From Zoogloea dura (lineage in GTDB: Bacteria > Pseudomonadota > Gammaproteobacteria > Burkholderiales > Rhodocyclaceae), in assembly GCF_012927165.1 (NCBI RefSeq), contig NZ_JABBGA010000002.1, positions 124,001 through 188,000 of the forward strand: 64,000 bases of DNA, in the 5' to 3' direction. The notes beneath the pieces are model-generated. The model was not told the origin of the DNA, did not search any database, and worked only from the letters and a program-made list of their open reading frames with translations. Below, piece by piece: positions 1 to 64,000 of the stretch (the first letter of the stretch is position 1; every line of letters begins with the position of its first letter). The position numbers were made by a program, and so were the translations under genes.

Positions 1-434
1 ATGCGCGCCGCGGCCTCCACCTGGGCCAGCTCGGCGTCGATGAAGACGCTGACGGTGATGCCATGCTCCGCCAGACGGGCCACCGCGTCCTTCAGGCGGG
101 CCTCCTGGGAAACGATGTCGAGCCCGCCTTCGGTGGTCACCTCGTGGCGCCCCTCCGGCACGAACATGGCCATCTGCGGGCGGATGCAGCAGGCGATGCC
201 GACCATCTCGTCGGTGGCCGCCATCTCGAGGTTGAGCTTGATCTGGGTCAGCTCGCTCAGCTTGCGCACGTCCGCGTCCTGGATGTGGCGACGGTCTTCG
301 CGCAGATGCACGGTGATGCCGTCGGCGCCGCCGAGGTGGGCCTCGACGGCGGCCCAGCAGGGATCGGGTTCCCAGGTGCGGCGGGCCTGGCGCAGGGTGG
401 CGACGTGGTCGATGTTAACGCCGAGTTCGATCAA
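1..434 (-). CDS. pdxJ: Pyridoxine 5'-phosphate synthase, N-terminal part (runs off left edge)
   Basis: The last gene of the lepA-lepB-rnc-era-recO operon; its 3' part lies beyond base 1. About 144 residues are visible, beginning with the PdxJ N-terminus [18 protein letters not shown], followed by [16 protein letters not shown] and [12 protein letters not shown]. PdxJ condenses 1-deoxyxylulose 5-phosphate with 3-amino-2-oxopropyl phosphate to form pyridoxine 5'-phosphate, the last ring-forming step of DXP-dependent vitamin B6 synthesis in the cytosol. The start is a TTG at 434-432 that overlaps the TGA of recO (TTGA), with GGAGAGAG just upstream. This makes translational coupling to recO likely. 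Only the end of the reading frame is unseen; family assignment is secure. Confidence 0.95.
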
Positions 435-1171
435 GAGCTCTCTCCGGGATAGGCTAGCAATTCGGTGAAGACGCGGCGGGACTGGAGCACCTGCCCGCCA
501 AGGTAATGCTGGATCAGGCGGCGCATCAGAGCCTTGCTGCCGGCCAGGGATTCCGGGTTGCGGAATTCGCCATGGGCCATGTCGAGCAGGGTCTGGCCAG
601 CAACCACCGAGCTGTCGTCGCCAACGCCGTATTCGTCCAGGGGCACCGCACCGCGCTCGATTATATAGGCGTAGCGCGAGTCGGGCCGGATGGGCCGTCC
701 GTCGCAGTCGGACTCGAGCTCCAGGCCGTAGCCCAGTTCCTGCAGCATGGCTAGCTCGAAGCGACGCAGCACGAACTCCCGCGACTCGTCGTCGGCAAGC
801 GCGCGCAGGGCTTCGCCGTAGGCCCGGTAGAGCGCCGGATGGGCATCCTCGCGGGGCAGCAGGCGCATCAGCAATTCGTTGAGGTAGTAGGCACAGAGGA
901 GCGCCTGACCGCCCAGCAGAGGCTGTCCGCCCTGCCATTCGGCGCGCACCAGGGTCTTCATCTCGCCGCCGCCGCTCCAGTCGATGAAGAGGGGCTGAAA
1001 GGCCATCAGCACGCCCCGCAACTGGGACATGGGGCGCCGGGCGCCCTTGGCCACCAGGCCGATCCGGCCATGGTCGCGGCTGAAGACCTCGACGATCAGG
1101 CTGGTCTCGCGGTAGGGATAGGTGTGCAGCACGAAGCCCGGCTGCTGGTCGACCCGCTGCCTGACGCTCAC
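431..1171 (-). CDS. recO: DNA repair protein RecO
   Basis: 246 residues, normal length. The N-terminal OB-fold region reads [41 protein letters not shown]-, typical of RecO, followed by the helical C-terminal domain. RecO works with RecR to load RecA on SSB-coated gaps in the RecFOR pathway and can anneal complementary strands. It starts with GTG at 1171-1169, after era and 21 bases from its stop. Its stop overlaps the TTG of pdxJ. The position between era and pdxJ is the conserved order in many Beta- and Gammaproteobacteria. Confidence 0.95.
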
Positions 1172-1192
1172 CGGGCGCTTCTTTCCGTGGGA

Positions 1193-2101
1193 TTACTCGT
1201 AGCCGAGGCTCTTGATGGCGCGCTCGTCATCGGCCCAGCCACTCTTGACCTTGACCCACACCTCCAGGAAGACCTTGGAGTCGAACAGTTTTTCCATCTC
1301 GAGGCGGGCTTCGGTGCCGATCCGCTTGAGACGTTCGCCCCCCTTGCCGATGACCATGGCCTTGTGGGCAGACTTGTCGACGATCACCGCCGCGTGGATG
1401 CGGCGCAGGCCGGCCTCTGCCTCGAACTTCTCGATCTCGACGGTCATGCCGTAGGGCAGCTCCTCGCCAAGCTGGCGGAACAGCTTCTCGCGGATGAACT
1501 CGGCGGCCAGGAAGCGCTCACTGCGGTCGGTGATGTCGTCCTGGTCGAAGATCCACTCGCCTTCCGGCAGGTAGGGCTCGGCAGCCTTCACCAGCTGGTC
1601 GGTATTGCGGCCCTTTTCGGCGCTCACCGGCACGATCTCGGCAAACGGGTAGACGGCGCTCATCTTCTGCAGGAAGGGCAGCAGACGCGCCTTGTCCTCC
1701 AGCAGGTCAACCTTGTTGATCACCAGGATGACCTTGGCGCCCTCTGGCAGCAGCTTGACCACCTGTTCGTCGTCGGGGCCGTAGCGGCCGCTCTCGATCA
1801 CGAAGAGCACCAGGTCCACGTCGGCCAGCACTTGGGTGACGGTGCGGTTCATGGCCCGGTTGAGGGCGTTCTTGTGGCGGGTCTGAAAGCCCGGCGTATC
1901 CACGAAGATGAACTGGGCCGCCCCCTCGGTGAGCACCCCGGTCACCCGGTGCCGGGTGGTCTGGGCCTTGCGGGAGACGATGCTGATCTTCTGGCCGATC
2001 AGGCGGTTGAGCAGGGTCGACTTGCCGACGTTGGGACGGCCGACGATGGCGACAAAGCCGGTACGGGCAGGCTGGTCGCCAGGAGTATTGAATTCGGTCA
2101 T
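1193..2101 (-). CDS. era: GTPase Era, 16S rRNA maturation
   Basis: 302 residues. The G domain shows the P-loop GRPNVGKST, switch region DTPGF, NKVD for guanine specificity and VSAEKGRN. The C-terminal KH domain carries the [14 protein letters not shown]-binding loop. Era binds the 3' end of 16S rRNA and assists 30S assembly; it cycles between cytosol and inner membrane. An upstream in-frame open stretch exists, but the true start is ATG at 2101-2099, which overlaps the rnc stop as ATGA (2098-2101). That start places the P-loop near residue 18, as in known Era proteins. Confidence 0.97.
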
Positions 2102-2769
2102 TGCTTGGGAAGGAGTTCCAGCGCCCGCTGGGCGGACTGCTGTTCGGCGGCACGGCGACTGACGCCGTTGCCGCGGGTCTTGAGGCCAAGGCCGGCGATC
2201 TCGCACTCGACCTCGAATTCCTGCTGGTGGGCCTCGCCCCGGGTCGCCGCGAGGCTGTAACGGGGCAAGGGCATGCGCCGCCCCTGCAGCCATTCCTGCA
2301 GGGCGGTCTTGGGGTCCTTGAGGGCGCGGGCCGGATCGAGTTCGGCCAGCGCCGGGGCATACAGCCGGTCGATCACCGAGCGGGCCGCCTCGAAACCCGC
2401 ATCCAGGTACACCGCCGCGAAGATCGCCTCTAGGGCATCGGCCAGGATGGACGGACGGCGATGACCACCGCTCTTCAGTTCGCCCTCGCCCAGGTTCAGG
2501 TAATCCCCCAGGTGAAGGCTGTCTGCCACCCGGTGCAAGGCCTCCTGGCGCACGAGGTTGGCCCGCAGGCGGGACAGGTCGCCCTCGCGCAGGTCGTTGA
2601 AGCGATCGAACAGGGCGATGGCGGTGACGCAGTTGAGCACGCTGTCGCCAAGAAACTCGAGGCGCTCGTTGTGGGGCGACCCGAAGCTGCGATGGGTCAG
2701 CGCCTGGCTCAGCAACTCCGGGCGGGTGAAGCGATAGCCGATGGCCCGCTGCAATCCTTCGAGTTTCAT
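2098..2769 (-). CDS. rnc: Ribonuclease III
   Basis: 223 residues. The endonuclease domain contains the signature [12 protein letters not shown] with the catalytic acidic residues; a dsRNA-binding domain follows (from about residue 152, ending with the Arg/Ala-rich helix [10 protein letters not shown]). RNase III cuts double-stranded RNA, including the 30S rRNA precursor. The gene is coupled by ATGA overlaps at both ends: to the upstream DUF4845 gene (2766-2769) and the downstream era (2098-2101). No autoregulatory stem-loop could be assigned because the gene has no leader of its own. Confidence 0.97.
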
Positions 2770-3140
2770 TTGACGGCACTGCCGGCGCTGCTCGCCGACA
2801 GATCGAACAACAGGCTCACGCCGGAGAACAGGGGCACCTTGCGGCTGTAGTCCACCGAGATGACGATCTGGCCGTTTTCCTTGGTGATGTCCAGGTCGGT
2901 GGCGCTGACGCTGGTGATCTCATCCACCAGGGCACGCTTGGAAAACGCCATGCGCAGCTGGGGCACGGTGGCGGTCTGGGGATCGGCGGCGGCGGCCACG
3001 GCCGCGATGGCGCGCTTGACGCCGAAGAACTCACTGGCCACGGGGATCAGCTTGAGGCCCAGCAGCACGACGGCCGCCAGCACCACCCCGACGAACATGG
3101 TTCCGATGAGACTGAGGCCGGCCTGACTTTTACGTGTCAT
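2766..3140 (-). CDS. DUF4845 family membrane-anchored protein
   Basis: 124 residues from ATG 3140-3138 ([16 protein letters not shown]). An N-terminal basic stretch is followed by a single hydrophobic segment (about residues 9-30) that resembles a type IV pilin N-terminus, then a small soluble domain ending [14 protein letters not shown]. This is the DUF4845 family, found between lepB and rnc in many Proteobacteria; its function is unknown. The longer in-frame extension upstream runs into lepB and lacks a sensible start. It lies 2 bases after lepB and overlaps rnc by 4 bases. Confidence 0.85.
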
Positions 3141-3142
3141 GA

Positions 3143-3931
3143 TTAGTGGAAGCTGCCTATGCGTTTCAGATCGCTGAAATTGAACCAGATGAAGAAGGCC
3201 TTGCCAACAATGTTCTGCTCCGGGACGAAGCCCCAACCACGGCTGTCGAAGCTGCCGTCGCGGTTGTCACCCATCATGAAGTAGTGCCCCTGCGGCACGG
3301 TGCAGGACACGCCACGGCTAGTATAGGTGCAGTTCTCGCGGAAGGCGTAGGGCGTCACCTGGGACACGAAGGCAGGGGCGTCCTTGTCAGTGATGATGTT
3401 GTGCTCCACGTCGCCCAGCTTCTCGGTGAAGCGACTGGAGTAATAGAGGCGATCGGCGTGGAGGTAATCACCGGCCTCCTTCTGAGACATCGCCTGCCCA
3501 TTGATGGTGAGCTTCTTGTCGATGTATTCGACCTTGTCACCGGGCAGGCCGACCACCCGCTTGATGTAGTCGAGGGATGGATCACCCGGGAAGCGGAAGA
3601 CCATCACATCCCCGCGCTTGGGCTGATTCACCTCGATGATCTTCTTGTTGATCACCGGCAGGCGGATGCCGTAAGTCCATTTGTTGACCAGGATGAAGTC
3701 GCCCACCAGCAGGGTCGGGATCATCGAGCCCGACGGAATCTTGAAGGGCTCAACGACAAAGGAGCGCAGGCAGAACACCACCAGGATCACCGGGAAAAAG
3801 CTGGCGCCATACTCCACCCACCACGGTGACTTGGCTCCAACCGAACGGCGCCTGCTGGCCACGAAATGGTCCAGCGCCCACAGCACGCCGCTGGCCACCA
3901 GCAGGACGAAAAGTATCAAGGCAAAATTCAC
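3143..3931 (-). CDS. lepB: Signal peptidase I
   Basis: 262 residues. There are two N-terminal membrane segments (about 2-20 and 44-58), then the catalytic region with Ser69 in IPSGSM and Lys124 in DYIKRVVGLPGD. The C-terminal MGDNRDGSFDSRGWGFV box is also present. It cleaves signal peptides from exported proteins at the periplasmic face of the inner membrane. It is encoded 30 bases after lepA, the classical lepA-lepB operon. Confidence 0.97.
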   Translation of the reverse strand: MNFALILFVLLVASGVLWALDHFVASRRRSVGAKSPWWVEYGASFFPVILVVFCLRSFVVEPFKIPSGSMIPTLLVGDFILVNKWTYGIRLPVINKKIIEVNQPKRGDVMVFRFPGDPSLDYIKRVVGLPGDKVEYIDKKLTINGQAMSQKEAGDYLHADRLYYSSRFTEKLGDVEHNIITDKDAPAFVSQVTPYAFRENCTYTSRGVSCTVPQGHYFMMGDNRDGSFDSRGWGFVPEQNIVGKAFFIWFNFSDLKRIGSFH

Positions 3932-3961
3932 GCGCTCACTCCTGGAGCCGGCACCGCCGGC

Positions 3962-5758
3962 TTATTTACCTTCATCCACCCGCAGCACGGCCAGGAAGGC
4001 CTCCTGCGGAATCTCGACGTTGCCGACCTGCTTCATCCGCTTCTTGCCCTCCTTCTGCTTCTCGAGGAGCTTCTTCTTCCGCGTGATGTCGCCGCCGTAG
4101 CACTTGGCCAGCACGTTCTTGCGCAAGGCCTTGATGGTTTCACGAGCCACGATGTTGGAGCCGATGGCGGCCTGGATGGCCACGTCGAACATCTGGCGCG
4201 GGATCAGCTCGCGCAGCTTGGCGACCAGTTCGCGGCCGCGATACTGGGAGTTGGCCCGATGCACGATGATCGACAGGGCATCGACCTTCTCGCTGGACAC
4301 CAGCACGTCGAGCTTGACCAGGTCGGCGGCCCGGTATTCCTTGAACTCGTAGTCGAGAGAGGCATAGCCCCGGGACACGGACTTCAGCTTGTCGAAGAAG
4401 TCCATGACCACTTCGTTCATGGGCATGTCGTAGACCAGCTGCACCTGGCGGCCGTGATACAGCATGTCCACCTGGGAACCGCGCTTCTGGTTACACAGGG
4501 TGATCACCGAACCGACATACTCCTGGGGCAGGAAGATAGTGGCCTTGATGATGGGCTCGCGCACTTCATCGATCTTCGACAGGTCGGGCAAGCGGGACGG
4601 GTTGGAGATCTGCTCGACGACGCCGTCCTTCATCAGGACTTCGTACACCACGGTGGGCGCCGTGGTGATGAGGTTCATGTCGAACTCCCGCTCCAGGCGC
4701 TCCTGCACGATTTCCATGTGCAGCAGACCGAGAAAACCGCAGCGGAAGCCGAAGCCCAGGGCCTGGGAGACTTCCGGCTCGAACTGCAGGGAGGCGTCGT
4801 TGAGGCGCAGCTTTTCGAGAGACTCACGCAGCTGGTCGTATTCGTTGGACTCCACCGGGTAGAGGCCGGCGAACACCTGGGGCTTGATCTCCTTGAAGCC
4901 GGCCAGGGGCTCTTCCGCCTTGCGGTTGGCCAGGGTGATGGTGTCCCCCACCTTCGCCGACTTCAGTTCCTTGATGCCGGCGATGATGAAACCCACCTGC
5001 CCTGCCGACAGGGTTTCGCGCTGCTGGGACTTGGGCGTGAACACACCGACCTGCTCGCACAGCTGCTGCACGCCGGTGGACATGAACATGATCCTGTCCT
5101 TGGGCTTCAGCACCCCATCCACCACGCGCACCAGCATCACCACACCGACGTAGTTGTCGAACCAGGAGTCGATGATCAGGGCCTTCAGCGGCGCATCGGG
5201 GTCGCCCTTGGGCGCCGGGATGCGCGCGATCACGGCTTCAAGGATGTCCTCCACGCCCATGCCGGTCTTGGCGGAGCAGGGGATGGCGTCGGTCGCGTCG
5301 ATGCCGATGACGTCCTCGATTTCCTGCTTGGCCCCCTCCGGATTGGCCTGCGGCAGGTCCATCTTGTTGAGCACCGGCACCACCTCGACGCCCTGGTCGA
5401 GGGCCGTGTAGCAGTTGGCGACAGTCTGGGCCTCGACGCCCTGGGAGGCATCCACCACCAGCAGGCCACCCTCGCAGGCCGCCAGCGAACGGGACACCTC
5501 GTAGGAGAAGTCCACGTGGCCCGGGGTGTCGATGAGGTTCAGGTTGTAGATCTCGCCATTCCGGGCGCGGTAGCTGAGCGCCGCCGTCTGGGCCTTGATG
5601 GTGATGCCGCGCTCGCGCTCGATGTCCATCGAGTCAAGCACCTGGGCTTCCATTTCCCGCGAGGAGAGGCCGCCACAGAGCTGGATGATCCGGTCGGCCA
5701 GGGTGGATTTACCGTGGTCGATGTGGGCGATGATCGAGAAATTTCGGATGTGTTGCAT
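3962..5758 (-). CDS. lepA: Elongation factor 4 (LepA)
   Basis: 598 residues, standard length. It starts [24 protein letters not shown] (P-loop), then [12 protein letters not shown] (switch I), DTPGHVDF (switch II) and NKMDLP. EF-G-like domains and the LepA-specific C-terminal domain (ending [13 protein letters not shown]) follow. EF4 is a ribosome-associated GTPase implicated in back-translocation and initiation or ribosome biogenesis. It is the first gene of the lepA-lepB-DUF4845-rnc-era-recO-pdxJ operon. It is separated from the upstream sigma-E operon by a terminator at 5851-5874, so its promoter should lie in 5759-5850. Confidence 0.97.
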
Positions 5759-5850
5759 ATCAGTACGCGCCGAGCCGTCTCAAGGGCACCGACACCCCGA
5801 TGGAGGGCAGTGAACACAGTGAGAGCGGGAGTTGTTTCATATGAGCCATG

Positions 5851-5874
5851 AAAAAGGGTGCCGAAGGGCACCCT
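5851..5874 (-). terminator. Rho-independent terminator of the rpoE-rse-mucD-grx operon
   Basis: On the minus strand AGGGTGCC, a 4-base CTTC loop and GGCACCCT form an 8-bp stem followed directly by TTTTT. It lies 34 bases past the stop of the glutaredoxin-like gene and upstream of lepA, so it separates the two minus-strand operons. Confidence 0.85.
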
Positions 5875-5907
5875 GATAAATTTTGTTTGCCGGCAAAGAC
5901 TTGGATT

Positions 5908-6159
5908 CTAACCGATACGCTGGAAATGAGCACGAACGGCGCCCTCGTCGAGGAAATGGTGGCAGATCTCCACCTCGCCTTCGAGCAACACGGGCACCAG
6001 TTCGTTCCAGCGTGCCTCGAGGGCTTCATCCGCATCCACATCCACCACCTGCAGGCCGAAGCCGAACTCCGCCTGCAGGGGCTTGAGCGCCTCGATCAGA
6101 TCGTGGCATAGATGGCACCACTCCCGGCTCAGTACGGTCAGTTGCCGTTCAGCGCTCAA
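5908..6159 (-). CDS. Glutaredoxin-like (DUF836) protein
   Basis: 83 residues. It has a thioredoxin-fold, glutaredoxin-type N-terminus with a CxxC pair (Cys15, Cys18 in REWCHLCHDL), and a VDVDADEAL strand/helix characteristic of the DUF836 glutaredoxin-like family. Presumed cytosolic thiol-disulfide oxidoreductase; its partner is unknown. The start is TTG at 6159-6157, inside the last codons of the mucD-like gene (11-base overlap). There is no clear ribosome site, so translation probably depends on the upstream gene. It is last in the sigma-E operon. Confidence 0.8.
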   Translation of the reverse strand: MSAERQLTVLSREWCHLCHDLIEALKPLQAEFGFGLQVVDVDADEALEARWNELVPVLLEGEVEICHHFLDEGAVRAHFQRIG

Positions 6160-7573
6160 GGGTACGCACCGGCACGAAGGTCTGGAAGTCGCCGCGCGCC
6201 ACCAGCAGGGTCACGCTCTGGCCGGACTCGAGGCCGGCTACCACGCGGTTGAACTGGTCCACAGAGCGGATATCGGTGCGCACGCCCTTGCTGACCAGCG
6301 CCAGGATGCCGTCGCCAGACTGGATCTCGGAGGCACGTGCGGAGGCACTCCGCAGGGTGTCCACCACCACGCCGCCATTACCGAAGCGGCCGTCCTTGCG
6401 CTGCTCCGCATTCGGCTCCACGACGGTGATGCCCAGCTTGTTGGCGGCAGCCGGCTCAGGCCGGGGAGCGCGCGACACGACTTTCTTCTGCTTGTCATCG
6501 GGCAGCTCGGCCACAACCACGCTCAGATCCTTTGCCACCCCGCGCCGCCATACCTGCACTGCCACCTTGTGGCCCGGCCGGGTGGCACCCACGATGCGCG
6601 GCAGGTCGGACGACACTGAGACCGGCCTGCCATCGAATGCCAGCACGATGTCGCCCTGCTCGAAGCCGGCCTTGTCTGCCGGGCTGCCTTTCTCCACCGA
6701 ACTGACCAGGGCACCTACCGGTTTGCTCAATTTGAAGCTGTCAGCCAGCTCGCGGGACACTTCCTGGATCGCCACGCCGATGCGTCCGCGCTGGACCCGC
6801 CCGCTGGCGCGCAGCTGGTTCTGCACGTCCATCGCCACATCGATTGGGATGGCGAAGGACAAGCCCATGAAGCCACCGGTGCGGCTGTAGATCTGCGAGT
6901 TGATCCCCACCACCTCGCCCTTCATGTTAAATAGCGGACCTCCGGAATTGCCCGGATTGATGGCCACATCGGTCTGGATGAAGGGCACGAAATTCTCCTG
7001 CGGCAGGGAGCGCCCCTTCGCACTGACGATACCGGCCGTCACGGAATTCTCGAAGCCAAAGGGCGACCCGATGGCCACCACCCAGTCTCCTACCCTCAGC
7101 TTGTTCGGGTCTCCGAGCACAACCCGGGGCAGCCCCGCCGCGTCGATCTTCAGCAGGGCCACGTCGGTGCGCGGATCGGCCCCCATCACCCGGGCCCGGA
7201 ACTCGCGCTTGTCGGTGAGCTTGACGATGATCTCGTCGGCGCCGTCCACCACGTGGGCATTGGTCAGCACATAGCCATCGCTGGAGACGATGAAACCCGA
7301 ACCAAGGGAGCGGTTATCGGGCTCGCCACGCGGCACCGAGGGATGGCGGGGAATGAAGCGGCGGAAGAAATCGAACATGGGGTCATCCTCGTCCATGTTC
7401 GGCACCCCGGAACGTGCCGCCTTGACCGCCTGGGTGGAGCTGATATTGACAACCGCCAGGCCCTGCCTCTCGGCCAGGCCGGCGATGTCGGGCAGATCCC
7501 GCGCCATCGCGGACAATGCGGCGACAAGAAAGAAAAAGGCGGCAAGGTATTGTCTGAAGACCCGCACACTCAT
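6149..7573 (-). CDS. mucD: Periplasmic Do-type serine protease (DegQ/MucD)
   Basis: 474 residues. A signal-like hydrophobic N-terminus (RQYLAAFFFLVAALSAMA) precedes the trypsin-like domain with the catalytic triad His107 (LTNAHVVDG), Asp137 (RTDVALLK) and Ser210 (NPGNSGGPLF). Two PDZ domains follow (about 260-350 and 370-470). It degrades or refolds misfolded envelope proteins. I chose ATG 7573-7571, which overlaps the rseC stop as ATGA and has GGAGGG 8 bases upstream; a GTG three codons earlier abuts that site. Its place after rseC matches the mucD position in the algU-mucABCD operon of Pseudomonas, where MucD restrains the sigma-E pathway. Confidence 0.93.
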   Translation of the reverse strand: MSVRVFRQYLAAFFFLVAALSAMARDLPDIAGLAERQGLAVVNISSTQAVKAARSGVPNMDEDDPMFDFFRRFIPRHPSVPRGEPDNRSLGSGFIVSSDGYVLTNAHVVDGADEIIVKLTDKREFRARVMGADPRTDVALLKIDAAGLPRVVLGDPNKLRVGDWVVAIGSPFGFENSVTAGIVSAKGRSLPQENFVPFIQTDVAINPGNSGGPLFNMKGEVVGINSQIYSRTGGFMGLSFAIPIDVAMDVQNQLRASGRVQRGRIGVAIQEVSRELADSFKLSKPVGALVSSVEKGSPADKAGFEQGDIVLAFDGRPVSVSSDLPRIVGATRPGHKVAVQVWRRGVAKDLSVVVAELPDDKQKKVVSRAPRPEPAAANKLGITVVEPNAEQRKDGRFGNGGVVVDTLRSASARASEIQSGDGILALVSKGVRTDIRSVDQFNRVVAGLESGQSVTLLVARGDFQTFVPVRTLER

Positions 7574-8022
7574 CGGGAACACCCTCCGCTTACAGTCAAA
7601 TCGGCCCGCTCCAGGCGCAGCTGCGGGGCGTCCTGCCTGCGGCTCCGGGCCCGCCCGGCCAGGCCGGCCGCCAGGCCGCCTCCAACGGCGCCGACAGCCG
7701 CCAGCAGGTCGCCCTGCCCCGGCGAAGCCATCAGTGTTCCGGCCGCCGCGCCGACAATGACACCCAGAACCGGCCAGCCATAGGCCAGCAGCGCGGCACG
7801 CAGGGGAACGCCATCATCAACCACCACGGCCACGGTATCGCCCGGTCTGGCCTGGATGTGATTGGCGACCCGCACACTCCTGGACGACAAGGCCAGGGGG
7901 CGCGCGATATTGACTCCACCGCAGCCGCCCGGCTCGTTGCAACGGCCACAGCCGCCACTCACCGCCACATCCACCCAGGCATCATCAGCCTCGAGACGCC
8001 GGACCACCCCCGTCACCCGCAT
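7570..8022 (-). CDS. rseC: Sigma-E regulatory protein RseC/MucC
   Basis: 150 residues. The N-terminus has the Cys-rich SGGCGRCNEPGGCGG element (Cys25, Cys28, Cys34), which may bind metal or an iron-sulfur cluster. It is followed by two closely spaced membrane segments (about 75-95 and 99-120) and a short basic tail. RseC/MucC is an inner-membrane protein of the sigma-E cluster, related to the RseC proteins involved in SoxR reduction; its precise role is unsettled. ATG 8022-8020 overlaps the rseB TGA by one base (TGATG); a GTG one codon earlier (8025) would give GTGA overlap. The stop overlaps the mucD start. Confidence 0.88.
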   Translation of the reverse strand: MRVTGVVRRLEADDAWVDVAVSGGCGRCNEPGGCGGVNIARPLALSSRSVRVANHIQARPGDTVAVVVDDGVPLRAALLAYGWPVLGVIVGAAAGTLMASPGQGDLLAAVGAVGGGLAAGLAGRARSRRQDAPQLRLERADLTVSGGCSR

Positions 8023-8987
8023 CACCGCCTGCGCTGCTCGATACCGTCAGCAATGCGGACCAGCGCCTGGGCCGGCACTTCACCCAGCACGGTGATACGG
8101 TGCTCCGCCACCACGCGACGGAAGATGTTGAAGGATCCCGAGGTGCTCAGTCCGCTCTGCACGGTGCCCTTGCCCGACTCGTGCTCGATGAACACCGAGA
8201 TGGCGGCCAGCCCGTCGGAAAAGACCACGTGGTAGGCATCGCCCCTGTCCTTGCGGACCTGGCGGGCCACCGACACGACCTGGCGGAAGCCCGGAATGCT
8301 GTTGCGGAAGACCCAGCCGATGTCCTCGATCTTCACATCGCTGCCACGCGCATTCACTACCTTCCAGTCCGGCGAGCTGGTGAATCGCGGCTTGAGCTTG
8401 TCCCTGTCGATCGGAGCGCCGATCTGCACTTCGGTGAACACGAACTGCTCGATGCTGTCGCCCTTCTCGCCGACCAGCCGCGCCCGCAACAGCAGCCCGG
8501 AGGCCATGTCGGCCCACAGGTGATGGCCGAAGCGCAGGTCATCCTTGGGTTCCAGGATGATCTGCTGGCTCTCCATGCCTGCGATGCGGGCCACATCACC
8601 CTTGCGGATGCGGTAGTGCTCGGCCAGGGCGCTGGGAGACTGGGGCAGACGGGCCGGAAAACTGCGACGGGCACCGAACTGATCGACGATCAGCAGCTTC
8701 TGCTCGGGAAGGAAACACTGCACTTCATCGTTGTTGCGCACCACTTCACGGGGACTGCCATCGAGCGCTTCGAGCTTCTCGTACTCACCGCCGGCATCCA
8801 CCATGTGGGTGATCCGCGAAGTCTCGACGTGCTTGCCGCTCTGGTAGGTGAAGGTGCCGGTGTAATTGAGCCGGTGAGCTGCGCTGGAGATACGCCCCAG
8901 CCAGCTGAGCGGATCAGTGGGGACCTGTGCCAGCGCAGCACCCACACAGGCCCAGCACAGTGCCAGAAAGCACAGGAAGCGCTTCAT
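8022..8987 (-). CDS. rseB: Sigma-E negative regulator RseB/MucB
   Basis: 321 residues with an N-terminal signal peptide (FLCFLALCWACVGAALA, cleavage near residue 20). The mature part starts QVPTDPLSWLGRISSAAHRLNYTGTF, typical of RseB/MucB, whose two domains resemble lipoprotein-binding folds. RseB binds the periplasmic domain of anti-sigma factor RseA and protects it from DegS cleavage until it senses mislocalised LPS or lipoproteins. The start overlaps the rseA stop as ATGA (8984-8987). Confidence 0.94.
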   Translation of the reverse strand: MKRFLCFLALCWACVGAALAQVPTDPLSWLGRISSAAHRLNYTGTFTYQSGKHVETSRITHMVDAGGEYEKLEALDGSPREVVRNNDEVQCFLPEQKLLIVDQFGARRSFPARLPQSPSALAEHYRIRKGDVARIAGMESQQIILEPKDDLRFGHHLWADMASGLLLRARLVGEKGDSIEQFVFTEVQIGAPIDRDKLKPRFTSSPDWKVVNARGSDVKIEDIGWVFRNSIPGFRQVVSVARQVRKDRGDAYHVVFSDGLAAISVFIEHESGKGTVQSGLSTSGSFNIFRRVVAEHRITVLGEVPAQALVRIADGIEQRRR

Positions 8988-9529
8988 CGTTCGCCGGCCA
9001 TCCGCGTGTCGGAAACGGAACGTACGTAATAGGCCACTCCTGGCATGGCCGCCGAGGGCGCCATGGCCTGATGGGCAATCAGATATTCCCGCTCGGAAGG
9101 CTCCGCGCTGGCCGACGCCAGCCGGGCCGACACGGCCGGATCAACCGCCGCCACTGCCGGGACCGGCGCCTTGACGGCGGCCAGGGACGGCGCCGGAGTG
9201 GCACCACCGCCATTGAGCATCATGGCAACCCAACCCACTGCCGCGGCGCCCATCACAGACGCCGCGATGGGCATCAGGTGACGTACCCAGTTGTTGCGGC
9301 TCTCGGTGCGGACCGGCGCAAGAACTGTCGGCTCCTGCTCCAGCTCGGCCATCAGGCGGCTGGTGAAATCGGCGGACAGGACGGGCTCGTCCCGCATCAC
9401 ATCCCCGATGAGGCTGTAGCGCTCCCAGTCCCGGCGCAGGGCCGGATCCCGTCGGAGGGTATCCAGCATGCGCGCGGATGCCATCTCATCAAGGGCGCCA
9501 TCCAGCAGGGCAGAAACTTTCTCTTTCAT
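8984..9529 (-). CDS. rseA: Anti-sigma-E factor RseA/MucA
   Basis: 181 residues. The N-terminal cytosolic RseA domain (EKVSALLDGALDEMASARMLDTLRRDP...RRDWERYSLIGDVMRDE) is the sigma-factor-binding fold. A single membrane helix follows at about residues 90-106 (PIAASVMGAAAVGWVAMML), then an Ala/Pro-rich periplasmic tail. It holds RpoE inactive at the membrane until it is proteolysed by DegS and RseP. It begins 4 bases after rpoE, as expected for stoichiometric co-synthesis. Confidence 0.94.
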   Translation of the reverse strand: MKEKVSALLDGALDEMASARMLDTLRRDPALRRDWERYSLIGDVMRDEPVLSADFTSRLMAELEQEPTVLAPVRTESRNNWVRHLMPIAASVMGAAAVGWVAMMLNGGGATPAPSLAAVKAPVPAVAAVDPAVSARLASASAEPSEREYLIAHQAMAPSAAMPGVAYYVRSVSDTRMAGER

Positions 9530-9533
9530 CGTC

Positions 9534-10133
9534 TTACCACCTCTTGTTCGGAGCCGTATCGAGCAACGGCTTGAGCTTCTCGGAAATAGCTTCCCGTGCG
9601 CGGAAAATCCGCGAACGAACCGTGCCGATCGGGCACTCCATGATCGTGGCGATCTCTTCGTAACTCAAACCTTCGATCTCTCGCAGCACGATCGCCGTTC
9701 TCAATTCTTCAGGCAGCGCTTCCATGGCCACATTGACCGTCTCACCGATCTGCTTGGTCATGAGGAGCCGCTCGGGCGTGTTGATGTCACGGAGCTGATC
9801 GCCCTCCTCGAAGGTTTCCGCCTCCTCGGAGTCGAAATCCGTGGATGTGGGCGCACGCCTGCCCTGGGATACGAGGTAATTCTTGGCGGTATTGATCCCT
9901 ATCCGGTAGAGCCATGTATAGAACGCGCTGTCCCCCCGGAACGACGGCAGGGCCCGATAAGCCTTGATGAACGTTTCCTGGGCAACATCCTCCACTTCGG
10001 CGGGATCCCGGATCAATCTCGACAGTAGCCGGGCGAGCTTGCGCTGATACTTGGTCACAAGCAGGCCAAAAGCCTGCTTGTCGCCTCGTTGCACACGCTC
10101 GACCAGTTGCTGGTCAATTTCGCGATCACTCAT
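9534..10133 (-). CDS. rpoE: Extracytoplasmic sigma factor RpoE (AlgU type)
   Basis: 199 residues. Region 2 (KYQRKLARLLSRLI..DVAQETFIKAYRALPSFRG) binds the -10 element and core polymerase. Region 4 (GLSYEEIATIMECPIGTVRSRIFRAREAI) is the helix-turn-helix for the -35 element. First gene of the rpoE-rseA-rseB-rseC-mucD-grx operon and divergent from nadB, the same neighbour as in E. coli. A plausible sigma-E type promoter lies 95-121 bases upstream, suggesting autoregulation. Confidence 0.97.
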   Translation of the reverse strand: MSDREIDQQLVERVQRGDKQAFGLLVTKYQRKLARLLSRLIRDPAEVEDVAQETFIKAYRALPSFRGDSAFYTWLYRIGINTAKNYLVSQGRRAPTSTDFDSEEAETFEEGDQLRDINTPERLLMTKQIGETVNVAMEALPEELRTAIVLREIEGLSYEEIATIMECPIGTVRSRIFRAREAISEKLKPLLDTAPNKRW

Positions 10134-10227
10134 GGTCGGGGAATGTAAACCTTTGTTGCCGTGACCGGACCGGCCACCGACCGCGGAGTATACCGCGAGA
10201 GCCCCGCTTTCCTCGCCAAAGTGTCTT

Positions 10228-10254
10228 CTAGACTCTGCCGCCTGCGTATAGTTC
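10228..10254 (-). promoter_or_regulatory. Candidate sigma-E promoter of rpoE
   Basis: On the minus strand GAACTA (10254-10249), 15 bases, then GTCTAG (10233-10228). This resembles the sigma-E consensus GGAACTT - about 16 - GTCTAA, with the key AAC and TC cores present. A start near 10220 would give an rpoE leader of about 85 nt. Assigned by eye only. Confidence 0.5.
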
Positions 10255-10302
10255 AGTCGCCGAAGGGGTCTTGCGTGCTTCGGTCGGCCGGATGGCCCAT
10301 GC

Positions 10303-10308
10303 TATAGT
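10303..10308 (+). promoter_or_regulatory. Candidate extended -10 promoter of nadB
   Basis: TGCTATAGT contains a TATAGT hexamer preceded by the extended -10 TG. No good -35 hexamer is seen at 16-18 bases. It lies 40 bases upstream of the preferred GTG start of nadB. Confidence 0.4.
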
Positions 10309-10348
10309 CGCCGCTTCGTAATATTGCCCTTTGCGGCACCCCCCTGAA

Positions 10349-11935
10349 GTGACCGCTTTCGATGTCCTCATCCTGGGCAGTGGCCTTGCCGGACAATCCA
10401 TCGCTCTCCGCCTCGCCGATACCCACAAGGTTGCCCTGGTCACCAAACGCTCCCTCGAAGACAGCGCCAGCGCATGGGCCCAAGGTGGAATTGCCGCCGT
10501 GCTGGACCCGGCCGACAGCACCGATGCCCACGTAGCCGATACCCACACCGCCGGTGTCGGCCTGTGCTCCGACAGCGCCACGCGCTTCGTGGTCGAGAAC
10601 GGCCCGCGGGCGATCCGCTGGCTGATCGACCATGGCGTCCCCTTCACCACCGACGCCAGCTCGGCAATCGGCTACCACCTCACCCGGGAAGGTGGCCACG
10701 GCCACCGGCGCGTAATCCACGTGGCGGACGCCACTGGTGCCGCCGTACAGGCCACCCTCACCGAGCAGGTCCGGGCCCATCCGAACATCACGATCTTCGA
10801 GCAGCACATCGCTGTCGACCTGATCATCGGCGACAAGATCGGTCGCCCCGACCAGGGCTGCCTCGGCGCCTACGTGCTCGATATCGCCAGGGACGAGGTG
10901 GTCACCTTTGCCGCACGTCACACCGTGCTGGCTACCGGCGGCACCGGCAAGGTCTACCTGTACACCACCAACCCTGACACCGCCACCGGCGACGGTGTGG
11001 CGATGGCCTGGCGAGCGGGCTGCCAGGTGGCGAACATGGAGTTCATCCAGTTCCACCCCACCTGCCTGTACCACCCGCAGGCCAAATCCTTCCTGATCTC
11101 CGAGGCCGTGCGCGGCGAAGGCGGCCTGCTGCGCCGCCCTGACGGCAGCCGCTTCATGCCGGAGCACGACTCCCGGGAAGAGCTTGCCCCCCGTGACGTG
11201 GTCGCCCGCGCCATCGACTTCGAGATGAAGAAACACGGCCTCGACTGCGTCTTCCTGGACATCAGCCACAAGCCCGCGGCCTTCCTGGAAGAGCACTTCC
11301 CCAACATCCTGGCCCGCTGTGCAGAGCTGGGCATCGACATCACGCGCCAGCCGATCCCGGTCGTGCCCGCCGCCCACTACTCCTGTGGCGGCATCGTGAC
11401 CGACCTGCAGGCACGCACCGGAGTGGCCGGCCTCTACGCCGTCGGCGAATCGGCCTGCACAGGCCTGCACGGCGCCAACCGCCTGGCCAGCAACTCGCTG
11501 CTCGAATGCGTGGTGTATGGCGAAGCGGCAGCCCACGATATCGCCGGCACCCCGCGCGAACTGCCCGACACTCTGCCCCAGTGGGACGAGAGCAGGGTCA
11601 CCGACTCGGACGAAGCCATCGTGATCTCCCACAACTGGGACGAGCTGCGGCGCTTCATGTGGGACTACGTGGGCATCGTGCGCACCAACAAGCGCCTGCA
11701 GCGCGCCCAGCACCGGATCCGCCTGCTGACCCGGGAAATCGAGGAGTTCTACAGCAATTTCCGGATCTCCAACGACCTCATCGAGTTGCGCAACCTGGTC
11801 CTGACCGCCGAGTTGATCGTCCGCAGTGCTCTCAAGCGCAAGGAAAGCCGCGGCCTGCACTTCAGCCGTGATTACCCGCAGACCCTGCCCCGCGCCCGGG
11901 ACACGGTCCTCAAGCCGGGTCGCGGACGGAGCTGA
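10349..11935 (+). CDS. nadB: L-aspartate oxidase
   Basis: 528 residues from GTG 10349 ([24 protein letters not shown]). The Rossmann FAD motif GSGLAG is at the N-terminus, with [13 protein letters not shown] and the C-terminal [18 protein letters not shown] typical of NadB. It oxidises L-aspartate to iminoaspartate, the first step of de novo NAD synthesis, reducing fumarate or oxygen. A TTG six codons earlier (10331) is possible; neither start has a strong ribosome site, and the GTG places FDVLILGSG at the family's usual position. The 3' end overlaps the convergent ygfX-like gene by 26 bases. Confidence 0.95.
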
Positions 11936-12383
11936 TTCCCCCCCTGCCCGGTGCCGGCTCCACGCCGAACCGGGCAGGGCCCCGCAGACGGGCCCAGCGC
12001 TGCAGCTGCCGCCAATCCCCCGGGAGAAGCTGGTCGGCAAACAACACCATCGCCACACGTCGCCCCTCCTCCTGCCAGACTAGCCAGAGCACGCGCTCAA
12101 GCACCACCGAGGACGGCAGCAACCCAACCGTCCGCTCGCCAGACAAGCCCGGCTCCAGGCACAGCCCTCCATCCTCCTGCAAGGCCAGACGACGGATGCC
12201 CGACTTCCGCCGGTGGATCTGCCACCCCAGCGACACCAGCAGCAATCCCCAGACCGGCCATCCCCAGACGTGCCGGACGGCATCCGGCAGCAGCAGGAAA
12301 GACAAAGCCGCCGCGGCATGAACCCCCGAAACCAGGAGGGTGCACAGCCGCGACGGCTTCATGACTTCAATGACAGCGCTCAT
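11910..12383 (-). CDS. YgfX/CptA-like small membrane protein
   Basis: 157 residues. Two hydrophobic segments separated by a short loop (about 14-32 and 36-53: [32 protein letters not shown]) are followed by a soluble domain with [33 protein letters not shown]. This is the layout of the YgfX/CptA (DUF1434) family; E. coli YgfX inhibits MreB/FtsZ and was proposed as a toxin, a role still debated. It sits 39 bases after fabF and converges on nadB, with a 26-base overlap. Residue 8 (Met, 12362) is an alternative start. Confidence 0.65.
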
Positions 12384-12422
12384 GGGACCGGAAAAACTCC
12401 GTGACCCAGAGGCCCCATGGCC

Positions 12423-13658
12423 TCAGACCTTGCGGAACACCAGCGTGCCGTTGGTGCCGCCAAAGCCGAAGTTGTTCTTCACGGCCACGTCGATCTTCAT
12501 CGGGCGGGCCACGTTGGCACAGTAGTCCAGATCGCAGGCCGGATCCTGCTCGAAGATGTTGATGGTGGGGGGCGAAACCTGGTTGTAGATCGCCAGGGTC
12601 GTCAGCACCGACTCGAGACCGCCGGCACCACCGAGCAGGTGACCAGTCATGGACTTGGTGGAATTGACCACCAGTTTCTTGGCCGCATCAGCACCGAAGG
12701 CGAGCCGGATGGCCTCGGTCTCGTTCTTGTCACCCAGCGGCGTGGACGTACCGTGAGCATTGACGTACTGCACCTCGTCCGGATTGACGCCCGCATTCTG
12801 CAGGGCGTTAACCATGCTGCGGCGGGGGCCGTCGGTATCCGGCGCGGTCATGTGATACGCGTCGCCGCTCATGCCGAAACCAGCCAGCTCGGCATAGATG
12901 CGGGCGCCACGCTTCACGGCGTGTTCGTATTCCTCGATCACCAGCACGCCGGCACCTTCGCCCAGCACAAAGCCGTCGCGGTCCTTGTCCCACGGACGGC
13001 TGGCGGTGGCCGGGTCGTCATTGCGGGTGGACAAAGCCTTGGCAGAGGCGAAGCCGCCAACCGCCAGGGGCGTCACAGTGGACTCGGCACCGCCACAGAC
13101 CATCACGTCGGCATCGCCGTACTCGATCATCCGGGCGCTCATGCCGATGGCGTGCAGGCCGGTGGTGCAGGCCGTGACCACCGCCAGGTTCGGGCCCTTG
13201 AGGCCGAACATGATCGACAGGTTGCCGGAGATCATGTTGATGATCGTGCCGGGAATGAAGAAGGGGGAAATCTTGCGGGGGCCGCCGGCGAGGAAATCGT
13301 TGTGCGTATCCTCGATCATGGGCAGGCCGCCGATACCGGAACCGATGTTGACACCGATCCGGTGGGCGTTGGCATCGGTGACTTCGATGCCCGAATCACG
13401 GAAAGCCTGGATGCCCGCAGCGAGGCCGTAATGGATGAAGCCATCCATCCGGCGCGCCTCTTTCGGAGAAAGATAGGCCGCAAGATCGAAATCACGCACT
13501 TCACCGGCAATCTTCACCGGGAAGGACGAGGTATCGAAGCGGGTGATTTCACCGATGCCGGAACGCCCGTTGGTAATGGCGTCCCAAGCTTCAGCCACGG
13601 TATTGCCGACCGGCGAAATGACGCCAAGGCCGGTTACGACGACTCTGCGACGGGTCAA
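12423..13658 (-). CDS. fabF: Beta-ketoacyl-ACP synthase II
   Basis: 411 residues from TTG 13658-13656 (LTRRRVVVTGLGVISPVGN). The thiolase-fold catalytic residues are Cys in VVTACTTGLHAIG, His in NAHGTSTPLGD and His in KSMTGHLLGGAG. It elongates acyl-ACP with malonyl-ACP and is responsible for temperature-dependent 16:1 to 18:1 elongation in E. coli. GGAG lies 6 bases before the TTG. Longer in-frame starts would run into acpP, which ends 17 bases upstream. E. coli FabF has 413 residues. Confidence 0.96.
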   Translation of the reverse strand: MTRRRVVVTGLGVISPVGNTVAEAWDAITNGRSGIGEITRFDTSSFPVKIAGEVRDFDLAAYLSPKEARRMDGFIHYGLAAGIQAFRDSGIEVTDANAHRIGVNIGSGIGGLPMIEDTHNDFLAGGPRKISPFFIPGTIINMISGNLSIMFGLKGPNLAVVTACTTGLHAIGMSARMIEYGDADVMVCGGAESTVTPLAVGGFASAKALSTRNDDPATASRPWDKDRDGFVLGEGAGVLVIEEYEHAVKRGARIYAELAGFGMSGDAYHMTAPDTDGPRRSMVNALQNAGVNPDEVQYVNAHGTSTPLGDKNETEAIRLAFGADAAKKLVVNSTKSMTGHLLGGAGGLESVLTTLAIYNQVSPPTINIFEQDPACDLDYCANVARPMKIDVAVKNNFGFGGTNGTLVFRKV

Positions 13659-13675
13659 GGCAGGCTCCGGGAGTC

Positions 13676-13915
13676 TTACTTCTTGAGATGAGCGGTGACG
13701 TAGTCGATCGCCTGCTGAACGCTGGTGATCTTCTCGGCTTCTTCGTCGGGGATCTCGCACTCGAACTCTTCTTCGAGGGCCATCACCAGTTCGACGGTAT
13801 CGAGGGAGTCGGCACCCAGATCATCAACGAAAGAGGATTCGTTCTTGATCTCGGATTCGTTCACGCCGAGTTGTTCGGCAACGATCTTCTTGACACGCTG
13901 TTCGATGTTTTCCAT
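13676..13915 (-). CDS. acpP: Acyl carrier protein
   Basis: 79 residues, highly acidic. The phosphopantetheine attachment site is Ser37 in [14 protein letters not shown]. It carries growing acyl chains for FabB/F, FabG, FabD and FabH. Intact between fabG and fabF. The AAGGAG ribosome site is 6 bases upstream of ATG. The 87-base gap to fabG leaves room for an internal promoter or processing site, which would fit the far higher demand for ACP than for its neighbours. Confidence 0.98.
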
Positions 13916-14002
13916 TTGTGTAACTCCTTCCCAATTTGGCGGGTGAATTCAAAAACCCCCGCATTCTACCAAAAACGCGCACCCTCGCCAGCGCGGCGAG
14001 AC

Positions 14003-14752
14003 TTACGCCATGTACATACCGCCGTTCACGTGCAGGGTCGCCCCCGTCACGTAAGCAGCTGCGGGCGAGGCCAGAAAGCCTACGACGGCCGCGATCTCTT
14101 CGGGTTTGCCGAGGCGGCCAAGGGCGATCTTGCCCTGCAGGGCCTCGCGCTGGGCTTCGGGCAATTCCTTGGTCATGTCGGTATCGATAAAGCCCGGCGC
14201 AACGCAATTGACCGTGATGTTGCGGCTGCCCAGCTCCTGCGCCAGCGCGCGGGTCATGCCCGCCACACCGGCCTTGGCCGCGGCGTAGTTGGCCTGGCCG
14301 GCGTTGCCGGAGCTGCCCACCACCGAGGTGATGTTGATGATGCGGCCGCCACGGGCCTTCATCATGCCGCGCATCACGAGCTTGGACATGCGGAAGACCG
14401 CCTTGAGATTGGTGTCCATCACCGCATCCCACTCGGTATCCTTCATGCGCATCGACAGGTTGTCACGGGTGATGCCGGCGTTATTGACCAGCACCGCCAC
14501 CGCGCCCAGCGTCTTCTCGATATCGGCGATGGCCGCCTCGCAGGCCTCCGCGCTGGTCACATCCAGCGCCAGTCCGCGGCCGCTGATGCCGGCCGCCTCG
14601 AGAGCCGCCTGAATGTCGGCAGCGCCGGATTCGGACGTTGCGGTCCCCACCACAGTGGCGCCCAGTCGACCGAGCTCCAGGGCGATGGCGCGACCGATGC
14701 CGCGGGATGCGCCGGTCACCAGCGCGACCTGACCTTGCAATACCTGACTCAT
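14003..14752 (-). CDS. fabG: 3-oxoacyl-ACP reductase
   Basis: 249 residues from ATG 14752-14750. It is a short-chain dehydrogenase with the cofactor loop TGASRGIGRAI, the NNAG motif and the catalytic Ser/Tyr/Lys (ITSVVGSSGNAGQANYAAAKAG). It reduces 3-ketoacyl-ACP with NADPH. The start overlaps the fabD stop as ATGA (14749-14752). Confidence 0.97.
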   Translation of the reverse strand: MSQVLQGQVALVTGASRGIGRAIALELGRLGATVVGTATSESGAADIQAALEAAGISGRGLALDVTSAEACEAAIADIEKTLGAVAVLVNNAGITRDNLSMRMKDTEWDAVMDTNLKAVFRMSKLVMRGMMKARGGRIINITSVVGSSGNAGQANYAAAKAGVAGMTRALAQELGSRNITVNCVAPGFIDTDMTKELPEAQREALQGKIALGRLGKPEEIAAVVGFLASPAAAYVTGATLHVNGGMYMA

Positions 14753-15684
14753 GCTTCCCCCGTGGTCTTCAACGTTTCTTCCAGACTCGCCACATCGGCG
14801 ATAGCTCCGCCCAGCAGGCTGCCCTCGATGCGCTTGGTCATGCCGGCCAGCACCTTGCCGGGGCCGCACTCGAACACATGGGTGGCGCCGCTGCGGGCGA
14901 TTGCCTGCACGGTCTCGATCCAGCGCACCGGCGAATAGGCCTGGCGCACCAGGGCATCCTTGATGCGGGCGGGCTGATCTTCAACCGCCACATCCACATT
15001 GTTGAGCACCGGGATGGACGGCACGCGCACCTCGATCTCGGACAGGCGCTGCTGCAGGCGTTCAGCAGCAGGCTTCATCAGCGCGCAGTGGAAGGGCGCG
15101 CTGACCGGAAGCAGCACGGCACGCTTGGCGCCACGCGCCTTGGCGGCGGCAATCGCACGCTCCACAGCCGCCTTGGAACCGGCGATCACGATCTGGCCAG
15201 GACTGTTGAGGTTGGCGGCGGACACCACGTCACCCTGCGCCGCTTCGGCACAGGCTTCGGCTGCCGCCGGCTCGTCCAGGCCCAGCAGCGCGGCCATGGC
15301 ACCCTCGCCCTGGGGCACCGCTTCCTGCATCGCCTGGGCGCGCAGGCGCACCAGCTTGACGGCCTCGGCAAAATCGAGGGCTCCGGCAGCCACCAGCGCG
15401 GAGTATTCCCCCAGGCTGTGGCCGGCCACCAGCGACGGAGCCGCGCCACCACGGGCAATCCACTCGCGGTAGACCGCAACGCCAGCGGTGAGCATCAAGG
15501 GCTGGGTATTGACGGTCTGGGCCAGCACCTCGGCCGGACCTTCCGCCACCATCTGCCAGAGATCCTGGCCCAGGGCCTCGGACGCCTCGGCAAAGGCCTG
15601 GCGGATCACGGCGGACTCGCCGTAGGCGGCCATCATGCCGACCGACTGGGAGCCCTGCCCCGGAAACACGAAAGCAAAATTCAT
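14749..15684 (-). CDS. fabD: Malonyl-CoA:ACP transacylase
   Basis: 311 residues. It starts MNFAFVFPGQGSQSVGMM, with the nucleophile Ser in VAGHSLGEYSAL and the catalytic His in PVSAPFHCALMKPA. It transfers malonyl from CoA to ACP. It starts 50 bases after fabH and overlaps fabG. Confidence 0.97.
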   Translation of the reverse strand: MNFAFVFPGQGSQSVGMMAAYGESAVIRQAFAEASEALGQDLWQMVAEGPAEVLAQTVNTQPLMLTAGVAVYREWIARGGAAPSLVAGHSLGEYSALVAAGALDFAEAVKLVRLRAQAMQEAVPQGEGAMAALLGLDEPAAAEACAEAAQGDVVSAANLNSPGQIVIAGSKAAVERAIAAAKARGAKRAVLLPVSAPFHCALMKPAAERLQQRLSEIEVRVPSIPVLNNVDVAVEDQPARIKDALVRQAYSPVRWIETVQAIARSGATHVFECGPGKVLAGMTKRIEGSLLGGAIADVASLEETLKTTGEA

Positions 15685-15734
15685 CGTTGCCTACCTTTGA
15701 ATGGGCTTAAACAAGCACGACGGATTGAAAAGGC

Positions 15735-16700
15735 TCAGAACCGCAGCAGCGTGGCACCCCACGCAAAACCGCCGCCGATGCCTTCGAGAATGACTTTCTG
15801 GCCGCGCTGGATGCGACCGTCCCGCACCGCTTCGTCGAGCGCCAGGGGAATGGAGGCGGCCGAGGTGTTGCCATGATGCGAGACCGTGGCGATCACCTTG
15901 CCCATGGACACACCGAGGCGCTTGCCGGTAGCTTGAATGATTCGGATGTTGGCCTGATGCGGAATCAGCCAGTCCACCTCGTCGAGGGAGACACCACCGA
16001 TCTCCGCGACCTCCCGGGCCACATCGGCCAGCACCTTGACCGCGAACTTGAACACCGCCTGGCCATCCATGCGCAGGAAGGGATCGCCGGTCACGCTGCC
16101 GCGGTTGATCTGGCCGGGCACGCACAGGATCGGGTTGTAGCTGCCATCCGCATGGATTGCCGACGCCAGGATGCCCGGCGCATCCGACGCCTCGAGCACG
16201 ATGGCACCCGCACCGTCGCCGAACAGCACGCAGGTGCCGCGGTCATTCCAGTCCAGGATGCGCGAGAACACCTCGGCACCGACCACCAGGGCGCGCTTGT
16301 GGCTGCCCGAACGGATGAACTTCTCCGCCGTGGCGAGCGCGTACGCAAAACCGGCACAGACCGCCTGCAGGTCAAAAGCCGCGCCGCCATTGGTGATGCC
16401 CAGCTTCGCCTGCAGCAAGGTGGCGGTACTGGGGAAGATGCAGTCCGGCGTGGAGGTGGCGACGATGATCAGGTCGATGTCGCCGGGCAGACAGCCCGCC
16501 GCTTCGATCGCCCGGATGCTGGCCTCATAGGCCAGCTGGCTCGACGTGACGTCAGGCTCGGCCAGATGGCGGGCGTGAATGCCGGTGCGCTCGGTGATCC
16601 ACTCATCGGAAGTGTCGATCCCCCGTGCCACCAGATCATTGTTGGTAACGGGCTTGCCAGGCAGGAAACTGCCTGTCCCGGCCACGCGTGCATGGATCAT
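15735..16700 (-). CDS. fabH: Beta-ketoacyl-ACP synthase III
   Basis: 321 residues. The catalytic triad is Cys in [13 protein letters not shown], His in [10 protein letters not shown] and Asn in [11 protein letters not shown]. It starts each fatty acid by condensing acetyl-CoA with malonyl-ACP. The start overlaps the plsX stop as ATGA (16697-16700). Confidence 0.97.
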
Positions 16701-17710
16701 GCGGCAGACCTTTCGCGTTCCATTCGTTCGCTGATGCGCTCGATGAGTCGGTTGCGGGCAGCTTCGGCGGCGCGCCAGATCGCCTGCTCGAAAGCAAAGG
16801 CATCGGCGGAACCATGGCTCTTGACGACCACGCCGCGAAGGCCGAGCAGGGCAGCGCCGTTGTAGCGCCGGGAGTCGAGCTTGTGCTTGAAGCCCTTCAA
16901 GGCGGACATAGCGAAGATCGCCGCCAGCTTGGTGAGCCAGTTGCGGGAGAACTGCTCGCGCAGGAAGGTGGCCATCATCTGGGCCAGGCCTTCGGAGGTC
17001 TTGAGCGCCACATTGCCGACGAAACCATCACAGACGACCACATCCACGGTGCCCTTGTAGATGTCATTGCCTTCCACGTTACCGTAGAAATTGAGGCCGC
17101 TGTTACGAAGCAGCTCTCCGGCCTGTTTGACGGTCTCGTTGCCCTTGATTTCCTCTTCACCGATGTTGAGCAGACCGACGCTGGGCCGCTCATTGTGCTC
17201 CACCGCCGCCACCAGCATGGCCCCCATGATGCCGAACTGCAGGAGATGCTCGGGCGTGCAGTCCACATTGGCGCCCAGGTCGAGCACATGGGTCTGCCCG
17301 CGCAGGGTGGGGAGCGTACTGCAGATCGCCGGACGGTCGATGCCCGGCAGGGTCTTGAGGACGAAGCGGGAGATCGCCATCAGCGCGCCGGTGTTGCCAG
17401 CGGACACGGCCGCCTGTGCCTCGCCCGACTTGACGAGATCCACCGAGACGCGCATTGACGAGTCTTTCTTGCTGCGCATGGCCAGAGCCGGCGGCTCGTC
17501 CATGCCCACCACTTCGGAAGCACGCTGAATGCGCAGCCGTTCGCCGAACTCCGCCTGGGCGGTACCCAGGTGGGGCTCGATGGCCTCGGCGCGCCCGACC
17601 AGCACGACCCGTGCTTCGCGATCAGCCCGCATGAAATGCAGGGCCGCGGGCACGGTCACCGAGGGGCCGTGATCGCCCCCCATGCAATCAATCGCCAGGG
17701 TGACGGTCAT
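16697..17710 (-). CDS. plsX: Phosphate acyltransferase
   Basis: 337 residues. It starts [24 protein letters not shown], the PlsX signature, with [17 protein letters not shown] near the C-terminus. It converts acyl-ACP to acyl-phosphate, the donor for PlsY, linking fatty acid synthesis to phospholipid synthesis at the inner membrane. It lies 78 bases after rpmF, the common rpmF-plsX-fab arrangement. Confidence 0.97.
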
Positions 17711-17788
17711 ACGGCGCAGAAAGTTGATTTCATTTGCAAAAACGGCGCGATCACCCGAAGGCGTCGCGCCGCTTCCGAAGCAGGGAGA

Positions 17789-17968
17789 TTACTCGCCCTT
17801 GGCCTTGGCAACCTTCTTGCCACGGTAGACGCCGGACGGCGACACGTGATGACGCAGGTGCACTTCGCCGGTGGTCGGCTCGACGGCCAGCGGGGGGGCA
17901 ACCAGGAAATCGTGGGAACGATGCATACCGCGCTTGGACGGGGACTTCTTGTTCTGTTGGACAGCCAT
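17789..17968 (-). CDS. rpmF: 50S ribosomal protein L32
   Basis: 59 residues, starting [20 protein letters not shown] and ending [14 protein letters not shown] short basic L32 protein without the four-Cys zinc motif found in some phyla. AAGGAG lies 7 bases before ATG 17968-17966. It sits in the usual yceD-rpmF-plsX order. Confidence 0.95.
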
Positions 17969-17989
17969 GAAACACTCCTTGAGGAATAC

Positions 17990-18484
17990 TTAAACCTTGC
18001 CGCGCAACTGGCGCAGGACGGCGAAGGGCGAAATCTCTTCATCGACGCCGGCCTTCACCGGCGGTTCGCAATCATTGTGGCGGGGCACCAGAGGCATGGC
18101 GAGGAGCACTTCATCCTCCACCAGCGCCAGCAGATCCGTCGAGGGCTCCACTTCAAGCGCGTCGATTTCGTCGTTCTCGAGCTCGTCTTCCGGCAAAGCC
18201 TCGCCGGGACGGATCAGGAGCAGACGATTCTGCACCTCACAGGGCCACACCACAGCCTCAAGACAGCGCTGGCACTGCAGAACCAGGTCACCCCGGATCG
18301 ACAGATCGACGTAGAGCTTGCCCTCGTCGTCACGCTCACCCTGAAACTCGAAAGTCATCGTCCCGACAGGCTCGAGCAGGGACTCGACCAAACGGCCGAA
18401 GCTCTCTACCGGAACCGTTGCCTGCACGCGGCGCCCATCTCTGGCCAGCGCTCGCAGATCGGTGATGAAGCTTTCTTGCGACAT
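17990..18484 (-). CDS. yceD: YceD family (DUF177) protein
   Basis: 164 residues. It has the DUF177 signature GDLVLQCQRCLEAV, and an acidic C-terminal half ending VDEEISPFAVLRQLRGKV. In plants and some bacteria YceD proteins act in 23S rRNA accumulation; that role is inferred here only from family and from its position before rpmF. It is the first gene of the fab operon. There is no ribosome site before the ATG, and the -10 box ends only 9 bases upstream, so the mRNA is probably leaderless. Confidence 0.9.
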   Translation of the reverse strand: MSQESFITDLRALARDGRRVQATVPVESFGRLVESLLEPVGTMTFEFQGERDDEGKLYVDLSIRGDLVLQCQRCLEAVVWPCEVQNRLLLIRPGEALPEDELENDEIDALEVEPSTDLLALVEDEVLLAMPLVPRHNDCEPPVKAGVDEEISPFAVLRQLRGKV

Positions 18485-18493
18485 AAGCGCGGC

Positions 18494-18522
18494 ATGATAT
18501 TATTTTCGGCTCCCTGTGTCAA
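18494..18522 (-). promoter_or_regulatory. Sigma-70 type promoter of the yceD-rpmF-plsX-fab operon
   Basis: On the minus strand a perfect TTGACA (18522-18517), a 17-base spacer, and TATCAT (18499-18494). Only nine bases separate the -10 box from the ATG of yceD (18484), so initiation should fall 1-3 bases before the start codon. Confidence 0.75.
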
Positions 18523-18568
18523 AACCCTGCATCACTGTCGCCGGGCATTCCCGTCGGCGTCGCCCCCC

Positions 18569-19144
18569 ATGAAAATCGTCCTCGCCTCCACATCGGCCTA
18601 CCGCCGCGAACTCCTGCAGCGTTTCGGCCTCCCCTTCGAAACCGCTCGTCCGGACATCGACGAGTCACCCCTGCCGGATGAAAGCCCCGCCACCACGGCC
18701 GGACGCCTTGCCGAACAGAAGGCCCGCGCCGTAGCGGAGCACCACCCCGACGCGCTGATCATCGGCAGCGATCAGGTCGCACACATGGGCAACACCCGCT
18801 TCGGCAAGCCGGGCAGCGTGGAGCGTGCCGTGGCGCAGCTCCGGTCCATGAGCGGCAAGACGGTGATCTTCCACACCGCCCTGGCCCTGCTCAATACCCG
18901 CAACGGGCGGCTCCAGGTGGACGCAGTCCCGACCGAAGTGCGCTTCCGCCAACTCTCCGAGGCGGAAATCGTCCGCTATGTAGACAAGGAGCGCCCGCTG
19001 GACTGCGCCGGCAGCGCCAAATCCGAAGGGCTCGGCATCACCCTGCTGGAAGCCCTGAGCGGCGACGACCCCACTGCACTGGTGGGCCTGCCCCTGATCG
19101 CCCTGGCCCGCATGCTGCGCAACGAAGGCGTCACCCTGCCCTGA
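18569..19144 (+). CDS. Maf-type nucleotide pyrophosphatase (YceF group)
   Basis: 191 residues from ATG 18569 (MKIVLASTSAYRRELLQRFGLPFE). The Maf fold is shown by ASTSxYRRELL, DIDESP, LIIGSDQV and the C-terminal GLGITLLEALSGDDPTALVGLPL. The CAGSAKSEG motif is that of the YceF (Maf2) group, which hydrolyses 7-methyl-GTP to the monophosphate. Longer open sequence upstream in the same frame crosses the opposing yceD gene and is not used. Divergent from yceD, as often seen. Confidence 0.9.
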   Translation: MKIVLASTSAYRRELLQRFGLPFETARPDIDESPLPDESPATTAGRLAEQKARAVAEHHPDALIIGSDQVAHMGNTRFGKPGSVERAVAQLRSMSGKTVIFHTALALLNTRNGRLQVDAVPTEVRFRQLSEAEIVRYVDKERPLDCAGSAKSEGLGITLLEALSGDDPTALVGLPLIALARMLRNEGVTLP

Positions 19145-19146
19145 CC

Positions 19147-19899
19147 ATGCCCGGCACCCTCTACCTGATCCCCGCCAGCCTTGGCCTCGACACCGCCAGC
19201 AGCCTGACCACCCCGACCGACGTCGCCGCAGTGGCACGCGGGCTCCACTACTTTGTCGTCGAGAACGCCAAGACGGCCCGCGCCGAGCTGAAACGCCTGG
19301 AGCACCCCGGGCCGCTGCGCGACCTGGACATCCGGGAGCTGCCCGAGAAGCCCGGACAGACGGATCTGGACAGCCTGCTCGCCCCGCTCGTGGAAGGCGC
19401 CGATGCCGGCCTGATGTCGGAAGCCGGCTGCCCGGCCGTGGCCGACCCTGGCGCCCTGCTCGTCCGCCGCGCCCACGAGCGCGGCATCCGCGTCGCCCCG
19501 CTGGTAGGCCCCTCGTCCCTGCTGCTGGCCCTGATGGCCTCCGGACTCAACGGCCAGAGCTTCGCCTTCCACGGCTACCTGCCGGTGGACGAGGCCGGCC
19601 GCGACAGGCGCATCCGCGAGCTGGAGGCCGAATCCGCCCGCTTCGCCCGCACCCAGCTGTTCATCGAGACGCCCTATCGCAACGACCGCCTGTTCGAGGC
19701 CCTGCGCCAGCACTGCCAGCCGGACACCCGCCTGTGCGTGGCCCGTGACCTGACCCAGGGCGAGGAGTGGATCGCCAGCCGCAGCATCGCCGCATGGCGC
19801 AAGGGCGACGCCCCCGACCTGGCCCGCCGGCCAACCGTGTTCCTGATCCTGGCGGCGCCCGAAACCCACAGCGCAAAACCCCGTCACCCCACCAGGTAG
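19147..19899 (+). CDS. RsmI-like SAM-dependent methyltransferase
   Basis: 250 residues, tetrapyrrole-methylase fold. Motifs include LYLIPASLGLD, GLMSEAGCPAVADPG and APLVGPSSLLLALMASGLNGQSFAFHGYLP, very like RsmI, the 16S rRNA C1402 2'-O-methyltransferase. It lacks the RsmI C-terminal extension, so it belongs to the shorter RsmI-related family whose substrate is not established. It starts 2 bases after maf, and its last 16 bases overlap the convergent Rieske gene. Confidence 0.85.
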   Translation: MPGTLYLIPASLGLDTASSLTTPTDVAAVARGLHYFVVENAKTARAELKRLEHPGPLRDLDIRELPEKPGQTDLDSLLAPLVEGADAGLMSEAGCPAVADPGALLVRRAHERGIRVAPLVGPSSLLLALMASGLNGQSFAFHGYLPVDEAGRDRRIRELEAESARFARTQLFIETPYRNDRLFEALRQHCQPDTRLCVARDLTQGEEWIASRSIAAWRKGDAPDLARRPTVFLILAAPETHSAKPRHPTR

Positions 19900-20210
19900 A
19901 CGCCGCCGTCCCGCTCCTCCACCTCGACAGGCACCAGGGTCCGGCCCTTGCAGGGCCCCGCAAAACAGTAGCCGCTACCTGGTTCGTAGAGGGCGCCGTG
20001 TGTGGCGCAGATCAGGTAGCGTCGATCCGAATCAAAAAAGCGGCCGGGCTGCCAGTCTAGCTCCACCGGCACATGGGCACAGCGATTCAGGTAAGCACGC
20101 ACCCGCCCCCCGTGGCGCACCACAAACGCGGGCTCCTCGCCGGTCGGTCGGGTTACGGTGAAACGGATGCCATCCCCGCCATCAAGCAGGTCGCCTGACG
20201 CGCAGATCAC
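19884..20210 (-). CDS. Rieske [2Fe-2S] ferredoxin-like protein
   Basis: 108 residues from GTG 20210-20208 (VICASGDLLDGGDG). The Rieske cluster ligands are Cys and His in RCAHVPVELDW and Cys and His in LICATHGALYEPGSGYCFAGPCKG. A single soluble domain without membrane anchor, so probably an electron carrier or a regulatory [2Fe-2S] protein. Its GTG overlaps the HAD gene stop (GTGA), so the two are co-translated. Confidence 0.87.
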   Translation of the reverse strand: MICASGDLLDGGDGIRFTVTRPTGEEPAFVVRHGGRVRAYLNRCAHVPVELDWQPGRFFDSDRRYLICATHGALYEPGSGYCFAGPCKGRTLVPVEVEERDGGVYLVG

Positions 20211-20863
20211 GCATGCGCCTCCAGCCAGGCACGCAGCTCGACCGGCGTATGCACGCAGGCAAGCGGCGACTCGGCAAGCAGCTGCTCCACCGGATGCGCG
20301 CCGAAGCTCACCGCCAGGCCTGCCACCCGCGCGTTGCGGGCCATCTGCATATCGTGGGTGGTATCGCCGATCATCAGGCAGGCCTCGCTCGCGACACCCA
20401 GCTCGTCCATCAGCTCCTCCAGCATGGCCGGATGAGGCTTGGAGAAACACTCGTCGGCACAGCGGGTGGCGTGAAAGAACGGCCCCAGCCCCGAATGCTC
20501 GAGCGCCCGCGCCAGCCCCTTGCGGCTCTTGCCCGTCGCCACTGCCAGCAGGCGCCCCTGGGCATGCAGGGACTCGATCAGCTCGCAGGCCCCCTCGAAC
20601 AGGTTGAGTTCATGATCCGACGCCAGGTAGTGGTAACGATAGCGCTCAACCATCTTCGGGTAGTCCGCTTCCGCCAGTTCCGGCACGGCATGACGCAAGG
20701 CGTCGCCGAGCCCGAGGCCGATGACATGGCGGGCACGCGCATCCGGCGGCACCGGCAGCCCCAGGTCGGCACTTGCCGCCTGGATCGCCTGGACGATGGC
20801 CCCCGCCGAATCCAGCAAGGTACCGTCCCAGTCAAAGACAATCAGCTCAAAACGCTTAGCCAT
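20207..20863 (-). CDS. HAD-family phosphatase (Gph-like)
   Basis: 218 residues from ATG 20863-20861 (MAKRFELIVFDWDGTLLDS). HAD motif I is FDWDGTLLDS, motif II VATGKSRKGL, motif III SKPHPAML and motif IV IGDTTHDMQMARNA. It resembles phosphoglycolate phosphatases and the HAD genes commonly found next to rluC; the exact substrate is not known. The start overlaps the 3' end of rluC by 8 bases, which excludes the longer in-frame start. Confidence 0.88.
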   Translation of the reverse strand: MAKRFELIVFDWDGTLLDSAGAIVQAIQAASADLGLPVPPDARARHVIGLGLGDALRHAVPELAEADYPKMVERYRYHYLASDHELNLFEGACELIESLHAQGRLLAVATGKSRKGLARALEHSGLGPFFHATRCADECFSKPHPAMLEELMDELGVASEACLMIGDTTHDMQMARNARVAGLAVSFGAHPVEQLLAESPLACVHTPVELRAWLEAHA

Positions 20864-21809
20864 ACTCCCTCTCCTCGGCCTGCTCGACAGCCACCACATA
20901 CTCTTCGAGTTCGGCCGGCAAGGCCGCGGCAAGTTCAATCGACTGATCGGTCAGCGGATGGCGGAAGGCCAGCTTCGCCGCATGCAGGAACATTCTCTTC
21001 AGCCCGACCTTGTCGAGCCGCTTGTTGAGAGCAAAATCTCCATACTTGTCGTCGCCGTATAGCGGAAAGCCCAGGTGGCTCAGATGCACGCGGATCTGGT
21101 GGGTACGGCCGGTCTTCAATTCCACCTCCACCAGGCTGCATGAATGCCAGCGCTTCAGCAGGCGCACGATGCTATGGGCCGGCTTGCCCTCGGGATTGAC
21201 GCTGACACGCCGCTCCCCCTCCTCGGTCAGGTACTTGTGGAGCGGCAGCTTGACGTGCTGCTGCAGATTGAGCCAGCGCCCCGCCACCAGGGTCAGGTAG
21301 CGCTTCTGCACCCGCCCCTCCCGCATCATGTCGTGCAGCACGGTCAGGGCGCTGCGCTTCTTGGCGACGATGAGCAATCCCGAGGTCTCCCGGTCGAGCC
21401 GATGCACCAGCTCCAGGAACTTCGCCTCCGGCCGCTGCCGGCGTAACTGCTCGATCACCCCGAAGCTCACCCCGCTCCCCCCGTGCACGGCCAGCCCGGC
21501 CGGCTTGTCGAGCACCAGCAGGGCTTCGTCCTCGTAGACGATATCGAAGGGCCTACCGACCGGCACCGCTACCTCGGCCTTTTCGGCCAGGCGGATCGGC
21601 GGGATGCGCACCTCATCCCCCTCCTGGAGGCGGTAGGTCTGATCGACCCGCCTGCTGTTCACGCGCACCTCGCCGCTGCGCAGGATGCGATAGACGTGAC
21701 TCTTCGGCACGCCCTTGCAGATCCGCACCAGGAAGTTGTCGATGCGCTGCCCGGCGCTGCCTTCATCGACGGAAACACGGCTTACCGCGGGTGCTTTACT
21801 CAAGGCCAT
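20856..21809 (-). CDS. rluC: 23S rRNA pseudouridine synthase C
   Basis: 317 residues. An N-terminal S4 RNA-binding domain (about 20-75) is followed by the RluA-type catalytic domain with the Asp in ELVHRLDRETSGLLIVAKK and GRTHQIRVHLSHLGFPLYGD. It makes pseudouridine 955, 2504 and 2580 in E. coli 23S rRNA. Divergent from rne, the same neighbour as in E. coli. No ribosome site is seen before ATG; a TATATT sequence lies 8 bases upstream on the same strand, without a convincing -35. Confidence 0.93.
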   Translation of the reverse strand: MALSKAPAVSRVSVDEGSAGQRIDNFLVRICKGVPKSHVYRILRSGEVRVNSRRVDQTYRLQEGDEVRIPPIRLAEKAEVAVPVGRPFDIVYEDEALLVLDKPAGLAVHGGSGVSFGVIEQLRRQRPEAKFLELVHRLDRETSGLLIVAKKRSALTVLHDMMREGRVQKRYLTLVAGRWLNLQQHVKLPLHKYLTEEGERRVSVNPEGKPAHSIVRLLKRWHSCSLVEVELKTGRTHQIRVHLSHLGFPLYGDDKYGDFALNKRLDKVGLKRMFLHAAKLAFRHPLTDQSIELAAALPAELEEYVVAVEQAEEREYG

Positions 21810-22351
21810 CGTTTTGAAATATACTAATTAACGGTTTTTCGGTCCTGATGCGTCGTGCCCGCCAGATGCGTGTTGTGCAGAATTCAACACCGGCACTCGC
21901 CGCCCCAGAGCGACTCGGTCCTGGCCTCGCCAGTCTCGTCCCCGCTCCCGAAGAACCAAAAGGAAGGTCCATCGCCGGACAAAAAGAGGGCGATGGTACT
22001 GTATTCGACAATAAACTTGTACCTATTGCGCGCCAGCGCGCCCGCAGATTGACGGCCCTGAACACAGGGGCAGCCAGTGAGTCAAAGCAGCAAGCCCGAG
22101 GTCGCGAAAAGGCATGCGGCGGTTCGATACCCCGCTCCGGATCCGCGAGACCAGTCGTGTAGCAGCCTCACTTCCGCCCCGGCGTAGTACGCGGTTCAGG
22201 GTGACATGACGAAGCTCCGCCGCTCACCACCTAGTTTGATTTCCCCGATGAAGGATAGTCGCGACAACGCCAAACTAAGTCACCGCAACTAAGCGGCGGC
22301 GCGTTTCGTCCTGCCCCCGTCCTGCGCGCGCTGCGCGGGAGAAGAAGACGA
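21810..22351 (+). other. rluC-rne intergenic region with long rne 5' leader
   Basis: 542 bases without a supported gene. An open stretch at 21848-22162 has no ribosome site and no recognisable protein. The AT-richer part around 22000-22025 (TTCGACA, ATAAACTTGTACC) could hold the rne promoter. The downstream 300 bases are GC-rich with several short complementary segments. In E. coli, the rne 5' UTR (about 360 nt) is folded and senses RNase E level; this leader has the length and position for the same role, but I cannot show a shared structure. Confidence 0.5.
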
Positions 22352-25300
22352 ATGAAGCGCATGCTCTTCAATGCAACGCAGGCCGAGGAACTCCGCGTTG
22401 CCATTGTCGACGGTCAGAAACTGATCGATCTCGACATTGAATCGGCCGCCAAGGAACAACGTAAGAGCAACATCTACAAGGCCGTCATCACGCGCATCGA
22501 GCCCAGTCTCGAAGCTGCTTTTGTCGACTATGGCGCGGAGCGCCACGGCTTCCTGCCGTTCAAGGAAATTTCCCGCGCCTACTTCCAGCCCGGCGTGGAA
22601 GCCAGTCGTGCTTCCATCAAGGAAGCCCTGAAGGAAGGCCAGGAACTGATCGTCCAGGTCGAGAAGGACGAACGCGGCAACAAGGGTGCCGCGCTCACCA
22701 CCTTCGTCTCCCTGGCCGGCCGCTACCTGGTGCTGATGCCCAACAACCCGCGCGGCGGTGGCGTATCCCGCCGCGTCGAGGGTGACGAACGCGCCGAACT
22801 GCGCGACGTGATGGACCAGCTCGAAGTACCGGGCGGCATGAGCCTGATCGCCCGCACCGCCGCCATCGGCCGCAACGCCGAAGAGCTGCAATGGGACCTC
22901 AACTACCTCCTGCAACTGTGGCGTGCCATCGATGGCGCCGCCCAGGCCCAGGAAGGCGCTTTCCTGATCTACCAGGAAGGCAGCCTGGTCATCCGCGCCA
23001 TCCGTGACTACTTCCAGCCGGACATCGGCGAGATCCTGATCGACACCGACGACGTGTACGAACAGGCGCGCCAGTTCATGGCTCACGTCATGCCCCAGAA
23101 CGTGAACCGGGTGAAGCGCTACCACGACGACGTGCCGCTCTTCTCCCGCTTCCAGATCGAGCACCAGATCGAGTCGGCCTATTCCCGCCAGGTCAGCCTG
23201 CCTTCCGGCGGCGCCATCGTGATCGACCACACCGAGGCCCTGGTCTCCGTGGACGTGAACTCCGGCCGCGCCACCCGTGGCGCCGACATCGAGGAAACCG
23301 CCTTCAAGACCAACTGCGAAGCCGCCGATGAAGTGGCCCGTCAGCTGCGCCTGCGCGACCTCGGCGGTCTGATCGTCATCGACTTCATCGACATGGAGTC
23401 CCAGAAGAACCAGCGCGAGGTCGAGAACCGCCTGCGCGACGCCCTGCGCTACGACCGGGCCCGCGTTCAGACCGGCAAGATCAGCCGTTTCGGCCTGCTC
23501 GAACTGTCCCGCCAGCGACTGCGTCCGGCCCTCGCCGAGACCAGCTACATCCCCTGCCCGCGCTGTAACGGCACCGGCCACATCCGCAGCACCGAATCCT
23601 CGGCCCTGCACATCCTGCGCATCCTCGAAGAAGAGGCCATGAAGGACAACACCGGCGCCCTGCACTGCCAGGTCCCGGTCGACGTGGCCACCTTCCTGCT
23701 CAACGAGAAGCGCGACGACATCGCCAAGATCGAGATCCGCCACAAGGTCGGCCTGGTGCTGATCCCCAACCGGCACCTCGAAACCCCGCAGCACGAAATC
23801 GTCCGCCTGCGTCACGACCAGCTGAACCAGGAAGACTCCAGCGTCCCGAGCTACCGCATGGCCACCAAGCCCGCGGACGAGAACTACACCCCGCCGTCGG
23901 CCAACACCGACAAGCCTGCGCGCCAGGAAGCCGCCGTCAAGGGCATCACGCCCGACCAGCCGGCCCCGGTGGTCGAAGCCAAGGCCGCCCCTGCGCCGGC
24001 CCCCGTGCCGGAAAGCCAGCCCGGCCTGCTGGCCCGCATCTTCGCGTTCTTCCGCGGTGAGAAGCAGCCCGAACCCGCACCGGTGGTGGCACAACCCGAA
24101 ACCCCGCGGCGCGAATCCCGCCCCCGCAACGAGCGTGGTCGTCGTGAAGGCGGCCGTGACGGCCGTGGCCGTGGCCCGCGTGAAGAGCGTGGCGAGCGCA
24201 CCGGCGAGCGCAGTGAAAGCCGGGAAGCCCGTGACGGCAACCGTGACAATGCCCGTAACAACAGCACCGAGGCTCCGGTCGAGGCCCGCGAGAAGCCCCA
24301 GCGCCAGCGTGGCGAGCGCACCGAACGCGGCGAGCGTGAAAGCCGCAATGGCGAACGTGCCGAACGCGGCGAGCGCAGCGGTGGCGAGCGCACCGAACGT
24401 GCAGAGCGTGGTGAACGCAACCGCAACCGCAACGGCGCCGCTCCGAAGGCCGCCGACGCCGAAGGCGTCGTGGCCAGCGCAGAGCAACTGACCGCCGCCG
24501 CCGCAGTGGCCGTGGCCGCCCCTGATGCGATCGCAGAGAGCAACGCCGCTGAAGGCGAAGCCAGCACCGAGCGCAGCCGCCGCAGCCGCCGCGGCCGTCG
24601 CGGTGGTCGCCGCAACGACGAGGCCGGCACCGCCGAAGGCGCCGCCCAGGGTGAGCTGGCCATCGGCGAACAGGCCGAGGTTCAGGCCAACTCGCAGGAG
24701 CAGGCTCCGGCAGCCGAGACCGCAGTGGCTGCAGCCGTTGCCACGCAGGTAGAGGCCCCCGCCCCCGCGGCCCTCAGTGAAGCGCTTGCCACCACCGTAA
24801 CGGAAGCCGCTCCGGCTGTCGAAGCCGTCCCGGCCATCGCACCGGCAGCCACACAGGAAGCGGTCGCCAACACCGCCCCCGCAGGCGACCTGATCGAGAA
24901 GGCCATGGAGGCCATCAGCCATGCGTCCGTCGAGACGCCGGCGCCGGCGATCGCTACGGCCATCGAAATCGCTCCGGCCGAGCCTGCCGCCGTGGAAGTG
25001 GCACAGGCAGAAGCCGCCCCGGTCGAGACGGCCCCGGTGCTGGAGGCCGCAGCAGTCGCGGTCGCTCCCGTCGAAGTGGTCGTGACCGCTGAAATCCCGG
25101 CGACCGAGCCGGTGGTCGAGGCCGCCGTCGCGCAGGTGGAGGCCAGCGTCGCCACCGTCAGCGAAGCCACCGCAGTGGTTGTCGAGGTCGCCCCCGTGGT
25201 GGCTCCCGCGCCTGTTGCGCCGAGCGCCCCGATCGACCTGTCGGCTGGCCTCGAAGCCAGCGGCCTGGTGCTGATCGAGACCCGTCGCAGCACGCCCCAG

Positions 25301-25408
25301 GACGTCATCGCCGCAGCGGCTCCGGCGCAACCCCTGGGCCGCCGCCGCCGCAGCGCTCCGTTGATTGCCGACGAACCGCTGGTCCAGGTGGAAACCGACC
25401 AGAAGTAA
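22352..25408 (+). CDS. rne: Ribonuclease E
   Basis: 1018 residues. The catalytic half (1-510) has the S1 region (DYGAERHGFLPFKEI), the 5' sensor/DNase I-like part with VSVDVNSGRATRG and VIDFIDM, and the zinc-link CPRCNGTG. The C-terminal half is unstructured: an Arg/Glu/Gly-rich RNA-binding stretch at about 585-695, then a long Ala/Val/Pro/Glu-rich stretch to about 960, and a short ordered-looking end (SGLVLIETRRSTPQDVI) that may bind degradosome partners. It initiates mRNA decay and processes 9S RNA and tRNAs. ATG is preceded by GGGAGAAGAAG. Confidence 0.96.
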   Translation: MKRMLFNATQAEELRVAIVDGQKLIDLDIESAAKEQRKSNIYKAVITRIEPSLEAAFVDYGAERHGFLPFKEISRAYFQPGVEASRASIKEALKEGQELIVQVEKDERGNKGAALTTFVSLAGRYLVLMPNNPRGGGVSRRVEGDERAELRDVMDQLEVPGGMSLIARTAAIGRNAEELQWDLNYLLQLWRAIDGAAQAQEGAFLIYQEGSLVIRAIRDYFQPDIGEILIDTDDVYEQARQFMAHVMPQNVNRVKRYHDDVPLFSRFQIEHQIESAYSRQVSLPSGGAIVIDHTEALVSVDVNSGRATRGADIEETAFKTNCEAADEVARQLRLRDLGGLIVIDFIDMESQKNQREVENRLRDALRYDRARVQTGKISRFGLLELSRQRLRPALAETSYIPCPRCNGTGHIRSTESSALHILRILEEEAMKDNTGALHCQVPVDVATFLLNEKRDDIAKIEIRHKVGLVLIPNRHLETPQHEIVRLRHDQLNQEDSSVPSYRMATKPADENYTPPSANTDKPARQEAAVKGITPDQPAPVVEAKAAPAPAPVPESQPGLLARIFAFFRGEKQPEPAPVVAQPETPRRESRPRNERGRREGGRDGRGRGPREERGERTGERSESREARDGNRDNARNNSTEAPVEAREKPQRQRGERTERGERESRNGERAERGERSGGERTERAERGERNRNRNGAAPKAADAEGVVASAEQLTAAAAVAVAAPDAIAESNAAEGEASTERSRRSRRGRRGGRRNDEAGTAEGAAQGELAIGEQAEVQANSQEQAPAAETAVAAAVATQVEAPAPAALSEALATTVTEAAPAVEAVPAIAPAATQEAVANTAPAGDLIEKAMEAISHASVETPAPAIATAIEIAPAEPAAVEVAQAEAAPVETAPVLEAAAVAVAPVEVVVTAEIPATEPVVEAAVAQVEASVATVSEATAVVVEVAPVVAPAPVAPSAPIDLSAGLEASGLVLIETRRSTPQDVIAAAAPAQPLGRRRRSAPLIADEPLVQVETDQK

Positions 25409-25426
25409 GGCAGGCGTGCACCAAGC

Positions 25427-25459
25427 AAAAAGGCCAACCCCACGGGGTTGGCCTTTTTG
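25427..25459 (+). terminator. Rho-independent terminator after rne
   Basis: AGGCCAACCCC and GGGGTTGGCCT form an 11-bp stem with a tiny loop, flanked by AAAAA before and TTTTT after. It is therefore bidirectional and could also stop transcription of the convergent phosphatase gene. Confidence 0.92.
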
Positions 25460-25498
25460 TTGAGCGCCTGACGGGCAAGCCCCGCACGGTGGGCTCGG

Positions 25499-25990
25499 TC
25501 AGCTCACCGACCTGCGTCGCCGATTGACCTCTGGCAGGATGTCCTCGATCAGCCCCTGCACAGCATCCTCGCAGAGGTCGAGCACGGCATCGAAGCCCTT
25601 CGCGCCGCCGTAATACGGATCCGGCACGTCATCCCGGCGTGATTCCCGGGCATAGCTCATGAACATCCGGACCTTGTGACGGCAGCCCTCCGGCGCCCGA
25701 TCCCGCAGATACTCGAAGTGCTCCCGGTCCATGGCCAGCAGCAGATCGAATTCTGCGTAATCCTTGGGCTGAACCTTGCGGGCCCGCAAGCGGGAAAGGT
25801 CATAGCCCCGCCGCAGGGCAGCCGCCTGACTGCGCGGATCGGGTGCCTCACCGGTGTGATAACCCTGAATCCCGGCCGAATCCACACCCACGGCTTCTTC
25901 GAGCCCGGACATCGCCAGCCACCGGCGCGCCACGCCCTCTGCCGTCGGTGACCGACAGATATTGCCGGTGCACACAAACAGTATTCTCAT
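25499..25990 (-). CDS. Low-molecular-weight protein tyrosine phosphatase
   Basis: 163 residues from ATG 25990-25988 (MRILFVCTGNICRSPTAEG). The CX5R active-site loop VCTGNICRS is at the N-terminus, and the general acid Asp is in DDVPDPYYGG. Such enzymes dephosphorylate tyrosine kinases or low-molecular substrates; no kinase or capsule gene lies nearby, so its target is unknown. GGAGGAGGG upstream decides this start against a longer frame. Converges on rne and shares its terminator. Confidence 0.92.
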   Translation of the reverse strand: MRILFVCTGNICRSPTAEGVARRWLAMSGLEEAVGVDSAGIQGYHTGEAPDPRSQAAALRRGYDLSRLRARKVQPKDYAEFDLLLAMDREHFEYLRDRAPEGCRHKVRMFMSYARESRRDDVPDPYYGGAKGFDAVLDLCEDAVQGLIEDILPEVNRRRRSVS

Positions 25991-26071
25991 TGTAGGTGTC
26001 CCTCCTCCCGACAATTTAAACAGCCGGCGGGCGGAACGTACAAGTGCAAGTACCAATTTATGCAGGGTCTC

Positions 26072-28150
<2,079 letters not shown>

Positions 28151-28268
28151 GATAAAATTTCAGATTCAAGTCAGTGGGTAGCGCCCGGCAGGATGCCGGA
28201 CAATGCCCCATTATCGCCCAGCGGCCAGCACACAGTGCCCCGCACACTTCGCACCATTTGGAGAACCC

Positions 28269-29477
28269 ATGAGCTCGTCGATCTTTGCTGCGGTGGAAAT
28301 GGCCCCCCGCGATCCGATTCTTGGCCTGAACGAAGCCTTCAATGCGGATACCCGCAGCACCAAGGTCAACCTCGGCGTTGGCGTCTACTTTGACGATAAC
28401 GGCAAGATCCCCCTGCTCGGCGCCGTCAAGACCGCCGAAAAGGCCCGCCTTGAAGCCGCTCCGCCCCGTGGCTACCAGCCCATCGAAGGCCCGGTCGCCT
28501 ACGCCAACGCCGTGCAGAACCTGCTCTTCGGTGCCGACAGCGCCATCATCCGCGACGGCCGCGTCGTCACCGCCCAGGCCCTCGGCGGCACCGGCGCGCT
28601 GCGCATCGGCGGCGACCTGATCAAGCGCGTGGTGCCGGGCGCCACCGTGTACATCTCCGACCCCTCCTGGGAAAACCACCGCGCCCTCTTCGAGGCGGCC
28701 GGCTTCCCGGTGGACACCTACCCGTACTACAACCCGGAAACCCGCGGCGCCAACGCCGAGGCGATGATCGCCAAGCTGAACACCCTGCCCGCCGGCTCGG
28801 TGATCGTGCTGCACGCCTGTTGCCACAACCCCACCGGCGCCGACCTCACTGAAGCCCAATGGGCCGACGTGGTCAAGGCCTGTGCCAACCGTGGCCTGAT
28901 CCCCTTCCTCGACATGGCCTACCAGGGCTTCGCCGATGGCATCGAGCCAGACGCCGTCGCGGTGAATCTGTTCTCCGCCTCCGGCCTGTCCTTCTTCGTG
29001 TCCAGCTCCTTCTCCAAGAGCTTCTCGCTGTACGGCGAGCGCGTCGGCGCCCTGTCCATCGTCACCCAGAGCAAGGACGAGTCCGCCCGTGTGCTGTCCC
29101 AGCTCAAGCGCGTGATCCGCACCAACTACTCCAACCCGCCGATCCACGGCGGCGCCATCGTGGCCGCAGTGCTGTCCACCCCGGCGCTGCGCCAGGAATG
29201 GGAAACCGAACTGGCCGGCATGCGCGACCGCATCCGTGCCATGCGTACCGGCCTGGTCGAGCAGCTGGCCGCCCGCAAGGTGGACCAGGACTTCTCCTTC
29301 GTCATCAAGCAACGCGGCATGTTCTCCTACACCGGCCTCAGCGCCGCCCAGGTGGAACGCATGAAGGACGAGTTCGGCATCTACGCCGTCGGTACCGGCC
29401 GGATCTGTCTGGCTGCGCTCAACAGCAAGAACCTCGACTACGTCGCCGACGCCATCGCCGCCGTGATCAAGGCCTGA
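28269..29477 (+). CDS. tyrB: Aspartate/aromatic amino acid aminotransferase
   Basis: 402 residues from ATG 28269 (MSSSIFAAVEMAPRDPILGLNEAF). A class I PLP aminotransferase of the AspC/TyrB group, with the Lys in SSSFSKSFSLYGERVG, LHACCHNPTG and FLDMAYQGFADG. It transfers amino groups between aspartate or aromatic amino acids and 2-oxoglutarate. Substrate preference between AspC and TyrB cannot be fixed from sequence reading. GGAG lies 6 bases before the ATG, which excludes the longer in-frame start. Confidence 0.88.
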   Translation: MSSSIFAAVEMAPRDPILGLNEAFNADTRSTKVNLGVGVYFDDNGKIPLLGAVKTAEKARLEAAPPRGYQPIEGPVAYANAVQNLLFGADSAIIRDGRVVTAQALGGTGALRIGGDLIKRVVPGATVYISDPSWENHRALFEAAGFPVDTYPYYNPETRGANAEAMIAKLNTLPAGSVIVLHACCHNPTGADLTEAQWADVVKACANRGLIPFLDMAYQGFADGIEPDAVAVNLFSASGLSFFVSSSFSKSFSLYGERVGALSIVTQSKDESARVLSQLKRVIRTNYSNPPIHGGAIVAAVLSTPALRQEWETELAGMRDRIRAMRTGLVEQLAARKVDQDFSFVIKQRGMFSYTGLSAAQVERMKDEFGIYAVGTGRICLAALNSKNLDYVADAIAAVIKA

Positions 29478-29526
29478 GTCTTACCCGCTCCCGGCCCCGC
29501 CGGGAGCAAGAAGGCGCACAAAAGGG

Positions 29527-29555
29527 TTGACGAACTCCCGTTCGAATCCTAAAAT
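29527..29555 (+). promoter_or_regulatory. Promoter of the tandem tRNA-Asn genes
   Basis: TTGACG (29527-29532), 17-base spacer, TAAAAT (29550-29555), followed by a GCGCGCC discriminator typical of stringently controlled stable RNA promoters. The first tRNA begins 13 bases after the -10 box. Confidence 0.8.
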
Positions 29556-29567
29556 GCGCGCCTCTGT

Positions 29568-29643
29568 TCCTCGATAGCTCAGTCGGTAGAGCGCCGGACT
29601 GTTAATCCGTAGGTCCCTGGTTCGAGCCCAGGTCGAGGAGCCA
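29568..29643 (+). tRNA. tRNA-Asn (anticodon GTT), copy 1
   Basis: 76 bases, cloverleaf with acceptor TCCTCGA/TCGAGGA, D arm GCTC...GAGC, anticodon loop CTGTTAA (GTT), T arm CCTGG-TTCGAGC-CCAGG and an encoded 3' GCCA. Base pair 27-43 is a C-T mismatch. Transcribed from the promoter at 29527. Confidence 0.97.
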
Positions 29644-29697
29644 GAACAATTTGCGGTAATTTGCATCATCAATGATGCAGGTAACCAACCCGTCAGA

Positions 29698-29773
29698 TCC
29701 TCGATAGCTCAGTCGGTAGAGCGCCGGACTGTTAATCCGTAGGTCCCTGGTTCGAGCCCAGGTCGAGGAGCCA
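29698..29773 (+). tRNA. tRNA-Asn (anticodon GTT), copy 2
   Basis: Identical over all 76 bases to copy 1, after a 54-base spacer with no promoter-like element, so both are likely cut from one transcript. Encoded CCA is present. A terminator follows at 29790. Confidence 0.97.
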
Positions 29774-29789
29774 AGACAAGCAAGCAGAA

Positions 29790-29817
29790 AAGCCAATCCG
29801 CGAGGGTTGGCTTTTTT
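29790..29817 (+). terminator. Terminator of the tRNA-Asn transcript
   Basis: AGCCAATCC, GCGA tetraloop, GGGTTGGCT form a 9-bp stem with one G-T pair, followed by TTTTTT. It lies 17 bases after the second tRNA and could also serve the convergent MFS gene, since AAAA precedes the stem. Confidence 0.88.
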
Positions 29818-29862
29818 GTTGTCTGGTCGATTGCTGGTACGTGGTTTTGATGGGCAGGGCCA

Positions 29863-31116
29863 TCATCGCCCACCGGGGACCGTCCGGATCCGCCCCCCAC
29901 CCCGTTCAACGCCCCCGGCTGGCCTCGACGCCAGCCCGGCCGACAGGATCAGCCCCAATACGGAGCAAGCGCCTGTCGCCACCCAGGTCAGGTGCCAGCC
30001 TCCGACATCCGCCGCAAGCATCGCAACCGCCGGGGGGCCGAAGAACTGCCCCGTCGAGGAGCACTGCTGCATCCAGCCCACCGTCGTGGACACCGTTCGT
30101 TCACTGGGTGCCGCGTGCACCACCTCCGCAAATAGCGAGCCGGGAATCAGCCCGCCGATGGCGGAATACAGCACGACGGCAAGGTAGCGCAAGACGGACA
30201 GATCGGCCGTCAGCGGATGGAATGCCAGGAAGGCCGATGCAGTCATGCTCAGGTAGCCGACATACAGCAAGTGCCGGGCGGAGACACCCCGATGCAGCAG
30301 ACGCCCGGCGGCAACGCTGCCGCAGACATTCACGAAACAGGCGAAGGCGGTCAGCGCACCGGCGGCCGGCTTGCTGAACCCGGCCTGCTCGCAGACCAGG
30401 GGCAGAAAGCCGATGACCGCAAGCCACTGGCTGGTGTACAGGGCGAAGGCGATGGCTACGCGCCAGGGCTCCTTGCTGCTCAGGGTCAGCCTCAGGCGCT
30501 GCCACCAAGGGTCGGGCGCCGACGGGGCGGAGGAAGCCGCCATGGAGGCCCGCCGCCGCGCGTCCGACGGAATCGCGATCGACACCCAGGTCGCCATCCC
30601 GGCAGAGAGTGCCGCCAGCAACACCCACAGCCCCCGCCAGCCGATCAGCGCCATGATCGACGGCGCTCCCAGCAGGGCCAACGCGGCCCCCGTCGCCATG
30701 TAGGCCCCCCACAGCCCCAGATACGGGGTGAGCTGCCCGAGGGGAACCAATTGGCGGATCAGCCCGGGCGCGGACAGCACGGTGAGCAGAAAGCCCAGGC
30801 CTTCGAACGCCCGGAGCAGCAGCAGCGTCTCCGGTTGCTGGACCCACATGCTGCCCAGGCCGGCAATGGCGAGTATCAGCTGCCCGGCAATCACGCTGCG
30901 CCGCAGGCCGATCCCGTCGGTGGCGGTACCGATCAGCACGCCGACACTCATTCCGGCGAACTGCACGGTGGCAAGCAGGAAGCCGGCTTCGACCAGATTC
31001 ACGCCCAACGCCTCGCGCAGGACCGGGATGGCCACCGGCATCTTGCCGATGTGCATGGCGGCGACAACGCCGGACAGGATGACCAGCAAGGCGGGTTCGA
31101 TACGGTTCGCTGGCAT
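29863..31116 (-). CDS. Major facilitator superfamily transporter
   Basis: 417 residues with about 12 hydrophobic segments in two halves, separated near 190-215 by a polar loop rich in Arg, Ala and Ser (SDARRRASMAASSAPSAPD). The motif between segments 2 and 3 is GTATDGIGLRRSVIAG, a degenerate MFS motif A. It resembles the CynX/NimT-type carriers, and the substrate is unknown. Divergent from a LysR gene, with a 14-base palindrome between them, so the regulator probably controls it in response to the transported compound. Confidence 0.85.
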   Translation of the reverse strand: MPANRIEPALLVILSGVVAAMHIGKMPVAIPVLREALGVNLVEAGFLLATVQFAGMSVGVLIGTATDGIGLRRSVIAGQLILAIAGLGSMWVQQPETLLLLRAFEGLGFLLTVLSAPGLIRQLVPLGQLTPYLGLWGAYMATGAALALLGAPSIMALIGWRGLWVLLAALSAGMATWVSIAIPSDARRRASMAASSAPSAPDPWWQRLRLTLSSKEPWRVAIAFALYTSQWLAVIGFLPLVCEQAGFSKPAAGALTAFACFVNVCGSVAAGRLLHRGVSARHLLYVGYLSMTASAFLAFHPLTADLSVLRYLAVVLYSAIGGLIPGSLFAEVVHAAPSERTVSTTVGWMQQCSSTGQFFGPPAVAMLAADVGGWHLTWVATGACSVLGLILSAGLASRPAGGVERGGGRIRTVPGGR

Positions 31117-31178
31117 GGTTCTCCTGAGGCGGCGTGGTTAGCAGGCTTGTGGAGACGATGATAATTGTTGATCCAGAA

Positions 31179-31192
31179 CGGATAAATATCCG
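31179..31192. promoter_or_regulatory. Palindromic candidate operator between MFS and LysR genes
   Basis: CGGATAAATATCCG: 6-bp arms CGGATA/TATCCG around AA, 62 bases from the MFS start and 36 bases from the LysR start. The position fits a LysR-type binding site acting on both divergent promoters. No further evidence. Confidence 0.45.
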
Positions 31193-31228
31193 CTAGATTG
31201 CATGACTGCTTACTCCAGAAAAGCAATC

Positions 31229-32116
31229 ATGGACCGACTCCACGCCATGCGGCTGTTCACCCGGATCGTCGAACTCGGCAGCTTCAGCCGCGCTGCCGAG
31301 CAGTTCAACCTCACCCGGGCCACCGCCACACAGATCGTCAAGCGCACCGAAGCCCAGCTCGGCGTCCGCCTGCTGTTGCGCACGACCCGGCAGGTGACCC
31401 CCACCGTCGACGGCGACGCCTACTACCAGCGCTGCATCACCATCCTGAACTACGTCGATGAGGTCGACGCCGAGTTCACCCAGGCGGCCCGGCAGCCGGA
31501 AGGCCGCATCCGCGTCGACCTGTCCGCGGCCATGTGCCGGCTGGTGCTGATACCGGCACTGCCCGCCTTTTTCGAGCGCCATCCGCTGATCCAGCTGGAG
31601 GTCAGCGTCAGCGACCGGCCGATCGACCTGATCCGGGAAGGCGTCGATTGCGTGCTGCGCAGCGGAAAGGTCGGCGACGTCGACCTCATAGCGCGGCAAC
31701 TGGGCCTGCTGCCCCAGGTGACCTGCGCCAGTGCCGGCTATCTGGCGTGCCACGGGCAGCCCGGAACGCTGGAAGATCTGGCCGGCCACCATGCGGTCAA
31801 CTACCTTTCGGCATCGAGTGGCAAGTCGATCCCCTTCGAATTCAGCGTCAATGGAGAGCTCCTCACGCGCCACCTGCCATCGAGCCTGGCGCTCAACAGC
31901 GGCGCGGCCTCCGTCGATGCCTGCGCGGCCGGCCTCGGCCTGATCCAGATACCGGCCTTTCTTGTGGCGCGGCAACTGGCGAGCGGTGAGTTCATCGAGG
32001 TGCTTCCCGGGCATCGTCCGCCACCGCTGATGTTCAGCGTGCTTTACCCGCCGAACCGCCACCTCTCGAACCGGGTCCGGGTATTCATCGACTGGCTGGC
32101 GGAGCTCTTCGCCTGA
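31229..32116 (+). CDS. LysR-family transcriptional regulator
   Basis: 295 residues from ATG 31229 (MDRLHAMRLFTRIVELGSFSRAAEQFNLTRATATQIVKRTEAQLGVRLL). The winged helix-turn-helix spans residues 5-62, and a periplasmic-binding-like effector domain runs from about 90 to 290. An ATG nine codons earlier exists, but the chosen start gives the usual LysR N-terminus. Likely regulates the divergent MFS transporter. Confidence 0.9.
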   Translation: MDRLHAMRLFTRIVELGSFSRAAEQFNLTRATATQIVKRTEAQLGVRLLLRTTRQVTPTVDGDAYYQRCITILNYVDEVDAEFTQAARQPEGRIRVDLSAAMCRLVLIPALPAFFERHPLIQLEVSVSDRPIDLIREGVDCVLRSGKVGDVDLIARQLGLLPQVTCASAGYLACHGQPGTLEDLAGHHAVNYLSASSGKSIPFEFSVNGELLTRHLPSSLALNSGAASVDACAAGLGLIQIPAFLVARQLASGEFIEVLPGHRPPPLMFSVLYPPNRHLSNRVRVFIDWLAELFA

Positions 32117-32133
32117 CCGGCTTGCACTTTCAA

Positions 32134-32146
32134 AGACGATCAGTCT
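32134..32146. promoter_or_regulatory. AcuR-type operator upstream of acuR (copy 1)
   Basis: AGACGATCAGTCT: arms AGAC/GTCT around GATCA. It shares AGACGATC-GTCT with the site at 32813. It lies between a TTGCAC (32122-32127) and a TAATAT (32146-32151) hexamer with an 18-base spacer, so a bound repressor would block polymerase. Confidence 0.7.
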
Positions 32147-32156
32147 AATATGACCC

Positions 32157-32795
32157 ATGGAAGTGAATCAACAGCCCCCCCGGCGGCGCGGCAGGCCGCC
32201 CAGACAGCGTGAAGACCTCGCGGACACCCGCGAGCTGCTGCTGCGCGCGGGCCTGGAAGTGCTCACCGAGAAGGGTTTCTCGGCCACCGGCATCGACGAG
32301 ATTCTCGGCCGCGTCGGGGTGCCGAAGGGGTCCTTCTATCACTACTTCAGCAGCAAGGAGACCTTCGGGCTCGAACTGATCGAGCGCTACGGAGTGTTCT
32401 TTGCCCGCAAGCTGGACCGCCACCTCGGCAACCAGGCGCTCTCGCCCCTGGACAGGCTGCATGCCTTCGTGGTCGATGCGAAGGACGGCATGGCGCGCTA
32501 TGAATTCCGTCGTGGCTGCCTGATCGGCAACCTCGGCCAGGAGATGGGGGCCCTTCCCGAGAGTTTTCGGGGGCGCCTCAAGGACACCTTCGAAGACTGG
32601 CAGGCCCGCTTTGCCGCCTGCCTGAACGAAGCCAGGGATGCCGGCGAGCTGGCCGCAGAAGTCGACACCCGGCAGCTCGCAGCCTTTTTCTGGATCGGCT
32701 GGGAAGGTGCCGTGCTGAGGGCCAAGCTCGAACAGAGCGCGGCGCCGCTGGAAGTGTTTGCCAGGTCTTTCTTTGCCGGCCTGCCAAAACGCTGA
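32157..32795 (+). CDS. acuR: TetR-family repressor, AcuR type
   Basis: 212 residues. It starts with an RRRGRPPRQRED basic arm, then the TetR helix-turn-helix (GIDEILGRVGVPKGSFYHYFSSKETFGLELIE). The ligand domain contains RRGCLIGNLGQEMGALPESFRG and FWIGWEGAVLRAKLE, stretches characteristic of AcuR, the acrylate-responsive repressor of Rhodobacter. It sits next to acuI, and each gene has a matching palindrome in front, so it likely represses itself and acuI until acrylate or a related compound binds. There is no ribosome site; the ATG is 5 bases after the -10 box, so the transcript is probably leaderless. Confidence 0.85.
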   Translation: MEVNQQPPRRRGRPPRQREDLADTRELLLRAGLEVLTEKGFSATGIDEILGRVGVPKGSFYHYFSSKETFGLELIERYGVFFARKLDRHLGNQALSPLDRLHAFVVDAKDGMARYEFRRGCLIGNLGQEMGALPESFRGRLKDTFEDWQARFAACLNEARDAGELAAEVDTRQLAAFFWIGWEGAVLRAKLEQSAAPLEVFARSFFAGLPKR

Positions 32796-32812
32796 TTTTT
32801 TTGAAGTCAAAC

Positions 32813-32827
32813 TAGACGATCGGTCTA
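32813..32827. promoter_or_regulatory. AcuR-type operator upstream of acuI (copy 2)
   Basis: TAGACGATCGGTCTA: perfect 5-bp arms TAGAC/GTCTA. It lies 12 bases before the acuI ATG and 17 bases after the acuR stop, so acuI probably has its own repressed promoter in addition to read-through. Confidence 0.75.
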
Positions 32828-32839
32828 AATGGAGGCGAC

Positions 32840-33823
32840 ATGTTCAAGGGAATCCTGATCGAGAAAGACGAGTCCGGTTACCGCGCCAGCGTGAAGGCGC
32901 TCGACGAGGCGCAATTGCCCGAGGGCAACGTCACCGTCCGGGTGAGCCACTCCACGCTCAACTACAAGGATGGTCTGGCCATCACCGGCAAGGCGCCCGT
33001 GGTGCGGAAGTTTCCGATGGTCCCGGGGATCGACCTGGTCGGTGTGGTCGAGACCAGCAGCCATCCGGACTACCAGGCCGGTGATGCCGTGGTGCTCAAC
33101 GGCTGGGGCGTGGGCGAAGGGCACTGGGGTGGCCTCGCCCAGAAGGCGCGTCTGAACGGCGACTGGCTGGTGCCCCTGCCGGCCGCATTCACACCGCAGC
33201 AGGCCATGGCCATCGGCACGGCGGGCTATACCGCCATGCTGTGCGTGCTGGCACTGGAGCGGCATGGCGTCCGGCCGGAAGACGGCGAGATCCTCGTCAC
33301 CGGCGCGGCGGGCGGCGTGGGCAGCGTCGCCGTGGCGATACTGGCCAAGCTCGGCTACACGGTGGTCGCCGCCACCGGCCGGCCCCAGGATGCCGACTAC
33401 CTGAAGGCCCTCGGTGCCGCCGAAATCGTGGAGCGTGCCCAGTTCTCCTCCCCCGGCAAGCCGCTTGGCCGGGAGCGCTGGGCCGGCGCCGTCGACGTGG
33501 TCGGCAGCCATGTGCTCACCAACGTCTGCGCCACCATGAAATACCGCGGCGTGGTGACGGCCTGCGGCCTGGCCGCAGGCATGGATTTTCCAGCCACGGT
33601 GGCGCCCTTCATCCTGCGCGGAGTCACCCTCGCGGGTATCGACAGCGTGATGTGTCCGCGCGCCGACCGCCTGGTGGCCTGGCAGCGCCTGGCCCGCGAT
33701 CTGGACGTGGCCCGGCTCGGCACGATCAGCCAGGAGGTCGGGCTGGCCGACGCCATCCCGCTCGCCGAGCGCCTCCTGAAGGGCGAAGTGCGTGGCCGCG
33801 TGGTGGTGGACGTCAATCGCTAG
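32840..33823 (+). CDS. acuI: Acrylyl-CoA reductase (NADPH), AcuI/YhdH family
   Basis: 327 residues, medium-chain reductase fold. It starts [23 protein letters not shown], with [26 protein letters not shown] and the cofactor motif [21 protein letters not shown], all typical of AcuI/YhdH. It reduces acryloyl-CoA to propionyl-CoA, detoxifying acrylate formed in dimethylsulfoniopropionate or related catabolism. TGGAGG lies 6 bases before ATG. No DMSP lyase or acuK is present in the window, so the role may be general acryloyl-CoA detoxification. Confidence 0.93.
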
Positions 33824-33878
33824 CGCCGTGCCGGCAACACCAAAAAGAAGACCGTTTCACCATTCAAAGGAGAACAGC

Positions 33879-34457
33879 ATGACCCAAGCACAGCAGGCGG
33901 CCGTAAGCCGTTTCCCGGTTCCCTCACTCGAAGACATGCCCGAGGACATCCGGGCACGCATCCTCGCCGTCCAGGAGAAGTCCGGCTTCATCCCCAACGT
34001 GTTCCTGACCCTGGCCCATCGTCCGGACGAATTCCGGGCCTTCTTCGCCTACCACGACGCCCTGATGGACAAGCCTGGCAACCTCACCAAGGCCGAGCGC
34101 GAGATGATCGTGGTGGCAACCAGCAACGTGAACCAGTGCCAGTACTGCGTGGTCGCGCACGGAGCGATCCTGCGCATCCGCGCCAAGAACCCGCTGATCG
34201 CGGATCAGGTCGCGACCAACTACCGCAAGGCCGACATCACCGAGCGCCAGAAGGCCATGCTGGATTTCGCGATGAAGGTCTCGCAGAGCGCCCACCTCGT
34301 GGGTGAGGCCGACTTCGAAGCCCTCAAGGCGCATGGCTTCACCGACGACGACATCTGGGACATCGCTGGCATCTCGGCCTTCTTCGGCATGTCCAACCGT
34401 CTCGCCAACGTCACGAGCATGCGGCCCAACGCCGAGTTCTACGCCCTCGGCCGTTGA
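33879..34457 (+). CDS. AhpD-like peroxidase-related protein
   Basis: 192 residues from ATG 33879, with AAAGGAG upstream. The carboxymuconolactone decarboxylase/AhpD fold is recognised by the active-site NQCQYCVVAHGAI (Cys-x2-Cys-x3-His) and the C-terminal GMSNRLANVTSMRPNAEFY. It belongs to the uncharacterised peroxidase-related family, probably reducing peroxides through the CxxC pair. It starts 55 bases after acuI and may share its transcript, which would link it to handling reactive electrophiles. Confidence 0.85.
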   Translation: MTQAQQAAVSRFPVPSLEDMPEDIRARILAVQEKSGFIPNVFLTLAHRPDEFRAFFAYHDALMDKPGNLTKAEREMIVVATSNVNQCQYCVVAHGAILRIRAKNPLIADQVATNYRKADITERQKAMLDFAMKVSQSAHLVGEADFEALKAHGFTDDDIWDIAGISAFFGMSNRLANVTSMRPNAEFYALGR

Positions 34458-34482
34458 GGCGCCCGGCCGGCATCTCAACGGC

Positions 34483-36261
34483 TCACTTCCCGAGGGTGTA
34501 GACCTGGAAGGTGTCGCCGGCCTTGTAGCCGAAGATCTGGTTGCCGCCTGCAGCCACCGCCACGTACTGCACGCCGTCGATCTGCCAGGTGACGGGCGGC
34601 GCATTGACCCCCGCCTCCAGGCGGTCGCTCCACAGCGTCTGTCCGGTGGCGGCATCGTAGGCATTGAAGCTGCCGTTGCCCTCGCCCATGAAGACCAGCT
34701 GGCCTGCCGTGGCCAGCACACCGCCCACCAGGGGCTGTGCCGTCTGGCGCTGCCATTTCATCCGGCCCGACGCCAGGTCGATGGCCGACAGCACACCCCA
34801 GCGCGGCACATCCATCAGCGGCTCCAGCGTGGTGTACTCCACCGCCGGCCTGTCCGGCGTGGCGGGGATGGCCCGCTTGGTGTACTTCACCGGCCAGTGG
34901 ATCGCCGGCACGTAGGCGATCAAGCGCTGCGCGTCCACCGACGTGGGCGACCAGTTGATGCCGCCCAGCACGCCCGGCAGGATCACCTGCCCTTCCGGAG
35001 TGGGATTGGTGAAGGTGTTCTGGTGCACGACGAACTCGTCCGACTTGAGCAGCAACTCGCCGTTGAGGCGATTGTGTATGTAATACCAGCCGATCTTGGC
35101 CGCCTGGCCAACGGCCGGGACCCGCTGGCCCTTGTACGGGTAATCGAACAGCACGGCCGGGCTGGCCACGTCGTAGCCCCACTGGTCATGCGGTACCTGC
35201 TGGTAATGCCAACGGATCTTGCCAGTCTCCACCTCCAGGCAGACCAGCGACACGGTGTACAGGTTGTCGCCGGGCCGCGAGCTGCCGTCCATCTGGGGCG
35301 ACGGGTTGCCGGTACCGAAGTAGAGGAGCCCGTTCTCACTGTCGATGGCCGGCGTGGACCAGGCCGAACCGCCGCCGTAGCGCGCCGCATCGGGATACTT
35401 GGGCAGATCGGCGCGCTCCTTGTCGATGTCCCGGTGAAGTGGCACGCCATCGGGCGTCGCCTGCCGGAACTCGCCCTCCCAGCGGGTCGGGGCGATGGTG
35501 TCGAACTGCCAGATGCGCTTGCCGGTATTCACGTCGAACGCGGCCAGGAAGCCGGGGCGGCCGTAGTTGCCGGCAAAGCCCACCACCGCCCCCAGCGGCG
35601 CGCCGTCCCGGTCGGAGTCGAGGTGCAGGCCGTAGCCCACTCCCGTCACGCCGATCAGCACCTTGCCCCGATGGACCACCGGCGCCATGGCGATCCCTAC
35701 GCCCGATTGCCCCGCGATGGTGGCCTTGCGCAGCGGGTCCGACTCGGTGAGGGTCGCCACCGACTCGCTGCGCGCGCTGTCGCCATCCGCCACCTCCACA
35801 TCCCACAACACCTTGCCCGACTTTGCATCTAGCGCCACGAGGCGCGCATCCACGGTGCCGATGAAGACCCTGCCGTCGGCCACCGCCACGCCGCGGTTCG
35901 CCGGCCCGCAGCACAGCGGGTAATCCTTCTTGCGCGGGTGCGTGTAGCGCCACAAGGACTTGCCGGTCACGGCGTCCAGCGCCACCACGTCGTTGAACGG
36001 CAGCGACAGGAACACCGTGCGCCCCACCATGATCGGTGTCGCCTGGAAAGTGGCCTTGACGCCGCTCTGGTAGGCCCACGCCCGGGTCAGCCTGCCGACG
36101 TTGGACGTATTGATCTGGTCGAGCGTGGCATAGCGCTGGTTGCTGTGGTCGCGGCCATACGTCGGCCAGTCGATGTCGGCGGCAGAGGCTGGCGCAGGCG
36201 CCAGGGCCGGGGTGAGCACGAAGGCGGTGAGGACGTGGAGCAAACGTTTGTAGATGGGCAT
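34483..36261 (-). CDS. PQQ-dependent (quinoprotein) alcohol dehydrogenase
   Basis: 592 residues from ATG 36261-36259. The signal peptide ends near residue 28 (PAPASA-ADIDWPTYGRD). An eight-bladed propeller follows with the adjacent-cysteine pair CCGPANRG (about 117-118) that caps PQQ, GGGSAWSTPAID and GTGNPSP, as in methanol/ethanol dehydrogenases. The active-site segment reads VPHDQWGYDVASP (from about residue 357): the residue after Trp, usually the catalytic Asp, is Gly, with Asp two positions later. No haem CxxCH is present, so electrons leave via a separate cytochrome. It lies downstream of a periplasmic binding protein, separated by a long stem-loop. Substrate unknown. Confidence 0.88.
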   Translation of the reverse strand: MPIYKRLLHVLTAFVLTPALAPAPASAADIDWPTYGRDHSNQRYATLDQINTSNVGRLTRAWAYQSGVKATFQATPIMVGRTVFLSLPFNDVVALDAVTGKSLWRYTHPRKKDYPLCCGPANRGVAVADGRVFIGTVDARLVALDAKSGKVLWDVEVADGDSARSESVATLTESDPLRKATIAGQSGVGIAMAPVVHRGKVLIGVTGVGYGLHLDSDRDGAPLGAVVGFAGNYGRPGFLAAFDVNTGKRIWQFDTIAPTRWEGEFRQATPDGVPLHRDIDKERADLPKYPDAARYGGGSAWSTPAIDSENGLLYFGTGNPSPQMDGSSRPGDNLYTVSLVCLEVETGKIRWHYQQVPHDQWGYDVASPAVLFDYPYKGQRVPAVGQAAKIGWYYIHNRLNGELLLKSDEFVVHQNTFTNPTPEGQVILPGVLGGINWSPTSVDAQRLIAYVPAIHWPVKYTKRAIPATPDRPAVEYTTLEPLMDVPRWGVLSAIDLASGRMKWQRQTAQPLVGGVLATAGQLVFMGEGNGSFNAYDAATGQTLWSDRLEAGVNAPPVTWQIDGVQYVAVAAGGNQIFGYKAGDTFQVYTLGK

Positions 36262-36282
36262 TTTTGGTCCTGGCTTGGAAAC

Positions 36283-36325
36283 GGCAGGTTTGCGGCAGCT
36301 TTGACCCGGCTGCGGCAAACCTGCC
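36283..36325 (-). repeat. 17-bp inverted repeat between the binding-protein and PQQ dehydrogenase genes
   Basis: Arms GGCAGGTTTGCGGCAGC (36283-36299) and GCTGCGGCAAACCTGCC (36309-36325) pair over 17 bases with one mismatch around a 9-base loop. It sits 10 bases after the binding-protein stop and 21 bases before the dehydrogenase ATG, with no T-run. It is thus an intercistronic stem-loop rather than a simple terminator. Confidence 0.85.
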
Positions 36326-36335
36326 GGGGTAAGGA

Positions 36336-37184
36336 TCAGTTGTTGCGCAGTACCACGCCGTGCCGCCTGAAGATGGCTGCCACCGTGCCCTCCTGCTGCA
36401 ACTCGGCCAGGGCGCCGCTGAGGGCGGAGGCCAGGTCGCCGGCATCCGCCTTGACGGCCATGCCCACGGCCCAACGCTTGGGCGTCAGTTCGCCGAGCCT
36501 GGCCTCCTCCACCGCAAAGCGGGTCTCGCCGGCCAGCGCCCCCTCGAGCTCGCCGAGTGGTGCCATGACCGCCGCAACGCTGTCTTCCTTCAAGGCCTGG
36601 GTGGCGCCGGCCACCGAGCGGAAGTGGCTGATGTTGGCGCGCAGCCGGCCCTGCAGCACGCCCCCCAGGAAGGCGTCAGCCAGCGTGTCGCCTTCAACGC
36701 CGATCTTCTCGCGGGTGAAGACCTCCAGCGCCACCGCCGCCGAACCCGTGGGGGCCGGAATGCGGCTGGCCACCCGCGCCATGCCCATCACCTCCTGCTG
36801 GTAGGTGCCAAAGATGCGCGCCTGCTCGTTGGCTTCGGCAAACACCGGGTCCACCGGCACGCGCATCATCACGTCGGCCGGCTCACCGCGCAGGTAATGG
36901 CCCTTCCAGACCATGTTGCGCAGGTCGTCGCCCATGTCCTCGCCCGCCAGGAAGCCGATGATCTCGACCTTCAGCCCGAGCTTGGCGGCGAGCGCCTCGC
37001 CCAGCTCCACGTCGATGCCCTTGCCCGCGTCGGAATAGGGCGGGAAGTTGTTATAGACGGCCACCTTCAGCCGGCCGCGCTTGCGGATGGAGTCCAACTG
37101 TTCGTCGGCCTGCGCCGGCAGATGGCTGCCGAGCAGCAGGGCGGCAAGCGCGAACAGGAAGGGGCGGCGGCGGGAACGATTCAT
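36336..37184 (-). CDS. Periplasmic binding protein associated with a quinoprotein (MxaJ/XoxJ-like)
   Basis: 282 residues from ATG 37184-37182. Signal peptide with RRRPFLFALAALLLGSHLPAQA; the mature part begins DEQLDSIRKRGRLKVAVYNNFPPYSDAGKGIDVELGEALAAKLGL, a family-3 solute-binding fold. No ABC transporter genes are nearby. It is followed directly by the PQQ dehydrogenase, as mxaJ/xoxJ accompany mxaF/xoxF. A role in dehydrogenase maturation or electron transfer is therefore more likely than uptake, though this is inferred from context. Confidence 0.8.
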   Translation of the reverse strand: MNRSRRRPFLFALAALLLGSHLPAQADEQLDSIRKRGRLKVAVYNNFPPYSDAGKGIDVELGEALAAKLGLKVEIIGFLAGEDMGDDLRNMVWKGHYLRGEPADVMMRVPVDPVFAEANEQARIFGTYQQEVMGMARVASRIPAPTGSAAVALEVFTREKIGVEGDTLADAFLGGVLQGRLRANISHFRSVAGATQALKEDSVAAVMAPLGELEGALAGETRFAVEEARLGELTPKRWAVGMAVKADAGDLASALSGALAELQQEGTVAAIFRRHGVVLRNN

Positions 37185-37634
37185 GCGCGGTCTCCGGAAT
37201 GTCTGACAGGGTTGGGGTCTTGTTTTTCCGGATTCTAGGCGCCGGCTCTCATAACGGAAGCGGCCACTGGCCGTCTCGGGCAGATTCGACCGCAGCACCG
37301 GGCAAATTGCCCGCCCCTGCGGTGCTGCGGCACCGATCCGACATGTCGGCAGCCGGCTGCCCACAGGAAGCAAGCCGTCGGTCCCGACGATGAAACCCAT
37401 CGATCTCCCCAGCAAAGGAGTCAGCCGCCTTTTGCCAGCTGCGCAACGGGCGGTACACATCGCTTCGGTCCGGCGGGCCGCCATGGAACATGGCACGGGA
37501 CTGCCAGCCAATCATGGCGGGCATCTTGGCAAGGCACAGCGTCGCGGAGCACACTTGCGTCACAGCAGCTCATGTGTAAAAAAACGCAATATTCCATCAC
37601 CTGATGGCATGACTGCCGCACAGGAAGTCCGCTG
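37185..37634. other. 450-base divergent regulatory region between the binding protein and the hybrid kinase
   Basis: No gene is supported here. It holds a nested inverted repeat at 37290-37330 and several GC-rich palindromic stretches. The final 70 bases before the kinase become AT-rich (GTGTAAAAAAACGCAATATTCC, around 37575-37600), where its promoter may lie. Both divergent transcripts must start in this interval. Confidence 0.5.
37290..37330. repeat. Nested inverted repeat in the divergent regulatory region
   Basis: Outer arms CCGCAGCACC (37290-37299) and GGTGCTGCGG (37321-37330); immediately inside the left arm is GGGCAAATTGCCC (37300-37312), which folds on itself. Together they can form a long, two-stage hairpin or cruciform. 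Confidence 0.7.
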
Positions 37635-40600
37635 ATGGCACTCCAATCCGCTCTCGCGCTCAGCCCCCGCCATTGGCCTCTGCGGATGAAGCTGGCACTG
37701 TGCGCCATGCTGACCGTCGCTCTCGGTGTGGGCCTGCTGTCAGCCTACGTGGTCAACGGGTTACGCCAGGACTTCGAACACGTGGTGGCAGCAGAGCAGG
37801 CCACCACGGCTGACTTCGTCGCACGGACCATTGATCGCGAGCTGAACCTGCGCACGGATCTCCTGCAGAGCATCAGCCCGCGGGTCAGCCAGCTGCTCCG
37901 CGGCGACCCTCGCCAGTTGCAGGCCTATCTTGCCGACAGGCTGTTGACGCAAAAGATCTTCAGTCGAGACATCTATGTGCTGTCAAAAACGGGGGTCCGG
38001 ATCGCCGAGGCCCCGGTGCGCGGCACGATCGGCACCCGCTACCTGGACTCGACCTACTTCCAGGAGGTCATGGCCACCGGCAAAGCGGTGGTCAAGCCGT
38101 TGCTGGGCCGCTTCTCGCACCAGCCCGCGCTCGTGGTGGCGGTTCCGCTGTACGCGGCAGACGGCTCCATCGCTGGCGTCCTCTGCGGCTCGGAATTGAT
38201 CTCCAGCGGCAGCCCCTTCCATTTCGCAGGCATCGCACGCAACGGAGAATCGGGCGGATTCCACATCCTGTCGCTCAAGGAACGGCTCTTCGTCACCAGC
38301 ACCGACGCCACGCGCATCCTCTCGCCGTTTCCGGCGCCGGGGATCAACCCGCTTTTCGACAAGCGGCTGCAGGGCTATCTGGGCCCCGGCGTGATCGTCA
38401 ATTCGCGGGGCCAGGAGAATCTCAGCGTTGCCGCCCGGACCAGCGCCACCGACTGGCTCGTCGTCGCCTACCTGCCCACCGCCGAAGCCTTCCTGCCCAT
38501 CCGCGGTGTGGGCACCCGCATCTATTCCGGCGCGCTGCTGGTTGCGCTGCTGGCCGGCCTATCGTTCTGGTTGCTGGTACGCCGGGAGCTGCAACCGCTG
38601 GAAGCAGCCGCCCGCCAGCTCGGGGAGTCGGGATCCAGCAAGGACACGGAAGCGCCACTCTCCGTCCGTGGAAGCATCGAGATCCGCCAGCTGCTGAGCA
38701 ACTTCAACGGCATGCAGCAACGCCTGCAGGAACAGAATGCCCTCATCCGGCACGAGCAGGCGCAGCTGGAAGCCACTGTCGAGCAGTGCCGGGAGATCGA
38801 AGCCGCCCTGCTCGACCGCGATTTCAAGCTGAGCGCCATCATCAACCACTCGCCTGCGGCCCTGTCGCTCAAACACACCGACGGCCGCTATGCCCTGGCC
38901 AATCCCAATCTGCAGCGCATCCACCACCTCGACGAAGCCGAGATCATCGGCAAGACCGATTTCGACCTGTACCCCGAAGACAGCGCCCGCCAGTTCCGGA
39001 CCAACGATGCCCTGGTGCTTGGCAGCATGACCCGCCATTCCATCGAAGAGCGCCTGCTGGTGGACGGCGAGCCACGCATTTTCATGGCCCACATGTTCCC
39101 GGTGGTCGATGCCAGCGGCGAGGCCCGCTTCATCTGCCGCATCGCCCTCGACATCACCGCCCGCAAGCAGGCCGAGGCCGCCTTGCTGCAGCTCAACCAG
39201 GAGCTGGAAAGCAAGGTTGAAGCGCGCTCCCGGAAGATCGCCGATCTGCACAGTCTGCTCAATGAAGTGCTCGAAGCCCTGCCCTTCGGTGTCGTGGTGT
39301 ATGACGAAAACCGGAAGCTCGTCCTGCGCAACCACCTGTTTGCCGAGATGCTGGATTACCCGCCGGAGTTGTTCCAACAGGCAGACCTGGGCTTCTCCGA
39401 CCTTGTCCGCATCAATGCCGAGCGGGGTGACTACCCCGGCCAGACCTTCCAGGAAGCCTTGTCCGGCTTCATCCACATGATGGAGGGCCGGCAGACCCAC
39501 GCCTTCGAACGCTGCCAGTCCAACGGCACCCACCTGGAAATAAAGGGCCAGCCCATCTCTGCCGGATGGACCCTGCTGACCTATACCGACATCACGGCGC
39601 ACAAGCTTGCCGAACACGCAATCGAGGAAGCCAAGGCCGCCGCCGAGGCCACCAGCCGGGCAAAGAGCGCCTTCCTGGCCAACATGAGCCATGAGATCCG
39701 CACACCGATGAACGGCATTCTCGGCATGACCCACCTGCTGCGCCGCCATGACGACCTGACCCCGCGGCAGGCCGGCCTGCTCGACAAGATCATGGTCTCG
39801 GCCAAGCACCTGCTGGGCATCGTCAACGACATCCTCGACCTGTCGAAGATCGAGGCCGACAAGCTGACCCTCGAGGACACCGACTTCGTGCTGGCCGAGG
39901 TGGTGCAGAGCAGCCTTGCGGTGATCGGCGAGAGCATCGCCGCCAAAGGCCTGGAAGTCCGCATCGATCTGACCGGGGTGCCGTCGTCCTTGCGCGGTGA
40001 TCCGACCCGGCTGTCCCAGGTCTTCGTCAATTACCTGGCAAATGCCGTCAAATTCACCGAGCACGGCAGGATATCGCTGAGCGGCAGCGTGCTCGACGAA
40101 CAAGCGGACCGGTATCTGCTGCGCTTCGCCGTCAGTGACACCGGCATCGGCATGACCGAGGCGCAGCGGATGCGGCTGTTTGAAGCCTTCGAGCAGGCCG
40201 ACAGTTCCACGACCCGGAAATACGGCGGAACCGGGCTGGGCCTGGCGATTGCCCGCCGGATTGTCGGCCTGATGGGCGGCACGGTCGGCGTGGAGAGCGT
40301 GCCGGGCCGCGGCAGCTGCTTCTGGATGACGGCCTGGCTGGGCAAGGGGCAGCACGAGATCGCTGAAGACACCATCGGTTGGCCCGCCGAGGATGCCGAA
40401 ACGCGGCTGCAGCAGCGGCATGGCGGCAAGCGCATCCTGCTTGCCGAGGACGAGCCGATCAACCAGGAGGTGGCGCTGATGTTCCTGCGGGATGCGGGGC
40501 TCGCACCCGATCTGGCCCGCAACGGTCGCGAGGCCGTCCGCCTGGCGCAGGAGAACGCTTACGCCCTGATCCTGATGGACGTGCAGATGCCGGAGATGGA

Positions 40601-40808
40601 TGGCCTGGAGGCCACCGCAACCATCAGGAGATTGCCCGCTTATGCCGCCGTGCCCATCCTGTCGATGACCGCCAATGCCTTTGTTGAAGACCGGAACAAG
40701 TGCCTGGCGGCGGGCATGGATGACTTCATCGCCAAGCCCGTCGATCCCGATGCGCTGTTCGCGACGATCCTGGGCTGGCTGGAAAAGCCGGCAGCCCCCC
40801 GCAGCTGA
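37635..40808 (+). CDS. Hybrid sensor histidine kinase with receiver domain
   Basis: 1057 residues. Membrane helix 1 at about 18-42, a large periplasmic double-Cache-like sensor (45-295), membrane helix 2 at about 297-316 ([19 protein letters not shown]), a HAMP-like linker, two PAS domains (about 395-515 and 545-660). The HisKA domain has His686 ([16 protein letters not shown]), the ATPase has the N box ([13 protein letters not shown]) and G boxes ([16 protein letters not shown]), and the receiver has Asp982 ([13 protein letters not shown]). No separate output regulator or Hpt domain is adjacent. Divergent from the quinoprotein module, so it could sense its substrate. Confidence 0.92.
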
Positions 40809-40813
40809 CGGAC

Positions 40814-42958
40814 TCAGCGGGCCGCCGCGACCCCGCGGTGCAGCCCCCGGCCCACCTGCCTGAGCGCCGATGCCGGCTGTGGCGCCTCACCAAAGGCAGC
40901 AGGCAGCTTGAACACGGCCACGGACTCGACCAAGCCACGGGCCTGGGCCTCCAGGCTCTCTGCGGCGGCTGCGGCCTCCTCCACCAGGGCGGCGTTCTGC
41001 TGGGTGACCTGGTCCATCCTGGCCATCGCGACACTGACCTGGCTGATGCCAAGACTCTGTTCCTGGCTCGCGCTGCTGATCTCGGTCACCAGGCCCGCCA
41101 CCTGGCGGAAGGCATCCACCACCTGCTCCATCGCGGTGCCCGCCTCGTTGGCGAGCCCGGCCCCGCCCGCCACCTTCTGCCCCGAGATCACGATCAGCTC
41201 CTTGATCTCGCGGGCCGCCAGCGCACTGCGCTGGGCCAGCTGCCGCACCTCGTTGGCCACCACCGCAAAACCCCGGCCCTGCTCCCCGGCGCGCGCTGCC
41301 TCCACCGCGGCATTCAGCGCCAGGATGTTGGTCTGGAAGGCAATGCCATCGATCACCCCGATGATGTCGGAAATCTGGCGCGAACTGTCCTGGATGTCCG
41401 CCATGGTGTCCACGACACGCTTGACCGCCTGGCCTCCCTGATTGACCACGGCAAAGGAGTGGTCGGCAAGGGTGTTGGCCCGCTGGGCGTTGTCGGCGTT
41501 CTGCCTCACCGTGGCGTTCAGCTCCTCCATGGAGCTGGCGGTTTCCTCCAGGCTGCTGGCCTGCTCCTCGGTCCGGCGGGACAGGTCGGCGTTGCCCGAA
41601 GCGATCTCCCGGGCGGCCATGTCGATCGATCGGGCCGTCCCCTGCAGGCTCGCCACCAGTTCCTGCAATCGGCTCACCGTTGCGTTGGCGTCGTTCTTGA
41701 GCTGTGCAAAGGTGCCCTCGAAACTGCCGTCGATCCGCTGGGTCAGATCACCCCGGGCGAGCGCCTCGAGGATGCGGGTGACGCCGGCCAGGCCGGTATC
41801 GCTGGACTCCATCAGCCGGTTCAGGCCCAGCACCATGCCCCGGAAGGCGTGCTGGAAGGCGTCCGCATCGCCGCGGGCAGTGAAGTTGCCAGCGGCGGCC
41901 TCGTCCACCAGGGTCTGGATCTGGGCATTGATGGCGTGCAGGCTGGCCTTCACGTCGTCGATCGCCCGGGTGACCTGCTCCTGCTGGCCCGGCAGCCTGT
42001 CCATGTCCACCGACAGATCACCCACGGCATAGCGCCGGACCACCTCCACCACCTTCACGTTAGTCGCAATATGAGCCTGCACCAGCGTATTGATTGAACG
42101 CGCCATGTCGCCGTACACGCCAGGAAAGCGGCCGGCATCGATCTGCTGGTCCACCATCCCGAGGCCGTGCTGGCGCGCGTTCTCGGCCTGGGCATCAACG
42201 AAGCCCCGGAAGGTATCCACCATGCGCTGCATCGACTGCAGCAGCAGCCCGGTCTCGTCCCGCGCGGAGATGTCGATCTGTCCCGGCAGATTGCCTGCCG
42301 CCACCGCCTGGCTGATGACCACCGCCTGGGCGAGCGGGCGGCTGACGCTGCGGCGGATCAGCCACGCCGCCACGGCCCCGGCCAGCACCATGACCACCGA
42401 GAACGCCCCGACAAGCTGCAGGGCACGGAGCACCGCGGCATCGAAGGCCGCGTGGGCCGCCCGCGTCTCCTCCTGCTGCAGCTTCAGCAGCCTGGCAAAG
42501 GCGGCGCCGATGGGCTTGTCGGCCCCTGCGATGGCCTTGTCGATCTCGGTCACCGTGGCACCGTTGGCCCGCAGCTCCACCACCCGGCCCACCGCGGCCC
42601 GGTACTTCTTCCCGCTGGCCCCGATCTCCCCAAGCGCGTCTTCGGCCTCCAGGGGGAGCACCGCACCGGCGCGATACTCCCCGGCGATGCGGTCGATCTC
42701 GTCCATGCTCGCGGCGAACTTTCCGGGGTAATCCCCACCGCGCAGCACGCTGTTCTTGAAATAGTGGATGGCGTTACCGAGCGCCACCTGCCCACGGTAG
42801 GCAAGGCGCTCCCTGGCGACCATCTGTTCGTCGTACAGGCTGAACTGCTGCCGGAGGCCCGTCAGGTTGTAGAAGGCGGTCACGGCAACAATCATCCCCA
42901 GCAGCAGGACAAATCCGAACCCCAGCGTGAGGCGCTTGCCGATCGTCAAGTTGTTCAA
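40814..42958 (-). CDS. Methyl-accepting chemotaxis protein
   Basis: 714 residues from TTG 42958-42956 ([29 protein letters not shown]), with GGGAG 6 bases upstream. Two membrane helices (about 10-31 and 184-203) bracket a four-helix-bundle sensor. A long HAMP-containing linker follows (about 205-450, with repeated [21 protein letters not shown]-type helices), then the signalling hairpin [37 protein letters not shown]. No C-terminal NWETF tail is present. It converges on the hybrid kinase with a 5-base gap. Confidence 0.92.
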
Positions 42959-42977
42959 GTTTCACTCCCTCGATCAA

Positions 42978-43022
42978 GCCCGCACAGCCTGGGCCTCCAC
43001 CCGGAGCCCAGGCTGTGCGGGC
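42978..43022. repeat. Long perfect hairpin in the chemoreceptor leader
   Basis: GCCCGCACAGCCTGGG (42978-42993) pairs perfectly with CCCAGGCTGTGCGGGC (43007-43022). After one bulged C, CTCC pairs with GGAG around an ACCC loop, giving about 20 bp in 45 bases. In the chemoreceptor mRNA it would end roughly 10 bases upstream of the ribosome site. No T-run follows on either strand. Confidence 0.9.
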
Positions 43023-43106
43023 CGTTGTCAGACAGGCGTTCACGGCAGCAAGGCGGGTCCTCTTGACCTCTGCACATCGACAGCCTTTCAGGAAAGCATC
43101 TTTTTG

Positions 43107-43136
43107 TTGAATTTAAATTAATTTTCAACGTAATAT
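43107..43136 (+). promoter_or_regulatory. Promoter of the flavin reductase-hydrolase genes
   Basis: TTGAAT (43107-43112), 18-base spacer, TAATAT (43131-43136), in an AT-rich island. The spacer includes an inverted repeat GTTGAA (43106-43111) / TTCAAC (43124-43129), a candidate operator overlapping the -35 box. Confidence 0.65.
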
Positions 43137-43170
43137 CAATTTACGCACCACACCAACGCCGGGAGAGCCC

Positions 43171-43785
43171 ATGAACTTCGACCCCAAGAACCTGCCCCCC
43201 ATGGAGTACTACCAGCTGATGATCGGCGCCATCATCCCGCGCCCCATCGCCTGGATCAGCACCCTCAGCAGCGACGGCATCACCAATCTCGCGCCCTACT
43301 CCTTCTTCACCGTTGCAAGCGTGGTCCCGCCCGTGCTGGCCGTCACCCACGTCAATCCCCGCGACCAGCGCAAGGAAAAGGACACCCTGCGCAACCTGCG
43401 GGAAACCGGCGAATGCGTGGTCAATATCGTCGACCAGGCCCACGCCGAGATCATGAACGCCACCTGCGCCAACTACCCAGCCGAGGTGAGCGAGTTCGAT
43501 GCGCTGGGGGTCGGCCAGGTGCCGAGCCACCGGGTCAGGCCGCCGTCGGTGGCGGGCGTCCCGGCGCGCTTCGAGTGCACCCTGCGCGACATTCTGTCGA
43601 TCGGCGGCGGCCCCCAGGGCGGCCACCTCATGCTGCTCGACGTGATCCACATCGACATCCGCGACGACACCCTCGAAAACGGCCTGCTGCTGCCGGAAAG
43701 GGTCAACGCCGTCGGCAAGCTCGGGGCCGATGACTACAGCACCATCCACGAACGCTTTGCCTACGCCCGGCCCGTCATCAAGTAA
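43171..43785 (+). CDS. Flavin reductase-like (FMN-binding split-barrel) protein
   Basis: 204 residues. The split-barrel FMN-binding fold is shown by [38 protein letters not shown] and [18 protein letters not shown], the DIM6/NTAB group of flavin reductases. It probably uses FMN to reduce small molecules or supply reduced flavin to an oxygenase. Fifty bases before an alpha/beta hydrolase and likely co-transcribed from the promoter at 43107. No oxygenase component is found nearby. Confidence 0.85.
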
Positions 43786-43834
43786 GCCCGGCTCCCGATC
43801 CACCGCCCCTCACACATCGAACGGACTCCCCACC

Positions 43835-44710
43835 ATGACGACCACCGTGACCACCGAGCCGCTGAGCGAAGCGCAGACGAGCCGCTTCGTCCGCATCCAG
43901 GAAGGCGACCTGAACCTGCAACTGCATTACAACGATGCCGGCGAGGGCCGCGAAACCGTGGTCATGCTCCACGGCTCCGGCCCCGGCGCCAGCGGCTGGG
44001 CCAACTTCAACCGCAACGTGGAACCCCTGGTGGCCGCCGGCTACCGGGTGATCCTGATGGACTGCCCGGGCTGGAGCAAGAGCGACCCCATCGTCTGCAC
44101 CGGGTCCCGCTCGGAGCTCAATGCCCGCGCACTCAAGGGCCTGATCGACGCGCTGGCACTCGAACGGGTGCACATCATCGGCAACTCCATGGGCGGCCAC
44201 AGCGCCGTGGCCTTCGCCCTGGCCTACCCGGAACGTGTCGGCAAGCTGATCCTGATGGGCGGCGGCACCGGCGGCCCGAGCCAGTTCGTGCCGATGCCCA
44301 CCGAGGGCATCAAGCTGCTCGACGGGCTGTATCGCGAACCCACCATCGAGAACCTCAAGAAGATGATGGCGGTCTTCGTGTTCGACCCGAGCAGCCTGAC
44401 CGAGGCGCTTTTCCAGGCACGCCTGGAAAACATGCTGGCCCGCCGCGACCACCTGGAGAACTTCGTCAAGAGCCAGCAGGCCAACCCGCGGCAGTTCCCC
44501 GACCAGAGCCCGCGCCTGGGCGAGATCACCGCCCCGGCCCTGGTCATCTGGGGGCGCGACGACCGCTTCGTACCGCTGGATGGCAGCCTGCGCCTGATCT
44601 GGGGCATGCCCAACGCCGAACTGCACGTATTCAACCGCTGCGGCCACTGGGCCCAATGGGAGCACGCCGACAAGTTCAACCGCATGGTGCTGGACTTCCT
44701 CGCCCACTGA
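43835..44710 (+). CDS. Alpha/beta hydrolase of the meta-cleavage product hydrolase (BphD/MhpC) type
   Basis: 291 residues from ATG 43835. The oxyanion segment is [22 protein letters not shown], the nucleophile elbow [14 protein letters not shown], the Asp in [11 protein letters not shown] and the His in [15 protein letters not shown]. These are the hallmarks of C-C bond hydrolases that cleave ring-fission products of aromatic compounds. No extradiol dioxygenase or hydratase is near, so the physiological substrate is unknown. Confidence 0.85.
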
Positions 44711-44895
44711 GCGCAGCGCCCGCCCTGAAGGCCAGCAGGCGGGCGGCGTCCAGGCCGGGAGGCGCGGGTCGCCCCACCTTCGGCATGCTTGCGCATCCCC
44801 CGGGGGTCGGGCAGACTCGGCTGCCGCAGCTGCCATCGAGTCCCTGAAACACGGCGGCGGCGCTCCACACCTTCAGCCCCACCCGCGCCTGCCCG

Positions 44896-45423
44896 ATGAT
44901 CCGCTTCTTCCTCGTATTCCTGCTCCTGCTCCCCACCCTCCTGGTGCTGGAGCTGACCGGCCCCGTCCAGCAATGGCTGGTGGTGCCCTGGACGTCGCTG
45001 CTGACCCGCATCTCGGCCTTCCTGCTGGGGGTTTTCGACCCGGGCGTGCTGTCCTACGGCAAGGTCCTCATGGATGCGAAGACCGGCATCGGCGTCTCAG
45101 TGGAAGCCGGCTGCAACGGCATCGAGGCCTGCCTGATCCTGATTGCCGCCATGGCGGCCTACCCGGCGAGCTGGAAGATGAAGCTGTTCGGCCTCCTGGC
45201 CGGCAGCCTGGCCGTGCAGGCGGTGAATGTGCTGCGGGTCGTCTCCCTGTTCTACCTGGCCCGCTGGAACAAGGAATTCTTCGAGTTTGCCCACCTCTAC
45301 CTGTGGCAGGCCCTCATCATGATCGACGTGCTGGTCGTCTGGCTGGTGTGGATCCGCCTGGTGGCCAGGCAGGCATCCGATGATGGCACGCCCCCGTCGG
45401 GCAGCCTGCCGGCGGGAGCCTGA
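44896..45423 (+). CDS. xrtH: Exosortase H (XrtH)
   Basis: 175 residues, mostly hydrophobic with about five membrane segments. The exosortase catalytic residues are Cys73 (VEAGCNGIEACLIL), Arg114 (AVNVLRVVSLFYL) and His133 (EFAHLYLWQ). The EAGCNGIEA form and short length match the exosortase H family, known to be paired with proteins ending in an IPTLxxWG-CTERM signal, which they sort to the cell surface. No such target lies in this window. It starts 185 bases after the hydrolase and 4 bases before its partner gene. Confidence 0.88.
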   Translation: MIRFFLVFLLLLPTLLVLELTGPVQQWLVVPWTSLLTRISAFLLGVFDPGVLSYGKVLMDAKTGIGVSVEAGCNGIEACLILIAAMAAYPASWKMKLFGLLAGSLAVQAVNVLRVVSLFYLARWNKEFFEFAHLYLWQALIMIDVLVVWLVWIRLVARQASDDGTPPSGSLPAGA

Positions 45424-45427
45424 CGCC

Positions 45428-46027
45428 ATGAGCCCGCAATTCAGCGTCATCGGCAGCTTCTTCCTGCGCACCCTGCTGTTCCTCGTCCCGACGCTGGCGC
45501 TGTGGTACGGCGCCCGCGACTGGGTTGTCACGCCGCCGGCCTGGCTGGCCGGCGAGGCGTTGCGCCATCTTTATCCCTCCTGGGTGCTGGGCATGGAGCG
45601 GGACGGTGTCAGCCACGTGCTGGTGACCAATCTGCGCATACTTGCCCAAAACGGGCGGATCGGCGAGCTGGCGCCCGAGATCCGCGCCTTGAGCTATTGC
45701 TACGGCTCGGCGCTGCTGCCCGCCCTGCTGCTGGCCAGCCGGGCCAAGGGGTTGTGGTGGAAGCTGCCCGCCGGCCTGGCCCTGCTGATCCCCTTCCAGG
45801 CCTGGGGCATCAGCTTCGCGTGGCTGTTGCAGGTGGCGGTCCAGTCCGGTCCCCAGGTCGCCCATCAGGCCGGCTTCTCCAGCCTGGGCATCAACCTGGT
45901 GGCGGTCGGCTACCAGTTCGGTTACCTCCTCTTCCCTGCCCTGGCGCCGGTCCTGATCTGGTTTGCCTTCGATCGCAGGCTGGTCGCCACCGTGCTGGTC
46001 GAAGGCAGCCTGTCGGCAAGGCACTGA
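45428..46027 (+). CDS. Exosortase H-associated membrane protein
   Basis: 199 residues with about four hydrophobic segments (near 9-25, 95-110, 113-135, 165-182) and a polar middle stretch (TNLRILAQNGRIGELAPEIRALSYCYG). It starts at ATG 45428, 4 bases after xrtH. I identify it as the partner protein usually encoded beside XrtH, from position, size and topology; its biochemical role is unknown. Confidence 0.7.
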   Translation: MSPQFSVIGSFFLRTLLFLVPTLALWYGARDWVVTPPAWLAGEALRHLYPSWVLGMERDGVSHVLVTNLRILAQNGRIGELAPEIRALSYCYGSALLPALLLASRAKGLWWKLPAGLALLIPFQAWGISFAWLLQVAVQSGPQVAHQAGFSSLGINLVAVGYQFGYLLFPALAPVLIWFAFDRRLVATVLVEGSLSARH

Positions 46028-46197
46028 GCCCATGCGCCGGAGTGCGGCGGGCTTCGCGCGGCCCGCCCGGCGGTTGCTCTCCCCTGCCTCAGCCTCCATA
46101 ATTTTCTGAAAAGCACCGCCACTTGTCGAAGGACAAGGCGTCGGCGGCGCCGCGACACTTATAAAACGGCCTTCTCCAGCCGCCCCAGACAGACGCG

Positions 46198-47286
46198 ATG
46201 ACCCAGAGAGTGATTCCCCTCGCCGACGAACGCCAGTTGCGGCGGCAGCCCACCATCCCGCAGGTGCTGTCAGCCCCGACAGGACAGCTGCTGGACAGCC
46301 GGGGACGGGCCGTGAAGGACTTGCGCATCTCCGTCACCGATCGCTGCAACTTCCGTTGTGTGTACTGCATGCCCAAGTCGGTGTTCGACAAGGATTACGC
46401 CTTCCTGCCCCGCACATCCCTGCTCAGCTTCGAGGAGATCACCCGGCTGGCCCGCCTGTTCGCCGCCCATGGCGTCACCAAGATCCGCCTGACCGGCGGC
46501 GAGCCACTGCTGCGGCGCAATCTCGAGCAGCTGATCGAACAGCTGGTGCGCATCCCCGACATGGAGGTGACCCTCACCACCAACGGCGTGTTGCTGCCAC
46601 GCAAGGCGGCGGCCCTGCGTGACGCCGGCCTGCGCCGCCTGACGGTCAGCCTGGACTCCCTCGACGATGCCACCTTCCGCGTCATGAACGACATGGACGT
46701 GCCCGTTGCCGAAGTGCTGCACGGCATCGAGGCGGCCCGCGCGGCCGGGCTCGGCCCGATCAAGATCAACATGGTGGTCAAGCGCGGCCTCAACGACCAG
46801 GAGATCCTGCCGATGGCCCGCCACTTCCGGGGCAGCGGCCACATCCTGCGCTTCATCGAGTTCATGGACGTGGGCAGTTCGAATGGCTGGCGGATGGACG
46901 ATGTCGTTCCCTCAGGCGAAGTCCTGCAACGCATCCACGCCGAGTTTCCCCTGCAGCCGGTCGATCCCAACTACACCGGCGAAGTGGCCGAGCGCTGGCG
47001 CTACCTGGATGGCCAGGGCGAGATCGGGGTGATCTCGTCGGTCACCCAGGCCTTCTGTTCGAGCTGCACCCGGGCCCGCCTGTCCACCGAGGGCAGCCTG
47101 TACACCTGCCTGTTCGCCCAGAGCGGACATGACCTGCGCTCCCTGCTGCGGGCCGGCCACAGCGATGCGGAAGTCTCCGCCGTGATCGGCCGGATCTGGA
47201 ACAGCCGGGGCGACCGCTACTCGGAGCTCCGCACGGCCGAAACCGCCGCCCTGCCCAAGATCGAGATGTCGTACATCGGCGGCTGA
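46198..47286 (+). CDS. moaA: GTP 3',8-cyclase (molybdenum cofactor synthesis)
   Basis: 362 residues, radical SAM enzyme. The N-terminal cluster site is [14 protein letters not shown] (CxxxCxxC), then TGGEPLLR. The C-terminal cluster site is [22 protein letters not shown], and the chain ends in the required Gly-Gly (SYIGG). It converts GTP to 3',8-cH2GTP, the first step to molybdopterin, together with MoaC, which is not in the window. The upstream 170 bases contain a CTTGTC-GAAG-GACAAG hairpin (46122-46137); I see no convincing Moco riboswitch. Confidence 0.96.
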
Positions 47287-47466
47287 AGCGCCTGCCCGAC
47301 GGCCGCCCAGCCTGTGACAAGATTCATAATCTGCAGGTGATTTTCTTGGTCGACTACGTCCCCGTCTTCGTTATGGTGCAAAATTTCATGTTGCCAGCGC
47401 CGGAAGGCGGGCACGATAACAATAGAGGCTAGCGCCTCCCCCAACCCTCAGCCCCAAGAGCGGACC

Positions 47467-48378
47467 ATGGACAACAACGTTCCGGAAGGCACCAAACAGG
47501 TCATTGAAGGCCGTGAGCGTGTCTTCTACTCAGGTTACTGGGTCAAGACCTACAAGGTGCCCGAAGACACTCTCCAGGCCAAGCGCCAGCTCATCGGCGC
47601 CCTGACCCGGCGCCTCTTCAACCACGTCGAGCACGGCCTCAACATCCCAGGCAGCCGACTCAACGAGGCACGCAAGAGCTACGAGGAAGAAACCAGCCCC
47701 GAGCGACGCCGGGTCAAGGGGGCAATGCTTGCCGGCGCCCTCTTCAACCGCGCGGCCGACATCTTCACCAAGCTGGTCGAACTGCAGAGCGTGGGCATCG
47801 AAATCCAGTCCGACAACGCTCTCATGCGCGAATGCGGCCGCTGCCTGCAGGAAGCCCTCGGGCTCGGCCGGCTGGTCCTGCACCGCTCCGGCGAAGAAGG
47901 CATCGATGAACTGTGGGGCGAGCCCTTCAAGGCCTTCTCCATCCCTCTCGAAGACTTCTACGAGAGCCGCTACGTCAAAATCGCCATGACGCTGCGGGAC
48001 ATCGACCGGATCGCCGAGACCATCCAGACCACCTTCGAACAATTGCCCTGTTTCACCGGCATCGCCCCGCATGTGCGGGACTTTGCCGATGCCGCCAAGA
48101 TCAAGACCGAAACCCTGCGTACCGATCCGGACATCTTCGACATCTGGACCAGCTTCGTCACCGCCGCCGAGCGCCTGTGCGGCCACTTCAACAGCGACGC
48201 CATGCCGGCCCAGCTGGAGGAGCAGCACCTGGTCGAGGACGGGCGCCTGCTGGTACAGCAAGGTCGCGACCTGGTCAGCTACATCACCCGGGCCCGCACC
48301 CCCATGCCCAAGAGCACCGCCGACTACACCGAGCGCTGCAAGGCCTACGTGGAACGCTGCGCCCGCAGGGCGGGCTGA
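47467..48378 (+). CDS. Unknown helical protein encoded before ppk2
   Basis: 303 residues; I do not recognise the family. No signal peptide or membrane segment is visible. The sequence looks mainly helical and charged (DTLQAKRQLIGALTRRLFNHVEHGLN, ARKSYEEETSPERRRVKGAMLAGALFNRAADIFTKLVELQ). Four scattered cysteines do not form a metal motif. It is followed 126 bases later by ppk2 in the same direction and preceded by a 180-base gap after moaA. A link with polyphosphate is only contextual. Confidence 0.7.
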   Translation: MDNNVPEGTKQVIEGRERVFYSGYWVKTYKVPEDTLQAKRQLIGALTRRLFNHVEHGLNIPGSRLNEARKSYEEETSPERRRVKGAMLAGALFNRAADIFTKLVELQSVGIEIQSDNALMRECGRCLQEALGLGRLVLHRSGEEGIDELWGEPFKAFSIPLEDFYESRYVKIAMTLRDIDRIAETIQTTFEQLPCFTGIAPHVRDFADAAKIKTETLRTDPDIFDIWTSFVTAAERLCGHFNSDAMPAQLEEQHLVEDGRLLVQQGRDLVSYITRARTPMPKSTADYTERCKAYVERCARRAG

Positions 48379-48504
48379 AACCGCTCCCGCAATAACCCTT
48401 TTGCAACCAGGCCCATTGCGGGCGGGGAAGCATCGCCGGAGAATATCGTGTTCAAGGCGGCGCAATGCCGCCAACCCAGTCATACCAAGAAGAGGAAGCT
48501 GGCC

Positions 48505-49641
48505 ATGAGCACGAAAGACAACACCTCCGGCAAAGCCCGGGCCCCCCGCCGCGCAAGGGCGGGCGACACCGCGCCACGCAACACGCCCGAATCCATCGAG
48601 CACTTCGTCGTCGACGAAGCCATCGCCGCCGCCCGCGAAGCCAAGGCCAGCGCGGTCAGCGACATCGTCGCCACCCTGGCGCGCCACGACACCCACAGCA
48701 TCGCCGAGACCCTGCAGGCCATCATGGCCGGCGCCTCGCCGGACGACGCCGCCATCCTGCGCAACGCCCTGCTGGCCGAGGATGAGGCGGTCTACAAAAA
48801 GCTGCCCTCCCACCCGGACGAAGAGCTCGCCGACGGCTGGCGCGAAGGCGGCTATCCCTACAAGAACCTGATGTCCCGCAAGGCCTACGAGCGCCAGAAG
48901 TACCGCCTGCAGGTCGAGCTCCTCAAACTCCAGGCCTGGGTCAAGGAGACAGGCCAGCGGGTGGTGATCCTCTTCGAAGGCCGCGACGCAGCCGGCAAGG
49001 GCGGCACCATCAAGCGCTTCATGGAGCACCTCAACCCCCGCGGCGCCCACGTCGTGGCCCTCGAAAAGCCCACCGAGACCGAGCGCGGCCAATGGTATTT
49101 CCAGCGCTACGTGCAGCACCTGCCGACCGCCGGCGAGATCGCCCTGTTCGACCGTTCCTGGTACAACCGGGCCGGCGTTGAACGGGTCATGGGTTTCTGC
49201 ACCCCCGACGAATACCTCGAATTCATGCGCCAGACGCCCGAGTTCGAGCGTCACCTGGTACGCAGCGGTGTGCACATCATCAAGTTCTGGTTCTCGGTCA
49301 GTCAGCAGGAGCAACGGCGCCGTTTCAAGGAGAGGGAATCCCATCCCCTCAAGCAGTGGAAGCTGAGCCCCATCGACATGGCCTCCCTCGACAAGTGGGA
49401 CGACTACACCAAGGCCAAGGAAGCCATGTTCTTCCACACCGACACGGCTGACGCCCCGTGGACGGTGATCAAGTCGGATTGCAAGAAGCGCGCGCGCCTC
49501 AATGCCATGCGCTATGTCCTGCACAAGCTGCCCTACACCAACAAGGACATCGAGCATATCGGCCCACTGGACCCGCTGCTGGTCGGACGTGCCCACGTGG
49601 TGTACGAACGGGGCGAGCACGCCGGCAGCCCGCTGCTCTGA
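48505..49641 (+). CDS. ppk2: Polyphosphate kinase 2
   Basis: 378 residues from ATG 48505, with AGGAAG upstream. The PPK2 domain shows Walker A FEGRDAAGKGGTIKRF (near 156-170), ERGQWYFQRYVQHLP, and Walker B DRSWYNRAGVERVMGF. The lid region is FKERESHPLKQWKLSPIDMASLDKWDDY. It phosphorylates NDPs or NMPs using inorganic polyphosphate. The first ~100 residues are an Arg/Ala-rich extension of unclear function (KARAPRRARAGDTAPRNTPES). Upstream GTG codons in frame have no ribosome site. Confidence 0.94.
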   Translation: MSTKDNTSGKARAPRRARAGDTAPRNTPESIEHFVVDEAIAAAREAKASAVSDIVATLARHDTHSIAETLQAIMAGASPDDAAILRNALLAEDEAVYKKLPSHPDEELADGWREGGYPYKNLMSRKAYERQKYRLQVELLKLQAWVKETGQRVVILFEGRDAAGKGGTIKRFMEHLNPRGAHVVALEKPTETERGQWYFQRYVQHLPTAGEIALFDRSWYNRAGVERVMGFCTPDEYLEFMRQTPEFERHLVRSGVHIIKFWFSVSQQEQRRRFKERESHPLKQWKLSPIDMASLDKWDDYTKAKEAMFFHTDTADAPWTVIKSDCKKRARLNAMRYVLHKLPYTNKDIEHIGPLDPLLVGRAHVVYERGEHAGSPLL

Positions 49642-49679
49642 AGCACGGCACAAAGAGGGAGTAGTCCTTCGAGCCACTA

Positions 49680-49714
49680 CGCCGCGGAGAGCACCAGGGG
49701 TAAACTCCGCGGCG
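49680..49714 (+). promoter_or_regulatory. Stem-loop over the pabBC start
   Basis: CGCCGCGGAG (49680-49689) and CTCCGCGGCG (49705-49714) form a perfect 10-bp stem with a 15-base loop. The loop carries AGGGG (49696-49700), the only ribosome-site-like sequence, and the stem's last base is the G of the GTG start. It could modulate initiation. Confidence 0.65.
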
Positions 49715-51489
49715 TGACCGCCAAGCCCCCCCTCCCCGCCTTCGCCCTCTTCGACAACAACCTCGACCCGGGAGCCGCCGGCGCCTGGCTGCTGCGTGAG
49801 CTCAGGGAAACCCTGACCTGTCGCCCCGGCGACGACTGGCAGGCCGCCCTGCGCAAGCTGGAGGAGGCCTCCCGGCAAGGTGCCTGGGTCGCCATCGCCG
49901 CCAGCTACGAGCTGGGCTGCCTGATCGAACCCCGCCTGCGCCCCCTGCTCCGCAGCCCCGACCAGATCCTGCTGACCGGCTGGATCTTCGAACACGGCGA
50001 GTGGCTTGACGAGGCGGCCTGCGAAGCCTGGCTGGAATCCCGGGCCTACCAGCCGGCCGGCGGCGTCGGCGCCATCCGGTCTGGCATCACCGAATCCGGC
50101 TACCTCGCCCATATCGCCCGCATCCGGCAATACATCGCCGATGGCGACTGCTACCAGGTCAATTACACCTTCCCGCTGGAAGGCGAGCTGTTCGGTGACC
50201 CGGTCCACCTTTACCAGGCCCTGCGGCGCGCCCAGCCGGTTCGCTACGGCGCCTTCATCCAGCACGCCGAAGGCTGCATCCTGTCCCGCTCCCCGGAGCT
50301 TTTCCTGGAGCGCAGCGGGGACCGCCTGAGCAGCCAGCCCATGAAGGGCACCGCCCCGCGGGATTCCGACCCGGCCATCCTGGGCGCCTCGGCCAAGGAC
50401 AAGGCCGAGAACATCATGATCGTGGACCTGATCCGCAATGACATGGGACGGCTGGCACCGCCCGGCGGCGTGCGGGTCGAGGACCTGTTCCGGATCGACC
50501 CCTATCCCACCGTCTGGCAGATGACCTCCCGGGTCGTGGCCGAGCCGGTGCAGGCCGATCTGGCGGCCATTTTCAGCGCCCTCTTCCCATGCGGCTCAAT
50601 CACCGGTGCCCCCAGGATCCGCGCCATGGAGATCATCCACGAGCTGGAGCCCACCGAACGCGGTCTCTACTGCGGCGCACTCGGCTGGCTGCGCCCTGGC
50701 GGCGACTTCCGTTTCAGCGTACCGATCCGCACCGTGCTGGCAGACTCACAGGGCCGCGCCCGACTCAACCTGGGCAGCGGCGTGGTGTACGATTCCGTGG
50801 CGGAAGCCGAATGGGCCGAATGCCACCTGAAGGGTCGTTTTCTGACCGAGCTGCCCAAAGGCCTGCGGCTGATCGAAACCCTGCGCTACGACCCCGGCGA
50901 AACGCCCTTCCCGTTCTTGCCCGAACACCTGGAACGCCTGTCGGCATCAGCACAGTGGTTCGCTTACCCCTGTGACGAAAGTGCCGTCCGCCAAACACTC
51001 GCCCGAGTGGGAGGGGAGACCCCCCTGAGGGTGCGCCTGACACTGGGGCAAGCCGGGGACCTGCAACTCGAGACTGCTCCGCTTTCCATCGGCGCCCCGG
51101 GCGCGAACCCCACCATCGTCCTGTCACCCCTGCACACCGACAGCCGCGATCCGCTCTATCGTCACAAGACCACCGCCCGCCAGCTCTACGACCGGGAGCT
51201 GGCACGGGTCATGGCCGCAGGGCATTTCGACGCCGTCTTCGTGAACGAGAAGGGGGAGCTCACCGAAGGCGCGCGCAGCAACATCTTCGTGGAAAAAGCC
51301 GGCGAATGGCTGACGCCACCGGTCGAGGCGGGGGTGCTCGACGGCGTCCTGCGGCGGCGCCTGATCCGCGAAGGACGGGCCCGGGTGACCCGGCTTACAG
51401 CCGCAGACCTGCAACAGGCCGATGCCCTCTACATGGGCAACGGCCTGCGGGGACTGGTACGCGTCAGCCTGACCACGGCCTGGGCCTGA
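49714..51489 (+). CDS. pabBC: Aminodeoxychorismate synthase component I fused to aminodeoxychorismate lyase
   Basis: 591 residues from GTG 49714. Residues about 1-380 are a PabB chorismate-binding domain (YQVNYTFPLEGELFGDP, SSQPMKGTAPRDSDP, IVDLIRNDMGR, PCGSITGAPRIRAMEII). Residues 390-591 are a class IV aminotransferase-fold PabC (KTTARQLYDRELARV, DAVFVNEKGELTEGARSNIFVE, YMGNGLRGLV). Together with PabA the protein would make 4-aminobenzoate for folate in one polypeptide. The PMKGT lysine is the ADC synthase nucleophile. thyA and folA of folate metabolism lie 7 kb away. Confidence 0.93.
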   Translation: MTAKPPLPAFALFDNNLDPGAAGAWLLRELRETLTCRPGDDWQAALRKLEEASRQGAWVAIAASYELGCLIEPRLRPLLRSPDQILLTGWIFEHGEWLDEAACEAWLESRAYQPAGGVGAIRSGITESGYLAHIARIRQYIADGDCYQVNYTFPLEGELFGDPVHLYQALRRAQPVRYGAFIQHAEGCILSRSPELFLERSGDRLSSQPMKGTAPRDSDPAILGASAKDKAENIMIVDLIRNDMGRLAPPGGVRVEDLFRIDPYPTVWQMTSRVVAEPVQADLAAIFSALFPCGSITGAPRIRAMEIIHELEPTERGLYCGALGWLRPGGDFRFSVPIRTVLADSQGRARLNLGSGVVYDSVAEAEWAECHLKGRFLTELPKGLRLIETLRYDPGETPFPFLPEHLERLSASAQWFAYPCDESAVRQTLARVGGETPLRVRLTLGQAGDLQLETAPLSIGAPGANPTIVLSPLHTDSRDPLYRHKTTARQLYDRELARVMAAGHFDAVFVNEKGELTEGARSNIFVEKAGEWLTPPVEAGVLDGVLRRRLIREGRARVTRLTAADLQQADALYMGNGLRGLVRVSLTTAWA

Positions 51490-51507
51490 CGCGCCCTTAT
51501 CCCCTTC

Positions 51508-52257
51508 CTACTTCGCGCTCTTGCCCTTGGGCACCACGGCGAGACGTTCCACCAGGGCGCGCGTGTTGACCGTGGTTTCCTTGAGCAGCAGCTGGACACC
51601 CGCCCGCAGCAGCTCCGACTTGGTGCAGATGCGCCCGGCCTTGGCCAGGGCTTCGCGCAACAGCTTGAGCTGGGTGTGCTCGCTCTTGGGCATGGAGAAG
51701 GAGTCCCGCACCACCTTCTCGCGGATCACCTTGGGCGCCTTCACCGCCTTGGCGGCTTTCTCTTCCTTCACGGCCTTGAGCGGCTTCTCGGCCTTGACAG
51801 TCTTTTCCACCTTCACCGGCTTCTCGGCCTTCACAGGCTTTTCCGCTCGCACCGGCTTGGCCTTGACGGCGGCAGCCTTGACGGGCGCTTCGACCGCGGC
51901 CGGCAGGGGGGCCGCTTCAACCGGCTTGACGGCCTTCGCCGCCACCTTCTTTGCCGGGGCCGGCTTGACAGCCTTGGCCGCCACGGGCTTGTCGGCAACA
52001 GCCTTGGCCGGCCGCTTGGCGGCCGGCTTGGCGGCAGCCTTCACCGGCACCGGGGCTGCAACGGCCGGAGTCTCGGCAAGCGGAGCCACCGGGGCCTCGA
52101 CAGCCTCGGCCTCGGGAGCGGCCGCCACGGCCGCCACCTCTACAACCGCAGGCTCGGCCACCGCTGCCACCACGGGCTGCTCGGGCAGGCGCGCCTCGAG
52201 GGACTCGCTCTCCTTCTGCAAGGTGGAACGAAGGGCCGATTTGATAGTGCTGTTCAT
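51508..52257 (-). CDS. Basic Ala/Lys/Pro/Val-rich protein with a C-terminal ribbon-helix-helix-like domain, ParA partner
   Basis: 249 residues. Residues 1-25 are polar; 26-75 Ala/Val/Pro/Glu-rich and acidic; 75-185 a low-complexity basic tract of PVKAEKP / AAKAVKP-type repeats resembling histone H1-like or AlgP/PhaF tails. Residues 185-235 look folded (RDSFSMPKSEHTQLKLLREALAKAG, then TKSELLRAGVQLLLKE): a strand and two helices like a ribbon-helix-helix DNA-binding domain. ATG 52257 overlaps the ParA stop (ATGA). I infer it is the DNA- or cargo-binding partner of the ParA; the actual cargo is unknown. Confidence 0.75.
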   Translation of the reverse strand: MNSTIKSALRSTLQKESESLEARLPEQPVVAAVAEPAVVEVAAVAAAPEAEAVEAPVAPLAETPAVAAPVPVKAAAKPAAKRPAKAVADKPVAAKAVKPAPAKKVAAKAVKPVEAAPLPAAVEAPVKAAAVKAKPVRAEKPVKAEKPVKVEKTVKAEKPLKAVKEEKAAKAVKAPKVIREKVVRDSFSMPKSEHTQLKLLREALAKAGRICTKSELLRAGVQLLLKETTVNTRALVERLAVVPKGKSAK

Positions 52258-52916
52258 ACTTTCTCTCCTGTCAGTTTCAATACTTCAACAACCAGTTTGT
52301 CCACCTCCCGCGCGGCCTCGGAACCGGCCCGGCCCATCTGGTGGACCGAGGCACCGATCACGGCGCTCTGGGCGTAGGCATTACGCTGGGAAAGCGCCGC
52401 CCCCAGCATGGGAAGTGAGAAATCCCGCATCACCTCAAGAACATCCCAGGCCAGATTGGTTCGAACCACCCGGTTCGGCACCAACGCAGCCCGGAGGCTC
52501 TTGCGCACGGCCTGCACCTGCAGGACCAGCCGTTCGATACCCTTGGTGGACCACAGGTCCGCGGGGCTCGGCACCACCGGGATCAAGGCCAAATCGGCCT
52601 CCTGCAAGGCTGCCAGGACGGCCGGATGCTCAATGGAGGGTGGGCAGTCGATAAGCACGAAATCCCGCTGATGGGCCAGCCGCTTCAAGACTGCACGCAG
52701 GCCGGCGGGGTCTGCCAAACCTTCGACCACCGCCGGAAAAGGCTTACCCTCCGGCGCACTGCCAGCCCAGCGCAAGGCCGTCTCCTGGGAGTCGAGATCC
52801 AGCACGGCAACCCGGCGGTCCTTACTCGCCAGCCCACCGGCCAGCTGCATCGTCATCGTAGATTTCCCCGCCCCACCCTTCTGGGAGAGGATGGTGATCA
52901 CCCTGATTCGTGCCAC
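52254..52916 (-). CDS. Orphan ParA/MinD-type ATPase
   Basis: 220 residues from GTG 52916-52914 (VARIRVITILSQKGGAGKSTMTMQLAGGLA), with GGAGG 4 bases upstream. Deviant Walker A KGGAGKST including the signature Lys, switch I VLDLDSQETALRWAGS, Walker B FVLIDCPPSIEHP. Small ParA type without an N-terminal helix-turn-helix. Not next to dnaA, gidAB or a ParB gene, so it is not the chromosomal parAB pair. Rather it is likely to position a cargo on the nucleoid with the basic protein encoded after it. Confidence 0.88.
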   Translation of the reverse strand: MARIRVITILSQKGGAGKSTMTMQLAGGLASKDRRVAVLDLDSQETALRWAGSAPEGKPFPAVVEGLADPAGLRAVLKRLAHQRDFVLIDCPPSIEHPAVLAALQEADLALIPVVPSPADLWSTKGIERLVLQVQAVRKSLRAALVPNRVVRTNLAWDVLEVMRDFSLPMLGAALSQRNAYAQSAVIGASVHQMGRAGSEAAREVDKLVVEVLKLTGEKV

Positions 52917-53039
52917 AACGCCTCCATTGCGTAATACCGTATTATTCTTGCGCAAATATCGCGAGCTTTCAAGAGCCATGTGACTCCGGCATCGCTAAGG
53001 GCTCGATGCTCCACCCTCTGCCCGGCACAAGGCAACGAC

Positions 53040-53071
53040 AAAAGCCGGCGCACCCCACGGATGCGCCGGCT
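53040..53071 (-). terminator. Terminator after the small unknown gene
   Basis: On the minus strand AGCCGGCGCA, 9-base loop, TGCGCCGGCT forms a 10-bp stem followed by TTTGTCG. It lies 39 bases after the stop of the gene at 53110-53532 and isolates it from parA. Confidence 0.7.
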
Positions 53072-53109
53072 CAGCTTGTACTGCCCAGAAAATTCAGCGC
53101 TTCAGTACT

Positions 53110-53532
53110 TCAGCGCATGAAGTCCTGCTCGAAGGTGGCTCGCTGCGGCTTCGACCGGATCATGATGCGCCCCGGGCTGCCACGGCCCGGGCGCGCTGCA
53201 CCGCCGTCGCACTCCTGCAGGACACCTCGCGTGCCGAGGCGAAGGCACTGCACGCCCAGCGGGTCGGAACAGCTGCCCGGCAGGTTGGCCTCCGGCCCCT
53301 CCTCCATGTGATCGATGCGCAGCAGCTCCAGAAAGCGCGACGCCGAATCACGGCAGCCAAACACGGTCAGGCGGCCGTCATTGGCACACAGCCAGCGCTC
53401 GTCGACCGTGATGCCTACACAGCATTCCCGCCCCCCACTCAGGCTGTGGATCCGCACCCGAGCCTGCCCCAGGCGCCAGAGCGGCGCCACCGCGAGTTCC
53501 AGCCATGTGGCATTGCGTCCCTTGAGTTCCAT
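53110..53532 (-). CDS. Unknown small protein
   Basis: 140 residues from ATG 53532-53530 (MELKGRNATWLELAVAPLW), with AGGAGGAGAG upstream, a strong ribosome site. I do not recognise the family. No signal peptide or membrane segment; four to six cysteines (GGRECCVGITVDERWLCAND, GCRDSASRF, GSCSDPLGVQCLRLG) and many Arg residues. It has its own terminator, so it is a single-gene unit between parA and metY. Confidence 0.65.
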   Translation of the reverse strand: MELKGRNATWLELAVAPLWRLGQARVRIHSLSGGRECCVGITVDERWLCANDGRLTVFGCRDSASRFLELLRIDHMEEGPEANLPGSCSDPLGVQCLRLGTRGVLQECDGGAARPGRGSPGRIMIRSKPQRATFEQDFMR

Positions 53533-53648
53533 GTCTCTCCTCCTGTCTTGTAGTTGTAGTGCCCCGTAGTCAGTACCAAAAACCAGCGGCATGCATGGGA
53601 CTTTGAGTATTATCGGCAACCGAGGATCGCGCGGGTAGGTGACGAATC

Positions 53649-53686
53649 CCGGATATTGATCAGGGAAAACCCTGTGATGAATCCGG
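53649..53686 (+). promoter_or_regulatory. Structured leader of metY
   Basis: CCGGAT (53649-53654) pairs with ATCCGG (53681-53686); inside, ATCAGGG-AAAA-CCCTG(TG)AT forms a second helix. The element ends 50 bases before the metY ATG. It does not match a riboswitch class that I can recognise. Confidence 0.45.
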
Positions 53687-53736
53687 CATACTCATCCAGC
53701 CGACGTACCCACTGATTTCAATCGGAGAAAAACACA

Positions 53737-55020
53737 ATGAAACTCGAGACTCTCGCCGTCCACGGCGGTTACAGCCCGGACCCGACCACCAAGGCGGTGG
53801 CCGTGCCGATCTACCAGACCACCTCCTACGCCTTTGACGACACCCAGCACGGTGCCGATCTGTTCGACCTGAAGGTAGCCGGCAACATCTACACCCGCAT
53901 CATGAATCCCACCCAGGCGGTGCTCGAAGCCCGGGTAGCGGCCATGGAAGGCGGCATCGCCGGACTCGCCCTGGCCTCGGGCATGGCGGCCATCACCTAC
54001 GCGATCCAGACCATCGCCGAAGCCGGTGACAACATCGTCTCGGCGTCCACGCTGTACGGCGGCACCTACAACCTGTTCGCCCACACCCTGCCGCAGATCG
54101 GCATCCACGTGCGCTTCGCCGACTACCGCGACCCGGACTCCTTCGCGCCGCTGATCGACGAGCGGACCAAGGCGATCTACTGCGAGTCGGTCGGCAACCC
54201 GTTGGGCAACATCACCGATTTCGAAGCCCTGGCGGCCATTGCCCACGCCCACGGCATTCCGCTGATCGTGGACAACACGGTGCCCTCGCCCTACCTATGC
54301 CGCCCCATCGAGCACGGCGCCGACATCGTGGTGCACTCCCTCACCAAGTACCTGGGCGGCCATGGCACCTCCATCGGCGGCATCATCGTCGACAGCGGCA
54401 AGTTCCCGTGGGCCGAGCACAAGGAGCGCTTCCGCCGCCTGAATGAACCGGATGTGTCCTACCACGGCGTGGTCTACACCGAAGCCCTCGGCCCGGCAGC
54501 CTTCATCGGCCGCGCCCGGGTGGTGCCCCTGCGCAACATGGGCGCGGCAATCAGTCCCTTCAATGCCTTCCTGATCCTGCAAGGGGTCGAGACCCTGGCC
54601 CTGCGCATGGACCGGATCTGCGAGAGCACCCTGAAGGTGGCCGAATTCCTGAAGGGCCACGCCAAGGTGGCCTGGGTCAACTACGCCGGCCTGGCCGACC
54701 ACCCCGACCGCGCGCTGGTCGACAAATACATGGGCGGCCGCGCCTCCGGCATCCTGAACTTCGGCGTGAAGAGCGCCGACGGTGACGGCAAGGCTGCCGG
54801 TGGCCGCTTCCAGGACGCCCTCAAGCTGGTGACCCGCCTGGTGAACATCGGTGACAGCAAGAGCCTGGCTTGCCATCCGGCCTCCACCACCCACCGTCAG
54901 TTGTCGCCGGAGGAGATGAAGAAGGCCGGCGTGTCCGAAGACATGGTCCGCCTGTCCATCGGCATCGAGCACATCGACGACATCCTGGCCGACCTGGACC
55001 AGGCCCTGGCCGCGGTGTAA
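53737..55020 (+). CDS. metY: O-acetylhomoserine aminocarboxypropyltransferase
   Basis: 427 residues, typical MetY length. It starts [43 protein letters not shown]; the PLP Lys is in [18 protein letters not shown], and [18 protein letters not shown] is near the C-terminus. It makes homocysteine from O-acetylhomoserine and sulfide (direct sulfhydrylation), feeding methionine synthesis. ATCGGAG precedes ATG. Monocistronic, ending at a perfect palindromic terminator. Confidence 0.94.
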
Positions 55021-55041
55021 GCCCGCCTCCAGCACCAAAGC

Positions 55042-55067
55042 AAAGGGCCGGGAATTCCCGGCCCTTT
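55042..55067. terminator. Bidirectional terminator between metY and leuA
   Basis: AAAGGGCCGGGAA and TTCCCGGCCCTTT form a perfect 26-base palindrome; the T-run is short. It serves metY on the plus strand and the convergent leuA on the minus strand. Confidence 0.85.
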
Positions 55068-55087
55068 GTGTTTCAACAGCTCACGCG

Positions 55088-56788
55088 TCAGGCTGCACAG
55101 TCAGCGAAGAGCGTCTCCACCGATACCGCCCCGCTGCCCTCGCGGACACGGATGCGGTTGGCCGCGCTGACGATGGCACGGATCGACGCCGTCACCGTGC
55201 TGCGATCCATGCCGGCGCCGAAGGTGCTACCGGCCACGCCCTCCATGGCCACCTCGATCATCGCCATCGCGGCAGCATCAGCACCCTCGCCCATCGAGCG
55301 CTCCTCGAAGCTCTGCACCCGGATCGGCATGCGGAGGGCCGCCACGGCCGCCTCCACGGGGCCGTTACCTTCACCGCGGATCTCCATGCAACGCCCATTC
55401 ACCTCGACCTCGAGGCGGATGCCCTGGCGCTCGCCAGCCTCGTAGAGGTGATGCCCCATGTAGCGCACCGGCGTAGCGGCCTCGAGGTATTCGCGGCTGA
55501 AGAGATTCCACAACTGGTGGGCATCCACTTCCTGGCCGCTCTCGTCGGTGAGGCACTGCACCGCGGTGCTGAACTCCACCTGCATGCGGCGCGGCATCAC
55601 GAGCCCATACACGGTGTGGAGCAAGTGGGCTACGCCGCCCTTGCCGGACTGGCTGTTCACCCGGATCACCGAATCGTAGGTACGGCCGAGATCGGCCGGA
55701 TCCACCGGCATGTAGGGCACGGCCCAGAGGGCGTCCGCCTGCTGCACCTCGAAGCCCTTCTTGATGGCGTCCTGGTGCGACCCGGAGAATGCGGTGAAGA
55801 CGAGATCGCCGACGTAAGGATGGCGGGGATGGATCGGCAACTGGGTGCATTCCTCGGCCACCCGGGCCACATCGTTGATGTCCGAGAAGTCGAGGCCGGG
55901 GTGGATGCCCTGGGTGTACATGTTGAGGGCGAGGGTCACCACATCCACGTTGCCGGTACGCTCGCCATTGCCGAAGAGGCAGCCCTCGACCCGGTCTGCG
56001 CCCGCGAGCATGGCCATCTCGGCGGCGGCAACGCCGGTGCCCCGATCGTTGTGGGGATGCACGCTGAGCACGATCTGGTCGCGCCGGGCAAGATTGCGGT
56101 GCATCCACTCGATCTGATCCGCATAGACATTGGGCATCGCCACCTCGACCGTGGAGGGGAGGTTGATGATGACCTTCTCGCCCGGCCGCGGATCCCACTC
56201 CGCCACCACGGCATCACAGACTTCCTTGGCGAAGTCGAGCTCGGTGGCGGTGAAGGTCTCGGGGCTGTACTGGAGCACCCACTCGGTCTCCGGCTGGCTG
56301 GCGGCGAGCTCCTTGACGAGGCGCACGCTGGACACGGCAAGGGCCTTGACCTCGTCCTTGCTCATGCCGAACACCGTCTCACGGAACACCGGCGACGTGG
56401 CGTTGTAGATGTGCACGATGGCCCGGCGGGCGCCACGGAGGGACTCCATGGTGCGACGGATGAGGTGTTCCCGGGCCTGGCTGAGGACCTCGATGGTCAC
56501 GTCGTCGGGGATCTCGCCCTGCTCGATGAGATGGCGGACGAAGTCGAAATCGGTCTGGGAGGCGGAAGGGAAAGCGACTTCGATTTCCTTGAAACCAATC
56601 GCCACGAGCTTGCGGAACATGCGCAACTTGCGGGCGGCATCCATGGGTTCGAAGAGGGCCTGGTTGCCGTCACGGAGATCGGTGCTCATCCAGATCGGCG
56701 GATGGGTGATCGTGCGGGCGGGCCACTGACGGTCGGCGAGGGCGACCGGGGGAAAGGCGGAATACTTGGTGTTCGGGTTCTTCAACAT
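55088..56788 (-). CDS. leuA: 2-isopropylmalate synthase (long LeuA2 type)
   Basis: 566 residues from ATG 56788-56786 ([23 protein letters not shown]), with AAAGGACAAG upstream. TIM-barrel domain with the metal and substrate motifs [15 protein letters not shown] and [39 protein letters not shown], then a C-terminal leucine-binding regulatory domain ending [12 protein letters not shown]. It condenses acetyl-CoA with 2-ketoisovalerate, the committed step of leucine synthesis. Preceded by a 300-base leader with leucine-rich short reading frames. The longer in-frame start overlaps that leader. Confidence 0.95.
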
Positions 56789-56925
56789 GATCTTGTCCTT
56801 TGCTTTCGTCGGAAACGGTTCGGGTGTTCGGATGCGGACGCAGGGCTGCCAGACTGCCGCGGGCTCGTGGCCTGGCAACCGGGGCGCAGTCGTAGGGACA
56901 GCAGGGCAAGATTCAGCGTGTTCAT
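56782..56925 (-). CDS. Second leucine-rich upstream reading frame, overlapping the leuA start
   Basis: 47 codons from ATG 56925-56923, with CGGAG 7 bases upstream. The first residues [15 protein letters not shown] hold six leucines in the first 13; the rest is Arg/Ser/Pro-rich and unlike a folded protein. Its TGA (56784-56782) overlaps the first codons of leuA by 7 bases, an arrangement that would couple leuA translation to it. Whether it is translated is unknown. Confidence 0.4.
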
Positions 56926-56962
56926 GGCAAAGCTCCGTTCAGCAAGCGTGTGAGGACGCAAT

Positions 56963-56978
56963 TCGCCCGGATGGGCGA
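56963..56978 (-). promoter_or_regulatory. Leader hairpin 3:4 upstream of leuA
   Basis: TCGCCC-ATCC-GGGCGA on the minus strand, a 6-bp stem with a 4-base loop. The GCCC of this stem could instead pair with the GGGC at 57013-57016, just past the leader peptide stop, giving mutually exclusive folds. No T-run follows. Confidence 0.45.
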
Positions 56979-57017
56979 CAGGGAACGACAACAGGAGGGG
57001 GAAGAGATGTGTGCCCG

Positions 57018-57089
57018 TTAGGGCAGCAGCAGACCCAGCCCGGAGAGGGCCAGTAGGGAGAAGAGATTGGTCTGTTGCGCGGAGGTCAT
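57018..57089 (-). CDS. leuL: leu operon leader peptide
   Basis: 23 codons from ATG 57089-57087 to TAA 57020-57018. Eight leucines, seven of them in the last 12 residues (LFSLLALSGLGLLLP); codons are CTC, CTA, CTG, CTC, CTG and three consecutive CTG just before Pro-stop. CTA is a rare choice in this GC-rich genome. A GCCC-TAAC-GGGC hairpin (57013-57024) spans the stop codon. The strong promoter lies 9 bases upstream and there is no ribosome site, so the transcript is probably leaderless. This is the layout of a ribosome-mediated attenuator for leuA. Confidence 0.8.
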   Translation of the reverse strand: MTSAQQTNLFSLLALSGLGLLLP

Positions 57090-57098
57090 GGGCAAAAC

Positions 57099-57126
57099 AG
57101 TATCAGGACTTGCTCAAGCGCGTCAA
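57099..57126 (-). promoter_or_regulatory. leuA operon promoter
   Basis: On the minus strand TTGACG (57126-57121), 16-base spacer, GATACT (57104-57099). Initiation 6-8 bases downstream would fall within three bases of the leader peptide ATG. Confidence 0.75.
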
Positions 57127-57166
57127 TCACTGATCCCGATAAAAAAATGACTATCCAGGACTGCAC

Positions 57167-58615
57167 CTAAACCACGGCGCAGGGAGAGATCTGGTAGCCG
57201 GGTCCACCCGCCATGGCGCTGCCCGGCTCGAGCTTGAGCATCCGCGTCCCCAGACGGGCAAAGACCTGCCCCCCAGCCCGCATGAAACCCGGCTCGCATA
57301 CCACCCGCACGCTGCGCCCCCGCACGGCCGGCTCACACAGGATGCCGATCCAGCTCCGCTGGCCGTCGTCAAGCACTACCTGCTGGGGATCGCTGGAGAT
57401 CGTCTGCAGCCCGACCGAGACCCGCGCACGATCATCGAAACGGACACGCCGTACCAGCGCGAGCACCCAGCGGCCGGTCTCGCCCACGTGGGCTCCGACC
57501 AGGGCCCCCACCCGACAGACATCGGCGTCATACATAGCGGACTGGACGCCGAAGCCGTTGCGGCTTGCATCCAGCAGGGTCCAGGCTGCTGCCGGGCGAA
57601 GCAGGGCATCCCCCGACAACTGGGAGCGGATGAAACCCAGCCCCGTCGCCAGGGCCAGCTGCCCCTGCACGACATGACGGCGAAACTGGCGCATTGGCGG
57701 CTGAGGCCCCCACTGGCGCGCCAGATGCCGGACGGTGGCGGTGACCGATGGCAGGCTGATCCCGGCAAAGGCCGGCGCGGACGAGGCATCCGCCAGGCTG
57801 CGGGCGAGTTCGTCCAGCGCCGGCAAGGCATCACCGGGGCGGAAGAAACGCAGGTCGCCGGAGGGCTTGTCCGGCAGGGTCAGGCAGCGGCGCGGCGGCG
57901 CCAGCCTGTCCAGATCCACCGCAAACTGGCTGCCGGACAAGGGCTCGGCGCTCAGATCGAGGGCCGGCTGCAGGTAGCGGACCAGCTTGTCGGTGGCCTC
58001 GATGCGCTCGGGGGAGAGCTGATCGAGACTGGCGCAATGCAGGGCCACCAGGCGCACGAACTCGCGCTGGATGGTGGAGCGGGTCTCCCGCCCCTCGCGG
58101 ATATTGATGGGCACATTGAGCCCACCGACATTGTGGGCATCGCGAAACGCCTGCCCTGCCCGCTGCCACACATCGCCAGGCAAGCCGTGATAATCGAAAG
58201 CCGCCCACTTCATCTCGCCAGCAGCGCTGCGCACCGTGCGCAAGCGGATCTCGGCGCGCAGGGGGTCGTCGACGGGCAGCGCGAAATCGGTGGCGAGGCC
58301 ATCCAGCACGAGATCGTAGGCCCGCCCCAGGCTGGCGTAAAAATCCTTGCCGAGCGCCTTGTAGCGCAGGCTGCGCGAACCGAAGGCATTCGACAGGTAG
58401 AGCCCGGCAGCCTGACGCAGCTGAGGCTGGGCCGCCTCATCGAGCACTACCACCAGGCGGGCCAGTTCGGCGATGGGCAGTTCGGCTTCGTACTGGAAGG
58501 AATCGAGCCAGCGGATCAGCTCGACAATGGCCGTGGGCGCCGCGCTGGTAGCGATGTCGGTAAGCGCCTGACGGAGCTGTGCGGGCTCAAGAAGAGGATG
58601 CTGATTGTGAACCAC
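57167..58615 (-). CDS. Large protein with putative C-terminal PilZ (c-di-GMP-binding) domain
   Basis: 482 residues from GTG 58615-58613, with GGAGG 8 bases upstream (an ATG five codons earlier lies inside that site). Residues 1-300 are helical and not recognised. From about 305 the sequence carries RQFRR (RxxxR, about 309-313), then after about 35 residues LLDASRNGFGVQ (DxSxxG, about 349-354). WVLALVRRVRFDDRARVSVGLQTIS follows, the order and spacing of a PilZ domain. I infer a c-di-GMP effector; the output is unknown. It lies between leuA and thyA, divergent from thyA. Confidence 0.65.
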   Translation of the reverse strand: MVHNQHPLLEPAQLRQALTDIATSAAPTAIVELIRWLDSFQYEAELPIAELARLVVVLDEAAQPQLRQAAGLYLSNAFGSRSLRYKALGKDFYASLGRAYDLVLDGLATDFALPVDDPLRAEIRLRTVRSAAGEMKWAAFDYHGLPGDVWQRAGQAFRDAHNVGGLNVPINIREGRETRSTIQREFVRLVALHCASLDQLSPERIEATDKLVRYLQPALDLSAEPLSGSQFAVDLDRLAPPRRCLTLPDKPSGDLRFFRPGDALPALDELARSLADASSAPAFAGISLPSVTATVRHLARQWGPQPPMRQFRRHVVQGQLALATGLGFIRSQLSGDALLRPAAAWTLLDASRNGFGVQSAMYDADVCRVGALVGAHVGETGRWVLALVRRVRFDDRARVSVGLQTISSDPQQVVLDDGQRSWIGILCEPAVRGRSVRVVCEPGFMRAGGQVFARLGTRMLKLEPGSAMAGGPGYQISPCAVV

Positions 58616-58809
58616 GGTGCCCCCCTCCATGACTGCGCTGCGCCTCCCTGACGGCCCGATCGAGATCGTTGATTTGTGCTGGGCGATGTTAGCACAAGCC
58701 CTCATGCCCATGCCGGGCACTCCCCGCCACGAGACACGTCGGCCACATTTCGCCCCGGCCCCTGCATCGGGTAGACTTGCGGGCCTTTACTCCCCCTGCC
58801 CCCGGAATC

Positions 58810-59600
<791 letters not shown>

Positions 59601-59604
<4 letters not shown>

Positions 59605-60107
59605 GCACGCGCCAGCCCCTCCTTGCCCTGATCGCGGCCTGCGGCAAGGGCCGCGTGATCGGCATCGACAACCGCCTGCCCTGGCACCTGCCGGAAGACC
59701 TGAAGCACTTCCGCGAGACCACCCGCGGCAAACCCGTGATCATGGGCCGCAAGACCTGGGAATCCCTGCCCGACGCCTTCCGCCCCCTGCCTGGTCGCGC
59801 CAACATCGTGGTCAGCCGCAATGCTGGCTATACCGCCGCGGGCGGCACGGTGGTCGACGGCCTTCAGGCAGCCCTCGCAGCAGCCGGCGAGGCGGACACT
59901 GCCTTCGTGATCGGCGGTGCCGAGCTGTACCGCCAGGCCCTGCCCCTTGCCGACCGGCTGATCCTGACCGAGATCGACCAGGACTACCCGGGTGACGCCT
60001 TCTTCCCCGAGTTCAAACCCGATCAATGGGTGGAAGTGGAACGGGCGACGCACGTGTCCGGGTCCGGCCTGTCCTTCGCCTTCGTCACCTATGACCGACA
60101 ACGCTGA
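59601..60107 (+). CDS. folA: Dihydrofolate reductase
   Basis: 168 residues from GTG 59601 ([39 protein letters not shown]). The substrate-binding region [14 protein letters not shown] and the cofactor motifs [10 protein letters not shown] and [13 protein letters not shown] are typical of FolA. It reduces dihydrofolate to tetrahydrofolate with NADPH. Translationally coupled to thyA, giving stoichiometric synthesis of the two partner enzymes. Confidence 0.97.
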
Positions 60108-60121
60108 CATGCTGTCCAGCA

Positions 60122-60156
60122 AGTAAAAACGCCGCGGAGTCCGCGGCGTTTTTACT
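60122..60156 (+). terminator. Terminator after thyA-folA
   Basis: AGTAAAAACGCCGCGGA and TCCGCGGCGTTTTTACT around a single G form a near-perfect 35-base palindrome with T5 on one side and A5 on the other. It is thus bidirectional and shared with the convergent decarboxylase gene. Confidence 0.9.
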
Positions 60157-60173
60157 GGAGCCATCAACTTCCG

Positions 60174-62417
60174 TCAGTCCTTCACACAATCCACGAAGTA
60201 GTGGATGCGCCCGTCGCGCGGCTCCTTGACCAGGCCGTGCACGTCGGTTTCAAAGCCCGGGAAGCGTTCGTTGAACTCGCGGGCGAACTGCAGGTAGCGC
60301 ACCACCGTCCGGTTGAAGCGCTCACCCGGGATCAGCAGGGGGATGCCCGGCGGATAGGGGGTCAGCAGCACGCTGGTGACCCGCCCTTCGAGCTCGTCGA
60401 TGGACACCCGCTCAATGTTGCGGTGGGCCATCTTGGCAAAGGCATCGGCGGGCTTCATGGCCGGCACCATGTCGGACAGGTACATCTCGGTGGTCAGGCG
60501 GGCCACATCGTTGGAACGGTAGACCGCATGGATGTCCCGGCACAGGTCACGCAGGCCGACCCGCTCGTAGCGGGGGTTCTTCTGCACGAACTCGGGCAGC
60601 ACCTTCCACAGCGGCTGGTTCTTGTCGTAGTCATCCTTGAACTGCTGCAGCTCGGTCACCATGCTGTTCCAGCGGCCCTTGGTGATGCCGATGGTGAACA
60701 TGATGAAGAAGGAGTAGAGGCCGCACTTCTCGACGATGACCCCGTGCTCGGCCAGGTACTTGGTGACGATGGCCGCCGGAATGCCCCGCTCGGCAAACTC
60801 GCCATCCACGTCCAGGCCCGGGGTGATGATGGTGGCCTTGATCGGGTCGAGCATGTTGAAGCCTTCGGCCAGGTTGCCGAAGCCGTGCCAGCGCTCGCCG
60901 GGCTTGAGCATCCATGCCTCGCGCTCCTCGATGCCCTCTTCGGAAAGGTCGTCCGGGCCCCACACCTTGAACCACCAGTCGGCGCCCCACTCCTCGTCCA
61001 CCTTGCGCATGGCCCGACGGAAGTCCAGGGCCTCGGCGATGGACTCCTCCACCAGGGCGGTGCCGCCCGGCTCTTCCATCATCGCCGCCGCCACGTCGCA
61101 GGAGGCGATGATCGCGTACTGGGGACTGGTCGAGGTGTGCATGAGGTAGGCCTCGTTGAACACATCCCGGTCGAGGCGCTGCGCTTCCGCGTCCTGCACG
61201 AGGATCTGCGACGCCTGGGACAGGCCGGCCAGCAGCTTGTGGGTGGACTGGGTGGAGAAGATCATCGACTCCTTGCAGCGCGGGCGGTCGGCACCGATGG
61301 CGTGGTAATCGCCATAGAAATCGTGGAAAGCCGCGTGGGGCAGCCAGGCCTCGTCGAAGTGCAGGGTGTCGATCTTGCCGTCCAGCTCTTCCTTGATCGC
61401 CTCGACGTTGTAGAGCACCCCGTCGTAGGTGGACTGGGTGATGGTCAGCACCCGCGGCTTGGCGGTCTTGTCGGCGATGAAGGGGTTGGCGTCGATCTTG
61501 CGCTGGATGCTCTCCCAGGCGAATTCGCTCTTGGGGATGGGGCCGATGATGCCGAAGTTGTTGCGGGTCGGCATCAGGAAGACCGGGATCGCTCCGGTCA
61601 TCATGATGGCGTGGAGGATGGACTTGTGGCAGTTGCGGTCCACCACCACGATGTCGCCCGGCGCCACGGTGGAGTGCCAGACGATCTTGTTGGACGTGGA
61701 CGTGCCGTTGGTGACGAAATAAAGGTGATCGCAGTTGAAGATGCGCGCCGCATTGCGCTCGGAGGCGGCCACCGGGCCGGTGTGGTCGAGCAGCTGGCCC
61801 AGCTCCTCTACCGCGTTGCAGACGTCGGCACGCAGCATGTTCTCGCCGAAGAACTGGTGGAACATCTGCCCCACCGGGCTCTTCAGGAAAGCGACGCCGC
61901 CGGAGTGGCCAGGGCAGTGCCAGGAGTAGGAGCCGTCCGAGGCGTAATGGACCAGGGCCCGGAAGAAGGGCGGCGGCAGGGACTCCAGATAGGCCTTTGC
62001 CTCACGCACCACGTTGCGGGCGATGAACTCCGGGGTGTCCTCGTACATGTGGATGAAGCCATGCAGCTCGCGCAGCACATCGTTGGGGATGTGGCGGGAG
62101 GTACGGGTTTCACCATGCAGGAAGATGGGGATGTCGGCGTTGCGCAGCCGGATCTCGCTGACAAAGGCACGCAGGTCGGCGATGGCCTTGGCGGCGGCTT
62201 CCGGGGACGAGAACTCCTCGTCGTCGATGGACAGGATGAAGGTCGAGGCCCGGCTCTGCTGCTGGGCAAACGAGGAGAGATCGCCGTAGCTGGTGACACC
62301 CAGGACCTGCAGACCTTCCTGCTCGATGGCTTCTGCCAGGGCGCGGATACCCAGCCCCGACGTGTTTTCCGAACGGAAGTCCTCGTCGATGACGATGACC
62401 GGAAAATTGAAGCGCAT
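60174..62417 (-). CDS. Lysine/arginine/ornithine decarboxylase (LdcA-like)
   Basis: 747 residues, fold type I PLP decarboxylase with an N-terminal receiver-like wing domain (1-130). PLP-site features are FVTNGTSTSNKIVWHS, DRNCHKSILHAIMMTGAIPVFL, HFDEAWLPHAAFH and the Lys in STQSTHKLLAGLSQ. The overall sequence strongly resembles the Pseudomonas LdcA lysine decarboxylase. Without alignment, arginine cannot be excluded as substrate. The product would be cadaverine or agmatine, for pH homeostasis or polyamine synthesis. No antiporter gene adjoins it. Confidence 0.9.
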   Translation of the reverse strand: MRFNFPVIVIDEDFRSENTSGLGIRALAEAIEQEGLQVLGVTSYGDLSSFAQQQSRASTFILSIDDEEFSSPEAAAKAIADLRAFVSEIRLRNADIPIFLHGETRTSRHIPNDVLRELHGFIHMYEDTPEFIARNVVREAKAYLESLPPPFFRALVHYASDGSYSWHCPGHSGGVAFLKSPVGQMFHQFFGENMLRADVCNAVEELGQLLDHTGPVAASERNAARIFNCDHLYFVTNGTSTSNKIVWHSTVAPGDIVVVDRNCHKSILHAIMMTGAIPVFLMPTRNNFGIIGPIPKSEFAWESIQRKIDANPFIADKTAKPRVLTITQSTYDGVLYNVEAIKEELDGKIDTLHFDEAWLPHAAFHDFYGDYHAIGADRPRCKESMIFSTQSTHKLLAGLSQASQILVQDAEAQRLDRDVFNEAYLMHTSTSPQYAIIASCDVAAAMMEEPGGTALVEESIAEALDFRRAMRKVDEEWGADWWFKVWGPDDLSEEGIEEREAWMLKPGERWHGFGNLAEGFNMLDPIKATIITPGLDVDGEFAERGIPAAIVTKYLAEHGVIVEKCGLYSFFIMFTIGITKGRWNSMVTELQQFKDDYDKNQPLWKVLPEFVQKNPRYERVGLRDLCRDIHAVYRSNDVARLTTEMYLSDMVPAMKPADAFAKMAHRNIERVSIDELEGRVTSVLLTPYPPGIPLLIPGERFNRTVVRYLQFAREFNERFPGFETDVHGLVKEPRDGRIHYFVDCVKD

Positions 62418-62461
62418 GCTCGAACTCCTCGAAACCCCGTTTTCAACGCGGGGGGATCAAC

Positions 62462-62505
62462 AAAAAAGCTTTGGGCGGACCCGCGTGCCTGCGCATGGTC
62501 CGCCC
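62462..62505 (-). terminator. Terminator after dcd
   Basis: On the minus strand GGGCGGACC (62505-62497), a 15-base loop, GGTCCGCCC (62481-62473), then AAAGCTTTTTT. It lies 29 bases past the dcd stop and ends the apbC-lipoprotein-dcd transcript before the decarboxylase gene. Confidence 0.85.
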
Positions 62506-62533
62506 CGTGTCCGGATACTAATCCGAAAGTATT

Positions 62534-63103
62534 TCAGATTTTGGGCAGTGTCACGCCCGTCTGACCCAGATATTTACCGCCCCGGTCCTTGTAGGAGGTG
62601 GCACACACCTCATCGGACTCGAAGAAGAGCATCTGGGCGACACCCTCGTTGGCGTAGATCTTGGCCGGCAGCGTCGTGGTGTTGGAGAACTCGAGGGTCA
62701 CGTGGCCCTCCCACTCCGGCTCCAGCGGCGTCACATTGACGATGATGCCGCAGCGGGCATAGGTGGACTTGCCCAGGCACACGGTCAGCACGCTGCGCGG
62801 AATGCGGAAGTACTCCACCGTGCGGGCCAGCGCAAAGGAATTGGGCGGAATGATGCAGACATCGCCATTGAAATCCACGAAATTGCGCTCGTCGAAGTTC
62901 TTCGGATCGACGATGGTGGAGTTGATGTTGGTGAAGATCTTGAATTCGTTGGCGACGCGCACATCGTAGCCGTAACTCGACGTGCCGTAGGACACGATCT
63001 TGCCGCCCTCATTCTGGCGCACCAACTCAGGGGCGAAGGGCTCGATCATGCTCTGCTCGCCCTCTGCCATGCGGCGGATCCACTTGTCCGATTTGATGCT
63101 CAC
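62534..63103 (-). CDS. dcd: dCTP deaminase
   Basis: 189 residues. The trimeric dUTPase-like fold is seen in [62 protein letters not shown]. It deaminates dCTP to dUTP, the main source of dUMP for ThyA in proteobacteria, so it is functionally linked to the thyA-folA pair 3 kb away. Confidence 0.96.
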
Positions 63104-63161
63104 GCTGCGCCCCTGCCTAAAAAACGCGCATTCTAAGACAAGTCAAGAGACAACGCGCGCC

Positions 63162-63350
63162 TCAATTCTTTTTCGGCTCGTCGTCGTCCTTGACCGCGTC
63201 GTAGACACCCTTGCCCACCTTGAACGGGATCTTCACCACCTCGACCCCCACATCGACCGCGGTCCCCACCACCGCACCCACCACGCAGCCCGACAGGCCC
63301 GTCGTGCAGGCCACCAGCACGGCGGCCCGCATCAGGAGGCGTGCACTCAT
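63162..63350 (-). CDS. Small lipoprotein (NF038104-like)
   Basis: 62 residues from ATG 63350-63348. Signal sequence MSARLLMRAAVLVACTTGLSGC with a lipobox LSGC (Cys22). Then a short VVGAVVGTAVDVGVEVVKIPFKVGKGVYDAV segment and a charged tail DDDEPKKN. Similar tiny lipoproteins with GAAVDVAVEVVKVPFK-type cores are common in Proteobacteria, of unknown function. The ATG overlaps the apbC stop as ATGA. Confidence 0.8.
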   Translation of the reverse strand: MSARLLMRAAVLVACTTGLSGCVVGAVVGTAVDVGVEVVKIPFKVGKGVYDAVKDDDEPKKN

Positions 63351-64000
63351 GTGTTCTGCACCACGATGCTCGGGAACTTGTGGCTCATGTCCTTCTGGCG
63401 CTCGGCGATGGCGATGGCGACCTGGCGGGCGATACCCTTGTAGAGCTCCGCCACGCGCCCCTCCGGATCGGCCACCACGCTGGGCACGCCGCCATCCACC
63501 TGCTTGCGGATCTGGATATCGAGAGGCAGCGCGCCGAGGAAGGGCACGCCGTAATCCTTGCACATGGCCTCACCGCCGCCGGAACCGAAGATGTGCTCCT
63601 CGTGGCCGCACTTGGAGCAGATGTGGATGCTCATGTTCTCGACGATGCCGATGATGGGAACCCCCACCTTCTCGAACATCTTGAGACCCTTGCGGGCATC
63701 CAGCAGGGCGATGTCCTGGGGCGTGGTGACGATCACCGCGCCGGTCACCGGCACGCTCTGGGACAGGGTCAGCTGGATGTCGCCGGTACCCGGCGGCATG
63801 TCGATGATGAGGTAGTCCAGCTCCTTCCAGTTGGTTTCCTTGAGCAACTGGTTGAGAGCCTGGGTAGCCATCGGGCCACGCCACACCATCGGCGTCTCCA
63901 CATCCACCAGGAAGCCGATCGACATCACCTGCAGGCCGTGGGCCTGCAGCGGCTCCATCGACTTGCCGTCGGCGGATTCGGGCTGCTGGCCACCAATGCC
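63347..64000 (-). CDS. apbC: Iron-sulfur cluster carrier ApbC/Mrp, C-terminal part (runs off right edge)
   Basis: 218 residues are visible; the N-terminus with the Walker A motif lies beyond base 64000. Visible are the ATPase features DYLIIDMPPGTGDIQLTLSQ (Walker B) and TTPQDIALLDARKG, and the cluster-binding pair ICSKCGHEEHIFGSGGG (CxxC). It binds and transfers [4Fe-4S] clusters as a P-loop scaffold dimer. It is followed by the small lipoprotein with 4-base overlap. Confidence 0.95.
   Translation of the reverse strand, partial: GIGGQQPESADGKSMEPLQAHGLQVMSIGFLVDVETPMVWRGPMATQALNQLLKETNWKELDYLIIDMPPGTGDIQLTLSQSVPVTGAVIVTTPQDIALLDARKGLKMFEKVGVPIIGIVENMSIHICSKCGHEEHIFGSGGGEAMCKDYGVPFLGALPLDIQIRKQVDGGVPSVVADPEGRVAELYKGIARQVAIAIAERQKDMSHKFPSIVVQNT

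Follow-up and report, generated by a model that had tools for sequence, protein, structure and literature searches.

A candidate two-layer leucine sensor in the leuA leader of Zoogloea dura and other Pseudomonadota

The leader of the leuA gene in Zoogloea dura contains two leucine-rich reading frames in series, uORF1 and uORF2. From sequence comparison we propose, with moderate confidence, that this leader is a two-layer leucine sensor, with a second layer of the type of the actinobacterial LEU element that would act on leuA translation. The window is a stretch of 64,000 nucleotides (contig NZ_JABBGA010000002.1, positions 124,001 to 188,000), and all coordinates given here are positions in it. 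All parts of the leader are on the minus strand, which the original prediction for this DNA had left unstated. That prediction described one leader peptide followed by competing hairpins; it missed uORF2 as a conserved leucine leader, the hairpin P1 with its pseudoknot P2, and the pairing P0 of the uORF2 leucine codons with the leuA Shine-Dalgarno (SD) site. Comparison of loci brings out both frames, P1, P2 outside Zoogloea, the P0 complementarity, and the overlap of the uORF2 stop with the leuA start. The translation of both frames, the stalling of ribosomes, the direction of the effect and the role of the first layer are what we infer.

Results

The leuA locus and its promoter

The leuA gene (55088..56788) encodes a 2-isopropylmalate synthase of the yeast type (TIGR00970, 762.6 bits with a cut-off of 697.4; PRK03739, 876.7 bits). 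Its closest named relatives are from Zoogloea, at 84-87% identity, and the next is at 72%. The promoter TTGACG-16-GATACT named by the original prediction is present exactly, at 57126-57099, and it is the sole sigma-70-like site in 56201-57800, where shuffled sequences have a mean of 0.2. By eye, the same layout (TTGACG, an AT-rich box, and an ATG a few bases later) appears in the Zoogloea relatives and in many other leader loci. The uORF1 ATG is 9 bases 3' of the -10 box, which places the predicted transcription start 0-4 nt 5' of uORF1 and supports the claim of a near-leaderless leucine leader peptide before leuA.

Taken as a whole, the leader shows no more folding than shuffled sequences do (z -0.35). 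In a 10-kb scan against Rfam 15, Leu_leader included, the leader has no match at E 1; a scan of 371 bases at E 10 returns one chance match, on the plus strand, to a lncRNA family and far below the gathering score. Upstream of the promoter, a 493-aa reading (57167-58648, minus strand) has no Pfam match at E 1, and a longer reading (57167-58720, minus strand) has no NCBIfam match.

The second frame and the P1 hairpin

The second frame, uORF2 (56782..56925), starts 92 bases past the uORF1 stop and 3' of the hairpin named 3:4 below. It is preceded by the Shine-Dalgarno sequence GGAG (56933..56936), invariant in 16 Zoogloea leaders, and its stop TGA overlaps the leuA start as ATGTTGA. Judging from the sequence, uORF2 is probably translated. 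Over the 12 codons before P1, its frame has on average 3.77 leucines, and the other frames have 0.68 and 0.58 (53 loci, with one Zoogloea kept and 15 Zoogloea, L142 and L183 left out). Most uORF2 peptides have L-x-x-G-x-x-A in common.

Directly after the leucine codons comes P1 (56844..56880), an 11 bp hairpin in which GGTTGCCAGGC (56880-56870) and GTCTGGCAGCC (56854-56844) pair around a loop. Amongst 15 aligned sequences, five of the 11 pairs have changes on both sides. R1, a covariance model that we built from the leucine codons and P1, scores the window P1 at 77 bits by construction, because the window is part of the model. At E 0.01, R1 matches 10/369 genomes of the class, 31/399 of the order and 9/299 of the phylum, in genome sets that overlap and with a few chance matches expected per search. 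A yeast-type leuA adjoins the element in 39 of the 43 loci from these searches (a few of which come from the same genome); four weak loci, with E from 6.9e-4 to 7.8e-3, are without an adjoining leuA. We kept 70 Pseudomonadota loci, and in all of them leuA is found 40-239 nt downstream of P1. Six of the 70 are weak R1 matches of 16.6-27.4 bits (L131, L137, L139, L141, L142 and L143). Element counts leave out L178, L179, L180 and L182, which have no leuA in the locus, and two R1 matches (the second in G673, and the one in G721) are outside the locus set. A pairing of CGACTGC in uORF2 with GCAGTC in the hairpin was dropped because by eye it is not kept across loci.

The P2 pseudoknot

In P2 (56834..56860), the P1 loop GCGG (56860-56857) pairs with CCGC (56837-56834). 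The window version has only 4 bp; alone it is at chance level, and it fails a test that requires 5 bp. The support for P2 comes from other genera. The complement of the loop pentamer is found no more than 45 nt downstream in the own locus in 41 of 49 cases, where permuted partners give a mean of 25.4 (0/5000 permutations reach 41) and shuffled sequences a mean of 11.7 of 49. The loop pentamers, set by hand, include GUGGC, GCGGC, GCGAC and others; for GCGAC, the partner is present in 5/5 of its own loci vs 1/44 of the others. The 49 loci are what is left of the 70 after setting aside 14 Zoogloea and the seven of 54 non-Zoogloea loci without a readable pentamer (L116, L117, L120, L131, L137, L142 and L143). 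Eight of the 49, the window among them, have no P2 partner. Pseudoknot tests of single loci are weak (p<0.05 in 9/66), and in such a test the P2 of L131 has 9 bp and a p of 0.002. Longer versions of P2 may be present in alphaproteobacterial loci, as in L131 and, by eye, in L128, L130 and the Shinella locus L187.

The P0 base stem

P0 is a predicted base stem between uORF2 and the leuA ribosome site. Its 5' strand, ATCTTGCCC (56904..56912), is in the leucine stretch of uORF2, and it is complementary to the leuA Shine-Dalgarno region AAAGGACAAGAT (56790..56801), the 3' strand, which is assigned from sequence and fold. In the window, P0 has 6 bp, a mismatch, and 2 more bp. For 55 loci, we compared the pairing of the 42 nt before P1 with the own leuA SD segment against permuted partners, and obtained a z of 8.06 (0/2000). 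In the 42 loci in which the hairpin is less than 90 nt from leuA, z is 7.0, and in the 13 in which it is farther, z is 2.9. Three control pairings over the 55 loci have z values of 1.1-1.9; one sets the SD against a segment 5' of the leucine stretch, and the other two set the leucine stretch against leuA coding sequence and against sequence that precedes the SD. Without 11 near relatives, picked by hand and leaving two genera with two loci each, z is 6.9 for 44 loci. The signal per locus is modest, the own helix ranking among the best 10% of partners in 14/44.

Folding points the same way in Zoogloea, where counts are for 14 of the 16 leaders (L013 and L014 left out). In 11/14, window included, the main predicted partner of the leuA SD is the leucine stretch of uORF2; the exceptions are L009, L012 and L015. 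When the uORF2 stretch is masked as if by a ribosome, accessibility of the SD-AUG region goes up in 12 and is unchanged in 2, and the mean moves from 0.31 to 0.41. With uORF1 or P1 masked instead, the mean hardly moves (0.33 and 0.32).

We propose that the compact P1/P2 structure, placed between the two P0 strands, brings them together, so that the default state of leuA would be closed. When leucine is abundant, ribosomes would move off uORF2 and let P0 form again. Under leucine shortage, a ribosome stalled at the leucine codons of uORF2 would cover the 5' strand of P0, and the ribosome site of leuA would open. The original prediction had allowed for an output unlike that of the enteric leu operon, access to the leuA ribosome site being one option, and the P0 complementarity points there.

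The first layer and classical attenuation

The first layer would consist of the near-leaderless uORF1 and, after it, a hairpin that lacks a U-tract. uORF1, MTSAQQTNLFSLLALSGLGLLLP (57018..57089), is the frame of the original prediction, with 23 codons, eight leucines, and the ending CTG CTG CTG CCC TAA, and every one of the 16 Zoogloea leaders in the alignment (the window and 15 others) retains it. Across these leaders GGTCTGCTGCTGCCCTRACGGGC is invariant except for R. The nucleotides of the last part of uORF1 hardly vary, which indicates a constraint on the RNA as well. Over the locus set, a leucine-rich uORF1 is found upstream of P1 in 36/55 loci when one Zoogloea is counted, or 51/70 with all Zoogloea; on the reverse strand there are 2/70.

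Both predicted hairpins are present exactly. Hairpin 1:2, TGCCC-TAAC-GGGCA (57012..57025, with the core GCCC-TAAC-GGGC at 57024-57013), is at the uORF1 stop and is kept in 16/16 Zoogloea, with its outermost pair a G-U in one and with no double changes. Hairpin 3:4, TCGCCC-ATCC-GGGCGA (56963..56978), keeps its outer five pairs in 15-16 of 16 and its innermost in 10/16. Covariation in the two is almost nil, one pair of 3:4 being double-changed in 2/16. As the original prediction said, 3:4 has no T-run, and we find no terminator-like T-run site anywhere in 56201-57800. In four other Zoogloea loci (L003, L007, L011 and L015), ATCTTTTCT comes after hairpin 1:2 as a weak terminator-like site, which is absent from the window. 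After the uORF1 stop there is also a pyrimidine tract, CCTCCTGTTG (56989..56998), whose CCTGTTG is kept in the 16 Zoogloea and which, to judge from its sequence, is a possible Rho loading or anti-SD site. By eye, similar tracts are found in several other genera; in this cross-genus comparison of leaders, L066 and L076 were read from an internal start, and L036 is not included.

The strongest rival to the two-layer reading is classical transcription attenuation with a Rho-dependent or otherwise unusual terminator, in which the choice between hairpins depends on a ribosome on uORF1, with uORF2 and its hairpin in a secondary role. The conservation of uORF1 and the pyrimidine tract past its stop favor it, and so does the position of a hairpin after uORF1, which has modest support (z 2.68, 20/3000 permuted, 19 loci). 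A looser test that pairs the uORF1 leucine run with the following tract gives a z of 1.80 (131/3000, 24 loci). Further, six distant loci (L137, L139, L142, L143, L181 and L183) have a strong hairpin with a T-run between uORF1 and P1, so that there the first layer looks like a classical attenuator. These six, with stems of at least 12 bp, are selected from 13/70 loci flagged by a scan for T-run hairpins; of the other flagged hairpins, that of L168 is by eye before the promoter, that of L158 has 10 bp, and the rest have 5-7 bp. The swap between 1:2, 2:3 and 3:4 named in the original prediction is not supported. The 2:3 pairing has only 4 bp, its outer pair is a G-U or broken in 4/16 Zoogloea, and across 19 loci the pairing of the uORF1 end with the 5' arm of the next hairpin is at chance (z -0.08 against permuted partners; the 19 are the loci without a strong T-run terminator, after removing L137, L142, L143, L163 and L181 from 24). 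Classical attenuation also leaves P1, P2, P0 and the uORF2 leucine codons unexplained, and the window has no T-run terminator. We regard it as unlikely to be the main mechanism here. Under the two-layer reading, the output of the first layer in the window is perhaps through Rho.

Other pairings of the first layer were tried. The uORF1 leucine run with the ribosome sites of uORF2 or leuA (z 0.18 and -1.37) and the post-uORF1 tract with the uORF2 SD (z -1.55) were both rejected. The segment just upstream, intended as a control for the latter pairing, has a z of 5.18, which we read as the hairpin after uORF1. The tract with the leuA SD has a z of 3.37 (3/3000 permuted, 24 tandem loci). Separately, four loci from Burkholderia, Paraburkholderia and Pandoraea (L038, L041, L070 and L079) have uORF1-type leaders and no R1 match at E 1. 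In three of them (L041, L070 and L079), CCGGTT/AACCGG and CCGGTCG-like repeats look by eye like different competing hairpins.

The uORF2 stop and the remaining alternatives

Since uORF2 ends on the leuA start, ribosomes finishing it could reinitiate at leuA, an effect opposed to the direction we propose. In a second alternative, the main role of uORF2 is to pass ribosomes on to leuA through ATGTTGA, and the pseudoknot only tunes the flow. In line with it, uORF2 stops exactly at leuA +7 in 31/70 loci (16 Zoogloea and 15 others, including L086), and the length changes between hairpin and leuA within Zoogloea preserve the frame. In 18/70 loci uORF2 instead ends inside the hairpin, directly after G-x-x-A, so the stop/start overlap is not essential; the remaining loci stop elsewhere. 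(In this count the frames of L183 and L086 were unusable: by eye that of L183 ends at +7, and that of L086 has no start codon.) Reinitiation also leaves the P0 complementarity unexplained, and we find it improbable as the main role of uORF2. As a separate observation, the sequence of L154 suggests a frameshift or an assembly error: its best match to leuA begins only at residue 73, and its uORF2 continues in frame into the N-terminal part of leuA.

In a third alternative, P0/P1/P2 are the binding site of a regulatory protein and the uORFs are incidental; protein binding was proposed for LEU in Actinobacteria, with a helicase-domain candidate (PMC1262725). This would suit a compact, conserved pseudoknot, but the frame-specific enrichment of leucine codons before the hairpin and the tandem leucine uORFs speak against it, and we consider it very unlikely.

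Lrp/AsnC neighbors

Amongst 22 other genomes of the genus, 15 carry leuA with the uORF1 leader, and one contig (L016) ends too early. In the other six (L018-L023), leuA is more distant (about 68-70% identity), and a divergent Lrp/AsnC gene takes the place of the leader; the Lrp/AsnC copy of L018 matches Pfam AsnC_trans_reg with 72.3 bits. Over 109 leuA loci, a gene of the Lrp/AsnC family is found within 1200 nt upstream in 51, and it is divergent in 50 (the exception is L079). None of the 30 loci with uORF2 and hairpin has such a gene, vs 51 of the 79 others (Fisher 6e-11; the class "other Leu uORF" in the locus table was assigned by hand). We take this exclusion as an association and not as a count of independent events, because the loci are related by descent and similarity was the basis of their selection. 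Within Zoogloea, the hairpin and Lrp/AsnC arrangements swap together with a different leuA copy.

Discussion

The leader has features in common with several known systems. Like the attenuator of the enteric leu operon, which we take to be the Leu_leader family (RF00512), it places a leucine leader peptide before leuA; it differs in having no U-tract terminator, no supported antiterminator and no match to that family. In translational attenuators of the ermC/cat type, a stalled leader ribosome uncovers the ribosome site of the gene. A stalled leader ribosome would likewise expose the leuA site here, with the differences that the cue would be leucine supply and that a hairpin/pseudoknot joins the pairing strands.

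The closest likeness is to the LEU element, predicted in 2005 upstream of actinobacterial leuA with a mode of action found paradoxical (Seliverstov et al. 2005, PMC1262725). Both are found upstream of leuA with a leader frame of leucine codons, and no classical terminator is described for LEU. Both have a base stem between the leucine codons and the leuA SD (z 8.06 here, and the window is among the Zoogloea leaders that fold this way). LEU also has a conserved pseudoknot; here one is seen across the locus set (41/49), and the window has a candidate of 4 bp that fails the 5-bp test and is at chance level. The element here differs in belonging to Pseudomonadota, in usually standing behind a second leader peptide, and in a uORF2 that often ends on the leuA start. 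The likeness described here is one of anatomy, as compared through the text description of LEU. Applied to two Streptomyces leuA loci (L184 and L185), which are plasmid copies and not the housekeeping leuA, R1 finds no full-length match; the plasmid leuA of L184 adjoins an adenylation-domain gene. In Streptomyces coelicolor, leader mutations behave in a way that is not classical attenuation, according to Craster 1999 as cited in PMC1262725. The leuL1/leuA leader of Streptomyces lividans (PMC8079986) is also a leaderless leucine-rich leader with no typical intrinsic terminator, and it differs in having one leader peptide, MRFGLLLLSCRGEGL, vs two here.

In the literature surveyed, which includes passages of PMC6123439, PMC2659441, PMC4046766, PMC4833913 and PMC8079986, we find no paper on a leuA pseudoknot or tandem leader in proteobacteria; Vitreschak 2004 may cover some of the first layer. 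What is added over the LEU element is the tandem leader peptide and the overlap of uORF2 with leuA.

More tentatively, we put forward the conjecture that the leader represents an unrecorded, ancient RNA element of Beta- and Alphaproteobacteria, with serial leucine leaders of which the first would act on transcription and the second, combined with a pseudoknot of the LEU type, would open the leuA site; LEU itself would then be a translational switch sensed by the ribosome. LEU features in proteobacteria, which in some lineages stand beside a leader with a true terminator, offer a tractable test of ribosome sensing. The element adds a candidate family for RNA libraries, and it suggests a mode of leuA control where no Lrp-type regulator adjoins. 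If the proposal is true, the leucine cue would be read twice on one transcript.
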